From Coriobacteriaceae bacterium (lineage in GTDB: Bacteria > Actinomycetota > Coriobacteriia > Coriobacteriales > Coriobacteriaceae), in NCBI GenBank assembly GCA_902364645.1, contig CABJEP010000001.1, positions 116,375 through 180,374 of the forward strand: a stretch of 64,000 bases of DNA. Reading direction: 5' to 3'. Of the stretch, positions 1 through 64,000 are shown piece after piece. The first letter of the stretch is position 1, and every line of letters begins with the position of its first letter. The position numbers and the translations under genes are program-made. The notes below the pieces were generated by a model that had not been told where the DNA came from, searched no databases, and saw only the letters and a list, made by a program, of their open reading frames with translations.

Positions 1-569
1 AGACCGACGAGCACTACAGCGGCGATACGGATGTAGTTCGTCACCTGGAACAGGCGGCTCACTTCCTCCTGGCCGTACAGAACGCTCGCGTTAACGTCGC
101 CGTCGTCCGCGATCTTCTGAAAATCGGCGTTCTTCTTGAGCTTCTGGGCCGTGCTCTCGACCATGGACGGATCGTCCATCTCGATGGCATACGAAGCCGG
201 CAGCGGGTTCTGACCGTCGAGCGCGCTCATGGTAGCGTCGGCGTTACCCGACATCTTGCTCGTGTACTCGGCCAGTGCGTCGTCCTTGTCCTTGTACGTC
301 ACGGACTTGACGTTGCTCCACGTCTTGAGCTCGGCCTCGAAGGCCTGAACATCTGCCTGGTCGGCGTCATCGCTAATAAAGGCGTTGATGACGACCTGAT
401 CCTCGACGGTGCCGATCACGGAGTTCAGCATCGCGGAACCCATAATGAACAGGCCGATGATAAACAGCGAAAGGAAAATCGTGATGACGGCGCCGAGCGA
501 GGTGGTCCAGTTACGGAAGAAGTGGCTGATTGCCTCTTTGAGCGAGTAGCCCACGTTAGTTGGTGCCAT
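1..569 (-). CDS. ftsX: Cell division protein FtsX (3' end outside window)
   Basis: Membrane partner of FtsE; the FtsEX complex links the divisome to activation of peptidoglycan hydrolases. About 189 codons from the start are visible. A short cytoplasmic N-terminus (MAPTNVGYSLKEAISHFF) leads into a transmembrane helix at about residues 26-47, then a long extracytoplasmic domain, and the start of the next helix (NYIRIAAVVLVG) at the window edge. The ATG at 569 lies inside the end of ftsE, giving a 14-bp overlap and probable translational coupling. The order ftsE-ftsX and the topology match the family; the remaining helices are not visible. Confidence 0.93.
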   Translation of the reverse strand, partial: MAPTNVGYSLKEAISHFFRNWTTSLGAVITIFLSLFIIGLFIMGSAMLNSVIGTVEDQVVINAFISDDADQADVQAFEAELKTWSNVKSVTYKDKDDALAEYTSKMSGNADATMSALDGQNPLPASYAIEMDDPSMVESTAQKLKKNADFQKIADDGDVNASVLYGQEEVSRLFQVTNYIRIAAVVLVG

Positions 570-1776
570 AGTTGCCGTAACCTCCCCTCTCCTGGTCGCG
601 GATTACGTGGCCGCCCTCGAGGGCGATCACGCGACGGTGCATGCTATCGACCATCTCGCGGTCGTGCGTAGCGACGATCACGGTAGTACCGGTGCGGTTA
701 ATGCGCTCGAGCAGCTTCATGATGCCCAGCGAAATCGCCGGATCGAGGTTGCCCGTGGGCTCGTCGCAAATCAGCAGCGGCGGGCGGTTGACCATAGCGC
801 GGGCAACGGCCACGCGCTGCTGCTCGCCACCGGAAAGCTGATCGGGCAGCGAGTCCATCTGATCGGCCAGACCGACCAGACGCAGCACCTCGGGCACCTG
901 GCTGCGAATGACGCCCTTGGGCTTGCCGATGCACTGCAGGGCAAACGCCACGTTTTCGTAGGCGGTCTTTTGCGGCAGGAGCTTAAAGTCCTGGAACACG
1001 GCGCCAATCTGACGACGCAGGAACGGAACCTTGCGGTTCTTGATCTTCATGAGATCCTGGCCGGCGACCAAAATGCGACCGCTTGTGGGCTTGACGTCGC
1101 GGTTGAGCGTCGACAGCAGCGTGGTCTTACCCGAGCCGGAGTGACCGACCAAAAAGACGAACTCGCCCGGATAGATTTCGATGTTGATGTCGTCGAGTGC
1201 GGGCTTGTTGGGCTGCGCCGGATAGATCTTGGTGACGTGCTCCATAAGGATGACGGGCTCGACACCGGCCTGCTTGGCCATCTTTTTGCGGCTGGCCTGC
1301 GGGTCGACGGGCGCAAACACCGACGTGAAGTCGGGGTTGTTGAGCGCGTTGTCGAGGCTTGCGACCTCGGCGGCTTGATCGCGCTCGACCACGGGAGCCG
1401 CAGGCTGCGTGGGGTCGGGAATGCCGGCAAAAAGACCGGACTGCGCGGGCTGCGGCGCGGGAGCCGCAGGGGCCATAGGATCGGGGATGCCGGCCATGGT
1501 AGGCTGCGGCGTGGCGGCGCTCATCTGAGGCTGAGCCACGCGGGCGGTCACCGTCTGAACGGGCTCAAAGCCAGCCGTGCCGGAAAGCGCAACATCGTTG
1601 TTGGGGTTGTAGGCAAAGGGATCTGCCGCCGGCTGTGCCTGATCTGCCGGCTGTGCGGGGATCGGGCTAAACAGCTGATCCTCTGAATCCGGAGTGGCGA
1701 AACGACTGCCCGCGACGCTCGGCTGCGTCTTGGGGGCTTCATCGCCCGCACCGGAGGTACGGAAGTGGTTACCCAC
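556..1776 (-). CDS. ftsE: Cell division ATP-binding protein FtsE with long N-terminal extension
   Basis: ABC ATPase subunit of FtsEX. The ATPase core runs from about residue 173 to the end: Walker A GHSGSGKT (211-218), a Q-loop near FQDFKLLPQ, the signature LSGGEQQR, Walker B LLICDEPTGNLD and the switch His in ATHD. The family is usually about 230 aa; this protein is 406 aa because of some 170 N-terminal residues rich in Pro, Ala, Gln and Asp, including a duplicated AGIPDP..PAAP motif near 95-106 and 117-128. The GTG start is chosen because AAGGAG lies 5 bases upstream; no comparable site precedes the ATPase core. The tail is probably disordered; its role is unknown. Confidence 0.93.
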   Translation of the reverse strand: MGNHFRTSGAGDEAPKTQPSVAGSRFATPDSEDQLFSPIPAQPADQAQPAADPFAYNPNNDVALSGTAGFEPVQTVTARVAQPQMSAATPQPTMAGIPDPMAPAAPAPQPAQSGLFAGIPDPTQPAAPVVERDQAAEVASLDNALNNPDFTSVFAPVDPQASRKKMAKQAGVEPVILMEHVTKIYPAQPNKPALDDINIEIYPGEFVFLVGHSGSGKTTLLSTLNRDVKPTSGRILVAGQDLMKIKNRKVPFLRRQIGAVFQDFKLLPQKTAYENVAFALQCIGKPKGVIRSQVPEVLRLVGLADQMDSLPDQLSGGEQQRVAVARAMVNRPPLLICDEPTGNLDPAISLGIMKLLERINRTGTTVIVATHDREMVDSMHRRVIALEGGHVIRDQERGGYGNYGTN

Positions 1777-1880
1777 TGGTGCTCCTTATCGTCGTGCGTT
1801 TAAACTACATGAGCGCTTTGTATTTTAGCAGGATTGCCTTTGCTGCACATAAGAAGCATGGCGGGCTTTGGGATCTGTCC

Positions 1881-2003
1881 GGCCGCGCACAGGGTTACCT
1901 CCCAAATCGTCCTCGGACATGTCGGAGCCCCCACTGCGCGCTTCGCGCTGCGGGGGCTCCTCCGTCCTGCGGAAAGATTTGGGAGGTAACCCTGTGCGCG
2001 GCC
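1881..2003. repeat. Long nested palindrome in the ftsE upstream gap
   Basis: The 518-bp gap 1777-2294 holds no credible gene. Its main feature is a perfect 28-bp inverted repeat, 1881-1908 against 1976-2003, including GGGTTACCTCCCAAAT and its complement. Inside it a second perfect stem pairs GGAGCCCCC (1924-1932) with GGGGGCTCC (1952-1960), and a third small GCGCG/CGCGC stem closes at 1936-1948. The size and nesting suggest a non-autonomous palindromic element or a bidirectional RNA hairpin. No transposase or target duplication was recognised. Confidence 0.8.
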
Positions 2004-2131
2004 TGCGGCTACCAAGGAGTCGATGCGTTCGTCTTGAATGCAGCAAAACCATGCATGAGTCTGGCTGAATTGCACTTTGTTGTGCTGGGCCCTTACCCCA
2101 ATAGAAACCCCGCTTGATACGGCCTCTATAG

Positions 2132-2200
2132 AAGTTGCGGTGAAATAGGGACTGTTTTAACAGTTAAAAGCCCTAATCAGTCCCTATTTCACCGCAACTT
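2132..2200. repeat. AGTTGCGGTGAAATAG hairpin repeat, copy 1
   Basis: A perfect 22-bp inverted repeat (2132-2153 and 2179-2200) with a 25-base A/T-rich loop. The outer arm sequence AGTTGCGGTGAAATAG recurs at 36267 and 37778 with unrelated loops, and each copy is followed by an ATAT-containing flank. It lies upstream of the zinc-ribbon gene. It is an intergenic palindromic repeat of unknown function. Confidence 0.85.
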
Positions 2201-2294
2201 ATATTGGGGCTCATTGTTGCGCAACTTTGGTTAGGGATATCGCTTTACAGTTGAGTTAGATAGATGGATGGTTCTAGGCTTGCTGGAGGTTGGT

Positions 2295-3563
2295 ATGGTT
2301 TGTCCCTATTGTGGTGCTGAGCTTGCTGATGGTGCTCGGTTTTGTGTGGGATGCGGGGCTGCGCTTAACGGGACACAGGCTATGCCCGTAGCCAACCCTT
2401 CGGTTGCGCCGGCACCTGTGGGTTCGCCCGCCCCCAGCAAGAAGCCCAAGAAAGGCGTCGTGATCGCTATCGTCTGCGCGGCGGTAATCGTTGTTGGCGG
2501 GGGCGGTGGGCTGGCGTATCACCTGTATCAGCAGCATGCCCAGGAGCAGGAGCAGTATGAGTCGGCGCATTCCAAGCATGCGCTCGTGGTGAGTGTAAAG
2601 GCTGAAGGGTGGGATACCGATAACGGCGCTTCGCGTGTGCTGGTGCGCGTAAAGGGCAAGACGGTCGACGGAAAGAAGGTCGACAAGGTCGAATATGTCG
2701 CTTCCGACGGCTCGGGCATCAAGCTTATCCAGGGCAAGTACACGCTCAAGGCGGCAGGCTCCCCCATCGCTGCCGATGGCACCATCTACCAGGTGCCTTG
2801 CACAAAGGCCGAGCTTACGATCGACGATGTCTTTGCCAAGGGCGAAAAGATTGACCTGGGCGAGCTCGCCGAGCAGGATTCGGTTTTGGACTTCACCCCC
2901 ATCGACGCCGCCGAGGTAACCGACGACGAGATCAACGACGCCGTGACGCTCGCCATGGCATATAAGGGCAAGGACGCGCCCAACGTCGACGCGCTGCAAC
3001 ACGCCGCAACGAATCGCCGCGACACCGCCGTCGCCGCCAAGAAAGCCGCCGAAGAGGAAGCGGCGCGCCAGGCCGAGGAACAGCGCAAAGCCGCCGCACG
3101 CCACATCGAGGCCCAAACCTTCAGTGTCGACCTGCCCGAGTACTGGGACGGCAGGGTCACGGCAAAGGTCAACGGGGATTCGATAGGGCTGTACTCGACC
3201 GCCTATCCCGACAAATACATCGGCAGTCTTACCGGATACGACCATGAGGTATGGGGTGGCGGCGATATCGGCGGCGGGTGTGTAAAGGACATCAACCTCG
3301 GCGGCGGCCGCTATGTAGAAATATGGATTACGCGCTGGTCCTACGACGCCGCGGTGGCTCATCTTTCCAAATTCTCATCGAGCTCGACCGGCTGCTCTGA
3401 TGATGCCGCCCGCGAGACCCTCGATTTACAGTCCTTGGGAGCCGTCTCATTCGATACCATCGTCTCCGAAATGAAAGCCGCAAACGCGCCGGAATCCAAA
3501 ACGCTCTTCAAGGCAGATGATATCTTTGCCGGCGCCCTCGCCCCGACCGTAAAACCTCTCTAG
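2295..3563 (+). CDS. Zinc-ribbon single-pass membrane protein of unknown function
   Basis: Predicted 422 aa. An N-terminal zinc ribbon (C3, C6, C17, C20 in CPYCG...FCVGCG) is followed by a Pro/Ala linker, a transmembrane helix at about residues 54-77, and a large probably extracellular part with an Ala/Glu/Lys-rich helical stretch near 245-275. The ATG at 2295 is preferred over the one at 2268 because GGAGG sits 5 bases before it and the zinc ribbon then begins at once. Proteins built as zinc ribbon plus helix plus variable exterior are common in Coriobacteriia and Firmicutes; the substrate or role is not known. It is transcribed toward the transketolase pair, with a shared terminator between. 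Confidence 0.8.
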   Translation: MVCPYCGAELADGARFCVGCGAALNGTQAMPVANPSVAPAPVGSPAPSKKPKKGVVIAIVCAAVIVVGGGGGLAYHLYQQHAQEQEQYESAHSKHALVVSVKAEGWDTDNGASRVLVRVKGKTVDGKKVDKVEYVASDGSGIKLIQGKYTLKAAGSPIAADGTIYQVPCTKAELTIDDVFAKGEKIDLGELAEQDSVLDFTPIDAAEVTDDEINDAVTLAMAYKGKDAPNVDALQHAATNRRDTAVAAKKAAEEEAARQAEEQRKAAARHIEAQTFSVDLPEYWDGRVTAKVNGDSIGLYSTAYPDKYIGSLTGYDHEVWGGGDIGGGCVKDINLGGGRYVEIWITRWSYDAAVAHLSKFSSSSTGCSDDAARETLDLQSLGAVSFDTIVSEMKAANAPESKTLFKADDIFAGALAPTVKPL

Positions 3564-3590
3564 CTTCTTCCCCGCTTTCCCTTAAACAAA

Positions 3591-3633
3591 AAGCCGGGGC
3601 GCCTCCACATGGAAGGCACCCCGGCTTATTTTT
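3591..3633. terminator. Bidirectional terminator between convergent genes
   Basis: The hairpin AAGCCGGGGCGCCTCC / GGAAGGCACCCCGGCTT is flanked by an A-run on the left and a T-run on the right. It can therefore end both the zinc-ribbon gene and the transketolase operon. Confidence 0.85.
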
Positions 3634-3680
3634 TGCCCAATACGGGAACGACACTCAAATTAAGGCCAACGCAAAACGTC

Positions 3681-4622
3681 TTAGGCCAAGAACTCCTTGG
3701 TGGTCGCCACGATGTTGGCGGCGTCCAGGCCGTACTTGTGCAGGAGCTCGGCACCCGGGCCGGACTCGCCGAAGGTGTCGTTGACGCCAATCTTCTTGAG
3801 CGGCGTCGGGCACTGCTCACACAGAACGTCGGCAACGGCGCTGCCCAGGCCACCGATCACGGAGTGCTCCTCGACGGTCACGACGTGACCGGTCTTGGTG
3901 GCGCTCTTGACGATCAGGTCGGCGTCGATGGGCTTGATGGTATGCATGTTGATGACCTCGGCATCGATGCCCTCGGCAGCGAGCTGCTCGGCGGCCTCGA
4001 GGGCCTCGCCGACCATTAGGCCGCAGGCGATGATGGTGACGTCGGTGCCCTCGCGCATGACGATGCCCTTGCCTACCTCGAACTTGTAGGTCTCGGGGTC
4101 GTTGATGACCGGCGAGGCCAGACGGGCAAAGCGCATGTACACGGGGCCGTCGCACTCGTAGGCGGCGCGCGTCACGGCACGAGCCTCCACGTCGTCGGCG
4201 GGAACGATAACGGTCATGCCGGGGATGACGCGCATGAGGGCGATATCCTCGCAGCACTGGTGCGTGGCGCCGTCCTCGCCCACCGAGATACCGGCGTGCG
4301 TGGCACCGATCTTAACGTTAAGGTGCGGATAGCCGATGGAGTTGCGGACCTGCTCAAAGGCGCGGCCAGCGGCAAACATGGCAAAGGTGCTCGCAAAGGC
4401 AACGCGGCCGGTGGTCGCGATACCGGCGGCAACACCCATCAGGTTGCTCTCGGCAATGCCCACATCGAAGAAGCGGTCGGGGCAGGCTGCCTTAAACTTG
4501 CCGGTCTGCGTGGCGGCGGCCAGGTCGGCGTCGAGGACCACAAAGTCATCGTGCTCGTTGGCGAGCTCGACGAGGGCCTCGCCGTAGCTTACGCGCGTGG
4601 CGATTTTCTTGACGTCTGCCAT
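3681..4622 (-). CDS. Transketolase, C-terminal subunit
   Basis: Predicted 313 aa covering the pyrimidine-binding and C-terminal domains of transketolase (MADVKKIATRVSYGEALVEL...). Visible family features include VVLDADLAAATQTGKF, the FDVGIAE stretch and the VTVEEHSVIGGLGSAVADVL segment. Transketolase moves two-carbon units in the non-oxidative pentose phosphate pathway using thiamine diphosphate; in many anaerobes the enzyme is split into two genes. The ATG at 4622 is chosen because it starts one base after the stop of the N-terminal subunit and keeps the normal domain boundary; a longer open frame upstream merely overlaps that gene. Confidence 0.93.
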   Translation of the reverse strand: MADVKKIATRVSYGEALVELANEHDDFVVLDADLAAATQTGKFKAACPDRFFDVGIAESNLMGVAAGIATTGRVAFASTFAMFAAGRAFEQVRNSIGYPHLNVKIGATHAGISVGEDGATHQCCEDIALMRVIPGMTVIVPADDVEARAVTRAAYECDGPVYMRFARLASPVINDPETYKFEVGKGIVMREGTDVTIIACGLMVGEALEAAEQLAAEGIDAEVINMHTIKPIDADLIVKSATKTGHVVTVEEHSVIGGLGSAVADVLCEQCPTPLKKIGVNDTFGESGPGAELLHKYGLDAANIVATTKEFLA

Positions 4623-4623
4623 C

Positions 4624-5454
4624 CTAGAGCTCCTCTCCGGCGGCCGTGAGCTCTGCCATGGCCTGCTCAAACTGTTCATCGTTGGGGGCCTTGCCGTGCC
4701 AACCCACCTGGTTCTCCATAAAGGAAACGCCCTTGCCCTTGGTGGTCTCGGCGATGATGGCGGTCGGCTGACCCTTGGTGGCGCGGGCCTCGGCAAAGGC
4801 GGCGCGGATCTGATCGAAATCGTTGCCGTCGGCAAGCTCCACCACGTGGAACTTGAAGGCGCGGAACTTGTCGGCGAGCGGCATGGGGTCGTTGACCTCC
4901 TCGACGGGGCCGTCGATCTGCAGGCCGTTGTGGTCGACGATCACGCAGAGGTTGTCAAGCTGCTGGTTGCCGGCAAACATGGCGGCCTCCCAAACCTGGC
5001 CCTCCTCGCTCTCGCCGTCGCCCAGCAGGGCGTAGGTGCGATAATCGTCGCCCCAGTGCTTGGCGGCAACGGCCATGCCCACGGCGGCGGAGATGCCCTG
5101 GCCGAGCGAACCGGTGGACATATCGACGCCCGGGGTGTCGTTCATGTTGGGGTGACCTTGCAGGTGGCTGCCGATGTGGCGCAGCGTCTCGAGATCCTCC
5201 TTGGGGAAGAACCCGCGCTCGGCGAGCACGGCGTACAGACCAGGCGCGCAGTGGCCCTTGGAAAGCACGAAGCGATCGCGGTCGGCCTTGCGGGGGTCGG
5301 CCGGGTCGACGTTCATTTCCTCAAAGTACAGATAGGTCATGATGTCGGCAGCGCCGAGCGAACCGCCCGGATGGCCGGACTTGGCAGCGTGCACACCGGT
5401 GACGATGCCCTTCCTTACCTCGTTGGCAACCTTTTTGAGCTCTTCGTCGCTCAT
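4624..5454 (-). CDS. Transketolase, N-terminal subunit
   Basis: Predicted 276 aa with the thiamine diphosphate-binding half of transketolase. Visible motifs are the SGHPGGSLGAADI loop, the LSKGHCAPGLYAVL stretch, and the diphosphate/Mg site GDGESEEGQVWEAAMFAGN with the following N. It partners the gene immediately downstream, one base away, to form the complete enzyme. The start has GGAAGG upstream. The 207-bp gap to the next gene upstream holds its probable promoter, but no strong -35/-10 pair could be fixed. Confidence 0.94.
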   Translation of the reverse strand: MSDEELKKVANEVRKGIVTGVHAAKSGHPGGSLGAADIMTYLYFEEMNVDPADPRKADRDRFVLSKGHCAPGLYAVLAERGFFPKEDLETLRHIGSHLQGHPNMNDTPGVDMSTGSLGQGISAAVGMAVAAKHWGDDYRTYALLGDGESEEGQVWEAAMFAGNQQLDNLCVIVDHNGLQIDGPVEEVNDPMPLADKFRAFKFHVVELADGNDFDQIRAAFAEARATKGQPTAIIAETTKGKGVSFMENQVGWHGKAPNDEQFEQAMAELTAAGEEL

Positions 5455-5661
5455 TGTGCCTTCCTTTCATCCTCTTTAGACAAGATGCGCACGGCACAGA
5501 AGGTCGTCCCAACCCAGCCGCGATGCACGTACGTCATTCATTATGCTGGAAACTGGAAGCTTTACCAGACTTTTTATCATTATTTGAGCAATTGAGCAGG
5601 CAGAATCGCTGATGAAACGGTTTACCAATGTGAACGTCTTTTGGATGGAACGCAGTCGACC

Positions 5662-6552
5662 CTACGCGTTAATGTCCTTGAATCCCTCGCCGAAGGTTTC
5701 CGTAACGTCGGCCACGGTCACGATAGCATGCGGGTCGCGCTCACGCACAATGGTCTTGAGCGTGTTGAGCTCGCGACGACTCACGATTACCATGATCACC
5801 GGCTTCTCGGCACCCGAGTACATGCCGGTCGCCTTAAACTTGGTGCAGCCGCGACCCAGGCCATACATGATGTCGGCCGCAATATCGGGAAACTTGTCCG
5901 AGATGATGAGTACCATACGGCGCCTGTTGCCGCCGTCGACCACGGCATCGATCACGTAGCCGCTAATGACCATCGAGAGGCCCGCATACAGCGCGTTTTC
6001 GACCGAGAAGACCGGGGCCGACAGCGCACACACGGCAACATCGATCGCCATGACGGTCGAGCCAACCGGCAGCGATGTGTTGCGCGAGATAATCTGACCG
6101 ATGGTGTCAGAACCACCAGTGTTAGCACCGGCGCGCAACACCATGCCATAGCCGATGCCCGTGATGATGCCGCCCCACATAGCGGGCAGCATCAGGTCGG
6201 CATGTGCCAGCGGCGCCACAAACGGAGCGAACAGGTCAGTGAAAAAGCCCAGCAGCACAAAGCCCGTCGCCGTCTGGACCACGTAGAACATGCCACCCTC
6301 GCGCATAACGACCAGCAGCAGCAAGGCATTCATCACGATGGTTTGAATACCGACAGGCAGCGAGATGCCATGCGAGGCGCCGACCGCCTGGATAATCGTG
6401 GCGAGACCCGTAACGCCGCCGGCAGCAAGACCGTTCGGAATCAAAAACAGGTCCGTCGCGATAGCTGCCAGGGCGCAGCCAAACATGATCTTAGGCAAGT
6501 CATGAAAGAAGTTCAGCGAAAGAATGCGCTTGATGTCCAGACGATATGCCAT
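5662..6552 (-). CDS. YitT family membrane protein
   Basis: Predicted 296 aa with five to six hydrophobic helices in the first 200 residues (IMFGCALAAIATDLFLIP, GMFYVVQTATGFVLLGFF and others) and a C-terminal soluble domain of the DUF2179 type (VLIISDKFPDIAADIM...GMYSGAEKPVIMVIV). The conserved ANTGGSDTIGQIISR loop is present. Function in the family is poorly defined, with a transport role suspected. The ATG at 6552 is chosen over one 19 codons upstream because GGGAGG precedes it and the upstream residues fall inside a hairpin. Confidence 0.88.
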   Translation of the reverse strand: MAYRLDIKRILSLNFFHDLPKIMFGCALAAIATDLFLIPNGLAAGGVTGLATIIQAVGASHGISLPVGIQTIVMNALLLLVVMREGGMFYVVQTATGFVLLGFFTDLFAPFVAPLAHADLMLPAMWGGIITGIGYGMVLRAGANTGGSDTIGQIISRNTSLPVGSTVMAIDVAVCALSAPVFSVENALYAGLSMVISGYVIDAVVDGGNRRRMVLIISDKFPDIAADIMYGLGRGCTKFKATGMYSGAEKPVIMVIVSRRELNTLKTIVRERDPHAIVTVADVTETFGEGFKDINA

Positions 6553-6563
6553 GCTGCCTCCCT

Positions 6564-6593
6564 CAAAAAAGCACACCCAAACGAGTGCGCTTT
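6564..6593 (-). terminator. Terminator-like hairpin after prfB, inside the yitT leader
   Basis: On the minus strand AAAGCGCAC pairs with GTGTGCTTT and is followed by six T. It lies 90 bp after the prfB stop and ends about 11 bp before the yitT start, so it is either the prfB terminator or an attenuator in the yitT leader. Confidence 0.7.
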
Positions 6594-6682
6594 GAACTTC
6601 TTGCTGCATTCGATTCTACCGATTCATCGAGCAAATACCACCCCTGCGAAGTGTTTGCATCGATCCGGAGCCAACCATGTGC

Positions 6683-7830
6683 CTAGGCGTCCGAGCCTTC
6701 CGCATCGGCGTTGCCGGTAGCCCAACGGTGATAGCCAATTACAAACGGATCCAGATCGCCATCGTCAAGAACGGCCTCGACGTTGCTGGTCTCCACGCCC
6801 GTACGCAGGTCCTTGACCATCTGATACGGGTAGAGCACGTAGCTGCGAATCTGGTTACCAAAACCGATCGTGGTCTTAGGTCCACGAATCTCGTCGAGCG
6901 CCTCGGCGCGCTTCTCGAGCTCGATCTCGTACAGACGGGCCTTGAGAATCTGCATGCACGCGGCCTTGTTTTGAATCTGGCTGCGCTCGTTTTGGCAAGT
7001 GACAACGATGCCGCTGGGAAAATGCGTCACGCGTACGGCGGAGTCGGTGGTGTTGACGCCCTGTCCGCCCGGGCCGCTCGCGTGATACACGTCCACGCGG
7101 ATATCGTCGGGACTGATCTCGATGTCGATATCGTCAGGCAGCACGGGGATGACCTCAACGCCGGCAAACGTGGTCTGGCGGCGCTTCTTGTCGTCGGTGG
7201 GGCTAATGCGCACCAGACGGTGGACGCCGGCCTCGGCGCGCAGCATGCCAAACGCGTCCTTACCCTCGACGGTAAAGGTCGCACGGTCGATGCCGATGAC
7301 CTCGGCTGCGGGGCAGTCGTTAATGGTGACCTTCCAGCCGCGACGCTGGCAGTACTTCATGTACATCTTAAAGAGCATGAAGGTCCAGTCCTGCGCCTCC
7401 AGGCCGCCCTGTCCGGGCTTGATGGTCACAATCGCGTCGCCGTGATCGAACTCACCGGTAAACCAGCTCGAAAGCTCGAGCTCGTCGATAGCGCGGGCCA
7501 GGCGTTCTGCCGTAGCGGCAGCCTCCTCGCGCAATGCGGCGGCATCAGGGTCGTCGCCCATCTCCTCGGCAAGCTCCAGCGCCGCGCGGGCGTCAGATAG
7601 CTCGCCGCGCGCGGTATCCACGGCAGCGATATCTTCCTTGGTGCGAGCGATCTCCTCCATGGTGGCGCGAGCGGCGTCGGCGTCATCCCAAAAGCCGGGG
7701 GCCACGCTTTTGGCCTCGAGCTCGGTCACGCGCGTGCGCTTCTCGTCCAAATGAAGATACGACTCGACCTCGCCGAGCCGGTCCGCAAACGCGTCCAGCT
7801 CGGCGGGCGTTACCTCTAAAGCCTCGGCCA

Positions 7831-7831
<1 letters not shown>
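6683..7831 (-). CDS. prfB: Peptide chain release factor 2
   Basis: Predicted 382 aa class I release factor that ends translation at UGA and UAA. The catalytic GGQ is at residues 255-257 (SGPGGQGVNTTDSAVRVTH). The stop-codon recognition site, normally SPF in RF2, reads S210-P211-T212 here (LVRISPTDDKKRRQTTF), which is unusual. The frame is continuous, so the autoregulatory +1 frameshift used by many RF2 genes is absent. The ATG at 7831 shares one base with the secA stop (TAATG), implying coupling; an upstream in-frame start would lie within secA. Assignment to RF2 rather than RF1 rests on overall sequence around HRLVRIS and the domain 1 helices. Confidence 0.95.
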
Positions 7832-10638
<2,807 letters not shown>

Positions 10639-10835
10639 GTGGTTTTCCTTTTTGGCCATCGCCCATGCCATGCAGCCTTGGGCGAGTTAAACACAGATAA
10701 TTGTACTTTAGCCAAACAGGGCGCACCCTATGCGGTCGACCTCGACCGCCACGTAATAACTACGACCAACCTGCCAAAAAGGGACTGGTTAATTTTGGTA
10801 GCTTTTATCTGGGAAAACGCCGCCTCTCTGCCATT

Positions 10836-10900
10836 TGGTGCAAACCAACCTGTCCCCTTCGCACCAATCTGGTGCAATGGGGACAGGTTGGTTTGCACCA
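10836..10900. repeat. Nested palindrome with GGGACAGGTTGGTTTGCACC arms
   Basis: A perfect 22-bp inverted repeat (10836-10857 and 10879-10900) encloses a smaller GCACCA/TGGTGC stem (10861-10866 and 10870-10875). It sits in the 340-bp gap between secA and rpmE. A single diverged arm recurs at 17579-17603. The rest of the gap holds only the rpmE terminator. Confidence 0.82.
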
Positions 10901-10907
10901 CCAAAAG

Positions 10908-10944
10908 AAAAGGGCCGCGCACCCAAATGGATACGCGGCCCTTT
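10908..10944 (-). terminator. rpmE terminator
   Basis: On the minus strand AAAGGGCCGCG pairs with CGCGGCCCTTT, followed by TCTTTTGG. It lies 34 bp after the rpmE stop. Confidence 0.85.
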
Positions 10945-10978
10945 AGCCATGAATGCGAGTGTTTGCTCGGCGAGCTAT

Positions 10979-11404
10979 TTACTCAGCAGCCTCGGTGGTC
11001 TCGACCTCGGCAGCGGCCTCCTCGACGGGAGCCTCTGCGGGAGCTTCGGCGGCCTGCTTGGCAGCCTCCTCGGCAAACTTAGCGGCACGCTTGGCCTTCT
11101 CGGCAGCCTTAGCCTCAGCGGCGGCCTTGCGAGCGGCCTCGGCCTCAGCAGCCTTGGCAGCCTTGGCAGCCTTGGCCTCCTCGGCCTTCTTGAGCTGGGC
11201 GGCAGCGGCGCCACCGAACTTGTCGGCGAAGCGCTGGACGCGTCCACCGGTGTCGACGAACTTCTGCTGGCCGGTGTAGAACGGGTGGCACTCGTTGCAA
11301 AGCTCAACCTTCATCTCGGACACGGTAGCGTGCGTCTTGAAGGTGTTGCCGCAGGAGCACGTCACCGTGCACTCGACATACTGGGGATGGATACCCTGCT
11401 TCAT
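10979..11404 (-). CDS. rpmE: 50S ribosomal protein L31 with charged C-terminal tail
   Basis: The first ~80 residues are zinc-type L31 ([20 protein letters not shown]), with zinc ligands C16, C18, C36 and C39 and the conserved [18 protein letters not shown] stretch. L31 bridges the two ribosomal subunits. The family is normally 70-80 aa; here about 60 further residues of Ala, Lys and Glu form a low-complexity helical tail ending EVETTEAAE. The start has AAGGAG 6-7 bases upstream. Presence of the zinc ligands makes this the zinc-dependent paralogue. The tail's role is unknown. Confidence 0.95.
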
Positions 11405-11426
11405 GGTAGGACTCCTTATTGGTCAG

Positions 11427-11475
11427 GCGCTGGTTACCGATCAGCGCATAAGGCGTCTTGGTTTCCGACCAAGAC
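11427..11475 (-). promoter_or_regulatory. Structured 5' leader of rpmE, candidate L31 autoregulatory RNA
   Basis: Two consecutive perfect stems precede rpmE on the minus strand: GTCTTGGT/ACCAAGAC (11455-11475) and GCGCTG/CAGCGC (11427-11447), 7 bases apart, the second ending about 22 bases before the start codon. Ribosomal protein L31 leaders that let the protein repress its own translation are known in several phyla. Assignment here is by position and structure only. Confidence 0.5.
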
Positions 11476-11597
11476 AACAAACTCGGCTATGGTACCACGG
11501 CGCCGCGTGTCCCACAAAAGGTTCACGGTCTTTTCGGAACGACACGAATCTGACCCATCGAAACACATCTCCACCGTTCCTTCAACTGGGAAAATGC

Positions 11598-11630
11598 CGT
11601 CCCCGGGGCCTGAGAAGGGCCCCGGGGACG
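11598..11630. other. Perfect GC-rich hairpin in the rpmE / ACT-protein gap
   Basis: The arms CGTCCCCGGGGCC (11598-11610) and GGCCCCGGGGACG (11618-11630) are perfect complements round a 7-base loop. No T-tract follows on either strand, so a terminator role is doubtful. Apart from this and the rpmE leader, nothing was recognised in 11405-11873. Confidence 0.6.
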
Positions 11631-11873
11631 TTCGACTGACTGCGGGAACGGCCTTTCCGCTCAATGTGTTCGGCTGAGATCGGAAATCAACCCAACACGA
11701 GCCGGACACGCGCCAGACGGCTCTTCCCCGTACGGCCTTCCCCCTTACGCTCATGTTGCAGGCATGTAACGCCGCAGCGAGCGCGCCTTTTTTGCGCCAG
11801 ACAGGTACAATGATGAACACTGTACCGTAGCGGAGCGCCCCGCGCGCGCCGCAATCACGCGAAAGGGTTTCCC

Positions 11874-12161
11874 ATGGCCGAGATCTCGTCCTCCCGTATC
11901 GTCATCACCGTCCTTGGCAAGAACCGCCCCGGCATCGTCGCCGGCGTCACCCGTGTCCTAGGCGAGGCCAACGTCGACATCCGCGACATCACGCAGTCCA
12001 TTATCGAGGACATCTTCACCATGACCATGCTGGCCGATACCGCCGAGTCCAAGCTCGACTTCGCCGAGCTGCAGAAGGCGCTGGCCGAGGCCGGCGAGCT
12101 TTCGGGCGTCAACGTGTCCATCCAGCGCGAGGACGTCTTCAACTTTATGTACCGCCTGTAG
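11874..12161 (+). CDS. ACT-domain regulatory protein (UPF0237 type)
   Basis: A 95-aa protein made of a single ACT fold: VITVLGKNRPGIVAGVTRVL, NVDIRDITQSI, and the closing NVSIQREDVFNFMYRL. ACT domains bind amino acids or related small molecules and act as allosteric sensors; this stand-alone type resembles UPF0237. It starts after GAAAGGG at a 5-base distance and lies 77 bp before citrate synthase on the same strand, so the two are probably co-transcribed. UPF0237 genes elsewhere commonly accompany a UPF0210 (DUF711) gene, so the citrate synthase neighbour is notable. The ligand is unknown. Confidence 0.88.
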   Translation: MAEISSSRIVITVLGKNRPGIVAGVTRVLGEANVDIRDITQSIIEDIFTMTMLADTAESKLDFAELQKALAEAGELSGVNVSIQREDVFNFMYRL

Positions 12162-12238
12162 CGAGCAAGCCGCTGGGGATAGCCTGACGCGCGCATGCCC
12201 ATGCAAGTCACCCCGATGCGGCCCGGAGAGGAGCGCGC

Positions 12239-13657
12239 ATGGCCTACGACGCCAAGAAAATCTATTACCGCTTCGATGACCACTTGAGCCGCCTGGTTCT
12301 GGATTACGAAGCAAGCCGCCAGATTTCGCCTGAGAGCGAAAGCCTCTACCACGGCCTGCCGACCGACCCTTATGACGAGGGCCTGTTTGTTGAGCACAAT
12401 GTCAAGCGCGGCCTGCGCAATGCCGACGGCTCGGGCGTGGTCGCGGGCCTCACTCGCATCTCGGATGTGCACGGCTACAACAAGGTCGACGGAAAGGTCG
12501 TGCCCGATCAGGGCAAGCTCACGCTTCGCGGCTACAGCATCGAGGATCTGGTCAACAATGCCCAGGCCGAGAATCGCTATGGCTACGAAGAGGTCGCCTA
12601 CCTGCTCATCACGGGCTCGCTGCCCAACAAGGAAGAGCTCGACGGCTTTTGCGAGCGCCTGGGCGCCTTTAGACATCTGAGCGACGAGTACGTCAAAGAG
12701 TTCCCTATGACCACGGTGTCGTCGAGCATCATGAATGTGCTTCAGCGCGCCGTGTTGTTGCTCTACGCCTTCGACGCCGAACCCGACGCCATTACGCCCG
12801 AGCACGAAATCGACGTCGCCATTTCCATGCTCTCCCGTCTCCCCCGCATCGCCGCCTTCGCGCATATGGCCTCGGTCGCCAAGCGCCGCGGCTCCGAGGT
12901 TCATGTGCCGCACCCCACGCCCGGCCTTTCCACCGCCGAGACCATCCTGCAGGTGTTGCGCGGCGGCATGGCATTCAACCGTGACGAAGCCATGCTGCTC
13001 GACGTGATGCTCATGCTGCATGCCGAGCACGGCGGCGGCAACAACTCCACGTTTGCCTGCCGTGTGCTGTCCTCCTCGGCCACCGACCCGTATTCCGCCT
13101 ACGCCGCGGCCATCGGCTCGCTCAAGGGCCCGCGCCACGGCGGCGCCAACGCCAAGGTCGTGTCCATGCACGAGGACATCCGTGCGCATGTCTCCAATTG
13201 GGAGGACGAGGACGAGGTCGCAGCCTACCTGGGCAAGATCCTCGACAAGCAGGCCTTCGACGGCACGGGTCTCATCTACGGTATGGGCCACGCCGTCTAC
13301 ACGCTGAGCGACCCGCGTGCCGAGGTGTGCCGCCGTTACGCACGCACGCTTGCCGCCAAGAAGGACCTGGGCGATGAGTTCGCGCTCATCGAGCGCATCG
13401 AGCGCCTGGCACCGCAGGTGATGCGCGAGCACGGCATGACCAAGCCCATCTGCGCCAACATCGACCTGTACACGGGCTTTATCTACAAGATGCTCGGCGT
13501 GCCCGAGACGCTCTTTACACCGCTGTTCGCCGTCGCCCGCATGGCCGGCTGGTCGGCGCACCGCATGGAAGAGCTCTTCTGCGCGCACCGCATCATCCGC
13601 CCGGCATACCGTCCGGTGATCGAGCCGCTGGAGTACAAGCCGCTCGCCGACCGCTAG
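12239..13657 (+). CDS. gltA: Citrate/2-methylcitrate synthase
   Basis: A 472-aa enzyme of the citrate synthase fold, condensing acetyl-CoA with oxaloacetate (or propionyl-CoA, for methylcitrate synthases). Family motifs are visible: LRGYSIEDLV near the N-terminus, the active-site His region LHAEHGGGNNSTF, GSLKGPRHGGAN, and GMGHAVYTLSDPRA. The protein is longer than the usual ~430 aa through an N-terminal extension. GGAGAGGAG precedes the ATG. In an anaerobe it probably feeds glutamate synthesis through a partial Krebs cycle. Citrate and methylcitrate activity cannot be told apart from sequence alone. Confidence 0.9.
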   Translation: MAYDAKKIYYRFDDHLSRLVLDYEASRQISPESESLYHGLPTDPYDEGLFVEHNVKRGLRNADGSGVVAGLTRISDVHGYNKVDGKVVPDQGKLTLRGYSIEDLVNNAQAENRYGYEEVAYLLITGSLPNKEELDGFCERLGAFRHLSDEYVKEFPMTTVSSSIMNVLQRAVLLLYAFDAEPDAITPEHEIDVAISMLSRLPRIAAFAHMASVAKRRGSEVHVPHPTPGLSTAETILQVLRGGMAFNRDEAMLLDVMLMLHAEHGGGNNSTFACRVLSSSATDPYSAYAAAIGSLKGPRHGGANAKVVSMHEDIRAHVSNWEDEDEVAAYLGKILDKQAFDGTGLIYGMGHAVYTLSDPRAEVCRRYARTLAAKKDLGDEFALIERIERLAPQVMREHGMTKPICANIDLYTGFIYKMLGVPETLFTPLFAVARMAGWSAHRMEELFCAHRIIRPAYRPVIEPLEYKPLADR

Positions 13658-13680
13658 GACGCGGACCGTTATAGAACCCG

Positions 13681-13719
13681 AGCGTGGCCAGGGCATCACC
13701 GCCCTCGGCCACGCTTTTT
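13681..13719 (+). terminator. Terminator after citrate synthase
   Basis: AGCGTGGCC pairs with GGCCACGCT (inner GGGC/GCCC can extend it), followed by TTTTTA. It lies 24 bp after the stop. Confidence 0.88.
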
Positions 13720-13744
13720 ATGCCAGTAGAAAGGGCTGCATCGA

Positions 13745-14587
13745 ATGATTGTGTTTTCCGATATGGATGGAACGCTGCTGACGAGCGATAAGCAGATGAG
13801 CGACGCCACCTGGACGATGCTCGACGAGCTTGCGCGCCGCGGTGTTGAGTTTGTGCCCTGCACGGGGCGCCCGCTGTCGGGCATCTTTGAGCCCATCCTC
13901 GCCCACCCCGCCGTACACTACGCGGTCTGCGCCAACGGTGCCAGCGTCTGGCAGCTCGACGACGGTACGCCCACCGATGCCTCACGTGCTACGCGCATTT
14001 TGAGCCGACCGCTCGACCGCGCCATCGCCCACCGCGTCCATAGCATTGCCGCCGGCCACGATGTGACCTTCGATATCTTCGCGGACGGGCAGTGCTTCCT
14101 CCCCCGCTCGCTCTACGAGCGCCTGGACGAATTCTGCGGCGGCGACCCCCACATCGCAGCTTCGCTCAAGCGCACGCGAACGCCGATCGACATGGATATC
14201 GACAGCAAGATCGACGGAGTCGAGACACTCGAACGCATCGCCATGTACTGGCACGACCCAGCCGATCGCGACGCCATCGCGGCAGCGCTCGACACGCTCG
14301 AAGGCATCGAGGTCACGCGTTCGTACGCCATGAATATCGAGGTCATGGGCGAGGGAGCCACCAAGGGAACGGCCCTCACGTGGCTATGTGAGCACCTGGG
14401 CGAGCGTCTCGCCGACGCCTGGTCGTTCGGCGACAACATCAACGACATCCCCATGCTGCAGGCAGCGGGCCACGGCATGGCCATGATCAACGCCGAGCCC
14501 GAGGACCGCGAGGCCGCCGACGCCATCACCGAATACGACAACGACCACGACGGCGTCGCCCGCACCATCATGGCCGCCCTCGCCTAG
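13745..14587 (+). CDS. HAD superfamily phosphatase, Cof type (1)
   Basis: A 280-aa protein of the Cof/IIB HAD hydrolase family, which removes phosphate from sugar phosphates, FMN or similar small molecules. Motif I is FSDMDGTLLT near the N-terminus with the nucleophile Asp; motif IV appears as FGDNINDIPML late in the chain, preceded by the EVMGEGATKGTAL lysine motif. The substrate cannot be predicted. It converges with a second HAD gene of the same family 42 bp away, suggesting an old duplication in opposite orientation. Confidence 0.88.
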   Translation: MIVFSDMDGTLLTSDKQMSDATWTMLDELARRGVEFVPCTGRPLSGIFEPILAHPAVHYAVCANGASVWQLDDGTPTDASRATRILSRPLDRAIAHRVHSIAAGHDVTFDIFADGQCFLPRSLYERLDEFCGGDPHIAASLKRTRTPIDMDIDSKIDGVETLERIAMYWHDPADRDAIAAALDTLEGIEVTRSYAMNIEVMGEGATKGTALTWLCEHLGERLADAWSFGDNINDIPMLQAAGHGMAMINAEPEDREAADAITEYDNDHDGVARTIMAALA

Positions 14588-14629
14588 CAGCAGCAACCCG
14601 GCAGAAAAGGAACGTCCCCAGCTGTCGGA

Positions 14630-15424
14630 TTAAGCGAGGCCCTCTAGCACGTGACGAAGCTCCTGTTGAACAGCGTGGTCGCGGTTGCAGCCTACGACGC
14701 GATCGGCAACCGCTTTGAGCGCGGGGCGCGCGTTTTCCATCGCGCAGCCCGTGCCGACAAAGCGAATAATCTCGTAGTCGTTCATCGAGTCGCCAAACGC
14801 CATGATCTCGTCGCGTCCAATGCCGTAATGCTCCGCAAGCTGTGCGATGCCCGAGGCCTTCGACACACCGGGCTGCATGGCATCGATCCACGCGTTGCCC
14901 GAAGGCGCGAAAGAGAACAGGTCGCCCAGCTCGCGCTGCAACACGTAGGCGTTGTCCATCACGTTGCCGTCATCGCAGATAATCGATGCCTTGATGATAT
15001 TCACATGCGGATCGGGCAGTCCCCAAATGCGTTCGGCGTTGGGCAGATCTTTGTCGATCTCGCGGACAAATTTGTCCTCGTCGTCGAGCAAAAAGGACTT
15101 GGTGCGATCAAAGAGCGCCAGATGCATGTTAGGAAACATCTTGACCGTGCGCGCGAGCTTGCGGACGGCGAGATGAGAATATACCTCGCGATCGACCTCA
15201 ACCCCTTCTGCATAGACCTGCGCACCATTCGCCGCGACAAAGTCCATCTTGTCGCGAACGGGCGCAAAGAACTCGCATAGGCGGTCGTAACGGCGGCCCG
15301 AGGACGCAGCAAAGTGCACGCCATGCTCGCGCAGGGCCTCAATCAGCTCATATGTCTCGGGCGGTACCTGGCTATTCTCATCAAGCAACGTGCCGTCCAT
15401 ATCGGATGCAATCAGTTTAAACAT
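14630..15424 (-). CDS. HAD superfamily phosphatase, Cof type (2)
   Basis: A 264-aa Cof-type HAD hydrolase. Motif I is IASDMDGTLLDENSQ; motif II contributes AASSGRRYD; motifs III/IV are GVSKASGIAQL and FGDSMNDYEII. It is convergent with the related phosphatase at 13745. Its stop lies in a short gap containing AAAAGGAACGTCCCC, a string that recurs in other intergenic gaps of this window. The substrate is unknown. The ATG at 15424 has GGGAGC upstream. Confidence 0.88.
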   Translation of the reverse strand: MFKLIASDMDGTLLDENSQVPPETYELIEALREHGVHFAASSGRRYDRLCEFFAPVRDKMDFVAANGAQVYAEGVEVDREVYSHLAVRKLARTVKMFPNMHLALFDRTKSFLLDDEDKFVREIDKDLPNAERIWGLPDPHVNIIKASIICDDGNVMDNAYVLQRELGDLFSFAPSGNAWIDAMQPGVSKASGIAQLAEHYGIGRDEIMAFGDSMNDYEIIRFVGTGCAMENARPALKAVADRVVGCNRDHAVQQELRHVLEGLA

Positions 15425-15622
15425 AGAAAAGCTCCCTTCGGGCTTGATGGAATCGGACGTATATCCAAAATCACCGTACCCAAAAGGAGCTCAGATAAGA
15501 CTCTGCGGGCGTAAACGTTACAAGGACCTAGCAAATAGCTCACGCGCGCCGGATGTCCCACGGCCGCAGCGTCAGGCGACACGCCACCCCGACGGCTAGT
15601 CGTTTAAGAACGTCCCCGATGA

Positions 15623-17443
15623 CTAGTCGGCGTAGGTGAAGGTCGTGACGTCGAACATGCCCTCGGGACGGATGCGAAGCGTCGGGATGACCGGCAGGGG
15701 CAGGAAGATGATGCCCATGATGGGGTCGAGCGGCGGCTCAATACCCATGGCGCGCGCCTTGACCATAAAGTCGTCGTGCTGCGCCGCCACGTCCTCGGCC
15801 GCGCCCTCGCTCATCAGGCCACCGAGCGCCAGCGGGATGCGCGCTACGACCTCGCCATCGCGTACCAGCACGTGACCGCCCTGGCCAACAGCCTCGACGG
15901 CAGCCATCATATCGGCCGCGTTGTCGCCCACCACGCACACGTTGTGCGAATCGTGGCCGATCGTCGAGGCGATGGCACCGCCCGTGATGGTAAAGCCGCG
16001 CACCCAGCCGCGACCGATGTGCTTGCCAACAAGACCCAGGCCCGCAGGGCCATCACCGTCGGCACCCTCGGCCTGCAGTGACACGCCGCGGCCGTGGCGC
16101 TCGATCAGCATAATGCGGCGCAGGCCCTCGACACTCTCGGGGCGAGCCATACCCGTGATGGCCTTACCCGGCACCACGTCAATCACGGCCTCGCCCGGCT
16201 TAAAGGCGTAGTCGAATACATCGAGCGAAAGCTTCGGCAGCTTAACAGAGGCGCGCAGCTCATCGGCAAGGGCCGCAACCTCGGCCATCTCGGGTGCGAT
16301 CTCGCCCACAAAGGTGCCGTCCTGCGCCACCAGAGCACCGGCGGCATATACGCGATGCGGAGCCGTGGCAAACGTCAGGTCATCGAGCACCAGCAGGTCG
16401 GCACGCTTGCCCGGGGCGATCGCACCGCGAAGCTCGTGTGGGTCGCGGCAACCGTGGTCCAGGCCAAACGCCTCGGCCGTGGAAAGGGATGCCATAGAGA
16501 TGGCGACCACCGGGTCAATACCGGCCTCGATAGCCACGCGACAGGCGTTGTCGATCATACCGGTCGAAAGCGCGTCGGAGGGAGCACGGTCGTCGGTCGC
16601 AAAGCAGCAACGGCGGGCGCGCGCAGGATTCTCCAGCAGCATCGGCGACAGGTTGGCCAGGTCATGGCTGCACGTACCCTCGCGCAGCATCACATACATG
16701 CCGCGGGATAGCTTGTCGAGCGCCTCCTCGGGAATCGTCGACTCATGGTCAGCGACAATGCCCGCTGCGGCATAGGCGTTGAGATCCTTGCCGGCAACGA
16801 GCGGGGCGTGACCGTCGACCTGCTTGGACGGCGTCTGGTTGGCAGCGTCGATACGAGCACAGGTCTCGGGATCGGCCATAAAGACGCCCGGCAGGTTCAT
16901 CATCTCGCCCAGGCCAAAGACATCGCCCGGATGTTCGGCAAAAAACGCCTGCATATCGGCGGCGGTGATGACGGCGCCGGCCTGCTCGTCGGGCAGCGCG
17001 GGCACGCACGAGGGCATCATGTACTTGATGGAAATGGGCGCGCGGCGACCGTCCTCGATCATAAAGCGCAGGCCGTCGAGCCCCGCTACGTTGGCGATCT
17101 CGTGGCTGTCGGCAATGGCGGTGGTGGTACCGCGCGTCGCCGCCATGCGCGCATACTCGGCAGGGCGGATGTTCGAGGACTCAATGTGCAGATGTCCGTC
17201 GATAAAACCGGGGGCGAGATAGCGACCCTGGCAGTCGATAACCTCGGCAGCCTCATAGGTACCGGCGGCATCGTCGCGACCGTTGTAGAGCACGCCGACG
17301 ATTACGCCGTCCTTGACGGCAACGCTGCCACGCGCCACGCGCTGACCGTACACGTCGACAATCTGCGCATTGGTAAACAGCGTGTCGACGGGTACGCGAC
17401 CCTCGGCGGCCTCGATCACAGACCTCATGACCTCAACGGACAT
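15623..17443 (-). CDS. ade: Adenine deaminase
   Basis: Predicted 606 aa metal-dependent amidohydrolase converting adenine to hypoxanthine and ammonia. Visible are the first metal motif GFIDGHLHIESS, the ATRGTTTAIADSHEIANV segment, a central DGHAPLVAGKDLNAYAAAG stretch, and the C-terminal FLPLPVIPTLRI typical of Ade. Hypoxanthine made here can enter the purine oxidation route encoded at 36-47 and 61-64 kb. The ATG at 17443 follows AAAGGAG at a 6-base distance; the longer open frame upstream has no support. Confidence 0.94.
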   Translation of the reverse strand: MSVEVMRSVIEAAEGRVPVDTLFTNAQIVDVYGQRVARGSVAVKDGVIVGVLYNGRDDAAGTYEAAEVIDCQGRYLAPGFIDGHLHIESSNIRPAEYARMAATRGTTTAIADSHEIANVAGLDGLRFMIEDGRRAPISIKYMMPSCVPALPDEQAGAVITAADMQAFFAEHPGDVFGLGEMMNLPGVFMADPETCARIDAANQTPSKQVDGHAPLVAGKDLNAYAAAGIVADHESTIPEEALDKLSRGMYVMLREGTCSHDLANLSPMLLENPARARRCCFATDDRAPSDALSTGMIDNACRVAIEAGIDPVVAISMASLSTAEAFGLDHGCRDPHELRGAIAPGKRADLLVLDDLTFATAPHRVYAAGALVAQDGTFVGEIAPEMAEVAALADELRASVKLPKLSLDVFDYAFKPGEAVIDVVPGKAITGMARPESVEGLRRIMLIERHGRGVSLQAEGADGDGPAGLGLVGKHIGRGWVRGFTITGGAIASTIGHDSHNVCVVGDNAADMMAAVEAVGQGGHVLVRDGEVVARIPLALGGLMSEGAAEDVAAQHDDFMVKARAMGIEPPLDPIMGIIFLPLPVIPTLRIRPEGMFDVTTFTYAD

Positions 17444-17469
17444 ACATACTCCTTTAACCGTAGAAAACA

Positions 17470-17499
17470 GCTGCGGAGCGGACGAGCCTTCACCGCAGC
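17470..17499 (-). promoter_or_regulatory. Leader hairpin upstream of adenine deaminase
   Basis: On the minus strand GCTGCGG and CCGCAGC form a stem 26 bases before the ade start, followed by TGTTTTCT. It could be a weak attenuator. It does not match the purine riboswitch core as I know it. Confidence 0.35.
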
Positions 17500-17578
17500 A
17501 AGCCAATAGCCATTGTATGCCCAAACGATGGGCCAACAATACGCCCCTCCGCTTAACGGCACACGCCGCTTGGCGCGA

Positions 17579-17603
17579 TGGGGACAGGTTGCTTTGCACC
17601 AAT
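17579..17603. repeat. Single diverged arm of the 10.8 kb palindrome
   Basis: This stretch matches one arm of the 10836-10900 palindrome (GGGGACAGGTTG.TTTGCACC) with one substitution and no partner arm. A further intergenic string AAAAGGAACGTCCCC follows at 17632. It is intergenic repeat debris upstream of ade. Confidence 0.55.
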
Positions 17604-17656
17604 GACAAGGAGTGTCCCAAAGTGCCGGCACAAAAGGAACGTCCCCAAGTGCCAAA

Positions 17657-17691
17657 AAGGCCGCAGTCGGAATCGTTCCGGCTGCGGCCTT
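17657..17691 (-). terminator. tyrS terminator
   Basis: On the minus strand AAGGCCGCAG pairs with CTGCGGCCTT, followed by TTTGGC. It lies 28 bp after the tyrS stop. Confidence 0.82.
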
Positions 17692-17718
17692 GTTGCACTT
17701 GTGAGGTCAACTTGCTCG

Positions 17719-18930
17719 TTAGACCAACTTGAAGCCCTTGCGCTTGCCTACGGAGAGGGTGTCGCCCAGCTTGAGGGCGCTCGGGTCGATGTTGTAGCTC
17801 TTGGGAGCCACGGCCTCGCCGTTGATCTTGACGCCGCCGCCGTCAATGTCGCGACGGGCCTGGCCGGCGCTCGCCGAAAGGCCCAGGTCCTTAAGCAGGC
17901 CTGCGAGGTAGATCTGGCCCTCGTCGTTGACGGTCAGCTCGACATGCTTCTCGGGGAAGTCGGCAAGCTGGCCCTCCTTGAACACGCGGTCGAACTCGGC
18001 CTGGGCCTCGTCGCCGGCACCGGCTCCGTGATAGGTGTCGCACAGGTCGCGGCCCAGCGCGCGCTTGAGCTCATAGGGATCGGCGGAACCGTCGGCCAGG
18101 GCAGCGTCAATCTTGTCGACCTCGGCCGGGGTGAGCGAGCTGGCCAGACGATAGTACTTGCCGATCATCTCGTCCGGGATGGACATGGTCTTGCCGAACA
18201 TGTCCTTGGGAGCATCGGTCAGGCCGATGTAGTTGCCGTAGGACTTGGACATCTTGCGCACGCCATCGGTGCCCTCGAGCAGCGGCATGGTAAGCGCGAT
18301 CTGCGGCTCCATGCCCATCTTCTCCATAAGCTCGCGGCCGGCGAGCAGGTTGAAGAGCTGGTCGGTGCCGCCCATTTCCACGTCAGCCTTGATCTGAACG
18401 GAGTCGAAGGCCTGCATCACGGGGTACAGGAACTCGTGCAGGGCGATCGGCGTCTGGGACTGGTAGCGCTTGGTAAAGTCATCGCGCTCGAGGATGCGGG
18501 CGACGGTGAACTTGGAGCACACCTGCAGCAGGCCGGCCAGATCCATCGACAGGATCCAGTCGCCGTTGTGCACGATGGTGGTCTTCTCGGGATCAAGGAT
18601 CTTCATGGCCTGGCTCACGTAGGTCTCGGCGTTGGCCTCGATCTGCTCCTGCGAAAGCTGCGGGCGGGTGGAGTTCTTGCCCGAAGGATCGCCGATCAAT
18701 GCGGTGCCGTTACCGATGATGAGGGTGACCTTGTGGCCCAGGTCCTGGAACTGACGCATCTTGCGCAGGGGCACGGCATGGCCCAGGTGCAGGTCGGGGC
18801 TGGTGGGATCGACGCCGAGCTTGATGTTGAGGGGCTCGCCCTTCTCAAGCTTCTTGCGAAGGTCGGCCTCGGGGACAATCTGCGCTGCGCCCGAGGTGAT
18901 GATACGCATTTGCTCGTCGACAGACAGCAT
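17719..18930 (-). CDS. tyrS: Tyrosyl-tRNA synthetase
   Basis: A 403-aa class I synthetase charging tRNA-Tyr. The HIGH motif appears as HLGH (48-51) within GVDPTSPDLHLGH, KMSKS is present in VRKMSKSYGN, and an S4 RNA-binding domain closes the protein (LLKDLGLSASAGQARRDI...GVKINGEAV). The absence of a long insert and the HLGH form resemble the TyrZ-like branch. The leader is under 100 bp, too short for a T-box, although GAGGGTGCTATAGC superficially recalls one. Confidence 0.96.
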   Translation of the reverse strand: MLSVDEQMRIITSGAAQIVPEADLRKKLEKGEPLNIKLGVDPTSPDLHLGHAVPLRKMRQFQDLGHKVTLIIGNGTALIGDPSGKNSTRPQLSQEQIEANAETYVSQAMKILDPEKTTIVHNGDWILSMDLAGLLQVCSKFTVARILERDDFTKRYQSQTPIALHEFLYPVMQAFDSVQIKADVEMGGTDQLFNLLAGRELMEKMGMEPQIALTMPLLEGTDGVRKMSKSYGNYIGLTDAPKDMFGKTMSIPDEMIGKYYRLASSLTPAEVDKIDAALADGSADPYELKRALGRDLCDTYHGAGAGDEAQAEFDRVFKEGQLADFPEKHVELTVNDEGQIYLAGLLKDLGLSASAGQARRDIDGGGVKINGEAVAPKSYNIDPSALKLGDTLSVGKRKGFKLV

Positions 18931-19027
18931 TGGGTATCCTCCTTTTGCTATAGCACCCTCACCGGATACGGCGGTGCTCGAAGTTCATAAACCCACTAAT
19001 AATAACCAAAACGGCGCGGCCGAACAC

Positions 19028-20998
19028 CTACGACAGGAAAATCCTCGTCCTGCCGCACGCGTCGATAACGACCGGCAAACGCGTGCCGTCACGTTCGACC
19101 AAAAAGCGCGCCTGCTGACGGCGCGAGCAGTCACGGCAACGGACCTGCCCCGTCGCATCCGTGGCGCAGGCGCCCTCGGCAGTCAGCAAGCAGTGCTCGC
19201 ACACCATGAGCTCGGGACGATCGGCGTCGACAGGCCCCAAGACACCGGGGCAAGCGGCAAGCTCGGCAACACGCTCCGCGTCATCGGCGACAAGCTCGGC
19301 AGGCAAATACACATGGCCCGCGCCGAGCCCGCGTAGCCAGGCAAGCGTAACCCGGTTCGCGCAAAACACCGGTGCTGCAACGTCAAACGCCACACCCAGC
19401 TCACGCGCCATCGCCACCTGTCCCAGATTACGGCAGACGACGCGCCCGGCACGCCGCATAAGCGAGCGGGTACGCGAGGCATCGGCTGCGCGACAGGCCT
19501 CGTCGAGCACCACGATCGCATCGGACAGATCGCGCTCGCCACACGGGTCGGCATCCATCAGCTGCCAGGCAAAGACCATGCGAGCGGAAGCCCCCTTTTC
19601 CGTCGGCTCCGCCAACACCGCCTCGGGCACGTCGCCAACAGCCACGGCGCCCTCAAAGGGCAGTATCTCAACGGCTCGTGCAACGGGTACGACCGCGTCC
19701 GCCTCGACCCGCATGTGCTCCAGCGCCGTCGCCGTCTGCTCCAACACGCCGGCGCTGCGAATCAGGTACACCTCGCAGCCCGCATCGACCTTGCGCTTGC
19801 AGTGCACGACAACGCGCTCCCCCGCTGCGGCATCCACCGGGCAGGGCACCTGGGGCCAGCGCTTGGGCACATCGGGGCGTGCATCGGCACCCGGATAGAA
19901 CCGGATCTCGAGTGTGTCACCCGCGGCCACGGCGGCATCGAGCTCGACGGTCACCTCTTCGTGACCCACCGTCACCAAGTGGCCCACGCGTACGCCCTGG
20001 TTAATCGCACGCTCAAAGCTCATGAGCTCAGCACCCGATCGCCCCCGCAGATACGCATCGGTAAACCCGCGGTTGAACGACCTGCCCAGCTCGCGCTCGA
20101 GCGCCGACACGGCAGCGGCATCCCACGCGCCATCGCGCAGCATATCGAGTGCACGACGCCACACCCGCACCACGTTGAACACGTAGTCGGGATTTTTCAT
20201 GCGTCCCTCGATCTTGAGCGACGCCACCCCGGCCCCAACAAGCTCAGGCAGGTGCGCAATGCCCAGATAGTCGCGCGGGCACAGCAGACGATCGCCCTCC
20301 ACGGAAACGACGCTCTCTCCCGCCTCGTCCACCAGGTCGTACGCCAAGCGACACGGCTGCGTACAGTCGCCGCGCATCGCCGATCGTCCACGCCGCAGGG
20401 CCGAAAACTCGCAGGCACCCGAATATCCAATGCAAATCGCGCCGTGGCAGAATACCTCGATAGGCACGCCGGTAGCACACAGGGCGGCGATCTCGTCGAC
20501 CGCCAGCTCGCGCGCGGTCGTCACACGCTCGACGCCCAGCTCGTCGGCAGCCAGGCGCACGGCGCCTTCGCTATGGACGCCCGCCTGCGTGGACAGGTGA
20601 ATCTCGACCGCGGGAATCGCCGCGCGCAACGCGCAGGCCAGACCGGCATCCGCCACGATCAAGGCATCGGCACCCAACTCATGCGCGTGCGCCCCCAGCG
20701 CCACCGCGTCGGCCAACTCGTCATCGAACACAAACACGTTGAGCGTCACGTATACACGCACGCCGTGCGCATGCGCCACGACGCAGCCGCGCAAAAACTC
20801 GTCGTCGGTAAAGCCGTGTGCGCTCACGCGGGCGTTAAACCCGCCCAGGCCCGCATAGACGGCATCGGCGCCCGCCGCGATGGCAGCGAGCATCTGATCG
20901 AGCCCGCCCGCAGGCGCCAACAGCTCGGGCAGCGCCATCCCAGCAGCCCCCGGCTTCCTCCCATATTGTCCACTCGACCCCATCGCCCGAATCGCCAT
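19028..20998 (-). CDS. U32 family peptidase / tRNA- or rRNA-modifying protein
   Basis: Predicted 656 aa U32 protein. The N-terminal barrel begins ELLAPAGGLDQMLAAIAAGADAVYAG, and the family signature reads EVFCHGAICIGYSGACEFS, followed by the cysteine cluster RGDCTQPCRL. Members of this group are annotated as collagenase-like peptidases, but several act in prephenate-dependent hydroxylation of RNA. A second half (from about 400) with a C-terminal Cys motif (CEHCLL...CRDCSRRQ) matches the long, two-domain type. The ATG at 20998 is selected because AAGGAG precedes it by 7 bases. Confidence 0.88.
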   Translation of the reverse strand: MAIRAMGSSGQYGRKPGAAGMALPELLAPAGGLDQMLAAIAAGADAVYAGLGGFNARVSAHGFTDDEFLRGCVVAHAHGVRVYVTLNVFVFDDELADAVALGAHAHELGADALIVADAGLACALRAAIPAVEIHLSTQAGVHSEGAVRLAADELGVERVTTARELAVDEIAALCATGVPIEVFCHGAICIGYSGACEFSALRRGRSAMRGDCTQPCRLAYDLVDEAGESVVSVEGDRLLCPRDYLGIAHLPELVGAGVASLKIEGRMKNPDYVFNVVRVWRRALDMLRDGAWDAAAVSALERELGRSFNRGFTDAYLRGRSGAELMSFERAINQGVRVGHLVTVGHEEVTVELDAAVAAGDTLEIRFYPGADARPDVPKRWPQVPCPVDAAAGERVVVHCKRKVDAGCEVYLIRSAGVLEQTATALEHMRVEADAVVPVARAVEILPFEGAVAVGDVPEAVLAEPTEKGASARMVFAWQLMDADPCGERDLSDAIVVLDEACRAADASRTRSLMRRAGRVVCRNLGQVAMARELGVAFDVAAPVFCANRVTLAWLRGLGAGHVYLPAELVADDAERVAELAACPGVLGPVDADRPELMVCEHCLLTAEGACATDATGQVRCRDCSRRQQARFLVERDGTRLPVVIDACGRTRIFLS

Positions 20999-21163
20999 CG
21001 GCAAACTCCTTACCAACAAGGTATGCATTCACTCTGAAAAATGCCGTCATCCAGCATACACGAGGCCTCGTGCGCCTCGTTTGGTTTATCGTGTAATAAC
21101 TTATGTCCATCCTGCCCCAGCGGCGCACCCGCCGCCCGGCACGACATACCTGGAGGTCAATAT

Positions 21164-23383
21164 ATGGGTCCTCGCCAACGACAGGGACGCAGTCGTTCCA
21201 AGACGCATGCCCTGCCCATGATCCTGCTCTCGTTCTTGGGCTTTTTGCTCATCGCGGGCGTAGCGTTTGGCATCGGCATGATCGGCAACGTCAATCGTTG
21301 GCTGTCCGATCTGCCCGACTATACCGACGCCAACGCCTATCTGGTGAGTGAACCCACCGAAATCGTCGACTGCAACGGCAACAAGATCGCGAGCTTCTAC
21401 ACGCAAAACCGCAAGTCCATTACCAAGGACCAGGTCTCCCCGTACGTGCTGCAGGGCACCGTCGACGTCGAGGACGAGCGCTTCTACGAGCATGGCGGCA
21501 TCGACCTGTGGGGCATCGCGCGTGCCGCCGTGGCAACCGTCTCCGGTGGCCACGAGGGCGCATCGACCATCACCCAGCAGCTGGTACGCAACACCATCCT
21601 GCAGGAGGAGCAGTTCGATTCGACCATCGAGCGTAAGGTGCGCGAGGCCTATATCGCCATCAAGATGGAGGAGATGTACTCCAAGGACGAGATCCTTATG
21701 ATGTACCTCAATACCATCTATTACGGCCACGGTGCCTACGGCATCGAGGCCGCCGCCGAGACCTACCTGTCCAAGAGCGCCGCCGACCTCACCCTGAGCG
21801 AGGCCGCGCTGCTCATTGGCCTTCCCAACTCACCTTCGCAGTACGACCCCACGGTCAATCCCGATCTGGCACTGTCTCGCCGCAACAAGGTTCTCGACAA
21901 CATGCTGCGCCTGGGCCACATCACCCAGGAGGAGCACGACGCCGCGCAGGCAGAGCCCATCACCCTCAACGTAACCGAGATTTCGGGCAGCGGCGTCGAC
22001 GTGTATTCGCAGCCCTACTTTGTCGCCTATGTTAAGCAGCTGCTGGAGCAGGAATTCTCCACCGACGTGCTGTTTAAGGGCGGCCTAACCGTCAAGACCA
22101 CCATCGACCCCACGATGCAGCAGACTGCCGAGGAGGCCGTGCGCGCCCAGCTCGACACGCTTTCGCTCGACGGCCTGGACATGGGCATGGTCGTCGTCGA
22201 CCCCAAGACCGGCTACATCAAGTGCATGGTGGGCGGCTACGACTATAACGCCGACGAGAACCACGTGAACCACGCCACGGCCAAGCGTCCCGTGGGCTCC
22301 ACGTTTAAGGCCTTTACGCTGGCCACTGCCATCCAAAACGGCATGAACCCCAACGTCACCCTCAACTGCAACTCGCCGCTCAAGGCCAAGGGCACCACGA
22401 CCGAGGTGCAAAACTACGCCAACCAAAGCTACGGCACCATCACGCTCAAGCAGGCGACGGCATACTCCTCCAATACCGGCTATATCCAGGTTGCAGAGGC
22501 TATCGGCAATAACAAGATCATGTCGCTCGTCAAAAAGCTCGGCATCGATCCTTCTAAGGACAATATCGAGGACGTTCCCGTCATGACGCTCGGCACCGGC
22601 TCCATCTCGCCGCTCGAGATGGCTGCGGCCTATGCCACGTTTGCCAACGGCGGTTACTATCGCCAGCCGATCGCCATCACCGAGATTGATTCGCGAACTG
22701 GCTCGGTACTGTACCAGCACACCGATAACCCCTCGCAGGTGCTCTCCACCGGCGAGGCCGCGGCAGTGACCGATGTCCTGACCGGCGTCATGCAGGGCAG
22801 CGGTACGGGTGCCGCCGGCGCTCTGAGCGTGAACCAGCCCTATGCCGGCAAGACGGGTACCACCGACAACACCACCAACCTGTGGTTCTGCGGCTATACC
22901 CCGCAGCTGGCATGCGCCCTGTGGACCGGCTACTCCGCAGGTGAGATTCCCATCCAAAAGTACGGCACGGACCTGCTGGGCGACAGCACCAACCTGCCCG
23001 TCTTTAAGAAGTTCATGAACACCGTCCTTGCCGGCACCGACCGCGAGGAGTTCCCGACGGGCACTGCCCCCACGTATAAGAACAACAACGTCTGGAAGTT
23101 CTACGGCACCAACAACGCCAAGAAGGAAGAGTCCAAGGACGAGAACGAAGAGGACGAGAAAGAGACCACCACGACCACGACGACGACCACCACGACCACC
23201 GAGACCACGGGCGGCAGCACCACGGGTGGCACCGGCTCGACCGGCGGCTCGACCGGCGGCTCGACCGGCGGCTCGACCGGCGGCTCGACCGGCGGCGACG
23301 GTAGCGGTGGCGAAGGCGGCGGCGAGGGCGGTTCCCCCACTCCAACGCCTACGCCCACGCCCGATCCCTCTACAGGTCAGTAG
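21164..23383 (+). CDS. Class A penicillin-binding protein (PBP1A type)
   Basis: Predicted 739 aa bifunctional peptidoglycan synthase. One transmembrane anchor (about 18-40) is followed by a GT51 glycosyltransferase domain with the catalytic Glu in E104DERFYEHGG and GASTITQQLVRN, then a transpeptidase domain with S379TFK, S435SN and K563TG. The C-terminus is a charged KE-rich stretch, a run of threonines, a Gly-Ser-Thr repeat region and a Pro/Thr end, probably an extended cell-wall spacer. GGAGG lies 7 bases before the ATG at 21164; an earlier in-frame start is unsupported. Confidence 0.95.
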   Translation: MGPRQRQGRSRSKTHALPMILLSFLGFLLIAGVAFGIGMIGNVNRWLSDLPDYTDANAYLVSEPTEIVDCNGNKIASFYTQNRKSITKDQVSPYVLQGTVDVEDERFYEHGGIDLWGIARAAVATVSGGHEGASTITQQLVRNTILQEEQFDSTIERKVREAYIAIKMEEMYSKDEILMMYLNTIYYGHGAYGIEAAAETYLSKSAADLTLSEAALLIGLPNSPSQYDPTVNPDLALSRRNKVLDNMLRLGHITQEEHDAAQAEPITLNVTEISGSGVDVYSQPYFVAYVKQLLEQEFSTDVLFKGGLTVKTTIDPTMQQTAEEAVRAQLDTLSLDGLDMGMVVVDPKTGYIKCMVGGYDYNADENHVNHATAKRPVGSTFKAFTLATAIQNGMNPNVTLNCNSPLKAKGTTTEVQNYANQSYGTITLKQATAYSSNTGYIQVAEAIGNNKIMSLVKKLGIDPSKDNIEDVPVMTLGTGSISPLEMAAAYATFANGGYYRQPIAITEIDSRTGSVLYQHTDNPSQVLSTGEAAAVTDVLTGVMQGSGTGAAGALSVNQPYAGKTGTTDNTTNLWFCGYTPQLACALWTGYSAGEIPIQKYGTDLLGDSTNLPVFKKFMNTVLAGTDREEFPTGTAPTYKNNNVWKFYGTNNAKKEESKDENEEDEKETTTTTTTTTTTTETTGGSTTGGTGSTGGSTGGSTGGSTGGSTGGDGSGGEGGGEGGSPTPTPTPTPDPSTGQ
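23234..23293 (+). repeat. Five 12-bp tandem repeats in the PBP tail
   Basis: Five consecutive copies of GGCTCGACCGGC encode the Gly-Ser-Thr-Gly units of the C-terminal spacer of the penicillin-binding protein. Exact tandem identity makes copy-number change by slippage likely. Confidence 0.9.
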
Positions 23384-23403
23384 GCACCCAGCCATAGCCA
23401 ATC

Positions 23404-23445
23404 AAAGGCGCCCGAGCAGATCAAATGCTGCTCGGGCGCCTTTTT
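23404..23445 (+). terminator. Terminator after the penicillin-binding protein
   Basis: AAAGGCGCCCGAGCA pairs with TGCTCGGGCGCCTTT, followed by TTG. It lies 20 bp after the stop. Confidence 0.9.
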
Positions 23446-23493
23446 GTCACGAGAAACCTCGCATGCGCCTCAACACGATGCGACAATAAAGAA

Positions 23494-23517
23494 GGGCGCC
23501 GACCATCGTCGACGCCC
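23494..23517 (-). terminator. argR terminator
   Basis: On the minus strand GGGCGTCGAC pairs with GTCGGCGCCC (one wobble), followed by TTCTTTATT. It lies 54 bp after the argR stop. Confidence 0.72.
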
Positions 23518-23570
23518 CATCAAAGTCGCTATATGCGCTCGTACGGCGCTGTCCTCACGCGCCGCCTCGT

Positions 23571-24008
23571 CTACTTACGAGAGTTGCTCAGCTTGTTGAT
23601 GAGGGCCTCCAGGCGCTCGCCGTCCTCGGCGGTCTGGGCGATAACCAAGATGGTGTCGTTACCGGCGAGCGAACCGAGCACGTCGGGCAGCTCAGCGGCA
23701 TCGACCGCAGCGGCAATGCCCGAAGCGGTACCGGGCTGAGCCTTGATCATAACCAAGTTGTCGGTGCGCAGAACGCCCGTTACCAGTTCGGAAACCATAC
23801 GCTGCAGATGCAAGTCCTCGGCCAGGACATAGATACCCTCGGGGAGCTTGCGCAGCCCCATATCGGCAATGTCGCGCGAAACGGTCGCCTGCGTGCAATC
23901 AAACCCCATGGCACGAAGCTCGTCCACCAGCACGCGCTGCGTGCGAACATCCTTGTTGCGCACGATATCTCTGATGGCATCCTGGCGCCCATTGCGTTTT
24001 TTAGCCAT
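23571..24008 (-). CDS. argR: Arginine repressor
   Basis: Predicted 145 aa, the usual size. The N-terminal winged helix-turn-helix is visible (RTQRVLVDELRAMGFDCTQATVSRDIADMGLRKL) and the C-terminal arginine-binding/hexamerisation domain follows (NLVMIKAQPGTASGIAAAVDAAELPDVLGSLAGNDTILVI). ArgR senses arginine and represses biosynthesis or activates catabolism genes. The ATG at 24008 is preferred: GAGG sits 6 bases upstream and MAKKRNGRQDA is a normal N-terminus. No arginine genes adjoin it here. Confidence 0.95.
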   Translation of the reverse strand: MAKKRNGRQDAIRDIVRNKDVRTQRVLVDELRAMGFDCTQATVSRDIADMGLRKLPEGIYVLAEDLHLQRMVSELVTGVLRTDNLVMIKAQPGTASGIAAAVDAAELPDVLGSLAGNDTILVIAQTAEDGERLEALINKLSNSRK

Positions 24009-24097
24009 ACTAAACCTCACTCCATAGATGGCGGAGACAATCAATCAGTAATTGAATAGTTTAGCGCTATTTGAGGGTATTTGTGAATAAGAACGCA

Positions 24098-24131
24098 TTT
24101 CGAAACAATTCCATGCAAGATTGTTTCGAAA
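24098..24131 (-). terminator. Terminator after the glycosyltransferase
   Basis: A perfect 12-bp inverted repeat, TTTCGAAACAAT and its complement, with a 10-base loop, about 10 bp after the stop of the glycosyltransferase. Confidence 0.7.
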
Positions 24132-24140
24132 ATAGCCGTC

Positions 24141-25190
24141 TTAAGCAGTTTTGACGCCCGTCCGGTTAAAAAAAGCGGCCAGATGCGTATACATCACGCA
24201 ACGCGTAGGTTTGGCACTGGCAATCGGTCCAAACAACAAGCCGAGTCCACGATGGTTATCCTTGAGTGCCGCAGCCATCTGACGAGTTCGAGATGCCTCG
24301 AGCATATCACGCATACGAGCGGAACGCTCAATTGAAGAAACCCCATGCGGGCTCAAGCACAAATTTTCGATGCAGGCGACCAGCCCGGCGAAGTAAAACA
24401 TATGGCTCGCCACCTTTAGCTGCGCGTCACCGTTCGCCTCTGCCAGCGAATCAATAAGCTCGTCGAGCGCCCGGGCGTCATCGGTCAGCTTGGCAAACAA
24501 TGTGGGGTCAAAAGCATCTGTAAGTCGTGGCGCCACCGCATGGAAACAGGCGCCACCGCACCCGGATATGCGTTGTGCCTGCGAAAGGGCGCATGTCATA
24601 AACCCAATCGAGCGAAACGCACGGTCGCGCGACAAACACGTCTCGAACAGCGAGCGGCTGTACATCACACCGGGAGTCTGGGCAATCAGGCCGCCGGAAA
24701 TCATTTGAGACAGACCGGCCGCCAATGAAGCACGGTCATCGATCGCAAGAGAGGTGGCATCCAGTACACGCGAATGGCGCTCACGATGAGCATCGTAGCG
24801 GTCGAGCGATGCCGTGGGAATCACCATGTCTGCCGCAGCATCGCACGCAACGTCGACCATCTTGGAAAGGGACTGTGGGGCAAACCACTCGTCGGCGTTC
24901 ATGGCAACAATCTGCAATCCACGCGAGGCGGCAAAACCGGCCTTGAGACATGCTCCGCGCGCCGAATCCTCGACGTCAATCAAATCGATGTGAATATCTC
25001 TGCCGGCGGCAACCTCGAGCGAATGGCGCACACCTGGTGCAACATCGCGGCATACGATGACAATCTGCAAATCATAGAGGTCTTGGTTCTGGACGCTCTC
25101 GAGCGCACGCATCGCATAGCTGGGCGAACCCTCAACAATAAGGATCACCGAAAGTCGCGGATGCGAACCACGTCGAACCAAGTTTTCCAT
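24141..25190 (-). CDS. Family 2 glycosyltransferase-like protein
   Basis: A 349-aa protein with a GT-A fold start: LSVILIVEGSPSYAMRALESVQNQDLYDLQIVIVC, then AASRGLQIVAMNADEWFAPQSL, in which the NADEW stretch occupies the place of the DxD metal site of GT2 enzymes. It probably transfers a sugar to a wall or surface glycan. The C-terminal half has no motif I recognise. It stands alone between argR and truA and is transcribed as a single gene with its own terminator. Confidence 0.75.
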   Translation of the reverse strand: MENLVRRGSHPRLSVILIVEGSPSYAMRALESVQNQDLYDLQIVIVCRDVAPGVRHSLEVAAGRDIHIDLIDVEDSARGACLKAGFAASRGLQIVAMNADEWFAPQSLSKMVDVACDAAADMVIPTASLDRYDAHRERHSRVLDATSLAIDDRASLAAGLSQMISGGLIAQTPGVMYSRSLFETCLSRDRAFRSIGFMTCALSQAQRISGCGGACFHAVAPRLTDAFDPTLFAKLTDDARALDELIDSLAEANGDAQLKVASHMFYFAGLVACIENLCLSPHGVSSIERSARMRDMLEASRTRQMAAALKDNHRGLGLLFGPIASAKPTRCVMYTHLAAFFNRTGVKTA

Positions 25191-25342
25191 CCTCTCGATA
25201 GCGCCAAATCAAACTGTCGTTCATGGTACACCCGAGCTATAAAAGCAACGAGCCGCCTAACATGTTGCACGCCAAGAACAGATGTTGCACACGCGCAGCT
25301 CACACATAGTATGTGTCAGGTACGGACGCGCCGAGCACTCCC

Positions 25343-26167
25343 CTAGTCGAGTACGACAAGCTCGTCGGGGCCGTAATCCACACCCATAAACGTAAGGCCG
25401 CAGGCAGGCGCCGTGGGACCCGCGGCGGTACGGTCGCAGGCATCAATGACCTCGCGCATCCACTCGGGATCGCGACGATGCATGCCAATCTCCACGAGCG
25501 TTCCTACAATGGTACGCACCATCGAGTGCAAAAACGCATTGCCCTCGATGGTGAAGGTCAGGATATCCTCGCCAAAAGCGACCTCGTGGCCAAACTCGGC
25601 ACGCATCACGCAGCGATGCGTGGGCTTGCCCACGGCAGATGCCACCTTGCAAAAGCTCTTAAAGTCCTGCTCGCCCAAAAGCGCAGGGCAGGCGGCCGCC
25701 ATCGCATCGACGTCGAGGGGATAGCGATGCCACCACACAGCGCCGCGCGAGAGCACGGGGCGCGCATCGCGATCGGCAATACGGTACGTATACGTACGGG
25801 ACCGCGCGTCAAAGCGAGCAGAAAAGCCTTTACGGGCCCTGTAGACCTCGTTTATGGCGATATCTTTGGACAACAGGGCATCCATAGCCCTCAGCCACCT
25901 ACGGCGCGTCAGAGCAAGCTCAGCGTCCGTTACGGGCACGCTAATGTACTGAGCCACCGCATGCACGCCGGCATCGGTACGCCCCGCACACGTCAGATCG
26001 ATCGGGCGGCGCAGCAGCGTCTCGATAGCGCGGCGCAACTCGCCCGCAACGGTCGCCTGGCCCGGTTGCTCGGCAAATCCGCTATACGATGAGCCGTCAT
26101 AGGCAACACGGAATACGAGCGTAGCATCGAGCTCTGGGTTCGAATTGAAATCAGACGGCGCGGTCAT
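25343..26167 (-). CDS. truA: tRNA pseudouridine(38-40) synthase TruA
   Basis: Predicted 274 aa enzyme making pseudouridine at tRNA positions 38-40. The catalytic Asp is D65 in the CAGRTDAGVHA motif; FRVAYDGSSYSGFAEQPG and GNAFLHSMVRTIVGTLVEIG are also typical. The ATG at 26167 with GGGAG 5 bases upstream is preferred over a TTG five codons earlier. It follows the ribosomal block, as in many Gram-positive genomes, but a strong terminator separates it from rplQ. Confidence 0.94.
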   Translation of the reverse strand: MTAPSDFNSNPELDATLVFRVAYDGSSYSGFAEQPGQATVAGELRRAIETLLRRPIDLTCAGRTDAGVHAVAQYISVPVTDAELALTRRRWLRAMDALLSKDIAINEVYRARKGFSARFDARSRTYTYRIADRDARPVLSRGAVWWHRYPLDVDAMAAACPALLGEQDFKSFCKVASAVGKPTHRCVMRAEFGHEVAFGEDILTFTIEGNAFLHSMVRTIVGTLVEIGMHRRDPEWMREVIDACDRTAAGPTAPACGLTFMGVDYGPDELVVLD

Positions 26168-26209
26168 GGACGCTCCCAACAAACAATCAACGGTATTGCG
26201 ACAAAAAAA

Positions 26210-26233
26210 GAGGGGTACGCGAACGTACCCCTC
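26210..26233 (-). terminator. Terminator of the ribosomal alpha operon
   Basis: On the minus strand GAGGGGTACG pairs with CGTACCCCTC, followed by TTTTTTT. It lies 26 bp after rplQ. Confidence 0.92.
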
Positions 26234-26259
26234 GAATATAGCCTATGCAGACGGATTGT

Positions 26260-26727
26260 CTACTCAGCGGTCTCCTCAGCAGGAGCCTCCTCGACGGCCT
26301 CGACCTTCTTGGGAGCAGCGGCCTTCTTGGGGGCCGGAGCAGCCTTCTTGGCCTTAGGCGTGCAAGGCTCGGTGACGAGCTCCATGATAACGATGGGAGC
26401 GTTGTCGCCCTTGCGGTTACCGAGCTTCATGATGCGGGTGTAACCGCCGTTGCGGTCCTGCCACATGCCCTGAGCAGCCTTGTCGAAGATCTCGGCAACG
26501 AGCTGCTTATCGCCGAGCTTGGCGATGGCCAGACGACGAGAGTGCAGGTCGCCCTTCTTGGCCCAGGTGATGATCGGATCGACGACCGAACGCAGCGCCT
26601 TAGCGCGGGTCTCGGTGGTCTTGATGCGGTCGTTCTCGAAGAGGGCCTTAGCAAGGCTCTTCTTCATGGCCTTGGTGTGGCTCGCATCGGTGCCGAGCTT
26701 CAGGCCCTTCTTAACGTTGTGACGCAT
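26260..26727 (-). CDS. rplQ: 50S ribosomal protein L17 with C-terminal tail
   Basis: A 155-aa protein whose first ~118 residues are L17 (MRHNVKKGLKLGTDASHTKAM, ENDRIKTTETRAKALR, GYTRIMKLGNRKGDNAPIVIMEL), a protein near the peptide exit tunnel. The last ~35 residues, rich in Ala, Lys, Pro and Glu, extend beyond the usual length, in the same style as the L31 tail in this genome. It is the last gene of the rpsM-rplQ block, 30 bp after rpoA. Confidence 0.96.
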   Translation of the reverse strand: MRHNVKKGLKLGTDASHTKAMKKSLAKALFENDRIKTTETRAKALRSVVDPIITWAKKGDLHSRRLAIAKLGDKQLVAEIFDKAAQGMWQDRNGGYTRIMKLGNRKGDNAPIVIMELVTEPCTPKAKKAAPAPKKAAAPKKVEAVEEAPAEETAE

Positions 26728-26757
26728 GGTCTAGTTTCTCCTCAAATATGCGAAGCA

Positions 26758-27699
26758 TTAAGCCTTCAGGCTCAGGCCCATGGACTCTAGCTTGTCCTTC
26801 ACTTCCTCGATCGACTTAACACCGAAGTTACGAATGTTGAGCAGATCGTTCTCCGAGAACTCAACGAGCTGACGGACCGAGTGAATGCTGGCGCGCTTAA
26901 GGCAGTTGTAGGAACGGACGGAAAGGTCCAGATCCTCGATCTGCTTGTCCAGCTCGGCGTTGTCGTTGGTGACCTCGGGAGCGAAGATCGAAGCCTCCTC
27001 CTCGACCTCGGGGGTCTCGGCAAGGTTCATAAAGGCAGCCATATGCTGGTTGATGATATTGGCAGCCTGGACCACGGCGTCGCGCGGAGCGATGGAGCCG
27101 TTGGTCTCGATCTCGAGGACAAGGCGGTCGTAGTCGGTGTGCTGACCGACACGGCAAGCCTCAACGAGCTTGGCGCAACGGGACACCGGCGAGTACAGCG
27201 AGTCGACGTGGATCACACCGATGGGATCGTTGTCGCGCTTGTTAGCCTCGCCAGAGACATAGCCGCGGCCATAGCCGATGCGCATGCTCATGGTGAGATG
27301 GCCACCCTCGGTGAGCGTAGCGATGTGCTGCTCGGGGTTGACCAGCTCAAACTCGGACGGAATAAAGAAGTCCGCACCGGTGACCTCGCAGGGGCCGTCA
27401 ACAGAAATAGTGGCGGTCGCCTCGCCGGTCGTGCCGAGAGCCCTGAAGACAAGACCCTTGACATTCAGGACGATGTCGGTGACATCCTCGACCATGTTAG
27501 GGATGGTCATGAACTCGTGCTGCGCGCCATCGATCTGAATAGCCTCGACGGCGGCACCCTCGAGCGAGGACAGAAGAACGCGACGAAGGGAGTTACCCAG
27601 CGTATCGCCGTAGCCACGCTCGAGCGGCTCAACGGAGACACGAGCAGACGTCTCGTTAATCTCTTCGACCTGAACCTGAGGCCTAATGAATTCTGACAT
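26758..27699 (-). CDS. rpoA: RNA polymerase alpha subunit
   Basis: A 313-aa subunit that nucleates RNA polymerase assembly. The N-terminal dimerisation domain (LERGYGDTLGNSLRRVLLSSLEGAAV) is followed by an acidic linker and the C-terminal helix-hairpin-helix domain (LDLSVRSYNCLKRASIHSVRQLVEFSENDLLNIRNFG) that contacts UP elements and activators. Both domains are complete. GGAGG precedes the ATG by 6 bases. Confidence 0.98.
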   Translation of the reverse strand: MSEFIRPQVQVEEINETSARVSVEPLERGYGDTLGNSLRRVLLSSLEGAAVEAIQIDGAQHEFMTIPNMVEDVTDIVLNVKGLVFRALGTTGEATATISVDGPCEVTGADFFIPSEFELVNPEQHIATLTEGGHLTMSMRIGYGRGYVSGEANKRDNDPIGVIHVDSLYSPVSRCAKLVEACRVGQHTDYDRLVLEIETNGSIAPRDAVVQAANIINQHMAAFMNLAETPEVEEEASIFAPEVTNDNAELDKQIEDLDLSVRSYNCLKRASIHSVRQLVEFSENDLLNIRNFGVKSIEEVKDKLESMGLSLKA

Positions 27700-27731
27700 G
27701 TATTACCTCCAGCCTCAGCAGCCCGGATGGA

Positions 27732-28328
27732 CTACTTAGAGTAGAGCTCGACGATGAGCTGCTCGTTGATATCACCGCTGATCTGCTCACGCGTCGGCAG
27801 AGCGAGCACGTTACCAGACAGCTTCTCGATATCGACCTCGAGCCAGCCAGGGACCTCGAAACGCTCGGAGGAAATCAGGGCCTCCTTGATGGGGAGGAGG
27901 TCACGGAACTTCTCGCCGACAGCGACGACGTCGCCGGCCTTGACGCGGTAGGACGGGATGTCCACGCGCTTGCCGTTCACGGTGAAGTGACCGTGACGGA
28001 CGGACTGACGAGCCTCTTTGCGGGTGCGGGCGAAGCCAAGACGGAAGACGACGTTGTCGAGGCGAGACTCAAGGATGATCATGAGGTTCTCACCGGTAAC
28101 GCCGTTCATCTTACGGGCCTTGTTGAAGTAGCCGTGGAACTGCTTCTCCAGAACGCCATAGATGAACTTGACCTTCTGCTTCTCGCGCAGCTGCATGCCG
28201 TACTCAGATTCCTTGCGACGGCGCTTGGGCTGACGGATAGATTCCTTCTTGCTGCTGTAACCGAGCTCAGCGGGATCGATCCCGAGCTGACGGCAGCGCT
28301 TAAGAACAGGAGTCCTGTCGATTGCCAT
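27732..28328 (-). CDS. rpsD: 30S ribosomal protein S4
   Basis: A 198-aa primary 16S rRNA-binding protein. The S4 RNA-binding domain is visible (RLDNVVFRLGFARTRKEARQSVRHGHFTVNGKRVDIPSYRVKAGDVV). The N-terminal region has one cysteine only, so it is the form without a zinc site. S4 commonly represses its own operon; no specific leader could be fixed here. It lies 19 bp after rpsK in the rpmJ-rplQ block. Confidence 0.97.
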   Translation of the reverse strand: MAIDRTPVLKRCRQLGIDPAELGYSSKKESIRQPKRRRKESEYGMQLREKQKVKFIYGVLEKQFHGYFNKARKMNGVTGENLMIILESRLDNVVFRLGFARTRKEARQSVRHGHFTVNGKRVDIPSYRVKAGDVVAVGEKFRDLLPIKEALISSERFEVPGWLEVDIEKLSGNVLALPTREQISGDINEQLIVELYSK

Positions 28329-28347
28329 ATTGATACGATCCTTTCAG

Positions 28348-28752
28348 TTACACGCGGCGACGCTTCTTGGGGCGGCAGCCGTTGTGCGGGATGGGGGTCT
28401 TGTCCTGGATGCTCGAGACCTCGAGGCCAGCAGCCTGGAGGGAGCGGATGGCGGTCTCACGACCGGAGCCGGGGCCCTTGACGAAGACGGAAACCTTCTT
28501 CATACCGTGCTCCATGGCCTGCTTGGCAGCAGCCTCGGCAGCCATCTGGGCAGCGAACGGCGTGGACTTACGGGAGCCCTTGAAGCCCACCTGGCCAGCC
28601 GACTTCCAGGAAATGACGTTGCCCTGGGGATCGGTGATCGAAACGATCGTGTTGTTGAACGTAGAACGAATGTGAGCCTGGCCCACGGAAATGTTCTTAC
28701 GGTCCGCGCGCTTCAGACGGGCAGCGCGAACGTTCTTCTTAGCAGTAGCCAT
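28348..28752 (-). CDS. rpsK: 30S ribosomal protein S11
   Basis: A 134-aa platform protein of the small subunit. Typical stretches are [45 protein letters not shown], and the C-terminus [24 protein letters not shown] lies 9-10 bases before the start. It is 14 bp after rpsM. Confidence 0.98.
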
Positions 28753-28766
28753 CTATCTAGCGCTCC

Positions 28767-29141
28767 TTATTTCTTCTTCTTAGCACCGATCTGACGCTTC
28801 GGGCCCTTACGGGTACGAGCGTTAGTGTGGGTGCGCTGGCCGCGGACCGGGAGGCCCTTGCGGTGACGAAGGCCGCGGTTGCAGCCGATGTCCATAAGGC
28901 GCTTGACGTTCTGGTTGCGCTCACGGCGGAGGTCGCCCTCAACCATGATCTGGTTCTTGTCGATATAATCGCGGATGGCGTTAACCTCATCCTCGGTGAG
29001 GTCCTTAACGCGCGTATCCACGTTAACGTTGCACTCGACGCAAATCTTCGTCGCAGTGGTGCGGCCGATGCCGTAAATGTAGGTCAGACCGATCTCAACG
29101 CGCTTCTCACGCGGGAGGTCGACACCATTAATACGGGCCAA
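28767..29141 (-). CDS. rpsM: 30S ribosomal protein S13
   Basis: A 124-aa head protein of the small subunit. It begins [26 protein letters not shown] and ends with the conserved basic tail ([24 protein letters not shown]). It starts 14 bp after rpmJ; the genes rpmJ, rpsM, rpsK, rpsD, rpoA and rplQ form one transcription block. Confidence 0.98.
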
Positions 29142-29155
29142 CGTAGTCTCCTCTC

Positions 29156-29269
29156 TTAACCCTGACGCTGCTTATGACGGGGGTTCTCGCAAATGACGAG
29201 GACCTTGCCATGGCGCCTAATGATTTTGCACTTATCGCACATCTTCTTGACCGAAGGACGTACCTTCAT
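29156..29269 (-). CDS. rpmJ: 50S ribosomal protein L36
   Basis: A 37-aa protein, [20 protein letters not shown] onward, ending [10 protein letters not shown]. The zinc ligands C11, C14, C27 and H32 are all present, so this is the zinc-binding type. GAAGGAAG-like sequence precedes the ATG. It sits in its standard place between infA and rpsM. Confidence 0.97.
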
Positions 29270-29419
29270 CGTTCTTCCTTTCGGTAGCGCTCAAACTACT
29301 TCCCTACTATCTACTCGCCCAGCCGCAGGCGTTTAAAACTATGGCTGGTCTTCACACACAATCCGACCGTAGGTTGAGCTAAGCCTGCAGTCGGAAAAGG
29401 AGTGCGTGTATGCGTGCCG

Positions 29420-29638
29420 CTATTTATAGCGATAGGTGATGCGGCCGCGGGTCAGGTCGTACGGGGAAAGCTCCACGACAACCCTGTCACCGGGGAGAAT
29501 ACGGATGTAATTCATTCGGATCTTGCCAGAAATGTTGCACAGAACCGAATGACCGTTCTCGAGCTCAACCTTAAACATGGCGTTGGGCAGCGGTTCCTTT
29601 ACCGTACCCTCGAGCTCAATTGCGTCTTCCTTCTTCAC
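29420..29638 (-). CDS. infA: Translation initiation factor IF-1
   Basis: Predicted 72 aa, the normal IF-1 length, from the GTG at 29638 ([21 protein letters not shown]... and [20 protein letters not shown]). IF-1 binds the ribosomal A site during initiation. A TTG two codons further upstream is an alternative start; I chose the GTG by length and by the match to the family N-terminus. It is separated from rpmJ by 150 bp and from map by 145 bp, so it may have its own promoter. Confidence 0.95.
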
Positions 29639-29677
29639 AAGCAATCATCTTTCTCTAGAAAACGACAGCGATTGAGT

Positions 29678-29683
29678 ATTCTA
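29678..29683 (-). promoter_or_regulatory. Candidate -10 box for infA
   Basis: TAGAAT on the minus strand, 40 bp before the infA start, in an A/T-rich gap. The 17-bp-spaced -35 (TTACGA) is poor, so this is tentative. Confidence 0.35.
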
Positions 29684-29783
29684 CAATACGCGTGCACGTA
29701 TCGTAATATCTTCGTAATGGCTCCACAACTAAGTGAAACTTGTTACTTTGAAATGTAAATGCCGACGAATTTGAACGCGGCCT

Positions 29784-30572
29784 CTACATCTCGCCTCCTT
29801 GCAAGGAGCACCAAGCGCCTTGCGCGTCGGTAGTAAGAATCACCGGGCCGTCATCGGTAATGGCGACGGTGTTCTCGTAGTGCGCGGCGGGCAGGTGGTC
29901 GTTGGTCGTGACGATCCAACCATCGGAGCCCGTGCTCACATGATTGGATCCCATCGTGACCATCGGCTCGATGGCAATGACCATACCGGCCTGGAGACGA
30001 ACGCCCCTCCCCTTCTTTCCGTAGTTCGGAACGTTGGGGTCCTCGTGCATCACATGGCCAATACCGTGCCCCACATAATCGCGAAGCACGCCATAGCCGT
30101 GAGACTCGGCGAGGGACTGGACGGCATAACCAATGTCCCCAATATGGTTACCGGGAACAGCCTGCTCGATGGCAGCCTTAAGGCAATCGCGCGTAACCTC
30201 GCACAGGGCCTTGGCCTCGGGCGTGGGGGTACCGACGAAGAACGTCCAAGCGTTATCGCCGACCCACCCGTCGACAACGGCACCCGTATCGATGGAGATG
30301 ATATCGCCATCGCGCAGGATCATGTCGGGATTGGGAATACCGTGCACCACGGCATCGTTAATCGATGCACAGATGGTACCGGGGAACCCGCCGTAACCCT
30401 TAAAGGCCGGGGTGCCACCATGCATGCGGATAATCTGCTCCGCAAGCTGATCAAGCTCAAAAGTCGAAACGCCGGGACGCACCATGGCTCCAACGTGGCG
30501 GAGCGCCATCTTAGATAGCGCTCCTGCCTTCTTCATCTGCTCGATTTGCGTTGCAGACTTAATCTTGATCAT
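29784..30572 (-). CDS. map: Methionine aminopeptidase, type I
   Basis: A 262-aa metalloprotease removing the initiator methionine. The metal-ligand regions are visible: ISIDTGAVVDGWVGDNAWTF (two Asp), GHGIGHVMHEDPNVPNYG (His), VIAIEPMV (Glu) and the final Glu in YENTVAIT. Its ATG overlaps the adk stop by 4 bp (ATGA), indicating coupled translation within the secY-adk-map operon. Confidence 0.97.
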   Translation of the reverse strand: MIKIKSATQIEQMKKAGALSKMALRHVGAMVRPGVSTFELDQLAEQIIRMHGGTPAFKGYGGFPGTICASINDAVVHGIPNPDMILRDGDIISIDTGAVVDGWVGDNAWTFFVGTPTPEAKALCEVTRDCLKAAIEQAVPGNHIGDIGYAVQSLAESHGYGVLRDYVGHGIGHVMHEDPNVPNYGKKGRGVRLQAGMVIAIEPMVTMGSNHVSTGSDGWIVTTNDHLPAAHYENTVAITDDGPVILTTDAQGAWCSLQGGEM

Positions 30573-31195
30573 AGACCAAGAGCCTCTTTGACATCCCCGT
30601 ACACGGTCTCGCGAGCCTGGTCACCGTTGACCGACTTGAGCAGACCCTGGCCACGATAGTAGTCGACGAGCGGGCTCGTGGACTTCTCGTAGACGTCGAG
30701 ACGGTTCTTGATGGTCTCGGGCTTGTCGTCGTCGCGCTGATACATCTCGCCGGCGCACTTGGGGCAGGTGGCATCGGCAGCAGTGCCGGTGTAACCGCAG
30801 GCGCGGCAGGTGCGACGCGAAGACAGACGGTCGATGATGACCTCGGGGGCCACGTCGACCAGAAGGGCGCAGTCGATCTCGCGACCCAGAGCGGAGAGCT
30901 CGGAATCGAGCGTCACAGCCTGGGCGGTGTTGCGCGGGAAGCCGTCGAGGATGAAGCCCTGCTGGGCGTCATCGGCAGCAAGGCGCTCCTTGACAAGGTC
31001 GATCACGAGCTGGTCGGGAACGAGCTCGCCAGCGTCCATGTACTTCTTAGCCTGAATACCAAGCTCGGTGCCACCCTTGACGGCAGCACGCAGCAGGTCG
31101 CCCGTGGAAATGTGAGCGACGCCGAACTCGGCGACGAGCTCCTGTGCGACGGTGCCCTTGCCGGCACCCGGAGCTCCGAGCAATACGAGGTTCAT
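30569..31195 (-). CDS. adk: Adenylate kinase
   Basis: Predicted 208 aa enzyme interconverting ATP, AMP and ADP. The P-loop is GAPGAGKGT at the N-terminus; ISTGDLLRAAV and DGFPRNTAQA are typical. The LID carries a four-cysteine zinc site (TCRACGYTGTAADATCPKC), as in many Gram-positive enzymes. The ATG at 31195 gives the canonical MNLVLLGAPG; two extra upstream codons are unlikely. It is 18 bp after secY. Confidence 0.97.
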   Translation of the reverse strand: MNLVLLGAPGAGKGTVAQELVAEFGVAHISTGDLLRAAVKGGTELGIQAKKYMDAGELVPDQLVIDLVKERLAADDAQQGFILDGFPRNTAQAVTLDSELSALGREIDCALLVDVAPEVIIDRLSSRRTCRACGYTGTAADATCPKCAGEMYQRDDDKPETIKNRLDVYEKSTSPLVDYYRGQGLLKSVNGDQARETVYGDVKEALGL

Positions 31196-31213
31196 GAGCA
31201 ATCCTCCTCTAGC

Positions 31214-32500
31214 CTATTTAAAGAATCCATCGTAATCATACATCTTGATCTGGCCTTCGAGCTTATCGACCGTGTCGAGCACGACGCCGACCATGATGAG
31301 GATGGACGTGCCGCCAAATGCCTGGATCAGCTGGTTACCCGTGAAGGAGAAAATGATCGAAGGCACGATGGCGATGAGCGCCAAGAAGACAGCGCTGGGA
31401 AGCGTGATCTTGTTGAGCGCGTTCTTGATGTAGGCCGCGGTAGCCCTACCCGGACGGACGCCCGGAATAAAGCCGCCCTGCTTCTTAAGGTTGTCGGCCG
31501 TGTCATCGGGGTTGAACACCATGGAGGTGTAGAAGTAAGCGAAGAACACGATGAGGACAACGTTAAGCACCCAGTTGAGCCAACCGGTCGAAAGCGCAGA
31601 GGCAACTGCCTGAATCCAGCCGATGCCGGGGAAGAACACGGCAATCTGAGCCGGGAAGTACAGCAGCGCCGAAGCGAAGATGATCGGCACGACACCCGCG
31701 GTGTTGACCTTGATGGGCAGGTACGTGGTCTGGCCACCCATCATGCGACGGCCCACGACGCGTTTAGCGTAGGAGACCGGAATGCGGCGCTGGCCGCGCT
31801 CAAGGAAAACAATCAGCGGGATAACCAGCAGGATGATGGCGCAGATGATCACCATGGTGATGATGCCACCGGCATTGCCCTCGGTGCTGGAGAAGATCGC
31901 CTGCGGCAGACCGGCCATGATGTTCGCAAAGATGATCAGCGACATGCCATTGCCGATACCGCGCTGGGTGATGAGCTCACCAATCCACATGATCAGCATG
32001 GCGCCCGCGGTGAGCGTACCAACAATCATGATGTCAAAGATGATCTCGGGTGCACCAGCACCATTGAAGCTGATGTTAAAGCCCTTAAAGAGGAAGAGAT
32101 AACCCACGGAGTTGAGGATTGCCAGGGCCAAGGTAAGGTAACGCGAATACTGCGTGATCTTGGTCTGACCGACCTCGCCCTCGCGGGCAAGCTCATGCAG
32201 GGAAGGCACGACGGCCTGGAGCATCTGGAGGATAATCGAGCTCGTGATGTAGGGCATGATGCCCAGGGAGAACACCGAAACATAGCTCAACGCGCCACCA
32301 GAGAAAAGATTCAGGAGGGCCATAGCGCCTGCGGCGACCGAACTAGTGTCGGTCGACAAAAGGCCCAGCATCCCCTGGTAGGGAATGCCGGGCACAGGAA
32401 CGTGCGCACCAATGCGGTACACGACGAGCATAGCTATGGTAAAAAGAATCTTTTCGCGCAGTTCTTTGATGCGGAAAGCATTCTTAAGACCATTTAGCAC
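31214..32500 (-). CDS. secY: Preprotein translocase subunit SecY
   Basis: A 428-aa channel subunit with ten predicted membrane helices. Characteristic segments are [14 protein letters not shown], the plug region [23 protein letters not shown], and the cytoplasmic loop [16 protein letters not shown]. It starts with GTG inside the end of rplO (7-bp overlap), so translation is probably coupled. Works with SecA encoded at 7.8 kb. Confidence 0.97.
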
Positions 32501-32943
32501 GGCAGCTCGACCTTTCCGCCGGCGGCCTCGATCTTGGCCTGCGCAGAAGCGCTGACCTTATCGACCTTGACCGTGAACTTCTTGGTGAGCTCACCATTAC
32601 CGAGCACCTTGACGGGCTCGAACTCGCTCTTGGTGATGCGAGCGGCCTTAAGAGCGGCACCGTCGATTACAGCGCCATCCTCAAACTTACGCTCGAGACG
32701 CTCGACGTTAACAGCGGTGTACTCGATACGACGGGGGTTGCGGAAGCCCGGAAGCTTGGGCAGGCGCATAGCCAGCGGAGTCTGGCCACCCTCGAAGCCG
32801 GCACCCTTGGTGCCGCCAGAGCGGGAACCCTGGCCCTTCTGACCGCGGCCAGAAGTGGTGCCGTGACCCGAAGAATTGCCACGGCCGACGCGCTTGCGGT
32901 TCTTGGTGGAACCGGGCGCGGGAGTAAGATCGTGAAGCTGCAT
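32494..32943 (-). CDS. rplO: 50S ribosomal protein L15
   Basis: A 149-aa protein starting [20 protein letters not shown], with the conserved [22 protein letters not shown] glycine-rich N-terminus (read here across residues 20-42) and a C-terminal globular domain. It follows rpmD by 3 bp and overlaps secY. Confidence 0.97.
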
Positions 32944-32946
32944 TTG

Positions 32947-33129
32947 CTACTCCTCTACAATCTCGACAAGGTGCTTGACCTTGAAGATCATGCCGCGGAC
33001 GGACTCGTTGTCAGCAATCTCGCGAACCTCGCGGATCCTGTGGAGACCGAGGGCACGGACAGTACGGACCTGGTCCTGCTTGCAACCATTGGTGCTGCGG
33101 ACCTGCTTGATCTTGATGGTGTCAGCCAT
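32947..33129 (-). CDS. rpmD: 50S ribosomal protein L30
   Basis: A 60-aa protein, TIKIKQVRSTNGCKQDQVRT followed by LGLHRIREVREIADNESVRG, matching L30 in length and sequence. It starts 2 bp after rpsE in the spc block. L30 is missing from some lineages but present here. Confidence 0.97.
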   Translation of the reverse strand: MADTIKIKQVRSTNGCKQDQVRTVRALGLHRIREVREIADNESVRGMIFKVKHLVEIVEE

Positions 33130-33131
33130 GC

Positions 33132-33656
33132 TTAGTTCTCCTTACCGACGAACATCTCGGAGACCGTCAGGCCACGGCGAGCCGCGACGTCCTCAGGGCT
33201 GGAGAGCTCCTTGAGGCCCTCGACGGCAGCCTTGATGATGTTGAGGCCGTTGTCGGTACCGAGGGACTTGGACAGGACGTTCTTGATGCCAGCAAGCTCA
33301 AAGAGAGGACGCACAGCGCCGCCGGCGATAACGCCGGTACCCTCGACAGCGGGCTTGATGATGATGCGACCGGCACCAAAGTGGCCGAGGACCTCGTGCG
33401 GGATGGTGCCCTGATCGGTCACCGGCACGTGGAACATGTTCTTCTTGGCATCGAGAGACGCCTTGGAGATGGCCATGGGCACCTCAGCGGACTTGCCCAT
33501 GCCAACGCCGACGTTACCCTTGCCGTCGCCAACGACGACGAGAGCGACGAGGCTCATGCGACGACCACCCTTGACGGTCTTCGACACGCGGTTGATGTAA
33601 ACGACGCGCTCCTCGAACTCGGAGGCCTCGCGCTGCTGCTTCTGATTACGAGCCAT
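33132..33656 (-). CDS. rpsE: 30S ribosomal protein S5
   Basis: A 174-aa protein with the S5 double-stranded RNA-binding domain ([39 protein letters not shown]) and the C-terminal domain ([23 protein letters not shown]). It affects decoding accuracy. It lies 14 bp after rplR. Confidence 0.98.
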
Positions 33657-33670
33657 GTGCTACATACCTC

Positions 33671-34039
33671 CTAGAACTCGAGACCGGCGGCACGAGCACC
33701 GTCGGCGAGGGCCTTGACGCGGCCATGGTAGATACGGCCACCACGATCGAAGGCGACCTTGGTGATGCCGGCCTCGATGGCGCGCTTGCCAACGAGCTGA
33801 CCGACCTTCTCCGCAGCCTCCTTGTTCGAGGTGTGAGTGCCCTTGAACTCGGCCTCGAGGGTCGAGGCAGAGACGAGCGTCAGGCTGGAGCCCTTGCTGT
33901 CGTCGATGATCTGGGCATAGATGTTGGCGTTAGTACGGGTCACGCGAAGACGCGGACGCTCGGCGGTACCCGAGACCTTGCCGCGAACACGACGCTGACG
34001 ACGCTTGAGGCCTTCCAGCTTCGCCTTATGCTTGTTCAT
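33671..34039 (-). CDS. rplR: 50S ribosomal protein L18
   Basis: A 122-aa 5S rRNA-binding protein: [40 protein letters not shown] and [19 protein letters not shown] are family hallmarks. It follows rplF by 75 bp and precedes rpsE by 14 bp. Confidence 0.98.
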
Positions 34040-34114
34040 ACGTAAACTCCTAAAAAGGTTGATCTTGCCAGCACCTGACGGGGTGCTGGTCTTATGCGAG
34101 TGAGTCGGTTACGA

Positions 34115-34651
34115 CTACTTGGCGGCCTTACCCAGCTTGCGGCGGATGTGCTCGCCAACATAGTGGATACCCTTGCCCTTGTAAGGCTCGGGAGGACGAT
34201 GGCCGCGGATCTCAGCGGCGATCTGACCGACCTGCTGCTTGTTGATACCCTTGACGTTCACGTGGGTGTTGTCGGGAACCTCGAAGGTGATGCCCTCGGG
34301 AGCCTCGACGATCACGGGGTGCGAGAAGCCCAGGGAGAACTCGAGGTTCTTGCCCTTCTGCTGCACGCGGTAACCGACGCCGGCGAGCTCGAGCTTCTTC
34401 TCGAAGCCCTCGGAAACGCCAACAACCATGTTGTGGATGAGGGCGCGGGTGAGGCCGTGGCGGGCACGGGTCTCACGCTCGTCGTCGGGACGGGAAACGG
34501 TGAGGACGTTGTCCTCGACGTTGATAGCGAGCTTCTCAAAGACATCGAGCTCGAGCTGGCCCTTGGGGCCCTTGACGACAACGTTGTTGCCGTTGACTGC
34601 CACTTCGACTCCGGCGGGAATCTGGACAGGCTTATTACCGATACGAGACAC
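34115..34651 (-). CDS. rplF: 50S ribosomal protein L6
   Basis: A 178-aa protein with the two L6 repeats ([17 protein letters not shown]... and the C-terminal [20 protein letters not shown]). It starts with GTG after AAGGAG at a 6-base distance. It is 33 bp after rpsH in the spc block. Confidence 0.98.
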
Positions 34652-34684
34652 GGTGATCTCCTTTCCTTCTACCTACCGAGCGAA

Positions 34685-35083
34685 TTACCAGACGTAAGCG
34701 ATGATCTCGCCGCCGACGTTGTGCTTGCGAGCATCGCGGTCGGTCATGACGCCATGGCTGGTGGAAATAATGGCGGTACCAAGGCCACCGCGGACGCGGG
34801 GCATGTCGGCAACGCCGGTGTACTTACGCAGGCCCGGCTTGGAAATGCGGCGGATGCCGTTGATGACCTTAGCCTTCTTGGGACCATACTTAAGCGTAAT
34901 GTGCAGAGTCTTCTGGGGAACGGTGTCCTCGACATCGTAGCCCTCGATGTAGCCCTCCTCGTGCAGAACACGAGCGATCTCGACGAGCTTCTTGCTGCTC
35001 GGCATGGAGACCGTGGCCTTGTTCACAGAGTTAGCGTTACGGATGCGCGTAAGCATATCTGCGATCGGGTCTGTAAGGTTCAT
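34685..35083 (-). CDS. rpsH: 30S ribosomal protein S8
   Basis: A 132-aa primary 16S-binding protein: [20 protein letters not shown] at the start and [20 protein letters not shown] near the end. In enterobacteria S8 represses the spc operon at the rplE leader; whether that operates here is unknown. The 119-bp gap to rpsZ is larger than other gaps in the block. Confidence 0.98.
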
Positions 35084-35202
35084 ACAGATTCTCCTTCGTT
35101 CTTGATGAACACGTGCTCTTGGTTCTTCGCCGCCCTTAACGGCAAAGCCTAACTAGCGCGTTTTCCCTGTTCCAAACGGATGCTTGAAACGCTGGTAGTG
35201 AC

Positions 35203-35388
35203 TTACCAGCTGGCCTTCTTAACGCCGGGAAGCTCGCCCTTGAGTGCAAGCTCGCGGAAGCAGACACGGCACAGGCCGAACTTGCGGTACACAGAGTGCG
35301 GACGGCCGCAGCGCTGGCAGCGCGTGTACTCACGAGTAGAGAACTTCTGCTTGCGATTGCACTTGACGATCATCGATGTCTTAGCCAC
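35203..35388 (-). CDS. rpsN: 30S ribosomal protein S14, zinc-binding type Z
   Basis: A 61-aa S14 of the short zinc type: [20 protein letters not shown] followed by [25 protein letters not shown], with four cysteines arranged CxxC-x12-CxxC. It lies between rplE and rpsH as in Gram-positive bacteria. AGGAGG lies 7-8 bases upstream of its start. Confidence 0.97.
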
Positions 35389-35467
35389 TTATATCCTCCT
35401 CACATAGAGTATTGTTCGCCCCAAGCGCCGCCCCCTTGTGGGAACGGCGCTTATAGGGCAGGTGAAC

Positions 35468-36025
35468 CTATTTCTTGAACGGGAAACCGAAGGCGTCCAG
35501 AAGGGCCTTGGCCTCCTCATCGGTGTTGGCGGTGGTCACGAAAGTGATGTCCATACCACGCTGGTGATCGACGGAGTCGAAGTCAATCTCGGGGAAGATG
35601 AGCTGCTCGGTGACGCCCATGGAGAAGTTACCACGGCCGTCGAAGCTCTTGGCGGAGATGCCGCGGAAGTCGCGGATACGGGGGATCGCGACGGAGGTCA
35701 GACGATCGAAGAACTCCCACATACGGTCGCCACGCAGGGTAACCTTGCAGCCGATCGGCATACCAGCGCGCAGGCGGAAGGTAGCGATGGACTTGCGGGC
35801 ACGGGTGATCATCGGCTGCTGGCCGGTGATGGCGCGCAGGTCGCGCACGGCACCGTCGATGGCCTTGGAATCGGTAGCGGCCTCGCCGACACCCATGTTC
35901 ACGACGATCTTCTCAAACTTGGGGATCATCATGACGTTCTCGTACTGGAACTTGTCCTGAAGCTGCTGCTTGACCTCGTTGTTGTACTTGGTCTTCAGAC
36001 GCGGCACATACTTCTCTTCTGCCAT
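35468..36025 (-). CDS. rplE: 50S ribosomal protein L5
   Basis: A 185-aa 5S rRNA-binding protein ([36 protein letters not shown], and the C-terminal [20 protein letters not shown]). AAGGAG precedes the ATG by 6 bases. It is the first gene of the ribosomal block in this window. In most bacteria rplX and rplN lie directly upstream; here the upstream gene is a nucleobase permease, with a repeat hairpin between. Confidence 0.98.
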
Positions 36026-36162
36026 TGTTCACTCCTTCTTGGGGTTTTAAGCACGGGGCGTGGCCACGATGGGTTGTCCTCGTGCCTCCTGGCTGCATCC
36101 GCGCCGCTCATGGCATTTTGCGGTTTGGACTCGACGCAGCAGGAGCCGACAAAACAATCGGT

Positions 36163-36168
36163 ACTATA
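36163..36168 (-). promoter_or_regulatory. Candidate -10 box of the ribosomal block
   Basis: TATAGT on the minus strand, about 140 bp before rplE. The block must have a promoter in 36026-36346, since the neighbour upstream ends there. No convincing -35 was found, so the box is tentative. Confidence 0.35.
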
Positions 36169-36266
36169 CGCGCATTGGGTGCATATTTCCAGAAAAACCT
36201 CGTCTGCCTGCACAACTCCACAACTCCCCCGCACAAATTGATCCCTAGAGGACGGAGGAAAATGGC

Positions 36267-36333
36267 AGTTGCGGTGAAATAGAGACTGTTTGATGGCTTA
36301 ACAAGCTTAAACAGTCCGTATTTCACCGCAACT
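36267..36333. repeat. AGTTGCGGTGAAATAG hairpin repeat, copy 2
   Basis: A 25-bp inverted repeat (36267-36291 and 36309-36333) with two mismatches and a 17-base loop. The outer arms match copies at 2132 and 37778. It lies between rplE and the permease, 14 bp beyond the permease stop, so it could also act as a transcription terminator. Confidence 0.85.
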
Positions 36334-36346
36334 CATATATGAGGCG

Positions 36347-37660
36347 TTATTTTTGGCGTGGGAGGACCAGGTTGAGGATCACAGCAACGAGCGCGGCGAC
36401 GGCGATGGAGGATCCGCCAAAGACGGTGCCGACCCAGGCGGGGAATCCAGCGCCGGCAAGCGCGCCGGCCGTGCGCTCAATGCCCGTGCCAAAGGCGATG
36501 GAGAGACCCATGAGCGTGGTATCGCGCTGAGGCAGGCCGTGGCGGGCAAACATGACCACACCGTTCATGCCGATGGTCGCGAACACGCCGATCGTGGCGC
36601 CGCCGATTACCGGCTGCGGAATGGACGTGAGCACTGCCGCGCACTTGGGCAGCAAGCCCGCGATGAGCAAGATGGCGGCGGCAAGCGTAAAGACCATGCG
36701 GTTGACGACCTTGTTCTCGGCGATAATGCCCACATTCTGGCCAAAGGTTGCCGTGGGGACGCCGCCCAAAAAGCCCGACAGCATACCGACCAGGCCGTTG
36801 GCGATCAGACCGCCCGAGATCTGGCTATCGGTCGCAGGGGTATCGAGCGCGGCGGACGACACGGCGGCAAACTCGCCCATAACCTGCACGGCGTTGACAA
36901 TGGCGACAACGCCCACAACGGCGCACGCGGCAGGGTCAAACACCAGACGATGGGCACCCAGGGTCGGCGGAGCAAACCAGCTGGCGGTCGCGATAGCCGA
37001 GAAATCGACCATGCCCAGCACCGTCGCCAAAACAAAGCCCGCGCAGATACCGGCCAGGATGCTGCCCAGCCTAAGCGCGCCCTTGCCGTAGTTACCGACC
37101 ATAAAGGTGACGACAAACGTCACGAGCGCGACGGCCCAGTTGGTGACACTGCCAAAATCGGCAGCGCCCTCCCCGCCCGCCATGGAGGCAACTGCCACTG
37201 GGCATAACGACAGGCCAATGACAAAGATGACGGTGCCGAGCACCGGGGCCGGAAACAGAAAACTCACGCGCCTGAACAGCAGGCCGAAGAGCACGACGAG
37301 TGCGCCGCCGATTACCTGGGCGCCCAGCACGGCCTCAAAGCCGAGCTCAAGACCGACCGCCTTGAGCGCCGGCACGAAGGTGAAGCTCGCGCCCATCACG
37401 ATGGGCAGGCCCGAACCGACGACACCTTTTATGGGGAACTGTTGAAGGAAAATGTCGAGCGCCGAGAGGACGAGCGACGCCTGGATGACAGCGGCTTCCT
37501 CTTGAGGGGTAAAGCCACAGACCGACGCGATAATGATGGCGGGCGTGACGATACCCGCGAATGCCGCCAGCACATGCTGCAGCGCATGGGGTAATACCTG
37601 CACAAACGAAACTTTTCCCGTACGCTCGAACAGGGCATCCCCTGCTGCCGACTCTGCCAT
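36347..37660 (-). CDS. Nucleobase:cation symporter 2 family permease (xanthine/uric acid/uracil type)
   Basis: Predicted 437 aa with 12-14 hydrophobic helices. Family features include QHVLAAFAGIVTPAIIIASV, VVGSGLPIVMGASFTFVPAL, the motif region GGLIANGLVGMLSGFLGGVPTATFGQNVGII, and ATIGMNGVVMFARHG. NCS2 carriers import xanthine, uric acid, hypoxanthine or uracil. Position next to xdhC and the purine-degradation genes favours a purine substrate. The ATG at 37660 is chosen because GGGAGG lies 6 bases upstream. AGTTGCGGTGAAATAG repeats lie on both sides of the gene. Confidence 0.9.
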   Translation of the reverse strand: MAESAAGDALFERTGKVSFVQVLPHALQHVLAAFAGIVTPAIIIASVCGFTPQEEAAVIQASLVLSALDIFLQQFPIKGVVGSGLPIVMGASFTFVPALKAVGLELGFEAVLGAQVIGGALVVLFGLLFRRVSFLFPAPVLGTVIFVIGLSLCPVAVASMAGGEGAADFGSVTNWAVALVTFVVTFMVGNYGKGALRLGSILAGICAGFVLATVLGMVDFSAIATASWFAPPTLGAHRLVFDPAACAVVGVVAIVNAVQVMGEFAAVSSAALDTPATDSQISGGLIANGLVGMLSGFLGGVPTATFGQNVGIIAENKVVNRMVFTLAAAILLIAGLLPKCAAVLTSIPQPVIGGATIGVFATIGMNGVVMFARHGLPQRDTTLMGLSIAFGTGIERTAGALAGAGFPAWVGTVFGGSSIAVAALVAVILNLVLPRQK

Positions 37661-37777
37661 TTGCGCCTCCCATACCCTAAGCAGCGGCCCCATGCCGCTC
37701 AACGGTCGGACATTATAGGGCATATGACACAGGTAGCATTTTGACCCGCAATCCTGCATCCCCCGGGGTCAAACAGC

Positions 37778-37844
37778 AGTTGCGGTGAAATAGTTCCTGA
37801 CTGACCGCCCGTCAGGCTTATTTAGGAACTATTTCACCGCAACT
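37778..37844. repeat. AGTTGCGGTGAAATAG hairpin repeat, copy 3
   Basis: A perfect 21-bp inverted repeat (37778-37798 and 37824-37844) with a 25-base loop containing a small GACTGAC-type stem. It lies 17 bp after the xdhC stop. The arms share 16 bases with the other two copies; the inner parts of the arms differ but still pair. Confidence 0.85.
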
Positions 37845-37861
37845 CATATATGGGGATGCGA

Positions 37862-38905
37862 TTAGCGCTTGCGGGGAACGAGTTTGGTGCGGCGCAGGTG
37901 GATCATCTCGGCGGCAATGGAGATAGCGATCTCCTCGGGGTCCTCCGCCTCGATGGCGACTCCGATCGGCAGGTGCAGCTCGTCAATTTGCTCCTGCGTA
38001 AAGCCCTCCTGCTCCAAGCGGGCGCGCACAAATGCCGTCTTGCGGCGCGAACCCAAGCAGCCCAGATAGGCGGGTTTGGCGCGCATGGCCTGAATCACCA
38101 CGTCGATATCGGACTTGTGACCCGCCGTGGCGACGACCACCAGGTCGCGCGGGCCGATGGGACACAGCTCGCTCAGGTTCTTGTAATCGACCAGGCGACG
38201 ATCGTAGACACCGGGCACCCATTCGGGCATCAGCGTGCCGGGGCGGTCATCGCACGCCACAACGGCAAAGCCCGCCGCCGTGAGTACGCGCGCCGTCGCG
38301 GCGCCCACGTGTCCACAGCCAAAGATGTAGGTCAGGCCCTCGGGGCAGAGCGTCTCGATGTGCGCCGGGGGAATCTCGGAGGCAGCGTTGGTGTAGGTGA
38401 CCTTACTCCCCTCCTCCACCAGCGAAAGCTCGGGGCAGCCGGCAATGGTATGGCGCGACGTCTCGCCATGGTACTCGACCACATCGCCCTCGAGCGCGTT
38501 TGCGATAAACGGTTCAAAGTCGATGACGAAGTCGCCGATGCGTCGATACGCCAAGACGTCGGCAATCGACTGGAACAACGGCGCCTGCGATACATCCAGG
38601 TGCAGATAGCACAGGCAGATGGCTCCGCCGCAGATCATGCCGGTATCGGAGTTCTCGCCGCCCATGGTGTAGCGGACCAGACGCGATTGCCCTGCGGCCA
38701 ACAGCTCGCGCGCCTCGTTCAGCGCAAAGAGCTCGATCTTGCCGCCGCCGATGGTACCTGCTTGGCTGCCATCGGCAAAGACGGCCATCCAGGCGCCCAC
38801 GCCGCGCGGCGATGACCCTGCCGTGCCGGCAACTACCACCAGCTCGCACGTCTTACCAGCCTTCAGAGCGCCAAGCGCAGCATTCACCACATCGAGCTTT
38901 TCCAT
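37862..38905 (-). CDS. xdhC: XdhC/CoxI family molybdenum hydroxylase maturation protein
   Basis: A 347-aa maturation factor that binds molybdenum cofactor, promotes its sulfuration or insertion, and hands it to xanthine dehydrogenase-type enzymes. The N-terminal XdhC domain has GTAGSSPRGVGAWMAVFADG and GTIGGGKIE; the C-terminal Rossmann domain has TYIFGCGHVGAATARVL and LGSRRKTAFV. It follows yqeB by 9 bp, so the two form an operon. The client is presumably the xanthine dehydrogenase at 61.1 kb. Confidence 0.92.
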   Translation of the reverse strand: MEKLDVVNAALGALKAGKTCELVVVAGTAGSSPRGVGAWMAVFADGSQAGTIGGGKIELFALNEARELLAAGQSRLVRYTMGGENSDTGMICGGAICLCYLHLDVSQAPLFQSIADVLAYRRIGDFVIDFEPFIANALEGDVVEYHGETSRHTIAGCPELSLVEEGSKVTYTNAASEIPPAHIETLCPEGLTYIFGCGHVGAATARVLTAAGFAVVACDDRPGTLMPEWVPGVYDRRLVDYKNLSELCPIGPRDLVVVATAGHKSDIDVVIQAMRAKPAYLGCLGSRRKTAFVRARLEQEGFTQEQIDELHLPIGVAIEAEDPEEIAISIAAEMIHLRRTKLVPRKR

Positions 38906-38914
38906 TGCAATTTC

Positions 38915-39709
38915 CTATCCCTGGAATACACCGGTGAGCATGGCGAGCGCCTCGAGCACGCCGCCGCCGACCGACGTCGCCTTGTCCGAAATATAGTTGA
39001 TATAGCTGGCATCGCCGCGCGGATCGACATCGGCGCATTTAAAGCCCTCAGTCACCTGCACGCCGTTCGCCAAAAGCCCGCGCAGACAGCCATCGATCTG
39101 CGTGCACATGGGCGTATCGCCCGCATAGCCAATCACGTCTCCGGCGCTCACGATGTCGCCGATTGCGCGGTCGGACCGAAACACACCGGCAGCGGGGCTG
39201 TGGATAACACGCTCCTTGCCATAGCCGGCGATAATGCCCGGCACGCCCGTGTTGGGCTGGGGCGAACCTTGGGTAATGACACGGCCGAGAAAATGCCCGC
39301 GCATAGTCTCGACTACGGCATCGCAATCAACCGGCGCGGTAAAGCCCGGCCCCACCGCGATGACAGCAGGAGCCATGTCGCGCGTGGTACCCAGATTGCG
39401 CTTGGCCAGAATCGCGTCTACCACGGCAGCAGGTTTCAGTTCGTCGAGCATCTTGGCCTGGGGGTCTACCACGACGGCGACGTCTCCGGCCTCGGTAATT
39501 GCAAGCGCATCTGCCGGCGTCTGCGCCAAGCGAGCGCGAATGCCCTCGACCTGGACCTCGCCCAGGCGAATGGCCTCGCAAAAACTGATTGTGCGACGGA
39601 TGCACGTGGGAACCGCGATATCGGCCATGACAACCGACACGCCGGCGCGCACCAAGCGAGCGGCGACGCCCGTGGCGATATCGCCGGCGCCGCGAACATA
39701 AACGAGCAT
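38915..39709 (-). CDS. yqeB: YqeB-type selenium-dependent molybdenum hydroxylase accessory protein
   Basis: A 264-aa protein of the EF2563/YqeB family, found together with selenium-dependent molybdenum hydroxylases. The N-terminal Rossmann-like segment is YVRGAGDIATGVAARLVRAGVSVVMADI; the conserved IRRTISFCEAI, IAVGPGFTAPVDCDAVVETMRGH and QPNTGVPG stretches are present. The exact reaction is not established; a role in making or inserting the labile selenium ligand is proposed for the family. It is divergent from yqeC across a 102-bp promoter gap. Confidence 0.9.
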   Translation of the reverse strand: MLVYVRGAGDIATGVAARLVRAGVSVVMADIAVPTCIRRTISFCEAIRLGEVQVEGIRARLAQTPADALAITEAGDVAVVVDPQAKMLDELKPAAVVDAILAKRNLGTTRDMAPAVIAVGPGFTAPVDCDAVVETMRGHFLGRVITQGSPQPNTGVPGIIAGYGKERVIHSPAAGVFRSDRAIGDIVSAGDVIGYAGDTPMCTQIDGCLRGLLANGVQVTEGFKCADVDPRGDASYINYISDKATSVGGGVLEALAMLTGVFQG

Positions 39710-39750
39710 TCCCGGGGCACCTCCCTGTGCTACGGTTTGAACAGAGCAAA

Positions 39751-39765
39751 AGCGGTTCGACCGCT
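39751..39765. promoter_or_regulatory. Small palindrome in the yqeB/yqeC divergent promoter gap
   Basis: AGCGGT and ACCGCT round TCG form a perfect inverted repeat between the two divergent genes, a possible operator. Short length keeps confidence low. Confidence 0.35.
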
Positions 39766-39811
39766 ACTCTGATGATTATTTATTATCACAGTATTATACG
39801 GCGGTGAACAG

Positions 39812-40549
39812 ATGGAAACGGTTAGCGGCAATCTTGCCTCGGCGCTCAGGATCGAGCCGGGCATTACCGCGATTATCGGCAGTGGTGGCAAGTCGACATT
39901 GCTCAAGACGATGGGTCTCGAGCTCATGCGCGCTGGCGGCCGCGTGCTCCTCTGCACCACCACGCATATGTTTCCCGTCGCCGGCGTGCCATGGGACGGG
40001 TCGAGCCGTCGCCTGGACGCCGCGCCTTGGAAGCCGGGCGCCTTACACACCCCAGGCTGCACCTGCGAGGCCTGCGCGGGCCTTGCGCGCGGAAGCATCT
40101 GCCAGGCAGGCGTCTTGGACCCGGAGACAGGCAAGCTCTCCGCCCCCGCCGAGCCGCTCGGCGAGCTGGCACAGCGCTTTGACTATGTGTTGGCCGAGGC
40201 AGATGGCAGCAAGCGACTCCCGCTCAAGGCGCATGCCGCCTGGGAGCCGGTAATTCCCGCCGCCACGGCAAACGTTGTCTGGGTCGTCGGCGCCTCGGGG
40301 CTGGGCAAGCCCGTCGCCGAGGTTGTCCACCGCCCCGAGATCTTCTGCGAGCACTGCGGCTGCGAGCCCACCGACACTGCCACCCCAGGGCGCGTCGCCC
40401 AGGTGCTCAATGCCGAGATGCAGGCGCTGGGACTCTGCACCGCACGCGTCATGCTCAACCAAGTCGACACGCTCAGCGACCCCACGATGGCCGACCGCTT
40501 CGAGACAGATCTCGACCGCCCCATCGTCGCCACCAGCCTCCAGGGGTAG
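39812..40549 (+). CDS. yqeC: YqeC-type selenium cofactor biosynthesis protein
   Basis: A 245-aa P-loop protein (IIGSGGKSTLLKTMGLELM; later YVLAEADGSKRLPLKAHA). YqeC proteins accompany selenium-dependent molybdenum hydroxylases and are assigned to selenium cofactor formation. Two cysteine pairs (CTCEAC and CEHCGC) are notable insertions. It faces away from yqeB; the gap contains AGCGGT-TCG-ACCGCT (39751-39765) and an A/T-rich TATTAT box near 39793. It converges on the dihydropyrimidinase-like gene. Confidence 0.9.
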   Translation: METVSGNLASALRIEPGITAIIGSGGKSTLLKTMGLELMRAGGRVLLCTTTHMFPVAGVPWDGSSRRLDAAPWKPGALHTPGCTCEACAGLARGSICQAGVLDPETGKLSAPAEPLGELAQRFDYVLAEADGSKRLPLKAHAAWEPVIPAATANVVWVVGASGLGKPVAEVVHRPEIFCEHCGCEPTDTATPGRVAQVLNAEMQALGLCTARVMLNQVDTLSDPTMADRFETDLDRPIVATSLQG

Positions 40550-40580
40550 CTAATTTGGGACGGGGCTCTTTTAGCTACCC
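40544..40580. terminator. Stem-loop between convergent yqeC and hyuA-like genes
   Basis: GGGTAGCTAA (40544-40553) pairs with TTAGCTACCC (40571-40580). The yqeC stop codon lies in the left arm. There is no T-tract, so this is only a candidate bidirectional terminator. Confidence 0.5.
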
Positions 40581-40597
40581 TGGCGGCACCCTTGCTA

Positions 40598-41965
40598 CTA
40601 GCGGGGGACGTAGCGGCCGGGCTGGGCTCCGGTGGGCTCGCCGTCGCGCGCGGCCAGCACGCCGTTCACAAACACGGCTTTGGCGCGACCATGCGCCTCA
40701 AAGCCCTCGAGCGGCGTGTAGTCCACAGCCTGATGCTGCGTCGCCGCGCGAATGGTCCAGCGCGCCTTGGGATCCCACACGCACACGTCGGCATCGGCAC
40801 CCTCGGCAAGACAGCCCTTGCGCGGATACATGCCAAAGACGCGCGCCGGGTTCTCGCTCATCAAGCGGCACAGATCCTCGGGGCCCAGCTGTCCCTCAAA
40901 GCTCGTAGCGATCGCGACGGGACGATGCTCCACACCGGGTCCGCCGTTGGGAATCGCGCGGAAGTCGTCGCGCCCGCGGTCCTTTTGCCCGTGCAGGTTA
41001 AAGCTGCAGTGGTCGGTCGCGATCGTATCGATCTCGCCGGCCACAAGCGCCTCGCGCAGTGCCGCACGGTCGCCCGCATGGCGCAGCGGCGGGCTCATCA
41101 CATACTTGGCACCCGCAAAGCCGTCCTCGCCCTGCTCCAAGTAGCAAGTATCGTCGAGCATCAGATACTGAGGGCAGGTCTCGACATAGATATTCTTCTG
41201 CCCGCGCGCCTTGGCGGCACGGATGGCCTCGAGCCCCAGCTTGGTCGAAAGGTGCACCACGTTGACCGGTGCGTCGCCGGCCAGGTGCGCCAGATACAGC
41301 AGACGGCTCACGGCCTCGGCCTCGCACACATCCGGACGGCTGAGCGCATGGCCCTCGGGGCCATGAATCCCCTGCTCAAACACGCGCTTCTGCAGCTCAT
41401 TCACCAGCGTACCGTTCTCGCAATGCACGCACAGGATACCGCCAATATGCTTGAGCTCCTCCAGCACCTCGAGCGTCTCGGCATCGTCCAAGCGCAGGTG
41501 GTCGTAGGCAAAGTAGGTCTTAAACGACGATACGCCCGCCTCGCGCATGGCCGAAAGGTCGGCGCGGTTGCGCTCGTTCCACTCGGCGAGTGCCATATGA
41601 AAGGCGTAGTTTGCCGTGCAGGTGCCGTCGGCGCGGCGATGCCACTCGGCAAGGGCATCGGGCATGGTCACGCCACGATCGGCCGTCGCGTAGTCCACAA
41701 TGGTCGTCGTACCGCCGCAGGCAGCCGCGCGCGTGCCGGTCTCAAAGCTATCGGCTGTCCAATCCATGCCGGTCCAGCACTGCATGTGCGTGTGGCCGTC
41801 GATAAAGCCGGGAAACACCCAGCAGCCCGTGGCATCCTCGACGGTATCGCTCTCGGCCGGCTCGATCGCCGCGGCGATCCGCACGATCTTATCGCCATCC
41901 ATGGCAAGATCGGCGCGGCGAAGCCCCTGGGGCGTCACGAGCGCGCCGTTTTTGATGATGATCAT
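40598..41965 (-). CDS. Dihydropyrimidinase-like cyclic amidohydrolase
   Basis: A 455-aa enzyme of the dihydropyrimidinase/hydantoinase group. The first metal motif is GFIDGHTHMQ (H58, H60), the carboxylated lysine lies in SSFKTYFAYD, and an Asp ligand in IATDHCSFN. Such enzymes (HyuA/SsnA neighbours in other genomes) open cyclic ureides; in this cluster a ring-opening step in xanthine or uric acid breakdown is the likely role. It starts 9 bp after the MocA-like gene with AAGGAG upstream, so the two are one operon. Confidence 0.9.
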   Translation of the reverse strand: MIIIKNGALVTPQGLRRADLAMDGDKIVRIAAAIEPAESDTVEDATGCWVFPGFIDGHTHMQCWTGMDWTADSFETGTRAAACGGTTTIVDYATADRGVTMPDALAEWHRRADGTCTANYAFHMALAEWNERNRADLSAMREAGVSSFKTYFAYDHLRLDDAETLEVLEELKHIGGILCVHCENGTLVNELQKRVFEQGIHGPEGHALSRPDVCEAEAVSRLLYLAHLAGDAPVNVVHLSTKLGLEAIRAAKARGQKNIYVETCPQYLMLDDTCYLEQGEDGFAGAKYVMSPPLRHAGDRAALREALVAGEIDTIATDHCSFNLHGQKDRGRDDFRAIPNGGPGVEHRPVAIATSFEGQLGPEDLCRLMSENPARVFGMYPRKGCLAEGADADVCVWDPKARWTIRAATQHQAVDYTPLEGFEAHGRAKAVFVNGVLAARDGEPTGAQPGRYVPR

Positions 41966-41974
41966 AATTGCTCC

Positions 41975-42589
41975 TTATTGATTGATGCAGTTGGCCACGC
42001 GATCAAAGTACGAGCAGGCGGCGATATGCTCCGTTATGCATCGCTGTCCCTTGGCGGTATCGACGTCCCACAGCTCGTAGGCACGCGCCTCGGCCAGCAC
42101 CACGTCGGTACGGTCCTTGAGGATCGAACCGCCGCCGTCCTTGCCCTCAAGACACATAAGCGCAGCGAACAGTTCCGCCGGGAAGAGCACCGGGCTCGAA
42201 GGCTCACCGTTGCACGCAAGACGCACCGGATGCTTGCGGCCACGCTCATCAAACGCGCGAACCATGGCCTCAAAAGAATCCGAACTCACGAGCGGCTGGT
42301 CGCCCGGCAAAAAGAGACAACCTTTCCAGTTGCGGCTCGCCCCCCACGAAAGGCCCGCACGGACGCTTTCGCTGCGCAGCTCGCCATCGTGCAACACGCA
42401 CGGGCAATGCTTGTCCTTGCAAATTTGGACGACCTCGGGCCAACGCGTCGAAACCACGACGTCAAAGCCCCGGGGAACCGAATCGATGGTCCGGGCAATC
42501 AGCGGCTCGCCATAGATATCAGCAAGCATCTTGTTAGAGCCAAACCGCTTACCCTCGCCCGAAGCCATAATGACGCAACCAAGTTTCAT
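41975..42589 (-). CDS. MocA-like molybdenum cofactor nucleotidyltransferase
   Basis: Predicted 204 aa of the NTP_transf_3 family. The nucleotide-binding loop is MASGEGKRFGSNKML and a second motif is LFLPGDQPLVSSDSFE. MocA and relatives transfer CMP (or another nucleotide) to molybdopterin, giving the dinucleotide cofactor used by xanthine dehydrogenase-type enzymes. The ATG at 42589 is selected because GGGAGG precedes it by 7 bases. It begins the two-gene operon with the dihydropyrimidinase-like gene. Confidence 0.88.
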   Translation of the reverse strand: MKLGCVIMASGEGKRFGSNKMLADIYGEPLIARTIDSVPRGFDVVVSTRWPEVVQICKDKHCPCVLHDGELRSESVRAGLSWGASRNWKGCLFLPGDQPLVSSDSFEAMVRAFDERGRKHPVRLACNGEPSSPVLFPAELFAALMCLEGKDGGGSILKDRTDVVLAEARAYELWDVDTAKGQRCITEHIAACSYFDRVANCINQ

Positions 42590-42681
42590 GGCGATACCTC
42601 CCCTGAAACCATCGTACCCATAACTCGCGTCGCGGGGCATCTACATCGAAAGCGTTTATCCCGCACGCCCACGATGCAAAA

Positions 42682-42719
42682 AAAGGGGGCACCCCGCCGG
42701 TTGGCAGAGTGCCCCCTTT
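42682..42719 (-). terminator. ygeW terminator
   Basis: On the minus strand the stem AAAGGGGGCAC / GTGCCCCCTTT is followed by TTTTGC. It lies 24 bp after the ygeW stop and separates it from the MocA-like operon. Confidence 0.88.
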
Positions 42720-42742
42720 GCATGGCTTACCTCAGCCCAGCT

Positions 42743-43945
42743 TTAGGCCTGGAACCAACGGGCGGTGTTGCGCTCGTCGAGGGCCTTGAGGGTAGCGGCG
42801 GGATCGGCAACCTTCTGCAGGAACATCATGGCAGCGATGGCGTACGGCTTGTAGCTGGCCTCCTTGTACATGCCCACGCGGTGCATGTCGAAGACGTCGG
42901 CATTAACCTCGCCGTGCTCGCAGGAGACACCGGAGATGTCGGCGGGCAGCGGGTGCATGAAGATGGTGTCCTGGCCGTTGGCAGTCTTCTCCATGAGCTC
43001 GGTCGTGGAGCACCAATCCTGATGAGTGGCGTTCTGGGCGAGCAGCTCCTTCTCGAGCGCAGCGATGCCGGCGTCGTCGCCCTCGGCGTACAGGTTGGTG
43101 CGCTTCTCCATGGCGGCAAACGGAGCCCAGCTCTTGGGGATCACGATGTCGGCGCCCTCGAAAGCCTCGGCCATGGTGTTGACCTGCTTAAAGGTGGTGC
43201 CGGACTCGGCGGCATAGCCCTTGGCGCGCTCGACGACCTCGGGCATGAGGTCGTAGCCCTCGGGGTGAGCCAGGGTGACGTCCATGCCAAAGCGGGGCAG
43301 CAGGCTGATCAGCGACTGCGGGCAGGACAGCGGCTTGCCGTAAGAGGGCGAATAGGCCCAGGTGACGGCAACCTTCTTGCCCTTGAGGTTCTCGAGACCG
43401 CCAAACTCGTTGATGAGGTAGAGCATGTCGGCAGAGGACTGCGTGGGGTGGTCGGAGTCGGACTGCAGGGAGATGAGCGTGGGACGGTGGTCCAGAACGC
43501 CATCCTCGTAGGCCTGCTGGACAGACTCGGAGACCTCGGCCATGTAGGCGTCGCCCTTGCCGATGTACATGTCGTCGCGGATGCCGATGACGTCGGCCAT
43601 GAAGGAGATCATGGTAGCGGTCTCGCGGACGGTCTCGCCGTGAGCGATCTGGGACTTCTTCTCGTCCAGGTCCTGCAGCTCAAGGCCGAGCAGATTGGCT
43701 GCCTTAGAGAAGGAGAAGCGCGTGCGAGTGGAGTTGTCGCGGAACAGCGAGACGGCCAGACCCGAGTCGAAGATCTTGGACGAAACGTTGTTCTCGCGCA
43801 GCTCGCGCAGGGCGTCGGCGACGATGTAGAGCGCCTTGAGCTCATCGGTGGTCTTATCCCAGGTGTGCAGGAAGTCGCTGCCGTACATGCCCTTAAAATC
43901 GAGGCCGTTCAGCTGCTCGACGAGCTCGGTAAACTTGGCGTCCAT
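42743..43945 (-). CDS. ygeW: Knotted carbamoyltransferase YgeW
   Basis: Predicted 400 aa of the ornithine/aspartate transcarbamylase superfamily. The carbamoyl phosphate motif is FRDNSTRTRFSF, and the closing motif is FMHPLPADISGVSCEHGEV. YgeW enzymes occur in purine-degradation clusters with ygeX and ygeY and are predicted to act on a carbamoylated intermediate, perhaps yielding carbamoyl phosphate for ATP. The natural substrate is uncertain. The ATG at 43945 has AAGGA 8 bases upstream; longer frames upstream run into the intergenic region. Confidence 0.92.
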   Translation of the reverse strand: MDAKFTELVEQLNGLDFKGMYGSDFLHTWDKTTDELKALYIVADALRELRENNVSSKIFDSGLAVSLFRDNSTRTRFSFSKAANLLGLELQDLDEKKSQIAHGETVRETATMISFMADVIGIRDDMYIGKGDAYMAEVSESVQQAYEDGVLDHRPTLISLQSDSDHPTQSSADMLYLINEFGGLENLKGKKVAVTWAYSPSYGKPLSCPQSLISLLPRFGMDVTLAHPEGYDLMPEVVERAKGYAAESGTTFKQVNTMAEAFEGADIVIPKSWAPFAAMEKRTNLYAEGDDAGIAALEKELLAQNATHQDWCSTTELMEKTANGQDTIFMHPLPADISGVSCEHGEVNADVFDMHRVGMYKEASYKPYAIAAMMFLQKVADPAATLKALDERNTARWFQA

Positions 43946-44099
43946 GTAAATATCCTTTCCAAAGATGAAACGATCGCAATGAATAGATGTGCTCCAGCAT
44001 GCGCGTGTGGCTAGAACATGCAGAACACCATGACGAGGACCCGCCACCGTCGAGGAAGCATGGGAGATAACGACCGCGGGCCCCAAGTCAACAGGGGGT

Positions 44100-44124
44100 G
44101 CCGGGGACACGAGCGGCCCCCGGC
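44100..44124. other. GC-rich stem-loop in the ygeY-ygeW gap
   Basis: GCCGGGG pairs with CCCCGGC in the 201-bp gap. There is no T-tract; it may shape mRNA processing between the two genes. Confidence 0.4.
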
Positions 44125-44146
44125 TCAACAAGATCAAGGAATGGGA

Positions 44147-45532
44147 CTAGTCAATCTTGTTGTTGGTCAGACCGGCGCGGAACACGGTGGCGTCGCCATC
44201 GGCCTGGCTCGGATCGTAGAGGTTCAGGGCAGCCACATACATGGCGGCAGCGGTGACCAGGTCGTCCTTGTAGGTGACCTCGTTGGGAGCGTGAGCCTGA
44301 GACTCGGCACCCGGGCCAAAGCCGACGCAGGGGATGCCATAGCGGCCCTGGATGGAAACGCAGTTCGTGGAGAAGGTCCACTTGTCGCACAGCGGACGAC
44401 CGGTGCGCTTGTCCATGCTGGGCTCGCAGCCGATGCGCTCGTCACCGAACATGGCCTTGTGGGCGTCGACGAGGGCCTTGACGTGCGGAGCGGTCTCCTT
44501 GTTGATCCACGTGGGGAAGTAAGCCTCGGTCTCGTAGACCTCGCCGGTCCAGGACGGACGGTCGTACATGTACATGGAGACTTTCACGTCGTCGCCGTAC
44601 TTCTTGGCGGCCGGCAGGTTGCGGATCTCGTCCAGGCAGGACTCCCAGGTCTCACCGGCGGTCATACGACGGTCGATGGAGATGGCGCAGGAGTCGGCCA
44701 CGGCGCAGCGGCTGGGGCTGGTGTAGAAGATCTGGCTGACGGTGCAGGTACCGCGGCCCAGGAAGCGGGCGTCCTCGAAGTGCTCGGGGTTGTACTTGGG
44801 GTCGAGCATCTTGACGAGGCCCTTGATGTCGGTCGACTCGTCGCAGCCGTTGTTGTTGAGGGCGCGGACGTCGGCGATGATGTCGGCCATCTTGTAGATG
44901 GCGTTGTCGCCGCGGTCGGGAGCGGAGCCGTGGCAGGAGGTGCCGTGAACGTCGACGCGGATCTCCATGCGGCCGCGGTGACCGCGATAGATGCCGCCGT
45001 CGGTGGGCTCGGTGGAAATGACGAACTCGGGCTTAATGCCGTCCTTGTTGTAAATGTACTGCCAGCACATGCCGTCGCAGTCCTCTTCCTGGACGGTGCC
45101 GACGACCATGATCTTGTAGCCCTCGGGGATGAGGCCCATGTCCTTCATCATCTTGGCAGCATAGGTAGCAGAAGCCATGCCACCCTCCTGGTCGGAGCCA
45201 CCGCGGCCGTAGATGATCTCGTCGGTCTCGTAGCCCTCATAGGGATCGGCATCCCAGTTCTCGATGTTGCCGATGCCGACGGTGTCGATGTGAGAGTCGA
45301 TGGCGATGATCTTGTCGCCCTCGCCCATAAAGCCCATGACGTTGCCCAGGCCGTCGACCTTGACCTCATCATAGCCAAGGCTCTCCATCTCGGCCTTGAT
45401 GCAGGCAACAACCTCACCCTCCTCGCAGGACTCAGAGGGATGGGAGATCATAGCGCGCAGGAAGCGAGTCATATCAGCACGATGGGACTCCGCAGCAGCC
45501 TTGATAGCGTCGTAATCGAGTTCTTTAGCCAT
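44147..45532 (-). CDS. ygeY: YgeY family selenium metabolism-linked hydrolase (M20)
   Basis: A 461-aa metallohydrolase of the M20 peptidase/deacylase family. Metal-ligand regions are [24 protein letters not shown] and [11 protein letters not shown]; the dimerisation domain contains [14 protein letters not shown]. YgeY is named for its co-occurrence with selenium-dependent molybdenum hydroxylases and is thought to hydrolyse an acyl or carbamoyl amino acid-like intermediate. It lies 74 bp after dpaL on the same strand. Confidence 0.92.
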
Positions 45533-45606
45533 TGTTCATAACCTTTCAAACGAAGGAATCTACCTGTGAGGTGGCGGAGCGATACCTATTTACTCCGCCC
45601 CAACGA

Positions 45607-46821
45607 TTAGCAAGTGGGATATTCGCCTTCCCAAACAATTCGACGATACTGGTCGGGGTCCGTATCGCCCTCGGTGGAGAAGCAGAGCACGGAGCTCGTC
45701 TTGTCCAGGCCGATGAGCTCCTTGAGCTCGGCGTACTCGGGATCGAGCATGAGGGTCTCGACCAGGCCGGTGGTCACAGCGCCGGACTCGCCGGAGATGA
45801 CGCGCGGGTCGCCCTTCTCGGGAGCGCCCAGGGTGCGCATGCCGCGAGCGGTGACCCAGTCGGGGCAGGACACGAAGGCGGTGGTGTGGTTGCGCAGGAT
45901 ATCCCAGCCCAGGATGTTGGGCTCGCCGCAGCACAGGCCGGCCATGATGGAGGGCATGTCACCGTCCACGATGCGTGGATCGCCGTCGCCGGCGGCAGCG
46001 CCCTTGTACAGGCAGGCGGCAGGTGCGCACTCAACCACGACGAAGGTGGGAGGGTTATCGGGATACAGGTTGGTAAAGTAGCCCACCACGGCGCCGGCGA
46101 GCGAACCCACGCCAGCCTGGACAAACACGTGCGTCGGGCGGTTGATGGCCATCTCGCGCAACTGCTCGGCAGCCTCGGAAGCCATGGTGCCGTAGCCCTC
46201 CATGATCCAGGACGGGATCTTCTCGTAGCCCTCCCAGGCGGTGTCCTGAACGATGACGCCGCGCTCGCAGGCGTCGGCCTCGGCGGCGGCCATGCGCACG
46301 CACTCGTCGTAGTTGACCTCTTCGATGGTCACCGTGGCGCCCTCGGCGGCGATGTTATCGAAGCGAGGCTTGGTGGAACCCTTGGGCATGTGCACGACGG
46401 CCTTCTGGCCCAGCTTGTTGGCAGCCCATGCCACGCCGCGGCCATGGTTGCCGTCGGTGGCGGTAAAGAAGGTGGCCTGGCCAAAGTCCTTGGCAAGCTG
46501 ATCGGAGGTCAGGTAGTCGAAGGTGCAGTCGGCAACGTCCTTGCCGGTCTCGTCGGCAATGTAGTTGGCCATGGCAAACGAACCGCCCAGAACCTTAAAG
46601 GCGTTGAGGCCAAAGCGATAGCTCTCGTCCTTAACGCACAGGTTGGACAGACCCAAGCGCGCAGCCTGACCGTCCAGGCGGGCAAGCGGGGTGACGGTAT
46701 ATTGAGGGAACGACTGGTGGAAGGCGCGGGCCTTCTTCACGTGGTCGAGGCTCATGATTCCCAAGTGCTTGTCATCGCTCTTGGGCATCGTGTTGCCCGC
46801 CCACTGGATCTTATCGGCCAT
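45607..46821 (-). CDS. dpaL: Diaminopropionate ammonia-lyase (YgeX)
   Basis: A 404-aa PLP enzyme converting 2,3-diaminopropionate to pyruvate and ammonia. The PLP lysine is K76 in GLNAFKVLGGSFA; FTATDGNHGRGVAWAA binds the substrate carboxylate and VQAGVGSLAGAVVGYF the cofactor phosphate. In purine-degrading anaerobes this step releases pyruvate carbon. AAGGAG precedes the ATG by 7 bases. It opens the dpaL-ygeY-ygeW run and is divergent from a PAS/HTH regulator. Confidence 0.95.
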   Translation of the reverse strand: MADKIQWAGNTMPKSDDKHLGIMSLDHVKKARAFHQSFPQYTVTPLARLDGQAARLGLSNLCVKDESYRFGLNAFKVLGGSFAMANYIADETGKDVADCTFDYLTSDQLAKDFGQATFFTATDGNHGRGVAWAANKLGQKAVVHMPKGSTKPRFDNIAAEGATVTIEEVNYDECVRMAAAEADACERGVIVQDTAWEGYEKIPSWIMEGYGTMASEAAEQLREMAINRPTHVFVQAGVGSLAGAVVGYFTNLYPDNPPTFVVVECAPAACLYKGAAAGDGDPRIVDGDMPSIMAGLCCGEPNILGWDILRNHTTAFVSCPDWVTARGMRTLGAPEKGDPRVISGESGAVTTGLVETLMLDPEYAELKELIGLDKTSSVLCFSTEGDTDPDQYRRIVWEGEYPTC

Positions 46822-46907
46822 ACGGTGAACTCCTTAAGTCCTCTCTTGCCGGCCCCCGCATACGCGTTTCAGCCCGATCCCATTCACACGGCTGAACTTT
46901 TATGTGG

Positions 46908-46960
46908 ATGCCAAACAAAAAGTTTGTTAGTAATGTTCTATCACACTTTTTGATTGGCAT
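46908..46960. promoter_or_regulatory. Candidate operator between dpaL and its divergent regulator
   Basis: ATGCCAAACAAAAAGT (46908-46923) and its near-perfect reverse complement at 46945-46960 (one mismatch in 16) face each other 37 bp centre to centre. A smaller AACAAA-AAG-TTTGTT palindrome overlaps the left arm. The A/T-rich gap also holds AACGAATTGTTTGTTG further right. Position between divergent genes suggests binding of the adjacent regulator. Confidence 0.6.
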
Positions 46961-47098
46961 ACCTAACGAATTGTTTGTTGCCGTAATCGGTACTATTTCG
47001 CCGCCGAACGGTCATGAATTGCCTAGTTGATGGATTTGTTTGCGGTCATGTGTGGTTTATGGCACAGTGAGCCCAAACTAATTTTTAGGAAGGTACCC

Positions 47099-47752
47099 AT
47101 GACCCCCGCACAGATTGAGTTTTACAAGCGCCTCGCACACGGTCTGACGCTCCAATTTGGCCCCAACTGCGAAGTCGTCGTCCACGACCTGGAGACCGAG
47201 GACGTGGACCACTCCATCGTAGTGATCGAAAACGGCCACGTCAGCGGGCGCAAACTGGGTGACGGCCCCAGCCATATCGTGTTTGAGTCCATGCACGAGG
47301 GCGCCACCGATGTACACGACCGCGAACCGTACCTCACTAAAACCACCGACGGTAAGCTGCTCAAATCGTCGACGATCTTTATCCGCAACGACGAGGGCAA
47401 GCCCGTCGGCATTCTGGGCATCAACTTTGACATTACGCTCATGAAGGCTTTTGAGCGTTCGCTCGACGCCTTTACCGGCACCGGCGGCACGGGTTACACC
47501 GAGCCCGAGCCCATTACCAAAAACATCGGCGACCTGCTCGAAGATCTGCTGCGCGAGTGCGAGCAATACGTGGGCAAGCCCGCAGCCCTTATGACCAAAG
47601 ACGAGCGCATTCGCGCCATTGGCTACCTCGACCGTCGCGGCGCCTTCCTCATTTCCAAGTCGAGCGAGCGTGCCTGCGAGTTCTTTGGCATCTCTAAGTA
47701 CAGCTTCTATAGCTACCTCAACGAGGCAAAGGCTGCCGCCGGCGATAAGTAG
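47099..47752 (+). CDS. YheO-like PAS/HTH transcriptional regulator
   Basis: Predicted 217 aa. The N-terminal half is the YheO-type PAS domain (FYKRLAHGLTLQFGPNCEVV, VHDLETEDVDHSIVVIENGH, GILGINFDITLM) and the C-terminal half a helix-turn-helix of the HTH_22 type (RRGAFLISKSSERACEFFGI, SKYSFYSYLNEAK). Such proteins sense small metabolites and often lie beside dpaL-type lyase genes. It is divergent from dpaL, so control of the purine genes is a reasonable inference. The ATG at 47099 follows AGGAAGG by 5 bases. Confidence 0.85.
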   Translation: MTPAQIEFYKRLAHGLTLQFGPNCEVVVHDLETEDVDHSIVVIENGHVSGRKLGDGPSHIVFESMHEGATDVHDREPYLTKTTDGKLLKSSTIFIRNDEGKPVGILGINFDITLMKAFERSLDAFTGTGGTGYTEPEPITKNIGDLLEDLLRECEQYVGKPAALMTKDERIRAIGYLDRRGAFLISKSSERACEFFGISKYSFYSYLNEAKAAAGDK

Positions 47753-47875
47753 GCACTCGCCTGGATTGCCCCTCCCCTTTTGGGCGCGAGTTCTGGAAAG
47801 CACGAATCCAAGACCGAGCCGCTTGGAAAGTTCCATATAATCGATGTCATTAGTATTTCGAAAGGGTGGAACAGA

Positions 47876-48850
47876 ATGGCGTTGAGCAAGGCATCATGCA
47901 CCGGTCGCGGATTGATTCCGGCAATTGGTGGACATGTGCACCGCATGTTCGATGAGGGTGAAGACGACCTGTTTTCGCTGAGCCTTGACGACGTGATGGA
48001 TGATCGCCCGTGGACCGCCGACGAACTCATGGGCGGCGGGGCTCGCCCGTCAAGCCCCAATCCCGCACTTGCGCCTAAGCCCGCATCCGCGCCGACTCCT
48101 GCGCAGTCGCCTGTTTCGACGCCCGAGGTTAAGGCCGCACCCACTTCGGCGCCCACGCCCGCTCCCCGCCCCGCAAGCGACCCGTCCGAGACGGCGGCAT
48201 TTCTCGCCGCAGCGACGCAGGGCAAATCGGCCGACAGCACCGTTATGTACAACGCCCAGCAGTTGCCCGTTCCTGCGGCACGCAAGCCTCCGGTCACAAG
48301 GCTCGATGAGCCCGTTGCCCGTCAGGTTGCCTACGATTCCTGGGCTGCAACCGATCTTGATGAGACCTCTACCGGCATGCCGGCGCTCGACGTTCCAGTT
48401 AACCCGCTTTTTGCCGTCAACACGAGCGCCGCGGACTATGAGGGCGGTGCGGCATATTCCGATTATTCCGATGACTATGCTGGCACCGGTCGCATCGAGA
48501 CCGAGGATTATGGCACCGCATCGAGCGATTATCTCAACGATCCGTACACTGCCACACCTGCACCAGAATATGACCCGGAGGCCGCGTCCGCACCGGCGTA
48601 TACCAAAAGCACGGGCGAAGAGCGCTTCGCCGATTATTACGCCGAGGAAAAGGCGCTGCGTTTCTCGGAATTTCCGCTGGCAGTCAAGGTTGCCTTTATC
48701 GCCATTATCATCGCCCTGCTCGGCGTCATTGCGTTTGAGGGATTCCAGCTGTTCCGCGGCCCCACCCAAGCGGAGTCGGAGACCCAGCAAAAAGAGGACG
48801 ATAACGAGTATCTGGACATCAACACCCTCAAGGGCGACCCCAACAGCTAG
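47876..48850 (+). CDS. Low-complexity protein with C-terminal membrane anchor, unknown function
   Basis: Predicted 324 aa. The N-terminal 45 residues are compact (GRGLIPAIGGHVHRMFDEGE, DDLFSLSLDDVMDDRPWTAD), then comes a Pro/Ala/Ser-rich and Tyr/Asp-rich linker, a transmembrane helix at about residues 270-292 (VAFIAIIIALLGVIAFEGFQLF) and a short acidic end. I do not recognise the family. It resembles actinobacterial envelope-associated proteins with long disordered cytoplasmic parts. The ATG at 47876 is selected with GGGTGGA upstream. Confidence 0.72.
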   Translation: MALSKASCTGRGLIPAIGGHVHRMFDEGEDDLFSLSLDDVMDDRPWTADELMGGGARPSSPNPALAPKPASAPTPAQSPVSTPEVKAAPTSAPTPAPRPASDPSETAAFLAAATQGKSADSTVMYNAQQLPVPAARKPPVTRLDEPVARQVAYDSWAATDLDETSTGMPALDVPVNPLFAVNTSAADYEGGAAYSDYSDDYAGTGRIETEDYGTASSDYLNDPYTATPAPEYDPEAASAPAYTKSTGEERFADYYAEEKALRFSEFPLAVKVAFIAIIIALLGVIAFEGFQLFRGPTQAESETQQKEDDNEYLDINTLKGDPNS

Positions 48851-48894
48851 GTTTGAACATAGGCTATGCCGCACCCCTGTTTACGTGCAGTTTT

Positions 48895-49004
48895 ACACTT
48901 TTCCGTGATTTCCACGCGCCCATTTCGACACTTTTCCGTAATTTGGGCGGCTCGAATTTGACACTTTTCCGTACTTTCATACGGCTGATTTCGACACTTT
49001 TCCG
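48895..49004. repeat. Four-copy 33-bp tandem repeat (ACACTTTTCCG)
   Basis: ACACTTTTCCG begins at 48895, 48928, 48961 and 48994, exactly 33 bp apart, with a looser TTTCG preceding copies 2 and 4. Spacers between the cores are not conserved. The array lies in a 372-bp gap with no gene. Exact phasing suggests an iteron-like binding array or a remnant of one. It is the left edge of the accessory region. Confidence 0.88.
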
Positions 49005-49029
49005 GATGTTGGCCGAATAATTGCCGCGT

Positions 49030-49073
49030 AATCAAGCGCCGTCTGCACATCATTTCGCAGGCGGCGCTTGATT
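49030..49073. terminator. Strong stem-loop after the 33-bp repeats
   Basis: A 17-bp inverted repeat with one mismatch (49030-49046 and 49057-49073; AATCAAGCGCCG arms). The flanking T/A runs are short. It may terminate transcription from either side. Confidence 0.55.
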
Positions 49074-49222
49074 TCTGTCCGCGTGCGTTGATAGACTCCA
49101 TCTTGCCCGCAAGGAGCGGGCGCGTTTTATCCAGAGTCGGGGTAGAGAGTTGGCTCCACGATCCCGACGCCAACCGGCCAAAAGGCACGGTGGCCCTGCC
49201 AACATCGATGAAAGGAGTCCAT

Positions 49223-49645
49223 ATGGACAATTTCTCCGTGCGCAGCGAGCGCAATTTCCACAACCTGGCAGCCAAGCCAAAACGAATGCATCTTCTGGAC
49301 AAGCCGAGCGGCTATGCCTCGGCCATGGTCAAGAACAGTCTCTCCTATCAGATGCGCTTTACGGTGCAGGTGCTCGAGGAAGAGCTCTACACCGCCGGCA
49401 ACCCACACGTACTGCAGATCAAGCTGCTCGGAAATGACTCGCGCGAGCCGTCGAGTTGGAAGCTGTTTGCAGACGGCACGTGCATCGCAAGCGGCTCGGG
49501 TGACTTTGCCCGCGAGTGCTTCTGCAAGGATGGCGAGGTGTTCCTGGACCTGTGCCGCGACGCCGTACGCGCGGCCGAGCTGCGTCAGTGGAGCCAGAGG
49601 GAGTATGAGCTGCTGAGTGTAGCGCGCGGGATTGCGGAGGTGTAG
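49223..49645 (+). CDS. Hypothetical protein, 140 aa
   Basis: Starts MDNFSVRSERNFHNLAAKPK with AAAGGAG 6 bases before the ATG, so it is probably translated. The sequence is soluble, mixed alpha/beta, with a basic N-terminus and two cysteines (ECFCKDG). I do not recognise a domain. It is a single gene between two stem-loops; codon use is like that of the surrounding core genes, so it may belong to the chromosome backbone rather than the accessory segment. Confidence 0.7.
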   Translation: MDNFSVRSERNFHNLAAKPKRMHLLDKPSGYASAMVKNSLSYQMRFTVQVLEEELYTAGNPHVLQIKLLGNDSREPSSWKLFADGTCIASGSGDFARECFCKDGEVFLDLCRDAVRAAELRQWSQREYELLSVARGIAEV

Positions 49646-49679
49646 GTGGGCAGATAAGCCATCGGCAATTCCGAGATTG

Positions 49680-49710
49680 CAAGGGCCGAGAATTAGATTC
49701 CCGGCCCTTG
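49680..49710. terminator. Shared stem-loop between convergent genes
   Basis: CAAGGGCCG (49680-49688) pairs with CGGCCCTTG (49702-49710), ending one base before the stop of the DUF262 gene. Confidence 0.6.
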
Positions 49711-49711
49711 T

Positions 49712-51835
49712 CTAGCACTGCCTTACGAGATCGAGCACCGCGGGGATATCGTCAGCGCTACGGAGTGCAACATAGGTCGGCATACCCGGCCCAAATCCGC
49801 CCTGTGTGCGCTTGTCCTGGCACATGGCCTCCGGGTCAATAAGCTCGTCCACACTCTTTGCCAAGCCAACGGCAATCCAGCCACCGTTGCTAGTCCTGCC
49901 TTCCAGCACGGCATGCAACTTTCGTTTGCCCGACCTGAAGCCTACATAGTACTTGGCTATATAGGACTCCCACGAAGGGTTGCCACTCAGAACGGACTCA
50001 CGCACCTCATCGAAAAGCTTCTGGTTGAGTCCACCTTCGGCAAAGGTGGGGTGGTTCTCCTGCAGAGTCCAGACAGGAGCCTCGTCAGACTCCCCACGAG
50101 AAGGACGGTACTTGTCGACGACGTCTGCCGGGAGGTCGGGATACTTCCATATCTCGCACGCTTCTTTCGCCAGCTCGTCCGCGCGCTGCCCAATCTCTTC
50201 CTCACCCCATTTTTCATGCGAGACAATCGATTTGTTTAGGTAGAGCGGGCTGCACTTAAATCCGACGTCAGGCAGATTGAGCTTGTCCGAGAACGACCGG
50301 TTTGAGTACTCCTGGTTGTAGCCCGTCAGCGTAAGATTTCCCAAGTTGTTGCACAGCCTGTCGTGGACGTCTTCCCAGTTCTCACCAAGCGATTCCTTCC
50401 AGCCGTGCTCGTCATCGATCGTCTGGGGCATGATGTGCTCGATCTGGTAATCGTCGGCTGAGATGGACTCCTTCGGGTGGTGCCAGTTCTCCATGCGTTC
50501 CAGGTAATAGCGCTTTTTAGAGAAGCGGTTGTAGCAGTCACGCGTCTTAAACTCCTCGACAAAATGCTCGTCTGTCGGAAAGTATGCGGTCATACCGCTG
50601 CTGTGGATAAGGAGCATCGCCGTAACGTACTCCTCGATATCGTCCTGCTGCTCGAGATTGCGATACATGCCGGCAAAGAAATTATTTAGGCCCGTGGTAA
50701 GTCTGCCGCAAACCGCTCGCCTGAACAGAAACGACTCGATAGTCTCGCAGATACGTAAAAAAGCATTGCGGTTTAGTCCATTCCCCTCGTAAACCGAATA
50801 AAGCAACATTAAGAGGGGCCTTATCTGCTTCACGTCGAGGCTTACGATTCTGCCGAACACTCGGCGCAGTCCGTCGTCCTTCTCCTTACCAAGGAACAGA
50901 CTGGCGTATCTATGTGCATACCCGCGCAGCTCCTTAAGCAGGCCCTCGGTGTCACCATCGTAGTCGTCGGCGAAATAGCGCTTAAACTCGTAGTAGGCCT
51001 CGTTCTCCTTCGGCATCCTATTGGGAACTTTAAGCCACAGCCAGTACCAGATAAATGCATTGAACTCTTCTTCGCCGCCTTTTCCGAACAAGCGCTCGAG
51101 CGGATGCCAGTAACCCTCGTAGAGCTTGGCCTGCTCGTCGTTGGGAAGCGACATAAGAACGTAGTTACGAATGAGGTCGATAGGCGTGAGCGGCTTACCC
51201 TTGGAGTTCATGGACTCAAATATGAGCTGGGCATTATCGACGCCAGCAGTGAGCTTAGTGTCGATGACCTGCACGCGGTTTAGCCCCGCCCAAAGCCTTG
51301 CAGGGTCGAATGATTTCCCGTGCATCTTTTCACGGAAGAACGCGTGGTTCTCGACAATGCGATCCGATTTTTCATCCGGCACGGGTGACCTAGACACGAT
51401 GGAGAACAGCGTCTCTTTATCGTCCTGCGAGAGCACCAATTTGTAGCGCGCTAGACCGTTGTAGTCGTCATCGTTAAAGAGGTAGTTCTTCCGCAGCGCC
51501 GAAATCTTAAGATCGCCAAGGAAGCCAGCCTTGTCGGGATTACCCTCCAGATAGTCAGCCAAGGCAGCGATCATCAACGAAAACGTCGTCATGCGCTGCT
51601 GCCCGTCAATCAGAAGCACGCGCGAAATACTCGTGGCAGAGCTCTCGGACTCGGGGATATAAAGCATCGACCCCACGAAGTGCGATACGCCATCACGACC
51701 CGCTCGCATGACGTCATCCCATAGAACCTCGCACTCTTTTACGCTCCACGAATAAACTCGCTGGTACACGGGAATGACGAACTGCATCTTCGCCACGCCC
51801 ATAAGGTCGAGCAGATTTGCCTCGGTTGCTTTCAT
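49712..51835 (-). CDS. GmrSD-like DUF262/DUF1524 restriction protein
   Basis: A 707-aa fused protein. The N-terminal DUF262 domain has IPVYQR (21-26), LWDDV, HFVGSML and IDGQQRMTT (from 76), the nucleotide-binding motifs of GmrS/ParB-like enzymes. The DUF1524 HNH-type nuclease domain follows (IEHIMPQ with NNLGNLTLTGYNQEYSNRSF). The last ~120 residues form a further small domain. Fused GmrSD proteins are type IV restriction enzymes that cut modified phage DNA using NTP. No methylase is adjacent, consistent with type IV. An inverted repeat at 52028 may control it. Confidence 0.88.
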   Translation of the reverse strand: MKATEANLLDLMGVAKMQFVIPVYQRVYSWSVKECEVLWDDVMRAGRDGVSHFVGSMLYIPESESSATSISRVLLIDGQQRMTTFSLMIAALADYLEGNPDKAGFLGDLKISALRKNYLFNDDDYNGLARYKLVLSQDDKETLFSIVSRSPVPDEKSDRIVENHAFFREKMHGKSFDPARLWAGLNRVQVIDTKLTAGVDNAQLIFESMNSKGKPLTPIDLIRNYVLMSLPNDEQAKLYEGYWHPLERLFGKGGEEEFNAFIWYWLWLKVPNRMPKENEAYYEFKRYFADDYDGDTEGLLKELRGYAHRYASLFLGKEKDDGLRRVFGRIVSLDVKQIRPLLMLLYSVYEGNGLNRNAFLRICETIESFLFRRAVCGRLTTGLNNFFAGMYRNLEQQDDIEEYVTAMLLIHSSGMTAYFPTDEHFVEEFKTRDCYNRFSKKRYYLERMENWHHPKESISADDYQIEHIMPQTIDDEHGWKESLGENWEDVHDRLCNNLGNLTLTGYNQEYSNRSFSDKLNLPDVGFKCSPLYLNKSIVSHEKWGEEEIGQRADELAKEACEIWKYPDLPADVVDKYRPSRGESDEAPVWTLQENHPTFAEGGLNQKLFDEVRESVLSGNPSWESYIAKYYVGFRSGKRKLHAVLEGRTSNGGWIAVGLAKSVDELIDPEAMCQDKRTQGGFGPGMPTYVALRSADDIPAVLDLVRQC

Positions 51836-52027
51836 TTGCGCAATCCCCCTTGTCTTGTTTACGCCGTTTGCAGTCAGTCCTCCACTGAGCGGAGGGCGCT
51901 AAAGACGAGAGCATCGAAGCGCTGAAGCAACCGGGATGCTCATATCACTAGATTTTACAACGTAGGCAAACGCTGACGCCGTCATGGTGACGCGCAATCG
52001 TTGCGCGCCACTCCCCAAAATCATCCG

Positions 52028-52065
52028 ATGTCAAGAGACCGACACTTGTGTATGTCTTTTGACAT
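52028..52065. promoter_or_regulatory. Inverted repeat upstream of the GmrSD-like gene
   Basis: ATGTCAAGAGAC (52028-52039) and GTCTTTTGACAT (52054-52065) are complementary at 11 of 12 positions. It is the only clear structure in the 451-bp gap 51836-52286 and could be an operator. The gap otherwise contains a short open tail (52089-52157) that I could not assign. Confidence 0.45.
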
Positions 52066-52286
52066 TGCCACAGTCTTACGGGCTTCTTGCCTCATATGCC
52101 AAGAGCGAACTCCTGGATCGCCGCCTCTCCCGCCTAAAGGAGCTTGACAAGAACTGATCGAAGGGCAAATAAGACATCGAGTAAGTCGCCGTTGCGCTCA
52201 TCGCGCCTCACAAAAAGACGGGCAAGCACGGCGTCATCTTGATCGATGGCGATACTGACAGGGAATTGTAGCCAGATCGCCCAGAC

Positions 52287-54812
52287 CTATTCGCCGCCCG
52301 ATGCTAACAAGCTGCTGAGCGACTCGCGCTCAGCAGCGGCGCCAACGCGCTTCTGCATCTTCTCGATCTGTTCAAGTGTTGAGGACAAATACTTGAAACC
52401 CTTCTTCAGTTGCTTAAGCAACCTGTCATCCCTGCGGTCCCTTTTTCCATTCTCCTTCTCGACATCTTCCTCAACACCAGCGATGCTGCGCTGCACGGCC
52501 TCGGCCGCTTTCCGCACCAAAATGGCCCCTTCATGCGGGCAGCGGTCGGTTGCCACATCAAGAAAAGCAAGGAGCCTCGAACATTCGACGAGCACGAACT
52601 GCGCGTAGTCCTCCCCCATCGATGCCGCCAAGGCAACGCCGCCGGAACCCAATAGACCAAGCGCGGCGCCGCCGCCCGTAATCAAAGCAGTGCCACCGGC
52701 CATGCCCATGCCGCCGGCGGCCAAGGCCCCACCGCCAGCTGCAGCAAGGCTCGCATTGACAAGCGCGGCCCCGTGAAGGCCGACAAACGAGCCTCCAAAG
52801 ATACCGACAGCAATATCCGGAGCCAATGCCGCGGCCACTCCTCCTGTGCCCAGGGCCGCCGCCACGGCGATGGCGCCACCCACCAAGACCTTTGGCAATG
52901 TACCTGAAAGCTCGCGGAAGCGTGTCCCGCAACGTTTCTCGAGAGAACGTATGGCGTCCAAATCAACCGCGTCTTGTCTCCTGGGAAATTCGTGTTTAAC
53001 CCAAGATCCACTCTCCTTCAAACCTTTGTATTCCTTCTTCTCTTCATCTCTCATCTGGGAATAAGGGCAAAACTCAACCAACTCCTGTGCAACAAGCAAG
53101 GCACGCACTTTACCGCCTCGCCGCCGCGAAACTGTCTCAAGGGCTCCGTACGCATCTTCCTCGCTCAAAAAGTAGCCGTCTGCATCAATGCCTAAGCCAT
53201 CCGCAACCGAATCCTGCCACGCGCGGGCCCAACTCCTCTTTTGCCCTTTGCGCACTTCGTTCTTCTCGTTCCCGCAGTCGTAGTTGATGGCTGCAAGCTT
53301 CAGCGACAAGGCAATCCTCGTCGTTTCTCTATCTAGGCTATAAAAGTGAAATCCATCGAAGATATCCTGGCGGCGCCTGGCGCGCTCAGCCCAAGCCTCG
53401 GACATTTCCTCCGCCATATAGTCCCAGTCGGCATGGAGTGCAAACGCAAGGCGTCCAACTCCGACGTAGTTTATACGCAAGAAGAACTTCTGGGCGAAAC
53501 CGACTTTATTCCCCTCGCATTCGATACCCGCCCTGACCGCCGCCGTCGCCAGATTCGCCAGAACAAACGAAGTGCTCGAAACCGTGACCATGCGAGTGAG
53601 GGCCCTACTGTTATAGGGCATAAAATGCGAAGCCTTGAGTTTGTTCAAGCCGGAGACCTTGCTCACTTCACAACGCTCCAGCTCGGCCTTGAGCCTTGAA
53701 AGCATGTAGAGACAACGAACGATAACCTCGTTGGCCACGACTGCTGGCACCTGACTTAAAGCCTGATCGAGAAGACCGACTTCCGTCCGAAGGTCGAAGC
53801 GAATGGGCTTACCGTCCTCGGTTTTGAACGCCGTTCCGTTAAACAGCTTTGAGATCCATTGCTGAATGCGAATATCCTCGCCCTTATAGGCAATCTGCAT
53901 GTCTTGAAAAACAGGCAGGGAGGAGAGCTCCTTTAGCAGGGACAGCACGACGCCGGGAATACCCGTCCCCTTACCGGGGTTTGAACTAGACCCCGCCATG
54001 TCGCTCACGAGATGCATCGCCCAGAACAGAGTGCCAAACGCGATCTTCTCTGGAACGTTCCTGCCTATAAGAGGGCAGTCGGGATCGAAGGCGGCGGCAG
54101 GCAGGTCAAAGGCGACAAACCGGCCGGCCGTATCAGTGCCATAGCCTTTGCACGTGAATTGCGAGAGGATCGAACACGCAAGGCCAATCAAGCTCGGGTG
54201 GTGCGAGAAGTCCCGCAGATGATGTTGGAGCCCGCCGCCAAACTCGGCAGTCAGCTTGTCCGCGGCAAGAGGAAACTCTTTCTCTAGAAAGCGAATAGCG
54301 TCTTCTAGAGTTGCATCCGCCTTCGCCATACCCGCAGACTTGGCAATCGTAAGAACGAATTTGCCAACCTTCTCGTCGCCCCACTCTTTGGCACCCTCTA
54401 GGTTGAAGTCTTTCTGCCAAAGGATATTCAACGCGCCCGTGAGGAGCCCGCTAACGGCTGCAAGTTCATAGTCGAGCTTCGTAGCCTTTTCAGCCCGAGG
54501 GTCAAAATCAAAGAGGACCTCCTCCCCATCGGGAGCGTCCTTAAAACCAACCAGCACGGCGCTACCGTTCAGCGGCGCAGATGTAACTTTGGGCAGCTGA
54601 GACATGGTGTAGACTATCTCGCCACCACTAAAAACAAGTTCGTCTGCCATACCGATTTCCTCCTGCAAACGCGTAAAATCAGATTGCTCTACGCCGCCAA
54701 ATCCCTCTTCGTAGAAGTATTCGAAAATCTCGGTGATGCAGTTGCTCAGAACCTCGTCGGGATAGTTCGCCACTGGCAGCCTGTACACCTCATTGTGCAC
54801 GATAGCGCACAC
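52287..54812 (-). CDS. Large unknown protein with glycine-rich membrane segment
   Basis: An 841-aa frame. I do not recognise a named domain. Residues 1-640 are soluble and include a histidine-rich stretch (QHHLRDFSHHPS, 196-207), then SILSQFTCKGYGTDTAG and a segment FWAMHLVSDMAGSSSNPGKG. Residues 638-735 are a Gly/Ala-rich hydrophobic region suggestive of glycine-zipper membrane insertion, and the last 60 residues are a charged coiled coil. The frame begins at a GTG without a visible binding site, and an N-terminal piece in another frame lies just upstream, so the 5' end may be frameshifted. Neighbours suggest a defence role; an abortive-infection membrane effector is one guess. Confidence 0.7.
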   Translation of the reverse strand: MCAIVHNEVYRLPVANYPDEVLSNCITEIFEYFYEEGFGGVEQSDFTRLQEEIGMADELVFSGGEIVYTMSQLPKVTSAPLNGSAVLVGFKDAPDGEEVLFDFDPRAEKATKLDYELAAVSGLLTGALNILWQKDFNLEGAKEWGDEKVGKFVLTIAKSAGMAKADATLEDAIRFLEKEFPLAADKLTAEFGGGLQHHLRDFSHHPSLIGLACSILSQFTCKGYGTDTAGRFVAFDLPAAAFDPDCPLIGRNVPEKIAFGTLFWAMHLVSDMAGSSSNPGKGTGIPGVVLSLLKELSSLPVFQDMQIAYKGEDIRIQQWISKLFNGTAFKTEDGKPIRFDLRTEVGLLDQALSQVPAVVANEVIVRCLYMLSRLKAELERCEVSKVSGLNKLKASHFMPYNSRALTRMVTVSSTSFVLANLATAAVRAGIECEGNKVGFAQKFFLRINYVGVGRLAFALHADWDYMAEEMSEAWAERARRRQDIFDGFHFYSLDRETTRIALSLKLAAINYDCGNEKNEVRKGQKRSWARAWQDSVADGLGIDADGYFLSEEDAYGALETVSRRRGGKVRALLVAQELVEFCPYSQMRDEEKKEYKGLKESGSWVKHEFPRRQDAVDLDAIRSLEKRCGTRFRELSGTLPKVLVGGAIAVAAALGTGGVAAALAPDIAVGIFGGSFVGLHGAALVNASLAAAGGGALAAGGMGMAGGTALITGGGAALGLLGSGGVALAASMGEDYAQFVLVECSRLLAFLDVATDRCPHEGAILVRKAAEAVQRSIAGVEEDVEKENGKRDRRDDRLLKQLKKGFKYLSSTLEQIEKMQKRVGAAAERESLSSLLASGGE

Positions 54813-54825
54813 AGCGTCACGGGTC

Positions 54826-54961
54826 TCTGCCTATCCGTCCTGCGAATCATGTTAGCAAGCCGCTCTTCGATAATGGAAGCCATCTCGATGTCCACGCTCA
54901 TGACCTGCTTGGTCCCAGCGAGTGTCAGCGCGCCCTTGAGTGGGATCCCAAATGCAGTCAT
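54826..54961 (-). pseudogene. Out-of-frame N-terminal part of the large unknown protein
   Basis: From ATG 54961 the frame reads MTAFGIPLKGALTLAGTKQV then SVDIEMASIIEERLANMIRR and runs directly into the region of GTG 54812, but in the next frame. A -1 shift near 54826-54835 would join it to RDAVCAIVHNEVYRL without a gap. This looks like a single-base frameshift in a gene that originally started at 54961. Sequencing error and programmed shifting cannot be excluded. Confidence 0.55.
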
Positions 54962-55022
54962 CTGCTGCTGATCCTAGAATCCTTCGCGCAACCATTCCAT
55001 CCGCTTGTCGCCAAATGAGCCC

Positions 55023-55757
55023 CTACCTCCCCTCCGCCTTCAGCTTCAGCAGCAGGTCTCCCAACTCGGGGCACTTGTTGGAAAGGCGTGTCTGGGCTCG
55101 CTCGCCCATCCCCCACCGCTGGCGGACTTCCTGGGCGTGCGGGCTCACGCGGTAGTCCCCGTCCATCACCTGCTTGAGCAACTTGGCGGTTACGCGCGCA
55201 TCGGCCAGGGCGCTGTGGGCGCGGCCCGTCGACTCGTCGAACTCGATGCCAAACCACGTTGCCGCGTCACTCAACGAGACGCACCCGTGGCTGCCCACGT
55301 CCATGATCGAGGTGTAAAACACCTGCAGGTCGGCCCAGTCCGTAGGAAATGCGGAAAGATCGATGTGCTTTGCCTGGCACTCGGTCAAAAGCTGTCGACG
55401 GTCCGCCCCGCTCCAGCAAACCACCTGGGCGGAGTAGCGACCGATCCAATCGCTGAGCTTTTTGATCACCACGTAGAGCGGATCGGCCATCGCGGTGTCC
55501 ACGGCCGATATCCCTGTGAGCTCGCGGACGGGAAACGCAACGCCTTCGGTAAATTCCGTCTGCACAAACTGCGAGAACTCGCCCATAACGTTGCCGTGGT
55601 AATCGAGCTTGACGGCGCCGACCTCGATAATCTCATTGCGCAACCCACGGCGCTGGCGCTGCTTTGGCACCGGCGCAAACTCAAAGTCCAGCACGATCTG
55701 GCGCGCAAAGTTCGTCGTATCGATAGCCGAGATACACGGCGTCTTTTCAGCTGACAC
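55023..55757 (-). CDS. DEDDh-family 3'-5' exonuclease
   Basis: Predicted 244 aa of the DnaQ-like exonuclease fold. Exo I is VLDFEFAPV (with D and E), exo II lies around ELTGISAVDTAMADPL and the WSGADRRQL segment, and exo III is GRAHSALADARVTAKLL (H and D). It degrades DNA or RNA from the 3' end. I chose the GTG at 55757, with AAAGG 8 bases upstream; the longer frame runs through a remnant of another gene. Similar stand-alone exonucleases occur in Coriobacteriia genomes; whether it belongs to the defence set is unclear. Confidence 0.82.
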   Translation of the reverse strand: MSAEKTPCISAIDTTNFARQIVLDFEFAPVPKQRQRRGLRNEIIEVGAVKLDYHGNVMGEFSQFVQTEFTEGVAFPVRELTGISAVDTAMADPLYVVIKKLSDWIGRYSAQVVCWSGADRRQLLTECQAKHIDLSAFPTDWADLQVFYTSIMDVGSHGCVSLSDAATWFGIEFDESTGRAHSALADARVTAKLLKQVMDGDYRVSPHAQEVRQRWGMGERAQTRLSNKCPELGDLLLKLKAEGR

Positions 55758-55801
55758 GGTTATGGCCTTTCTCCGTTGCCTGCCGCTTGCTACATAGGCG
55801 G

Positions 55802-55903
55802 CTACATTGCCGTAAGGATAGGCGCTCGTGCGGACATGAAATCGCCCAGCGCGGCCACCCGGCACCCTTGCGTAAAGCCGCGCTTTGAGATGGCCACGTC
55901 GCT
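55802..55903 (-). pseudogene. C-terminal remnant of a DUF234-type ATPase
   Basis: 33 codons (VAISKRGFTQGCRVAALGDF...) closely resemble the C-terminal end of the intact ATPase at 57240-58631 (IFSKRGFTQGCQEAA). DNA identity is also evident around CTTGCGTAAAGCC. It is a stranded 3' fragment of a second ATPase copy, with the remainder absent. Confidence 0.75.
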
Positions 55904-56015
55904 GTTATTAGCGAACATATATTCGTATTTATGGCTGCAGTTTGATAGACTGGTTATTGTTGACGGCAGTTCCATGTGCCGGGCAGCGCCCTCCATGCGA
56001 CGGGAGGTGATGCCC

Positions 56016-56141
56016 ATGACCGATCTGACTGATTTCGTGAAGCTCCTGACCGCTTTGGTCTCGCTCCTCACGGCGCTTATCGGGCTTACCGAGGCACTCA
56101 AGCAGCGTACGAAGCAGAAAAAGAGGGGTCGACGCCACTAA
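56016..56141 (+). CDS. Small membrane peptide, possible type I toxin
   Basis: 41 aa: MTDLTDFVKLLTALVSLLTA, then LIGLTEALKQRTKQKKRGRRH is the rest. One hydrophobic helix (8-26) with an internal KLLTALVSLLTAL repeat is followed by a strongly basic tail, the shape of type I toxin and holin-like peptides. GGGAGG lies 8 bases before the ATG. A stem-loop overlaps the stop codon. No antisense RNA promoter could be fixed, so toxin status is inference from size, shape and place in an accessory region. Confidence 0.6.
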   Translation: MTDLTDFVKLLTALVSLLTALIGLTEALKQRTKQKKRGRRH

Positions 56142-56153
56142 GGCATTGACCCC
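56125..56153 (+). terminator. Stem-loop over the end of the small peptide gene
   Basis: GGGGTCGACGCC pairs with GGCATTGACCCC, with one mismatch and one wobble; the stop codon is in the loop. Weak T content follows. Confidence 0.5.
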
Positions 56154-56278
56154 TTAATCGAAGTAACGGCGCTGCCCAGCTATCACCCTTGGGCTGCCGT
56201 CGACCTTATTCTACCCACGGCTGCCAGGTTTACCAAATGGATTTTCGGTAAAGGAAGCACGGCACGCCCGCAAAATCG

Positions 56279-56938
56279 CTACGCCCCAAGTGCCGCCATG
56301 GGGATCACCGCCACGCCGTCGTCGCGTGTGTAGGCAATGCTCCCCTTTCCAACCACGACCGCCAAAAACGCCGGCGCGGCATTCTGGGCGGCAGGATTGG
56401 AGAGTACTTTCCTCTCCAGCGCCTTGAGATTTCTCGCTCCATCGTCTGCTTTCACATCACTCAGCTTGAACTCGATGGCTCCCCAGCGCCCGTCGTGCTC
56501 AACGATCAGGTCGACCTCAAGGCCCTTCTCATCTCGGAAATAATGGACACTGTTGTCGACACCGCCGTAGGTGGAAAGGAACACGCGCACGTCGCGCAGA
56601 ACGAGGTTCTCAAAGAGCATCCCCAGCGTTTGCATATCGCCAAGCAGCCGCTCAGGGGTAGCCCCCAGCAACGCCGCCGCAAGTGACGGGTCGCAAAAGT
56701 AGCGCTTGGGGCGCACGCGAACGCGGGCCTTCGAGCGCATGGGCGGCTCCCATCCGCACAGGTCCTCGGTCAGCTTGAGCCTGTTGAAGAGGTCCAGGTA
56801 CGCAGCGATGGTCCTCTCGTCGGGGCCCGCCTCGCCGTACGAGGCATCCTTCATGAGCGTCTTGTACGTGACCGCCTGGCTCTCGTTCATGGCAAGAGCT
56901 CGCAAAAGGCCGTGTGCAAGCTCGGGCGATCATGCGAT
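56279..56938 (-). pseudogene. 5'-truncated AAA ATPase of the DUF4143 type
   Basis: The frame encodes only the C-terminal half of an ATPase of the COG1373 group: SPELAHGLLRALAMNESQAV, a winged-helix-like section (YLDLFNRLKLTEDLCGWEPP), then the DUF4143 nuclease-like end with EVDLIVEHDGRWGAIEFKL, where the E-x-K motif is visible. Homology continues upstream of the first possible start to 56938 and then stops at an in-frame TGA, exactly where the 23-bp repeats begin. The Walker motifs, about 200 residues, are missing. It is probably inactive. Confidence 0.8.
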
Positions 56939-56941
56939 ATG

Positions 56942-57044
56942 CGAAATTACGCCATTCTCAATGCTGTTTTTACGCTACTTTCAATGCAGTTTTTACGCCA
57001 TGACCGATGTAGTTTTTACGCCATATTCATTGAAGGTTTTACGC
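56942..57044. repeat. Five-copy 23-bp tandem repeat (AGTTTTTACGCC)
   Basis: The element TCAATG.AGTTTTTACGCC recurs with its final C at 56952, 56975, 56998, 57021 and 57044, exactly 23 bp apart; the first copy is degenerate. It abuts the truncated ATPase and fills most of the 301-bp gap to the next ATPase. It resembles the 33-bp array at 48895 in having a short T-rich core with strict phasing. Confidence 0.88.
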
Positions 57045-57094
57045 TTGGCATCCTTAGCGCAACGCTCGCTCAACCCCTGACCACCGGATTGCCT

Positions 57095-57150
57095 GAATTC
57101 CGGGATGCTGTCTTCGCTCCAAACAAAAGGCCCCAGCTCGCGATGAGCTG
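57095..57150. repeat. Copy of the xdh terminator region
   Basis: 56 bp nearly identical to 61000-61055, including CGCTCCAAACAAAAGGCCCC and the tail of a palindromic array unit. Here the terminator stem is incomplete. It marks duplication or recombination between the two places. Confidence 0.8.
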
Positions 57151-57239
57151 CCTCCCATTTCTTGAACATATGGGCTTCCGCTTGAAGGGCGATCCGGAAA
57201 GCGCGACCCATTTCGAGCATCACATCAGAGCACGCTTGG

Positions 57240-58631
57240 TTATCTCCGCTCGCACATCTCGGCAAACGAAATCAGCTTGGTATCTCCCCTGCTCGCCGCA
57301 GCTTCCTGACATCCTTGCGTAAAGCCACGCTTCGAGAAGATCACGTAGCTTTTGTGCTGCCGCCTAAAGAGCTCGCTTCGGTATACGAGCTTTTGCAGCA
57401 CGTCTTCGCCCACCAGTTCATTGCGCCATTTGCACTCCGCAAACAACGCAGCGCCCTCGCCATCGTCAACAATCAAGTCGATTTCTTCCTGCGTATGCGT
57501 GCGATTATCCGTCCCCCACCAGCGCCCGACGTTCGCCGGAACCACATCGAGTTGGCCCGCCCGCGCGAGTTCGTACAAATACTGCCTGCATATAAGCTCA
57601 AAGACCGTACCCATGTAATCCGATACGTGCGGCTCAATGCGCTTATACGCCACCTCGGCCATATCGTTTTGAATCAGCCCGATGTTCTGCGGCACAAACT
57701 TGTACCAGAACCTAAACATCTGGTCGCTCAGCAGATACACGGCTCGCTTATTGCTCGTCTCGTTTAGGGGCATCTCGCGCTCGACAATCCCAAGCGACGC
57801 CAGTTTATCCACATAGCTCTTTACGTTGCTCGTAGGGATTCCCGTGGAGCTCGCAATCTCCGAGATTCTCGAGTGCCCCTGGGCAATTGCCTGCACGATC
57901 GCATCATATTGCTCGGGATTGCGGCACTCTTGCAATAGCAGGTTGCTCGGCTCCTCAAAGAGATAGCCCGTAGGAGTAAGAAAAAGACGTTTGATGTTGT
58001 CCTTGAGCGGTGCGGCAGGATCGACTTTCTCGATATATGCAGGAATGCCGCCCGTCATGCCATAGCAAACCGCAGCGTCTTCGCGACCCATGCTATGCCA
58101 CAGGCCGAGGGTCGTCGTAAAATCGAGCGGCATGATCTTAAACTGGGCCGTACGCCTACCGTATAGTGGGCTCTCGTAGCCCAACACCTGCTCTTCCATA
58201 AACGAAAGAGACGAGCCGCATAGAATCAGCATGAGCTTGGTCTCTTTGTACAAGTGATCAATCTTGTCTTGCAACAACGAGCTGATCTCGGGATTCGATT
58301 GGGCGAGATAGGGATACTCGTCAATCACGACAATCAAACGTTCCGTGCGAGCCATGGTGGCCAATGCATCGAACGCCTCGTCAAAACTACGAAACGACAC
58401 GCCCGCAGCACCAACCGAGCTTGCAAGTATTGCCTGGCTAAAGCCGTGCAGGTTTGCCTCTGCATTGGTACGACGAGCTTGAAAGTAAATAGCCTTCTTG
58501 CCTTGGATGAACTCTGTGATAAGGCGCGTTTTACCCACACGACGTCGGCCGTAAATCACAGGCATCTCAAAGGAGCCCGTGCCATGCAGTCGATTGAGCT
58601 CGGACATTTCCGCTGTTCTTCCAATAAACAC
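57240..58631 (-). CDS. AAA ATPase with DUF234 nuclease-like domain
   Basis: A 463-aa protein. The ATPase domain has Walker A GRRRVGKT (28-35) and Walker B VVIDEYPYL (D104, E105), plus the sensor segment LILCGSSLSFMEEQVLG. A winged helix follows (SRISEIASSTGIPTSNVKSY), then DUF234 with IDLIVDDGEGAALFAECKW, a PD-(D/E)xK-like motif. The family is widespread in anaerobes and mobile regions, with unknown function. It starts with GTG after AAGGATG, and its promoter overlaps a perfect palindrome of TAGCTAGCTA sites. Remnants of two related ATPases lie next to it. Confidence 0.9.
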   Translation of the reverse strand: MFIGRTAEMSELNRLHGTGSFEMPVIYGRRRVGKTRLITEFIQGKKAIYFQARRTNAEANLHGFSQAILASSVGAAGVSFRSFDEAFDALATMARTERLIVVIDEYPYLAQSNPEISSLLQDKIDHLYKETKLMLILCGSSLSFMEEQVLGYESPLYGRRTAQFKIMPLDFTTTLGLWHSMGREDAAVCYGMTGGIPAYIEKVDPAAPLKDNIKRLFLTPTGYLFEEPSNLLLQECRNPEQYDAIVQAIAQGHSRISEIASSTGIPTSNVKSYVDKLASLGIVEREMPLNETSNKRAVYLLSDQMFRFWYKFVPQNIGLIQNDMAEVAYKRIEPHVSDYMGTVFELICRQYLYELARAGQLDVVPANVGRWWGTDNRTHTQEEIDLIVDDGEGAALFAECKWRNELVGEDVLQKLVYRSELFRRQHKSYVIFSKRGFTQGCQEAAASRGDTKLISFAEMCERR

Positions 58632-58648
58632 AGGGTCATCCTTCCTTT

Positions 58649-58700
58649 ACGTTATAGCTAGCTATATTATACCTTACTATAATATAGCTAGCTATAACGT
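58649..58700. promoter_or_regulatory. Perfect 52-bp palindrome over the ATPase promoter
   Basis: Arms 58649-58671 and 58678-58700 are perfect complements (23 bp each). Each arm contains TATAGCTAGCTATA, itself a palindrome (58653-58666 and 58683-58696). A TATAAT box for the ATPase lies at 58666-58671 on the minus strand, so a protein bound here would block transcription. The distance to the start codon is 18 bp. Confidence 0.75.
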
Positions 58701-58755
58701 AATTCGACAAGCGGCGCACGCAAAAGGGGCGGTACACCACCGCACGTGGACCGTT

Positions 58756-59115
58756 CCGGAAAATGCATCCCGTTCTGGTGCAAAAAACTGGGCCGTAGCT
58801 TCCGCCAAACATGCCATCCAGAAAGCGCGTCCCGTTCTGAGTCTGAATTCTGGGATGCATTTTCCGCTGAAGCTTCTACCGGAAAATGCATCCCATTCTG
58901 AACGTCGAATCCGGGACGCAATTTCCGCCTGCGGCCCCGTTGGGAAAGTTCATCCCAGTTTGGAGCCATAATCTGGGACACAGCTTCCGTCAGAGGTCCC
59001 AATCGGAAACTGCGTCCCACTCTGGAACCAAATTCCGGGACGCAGTTTCCGGTTGAGGGCTGATCCGGAAAACGAATCCCGTTCTGAGCGTCGAATCCGG
59101 GACGCAGTTTCCGCC
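58756..59115. repeat. Palindromic 62-bp repeat array 1 (six units)
   Basis: Units begin with GGAAA at 58758, 58820 (AGAAA), 58881, 58943, 59005 and 59067. Each has a left arm like GGAAACTGCGTCCC, a centre around TTCTGG..C.AATTCCG, and a right arm like GGGACGCAGTTTCC, then 13-15 bases to the next unit. Unit 5 pairs perfectly with itself; the right arm of unit 2 pairs perfectly with the left arm of unit 3. Units are too diverged to be a CRISPR. The rest of the 777-bp gap 58632-59408 contains the ATPase operator and a single TAGCTAGCTA. Confidence 0.9.
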
Positions 59116-59238
59116 GATACAGACGACGATCCGCGGCCCATATCACATGCCTTCAAGCATGCGATCCAGAAACACAAAACAGCAGATAGATTGCTCTTTT
59201 TCGGAAAAGTACACGTCCCTAAACTTACCAAGGCTTCA

Positions 59239-59248
59239 TAGCTAGCTA
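59239..59248. promoter_or_regulatory. Isolated TAGCTAGCTA site
   Basis: The same 10-base palindromic core as in the ATPase operator, 160 bp before the AbiEi-like gene. It may allow shared control of both genes. Confidence 0.45.
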
Positions 59249-59408
59249 CCATTCACGGGTGCCGATTACCGCCCACCGATTCGGCTTCAAAAAATGACGT
59301 CAAAAACAGGCCATCTACCTGCATGGTTAGATTTTGGTCAGCTTTTGGTCAGCTGAGCGGCAAGTTCCAGCTGATACGTTTTTGCTACCCAAAAGGAGGC
59401 GGTAGCTC

Positions 59409-60407
59409 ATGACCCATTGCAATGACCAACTCATCGATCAACTGCTCACTCAAGCCGAACAAGAGGGGCGCTGCCTGATTCCCCCGAGCACGGCGACCCG
59501 AAAAGCGCTCCTTCGGCGCATCGGCAGCGCGATCGTCTCCCCCATGCCGGGCATGTTCGCGCGCAAGCCACGCTGGAAAGAGCTCAACCGAGCGCAACGC
59601 CATTGCGAGATTATCCGCGCCCTTGCGATCATCCACCCCGATTGGACGTTCTGCTCGTTTTCGGCCGCCTGTCTGCTGGGGCTCGAGGTCTCGTGGCGAC
59701 ACCTGAACGTCGTGCATGTCTGCAGCTCGACAAAGCCGTCGGCTCGTCCGGGCGCACATATTCAGCGGCACCAGATTGAGCCGGCCGGAGCAATACGCAG
59801 AGCCGGCATATCGGTAACGCCGCCAATCCAAACGGTCACAGATTGCCTGCTGCAAACTGGTTTTGCCGACGGCATGCCCATTGCCGATTCGGCGATTTTA
59901 AAGCTCGGCCTTGCACGGGAACAGCTGATGGAGGCCGTTGAGCAACGAGCGACTGCCCGCAATGGTCGTGCAATTCGTACCGCCCTCACAACGCTTCGAT
60001 ATGCCGACGCCCGCGCCGAGAGCGGCGGGGAATCGGTCGCCCGCGCCGTCATGATCGAGACGGGCTTTGCGCCCGATTGGCTTCAATACGAGCTGACGGA
60101 CCCCTTCAATTCGGCCAAGCCCATACGAACGGACTTTGCCTGGGAGCGCCAGGCGCGGGAACTCACGCTGGGCGAGCTCGACGGGCTCATCAAATATACC
60201 AACCAAACCATGCTGGCCGGACGCACCACCGCCGAAGCGCTCGTTGCCGAACGACAGCGCGAGGCGCACCTATCGCTCTACGGTCACCCTCTGCTGCGCT
60301 TTACCATGAACGAGGTCCGCTCGGCAGGAATGCTCGCCAAAAAGCTGCAGACGGCAGGCATCCGGCAGACCGCGCTGCCGACGTGGCTCAACGAGGTGGA
60401 CCTGTAG
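59409..60407 (+). CDS. AbiEi/DUF559-like protein between the palindromic arrays
   Basis: A 332-aa protein. The first 180 residues look like the AbiEi-type antitoxin architecture found in Actinobacteria (FSAACLLGLE, GAHIQRHQI, ISVTPPIQTVTDCL). The C-terminal part matches the DUF559/Vsr-like fold pattern: SGGESVARAVMIETGFAPDW, then IRTDFAWE, ELDGLIKY and LRFTMNEV in the expected order. Catalytic competence as a nuclease is uncertain. AAAAGGAGG lies 9 bases before the ATG. It has no partner toxin nearby and is flanked on both sides by 61-62-bp palindromic arrays. Confidence 0.72.
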   Translation: MTHCNDQLIDQLLTQAEQEGRCLIPPSTATRKALLRRIGSAIVSPMPGMFARKPRWKELNRAQRHCEIIRALAIIHPDWTFCSFSAACLLGLEVSWRHLNVVHVCSSTKPSARPGAHIQRHQIEPAGAIRRAGISVTPPIQTVTDCLLQTGFADGMPIADSAILKLGLAREQLMEAVEQRATARNGRAIRTALTTLRYADARAESGGESVARAVMIETGFAPDWLQYELTDPFNSAKPIRTDFAWERQARELTLGELDGLIKYTNQTMLAGRTTAEALVAERQREAHLSLYGHPLLRFTMNEVRSAGMLAKKLQTAGIRQTALPTWLNEVDL

Positions 60408-60430
60408 GAGCTGCTAGGCCACGCATCGCC

Positions 60431-61020
60431 GGATCGCATCCCCCCCTATCTGGGCCGCGCTTTCCCAACGGCCACGCCAACGGAAAGCGCGTCCCAGTCT
60501 GGACGCTCAAAACGGGATGCACTTTCCGGATGGCGGGCCAGCGGAAAGCGTGTCCCGGAATCAAGCCTCAGAACGGGACAGACTTTCCGGTTGAAGCGCT
60601 CAGCGGAAACTGCATCCCGGAATAGACGCTCAAACTGGGATGCAGTTTCCAAGTGAATGACAACCGGAAAGTGCGTCCCGGAATAGGGGCTCGGAACGGG
60701 ATGCGCTTTCCTGACGAAGCTCCTTGCGGAAAGCGTGTCCCAGAATGAAGACTCAGAATGGGATGCAATTTCCGCCTGAAGGCGATTCGGAAAGCATATC
60801 CCGTTCTGGCATCGAATTCCGGATCGCAGTTTCCGGTTGAGAGCTGTTCCGGAAAGCGCATCCCACTCTGGAGCCGAATTCCGGGACACGCTTTCCGCTA
60901 GGGACTCAAGGGGAAAATGCATCCCATTCTGAACATCGAATCCGGGACGCAGTTTCCGCATGCGGCCCCATTGGGAAAGTTCATCCCGTTCCGAGGCTTG
61001 AATCCGGGATGCTGCCTCCG
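60431..61020. repeat. Palindromic 61-62-bp repeat array 2 (ten units)
   Basis: Units begin with GGAAA at 60482, 60543, 60605, 60666, 60728, 60789, 60851, 60912 and 60974, alternating 61 and 62 bp apart; a degenerate unit begins at 60431. Arms are of the GGAAA.TGC.TCCC / GGGA.GCA.TTTCC type; unit 60605 is perfectly self-complementary. Units at 60912-61006 are nearly the same as 58881-58975 in array 1. A minus-strand frame is open for 194 codons through the array, but the period is not a multiple of three and no binding site was seen, so I treat it as non-coding. Confidence 0.9.
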
Positions 61021-61023
61021 CTC

Positions 61024-61060
61024 CAAACAAAAGGCCCCGGCTCGCGATGGAGCTGGGGCC
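61024..61060 (-). terminator. xdh terminator
   Basis: On the minus strand GGCCCCAGCTC pairs with GAGCCGGGGCC (one mismatch), followed by TTTTGTTTGG. It lies 70 bp after the xanthine dehydrogenase stop. Confidence 0.8.
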
Positions 61061-61129
61061 AAAGGTGCAGCATATGCAGTTGATGTTGAGCGCGAACAGC
61101 TCGTCAGCAATGACCGTCCGCGCTCTACC

Positions 61130-63907
61130 CTACCCGCGGTGACGGGCGCGGCTGTACGGCGTATCCACCATGGGCAGATCCGGGCGCAGCTTGCCGTCAA
61201 ATGCGCGGTAGGCGTTCTGTACGGCGGGCGCCGTGGGGATCGTTGCGATCTCGCCGATGCCCTTGCCGCCGTATGCCACAGGCAGCAGCTCGTCCTTCTC
61301 AACGTAGATGGCGTGGATATCCGGAATCTCGGGCGCACGGAACAGCCCGAGCGTACCGTACCTTGCCTGGGGCACGCAGTCCTTGAGCGGCCAGTCCTCG
61401 GTCAGTGCATAACCCATACCCATGAGCACGCCGCCTTCGATCTGACCCTGGATGGAGATGGGATTGACCACCTTGCCGGAATCGTGCGCGGCATAAACCT
61501 CGCTCACGCGGCCGTCATCGTCCAGAATGACCACATGCGTGGCAAAACCGTAGCAGATATGGCTCTTGGGATTGGGAACATCGGCGCCCAGCTTGTCGGT
61601 CGGCTCCAGGTACACGTAGCCAAACTCGCATCCCTCGAGCGCCTTGATGGCAGTCGCGGGATCCTGAGGATGCATACCCTGGCCGGCGACGAGTTCCTGC
61701 GTGCGCAGCTGATAGGCGCGGCCGTCGTCGTACTCGATCTTGACGCCGTCGCCATGCGCGCTCACCGGGGCGGTAGGCGCAGGCTTGCCGGCCTCGATGC
61801 CAACCATGGCATCGCGCAGCAGGAAGGCGGCGCCGCGCACGGCCTCGCCGGTCACGACCGTCTGACGCGAGCCAGACGTGGTGCCGGAGTCGGGAGCGTT
61901 CTCGGTGGAGCACTCGCCATTGGCAATGCAGCTCAGCGGCAGACCGCAGGCCTCGGCAACGTCCTGTAAAAAGACCGTGTTGCAGCCCTGACCGATGTCG
62001 GACGTGGCGGCATAGACCACGGCCACGCCGTTCTCGACGCGAATCTTGCAGCGGCCGGCGTCGGGCAGGCCCACGCCCACACCGGCATTCTTCATGGCGC
62101 AGGCGATACCGGCATGTCCGGGATGCGCGTAGTAGGCATCCTTGACCTCGAGCAGCGTCTCCTTCAGCGCCGTGGAGCAGTCGGCAATCTGGCCGTTGGG
62201 CAAAACCTCGCCCGGCTCGATGGCGTTACGGTAGCGGATCTCCCACGGATCCAAGCCGACCTTCTCGGCAAGCAGGTCGATCAGGCTCTCGAGCGCAAAC
62301 TCGGACTGGCAAACGCCAAATCCTCGGTACGCACCGGCGGGCGGGTTGTTGGTGTAGTAGCCAAAGCCACGAATGTCGGTGTTCTGGTACTTGTAGGGAC
62401 CAACGGCATGCGTGCAGGCGCGCTCGAGCACCGGGCCGCACAGCGACGCGTAGGCGCCGGTGTCAAAGTTAATCTCGCAGTCCAGGCCGGTAAAGTTGCC
62501 CTCGGCGTCGCAACCCAGCGTAAAGGTGCCGTCCATGGCATGACGCTTGGGATGGAACGCGAGCGACTCGGCACGTGTAAGCTTGCACTTCACAGGACGC
62601 TGGAACTTATATGCGGCGAGCGCGGCCAGGTGCTGGATGGACACGTCCTCCTTGCCGCCAAAGCCGCCACCCACGAGCATGGTCTCGACGACCACGCGCT
62701 CGGGCTCGTTGTCCCAGCCAAACATGTGAGCACACTCTTTGCGCGTATCGTAGGCGCCCTGGTCGGTCGACTGCACCTTGACGCCGTTCTTGTACGGGAA
62801 GGCAACGGCGCACTCGGGCTCCAAGAAGGCATGCTCGGTAAAGGGCGTGGTAAAGCGCTGCGTCACGGTAAACGCGCTTTCGGCCAGCGCCTTGGCGGTG
62901 TCGCCGCGTGTCACATGGCGGCTCTGGCACACGTTGTCCTTGAGCTCCACCGTGTTGCCAAAGGCAAAGAAGCTGTCGTGCAGGCGCGGGGCGTCGGCAG
63001 CCTTGGCCTCGGCGATGTTGCGCACGGGCTCCAGCGGCTCGTAATCGATCTTTACGAGCTTCTTGGCCTTCTCGAGCGTCGCCTCGTCCTCAGCGACCAC
63101 CAGCACAATGGCATCGCCCACGCAGCGGGTGATATCACCTTGGGCGATCATGACGTCCCAGTCCTGGATAAGGTGGCCGACCTGGTTGACTGGCACGTCC
63201 TCGGCGCGCAGAATGCCCACCACACCGGGCAGGGCCTCGGCCTTGGAGGTATCGATGGAGAGCACGCGGGCGCGCGGATACTTGGAGCGCACGGCGCTGG
63301 CGTAGGTCAGGCCCGGCTGATCGAGCTCGTCGATGTCGTCGGGGTACTTGCCCTCGCCGAGCACCTTCTTGCGCACGTCGATACGGAAGGCGCGCTTGCC
63401 CACGCCGTAGTCGTCGCCGCGCTCCAAGTCCTCGTCGATCTGCTTTTCGCCGCGGAGCACCGCGGCCGCCAGCGAAATGCCCTCGATGATCTTTTTGTAG
63501 CCAGTGCAACGGCAGACGTTGCCGCGTATGGCGTACTTGATCTGCTCCTCGGTAGGCTCGGGATCCTCGGCGATGAGCGCTGCACCCGCCATGACCATGC
63601 CGGGGATGCAAAAACCGCACTGCACGGCGCCCACGGCGCCAAAGGCGTACACAAAGGCCTCGCGCACGTCCTCGGGCAGGCCCTCGACGGTCACGATATT
63701 GCGGCCGGCGGCAAGCGCGGTGGTCAGTACGCAGGCTTTGACGGCCGCACCGTCCACATGGATGGTGCAGGTGCCGCAGGCGCCCTCGGAGCAGCCATCC
63801 TTGGCGGAATGGATGTGTAGGTCATCGCGCAGATAGCGCAGCAACGGTTTGTTTTGGGTCGTCGTGTGCTCGACGCCGTTAACGGTAAAAGTGAATTCCT
63901 GTGCCAT
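61130..63907 (-). CDS. Selenium-dependent xanthine dehydrogenase type molybdenum hydroxylase
   Basis: A 925-aa single-chain enzyme. The N-terminus holds two [2Fe-2S] clusters: C39, C44, C47, C59 and C97, C100, C132, C134. The molybdopterin part begins near 170; typical segments are TPFTEHAFLEPECAVA, LVGGGFGGKEDVSIQ, AGAYRGFGVCQSEFALE, DIGQGCNTVFLQDVAE and AYGGKGIGEIATIP. Fusion of the iron-sulfur and molybdenum parts without an FAD domain matches the selenium-dependent group encoded beside yqeB/yqeC. It interconverts hypoxanthine, xanthine and perhaps uric acid. It starts 13 bp after the next gene upstream. Confidence 0.93.
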   Translation of the reverse strand: MAQEFTFTVNGVEHTTTQNKPLLRYLRDDLHIHSAKDGCSEGACGTCTIHVDGAAVKACVLTTALAAGRNIVTVEGLPEDVREAFVYAFGAVGAVQCGFCIPGMVMAGAALIAEDPEPTEEQIKYAIRGNVCRCTGYKKIIEGISLAAAVLRGEKQIDEDLERGDDYGVGKRAFRIDVRKKVLGEGKYPDDIDELDQPGLTYASAVRSKYPRARVLSIDTSKAEALPGVVGILRAEDVPVNQVGHLIQDWDVMIAQGDITRCVGDAIVLVVAEDEATLEKAKKLVKIDYEPLEPVRNIAEAKAADAPRLHDSFFAFGNTVELKDNVCQSRHVTRGDTAKALAESAFTVTQRFTTPFTEHAFLEPECAVAFPYKNGVKVQSTDQGAYDTRKECAHMFGWDNEPERVVVETMLVGGGFGGKEDVSIQHLAALAAYKFQRPVKCKLTRAESLAFHPKRHAMDGTFTLGCDAEGNFTGLDCEINFDTGAYASLCGPVLERACTHAVGPYKYQNTDIRGFGYYTNNPPAGAYRGFGVCQSEFALESLIDLLAEKVGLDPWEIRYRNAIEPGEVLPNGQIADCSTALKETLLEVKDAYYAHPGHAGIACAMKNAGVGVGLPDAGRCKIRVENGVAVVYAATSDIGQGCNTVFLQDVAEACGLPLSCIANGECSTENAPDSGTTSGSRQTVVTGEAVRGAAFLLRDAMVGIEAGKPAPTAPVSAHGDGVKIEYDDGRAYQLRTQELVAGQGMHPQDPATAIKALEGCEFGYVYLEPTDKLGADVPNPKSHICYGFATHVVILDDDGRVSEVYAAHDSGKVVNPISIQGQIEGGVLMGMGYALTEDWPLKDCVPQARYGTLGLFRAPEIPDIHAIYVEKDELLPVAYGGKGIGEIATIPTAPAVQNAYRAFDGKLRPDLPMVDTPYSRARHRG

Positions 63908-63920
63908 GGTGATTCCCTTC

Positions 63921-64000
63921 TACACGCCGGCGGCGATGCCGGTGCGGTCGTGAATGGCGCCATGCGGGCAGACGACAGCGCACATGCCGCACGACAGGCA
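63921..64000 (-). CDS. C-terminal end of a ferredoxin-domain protein (partial)
   Basis: The last 26 codons are visible: CLSCGMCAVVCPHGAIHDRTG followed by IAAGV and a stop. CxxCxxCxxxCP is a [4Fe-4S] site. It lies 13 bp upstream of the xanthine dehydrogenase in the same operon. In related clusters the neighbour is YgfK (putative selenate reductase, dihydropyrimidine dehydrogenase-like), which ends in such a motif; an electron-transfer partner is likely, the exact protein is not determined. Confidence 0.7.

Follow-up and report, generated by a model that had tools for sequence, protein, structure and literature searches.

Regularly spaced palindromic arrays dispersed in a Collinsella clade, probably landing sites for a putative DNA-binding protein

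The window, as the 64,000-nucleotide stretch of DNA analysed here is called, holds two arrays of palindromic units belonging to a dispersed family that is, as far as sampled, a feature of one clade. Probably these arrays neither form RNA hairpins nor belong to the gene lying between them, but are landing sites for a putative DNA-binding protein. They represent a variety of dispersed palindromic repeats, and of the roles that such repeats could have, binding of a putative protein to the DNA is the likeliest. The fuller proposal, to which we attach about even confidence, is that clade-specific, BIME-like DNA palindromes allow a putative sequence-specific protein to organise or mark the chromosome, the arrays recombining in register. 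It draws on the dispersion and rigid spacing of the units, conservation confined to short blocks, the lack of consistent RNA-type covariation and intergenic loci shared between species, as well as on an orientation bias in three related genomes and, at one locus, a copy-number change by two 62-bp units. A literature search returned no description of this repeat in the text available.

Arrays and genes in the window

The window palindromes comprise 15 clean units of 46 bp (48 bp with edge letters) and one remnant, arranged as follows with the neighbouring genes:

57099..57145, plus strand: 47-bp copy (93.6%) of 61003-61049, the end of array 2 with its flank on the xanthine-dehydrogenase side
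57240..58631, minus strand: flanking gene for a 463-aa protein with ATPase_2 and DUF234 (Pfam)
58757..59113, plus strand: array 1, six units starting at 58757, 58819, 58880, 58942, 59004 and 59066
59409..60407, plus strand: AbiEi-like gene, 332 aa, without a Pfam domain, a variably present passenger between the arrays
60437..60465, no strand assigned: remnant unit at the left end of array 2, with a clear right arm only (60452-60465) and an approximate left limit
60481..60774, minus strand: left half of array 2, five units starting at 60481, 60542, 60604, 60665 and 60727
60788..61020, plus strand: right half of array 2, four units starting at 60788, 60850, 60911 and 60973
61130..63907, minus strand: flanking gene for a 925-aa protein of the xanthine-dehydrogenase family

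Array 2 as a whole covers 60481-61020 with nine clean units, the remnant lying ahead of them. Of the sixteen units (six and ten) counted in a preliminary description, fifteen are clean (six and nine), but the sixteenth is the remnant. The strict 61-62-bp spacing claimed there is borne out, clean units with cores of 46 bp starting 61 or 62 bp apart within each array, and the 95-bp piece said to be common to both arrays is present at 85% identity. Between 58700 and 61100, 31 half-sites score at least 13 bits, against a mean of 0.055 and a maximum of 1 in 200 single-letter shuffles of that region; the rest of the window has two, inside the range of 0-4 seen in 20 shuffles. The centre of the unit is asymmetric and units therefore have a direction, which runs ++++++ in array 1 and -----++++ in array 2, the register being maintained through the flip. 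The regular repeat-spacer period is like that of CRISPR arrays, but the earlier judgement that the units differ too much for a CRISPR holds: the repeats are degenerate (mean column identity 81%), the spacers similar and the orientation flips. A CRISPR, with its near-identical repeats and unrelated spacers, was accordingly rejected, and an Rfam search of the arrays found no family at the gathering threshold.

The gene between the arrays had been called AbiEi-like, which two weak PADLOC matches to AbiEi support (best E=0.00097 over 82 residues), but Pfam yields no match at E<=0.001 and NCBIfam none at E<=1; no solved relative was found at E<=1. In AbiE type IV toxin-antitoxin systems, AbiEi stands beside the nucleotidyltransferase AbiEii. 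Such a system was rejected here, the AbiEi match being weak and the next genes encoding the ATPase_2/DUF234 protein and the xanthine dehydrogenase; a C. aerofaciens record gives the gene at the latter position the name selenium-dependent xanthine dehydrogenase. The 47-bp copy, beyond the ATPase gene as seen from the arrays, reads as a trace of an old rearrangement around that gene, and the ATPase region has no match in the stretch of genome G019 that was compared.

Several other features of the window were recorded. Just upstream of the ATPase_2/DUF234 gene, a perfect 25-bp inverted repeat (58647-58702, 6 bp between the arms, three TATAGCTAGCTATA-like steps) looks like an operator. A tandem 23-bp repeat of 4.3 copies (56947-57044) lies between a DUF4143 fragment and the ATPase gene, a tandem 33-bp repeat of 3.3 copies (48895-49004) adjoins a SAM riboswitch at 49124-49214, and an L31-Coriobacteria ribosomal protein leader occupies 11412-11447 on the minus strand.

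Distribution and genomic places of the family

Applied to G001, G024 and G044, three relatives that each have one main contig, a covariance model built from the 15 window units locates about 10-13 clusters per genome. Under stricter filters, with the best first-look candidates per genome scored and some units counted on both strands, 22 of 43 Collinsella genomes carry 28-75 matches each at E<=1e-4, the remaining 21 none at that threshold; matches are likewise absent from the 22 genomes sampled in five further genera of the family. In a sample of the order, one of 15 genomes outside the genus gave a single weak match (E=5.7e-4). A tree from 600 bp places all 22 carriers together against six sampled non-carriers with support of 100/100; its count of changes in array presence is rough, because G004 and G018 were set as carriers though their fetched pieces showed no unit. 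Among named genomes, a first strict pattern found no match, in our guess because variable letters of the unit centre had been fixed in it, and a second found 13 stretches, ten labelled Collinsella aerofaciens, one Collinsella sp. and two uncultured Collinsella MAGs. Phage records gave no match to the repeat and a plasmid collection one, in a 0.9-Mb C. aerofaciens replicon classed there as a plasmid.

The preliminary description had suggested that the arrays may be tied to the AbiEi-like gene, and had named as a refutation a random, genome-wide scatter with neither covariation nor linkage to the gene. For the most part, this refutation is what was seen. The arrays do occur genome-wide, without consistent covariation and with the AbiEi-like ortholog at a single locus, but their positions are not random, being largely intergenic and in many cases common to several species. 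A home-made gene caller placed 67 clusters, many of them orthologous, between convergent (29), co-directional (21) or divergent (12) genes, and five inside an ORF; three of these five ORFs have 80-90 aa, and the array in the fourth is intergenic in an annotated record. In one C. aerofaciens record, all four arrays checked against its incomplete gene table in PLSDB are likewise intergenic. Loci common to several species include arsC, xdh, dnaK, two patatin genes and an antiporter, some of these names resting on our own reading of ORFs.

Copy number changes in whole units at the arsC locus, where loci with one unit have an intergenic gap of 72 and those with three units one of 196, longer by 2 x 62 (G008, G012 and G004); gaps of 222 in G024 and 212 in G013 come with further changes in the flanks. 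The left gene did not align in any of eight loci from non-carrier species, which makes the comparison with empty sites uninformative there. This locus in carriers also adjoins the gene of a 136-aa protein (L040:5042-5449) without a Pfam match, unaligned in the same eight loci. At an ABC-transporter locus, six carriers scattered on the tree have an empty site with 6-7 bp replacing 218, so that the array there, at least, is dispensable. Genes for IS110-, IS21- and IS3-like transposases adjoin several arrays (L039, L043, L151 and L187), those of L187 (IS21, IS3) being named in a record and the others read from ORF starts.

Half-sites, arm pairing and orientation

Each unit is a pair of inverted half-sites of the form GGAAA-N5-TCCC. 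In a scan for single half-sites that presumed no unit, the distance between centres inside a unit is 33 bp in 193 of 198 neighbouring pairs, and across spacers 28 or 29 bp in 151 of 154; ten extra pairs of equal orientation lie 61-62 apart, as expected where a partner half-site scores too low. Among 264 distinct units, collected by similarity, GGAAA, CCC and their mirror are 94-100% fixed, the T preceding CCC is kept in 85% and its mirror A in 73%, the five positions between the blocks vary, and the centre retains a T, an A and parts of TTCTG and ATTCC. The spacer halves adjoining the arms are alike among themselves. The two constant blocks of a half-site are about one helical turn apart, which would place both on one side of the helix.

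Six sets of orthologous arrays show the same contrast between species. Constant positions (2-6, 13-15 and their mirror) differ in 1.2% of 5152 interspecies comparisons, as against 28% of 3864 for variable arm positions, 24% of 5796 for the loop, 29% of 2672 for the spacer and 17% of 9862 for the flanks; the rows comprise 9 of 11 one-unit arsC loci, omit the two-unit locus L137 and include one (L191) aligned one unit off. Because window units served both to define the constant positions and to find the other units by similarity, decayed units are under-counted and the contrast is somewhat inflated. Under concerted evolution or recent copying, similarity would extend over whole units, as opposed to the blocks only. 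The blocks and their spacing are thus read by something; a putative binding protein is the simplest reader and a transposase the alternative. That constant positions are kept while variable arm positions, loops and spacers are free points to recognition of DNA rather than pairing of RNA.

The arms can pair within units and across spacers, as had been noted, but the variable arm positions of window units do so no better than shuffled (80.9% vs 80.4%). Two pairs inside the 264 units match more often than after shuffling, 12-37 (p 0.007) and 6-43 (p 0.019); in sets thinned to 104 and 54 units no Watson-Crick covariation test falls below 0.05, and pair 8-41 reaches p 0.042 in the set of 104 with G-U counted. 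Across spacers, column 12 stands out (p below 0.001, and 0.003 and 0.028 after thinning). Fully matched arm pairs across spacers number 15 where 3.8 are expected (n=150), 8 against 2.4 (n=99) and 2 against 0.7 (n=41). Inside units, the corresponding numbers are 12 with 6.3 expected (p 0.015) and, with successive thinning, 6 with 3.0 expected (p 0.09) and 1 with 0.6 expected. We infer from this excess an occasional template switching in a quasi-palindrome, not a structural rule.

Orientation was compared post hoc with replication in three related genomes that share loci, the direction of the fork being set relative to dnaA. Units point against rather than with fork movement in ratios of 27:6, 30:11 and 22:4, and loci, ties omitted, in ratios of 8:1, 9:3 and 8:1 (sign test p 0.039, 0.146 and 0.039), so that one genome is non-significant by locus (p 0.15); orientation also varies within arrays. 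When 17 distinct loci were collated by eye, 12 ran against the fork, two with it and three were tied or mixed (sign test about 0.013, by hand); at xdh, one of the 12, the right array in G024 points the other way. The largest array-free stretch takes up 35-42% of the chromosome and is centred near the antipode of dnaA (joint p 0.012, 0.0007 and 0.0017, in a test that included weak positions near 2071 kb in G001 and 1485 kb in G044 and omitted G044 near 1636 kb and G024 contig 2). The size of this gap by itself gives p 0.14, 0.05 and 0.08, and the bias of arrays toward the origin, weak and post hoc, p 0.07, 0.05 and 0.11.

Relation to known systems and possible function

Dispersed palindromes are best described in Proteobacteria, where they are tied to RAYT proteins. 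The Collinsella family is BIME-like, its units being extragenic, dispersed palindromes in regularly spaced groups of mixed orientation, but it departs from REPs in the features tested, namely tag, RAYT linkage, complementary changes and copy number. REPs and BIMEs are described as carrying a terminal GTAG or CGTC tag (PMC3733652), which by inspection is absent at either end of the consensus of 264 Collinsella units. Their RAYT gene is described as flanked by the same repeats (PMC2817692), whereas Collinsella units occur at none of 10 fetched Y1_Tnp loci (five carrier genomes, within 2.8-3.5 kb), and a RAYT-driven REP was rejected for the lack of linkage at these loci. Complementary changes are reported to preserve pairing in the REPs of Stenotrophomonas, and REPs usually to exceed 100 copies per genome (PMC2817692); the Collinsella arms show no consistent complementary changes, with weak exceptions, and matches per carrier stay at the lower number given above. 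BIMEs and REPs are also reported to bind several proteins (PMC2817692). The spacing of the Collinsella units, unlike that of REPs and BIMEs, is almost invariant. REPINs consist of two inverted palindromic parts forming one unit. The Collinsella unit too has two inverted parts, but stands in register-keeping arrays and shows no RAYT linkage at the loci checked.

The claim that the arrays are tied to the AbiEi-like gene, and with it the idea of a two-part module in which they serve that gene, can draw on arrays on both sides of the gene in all ten orthologs as well as in the window, and is nevertheless largely refuted. Orthologs (92-95% identity) occur in 10 of 43 genus genomes, all carriers and all at one array locus, with xdh as a neighbour in the six genomes whose wider surroundings were read. 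The other 12 of 22 carriers (several of them drafts) have arrays and no ortholog, and units are found at none of 50 fetched loci, out of 82 listed, of distant relatives of the gene (25-43% identity); the link was rejected, and we regard such a module as extremely improbable. Genes between arrays do come and go. All three gene-free relatives compared (G001, G010 and G044) retain a two-unit array at this locus, whose sequence corresponds to window unit 1 in the first unit and to the last window unit at the outer end of the second, with the switch point inside that second unit; loss of the gene by recombination between the arrays and its gain into an array both fit. A 1374-aa fn3-bearing gene lies between two arrays in G001 and G024 and is missing in G011, where two units are left. 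In integrons, attC cassettes come with a cognate integrase and R/L box core sites. That the arrays are attC-like sites and the genes between them cassettes would suit these two loci, as well as the unmatched ATPase region in G019 and the array end copied beside the ATPase gene, but homologous recombination of the ordinary kind, acting on similar units, accounts for these events too, and most arrays seen are flanked by chromosomal genes without a cassette enclosed by two arrays, making a cassette system very unlikely.

Transcribed RNA hairpins, whether terminators or mRNA stabilisers, strike us as equally hard to accept. The capacity of the arms to pair, the frequent position of clusters between convergent genes (29 of 67 rows, many orthologous) and the excess of fully matched arm pairs, slight inside units, speak for them. 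Against them, column-wise covariation inside units is inconsistent in the window units, the 264 units and the thinned sets, across spacers column 12 alone stands out, the matched-pair excess fades at stronger thinning, unit orientation flips inside arrays, no Rfam family was found, and at the ABC-transporter locus the array sits, by eye, past a T-tailed terminator. Compensatory stem changes being confined to column 12 and some fully matched pairs, the hairpin array that had been suggested was rejected on covariation, as was a structured RNA more generally. The blocks could also be kept in a mobile element as sites recognised by its enzyme, and the corresponding rival, unlikely but deserving of attention, is a selfish non-autonomous palindrome copied in trans by a HuH/Y1 transposase on single-stranded DNA; the constant blocks would be transposase recognition sites, and the orientation bias would result from insertion on one template strand at the fork. 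Restriction to one clade, polymorphic presence at the ABC locus, the bias of units against the fork and Y1_Tnp proteins in all 22 carriers favour such an element. Y1_Tnp is, however, also present in 15 of 21 non-carriers and has no unit near any of its fetched loci, the many loci common to several species speak for old residents, the variable arm positions differ between orthologous copies, which are therefore not fresh copies, and inspection by eye of one empty site, at the ABC locus, showed no target duplication.

Of the three readings offered at the outset (satellite-like element, hairpin array and protein-binding scaffold tied to the gene), the scaffold fits best, but not its tie to the AbiEi-like gene. 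Under the DNA-binding explanation, a putative sequence-specific protein would bind the half-sites in oligomeric form along one side of the helix, and the bound oligomer may organise or mark the chromosome, which would keep the blocks and their spacing. Arrays would grow, shrink and flip through in-register recombination or template switching, and the same recombination would let genes between two arrays, such as the AbiEi-like gene, come and go. Nucleoid-occlusion sites are short single sites that leave a gap around the terminus. The NBS of Noc and the SlmA sites are described as specific and scattered round the chromosome (PMC4331003, PMC7468209). The Collinsella sites are likewise scattered, with a terminus gap suggested, but consist of 48-bp units in arrays, and their binding protein is putative. 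A bolder and rather doubtful extension is that the arrays form the binding landscape of a chromosome-organising system of the C. aerofaciens clade, origin-side and away from the terminus, whose protein would bind phased pairs of half-sites and read the direction of replication; its role would be analogous to that of Noc, SlmA or KOPS-type markers, though with tandem arrays.

Common human gut actinobacteria have a REP-like family without the tag and, at the loci checked, without the RAYT link, with nearly invariable spacing and a polarity opposed to replication. Selection acting on short, spaced blocks within repeats that otherwise vary freely can be tested in the Collinsella arrays, which also suggest how accessory genes are gained and lost at such sites between close species.
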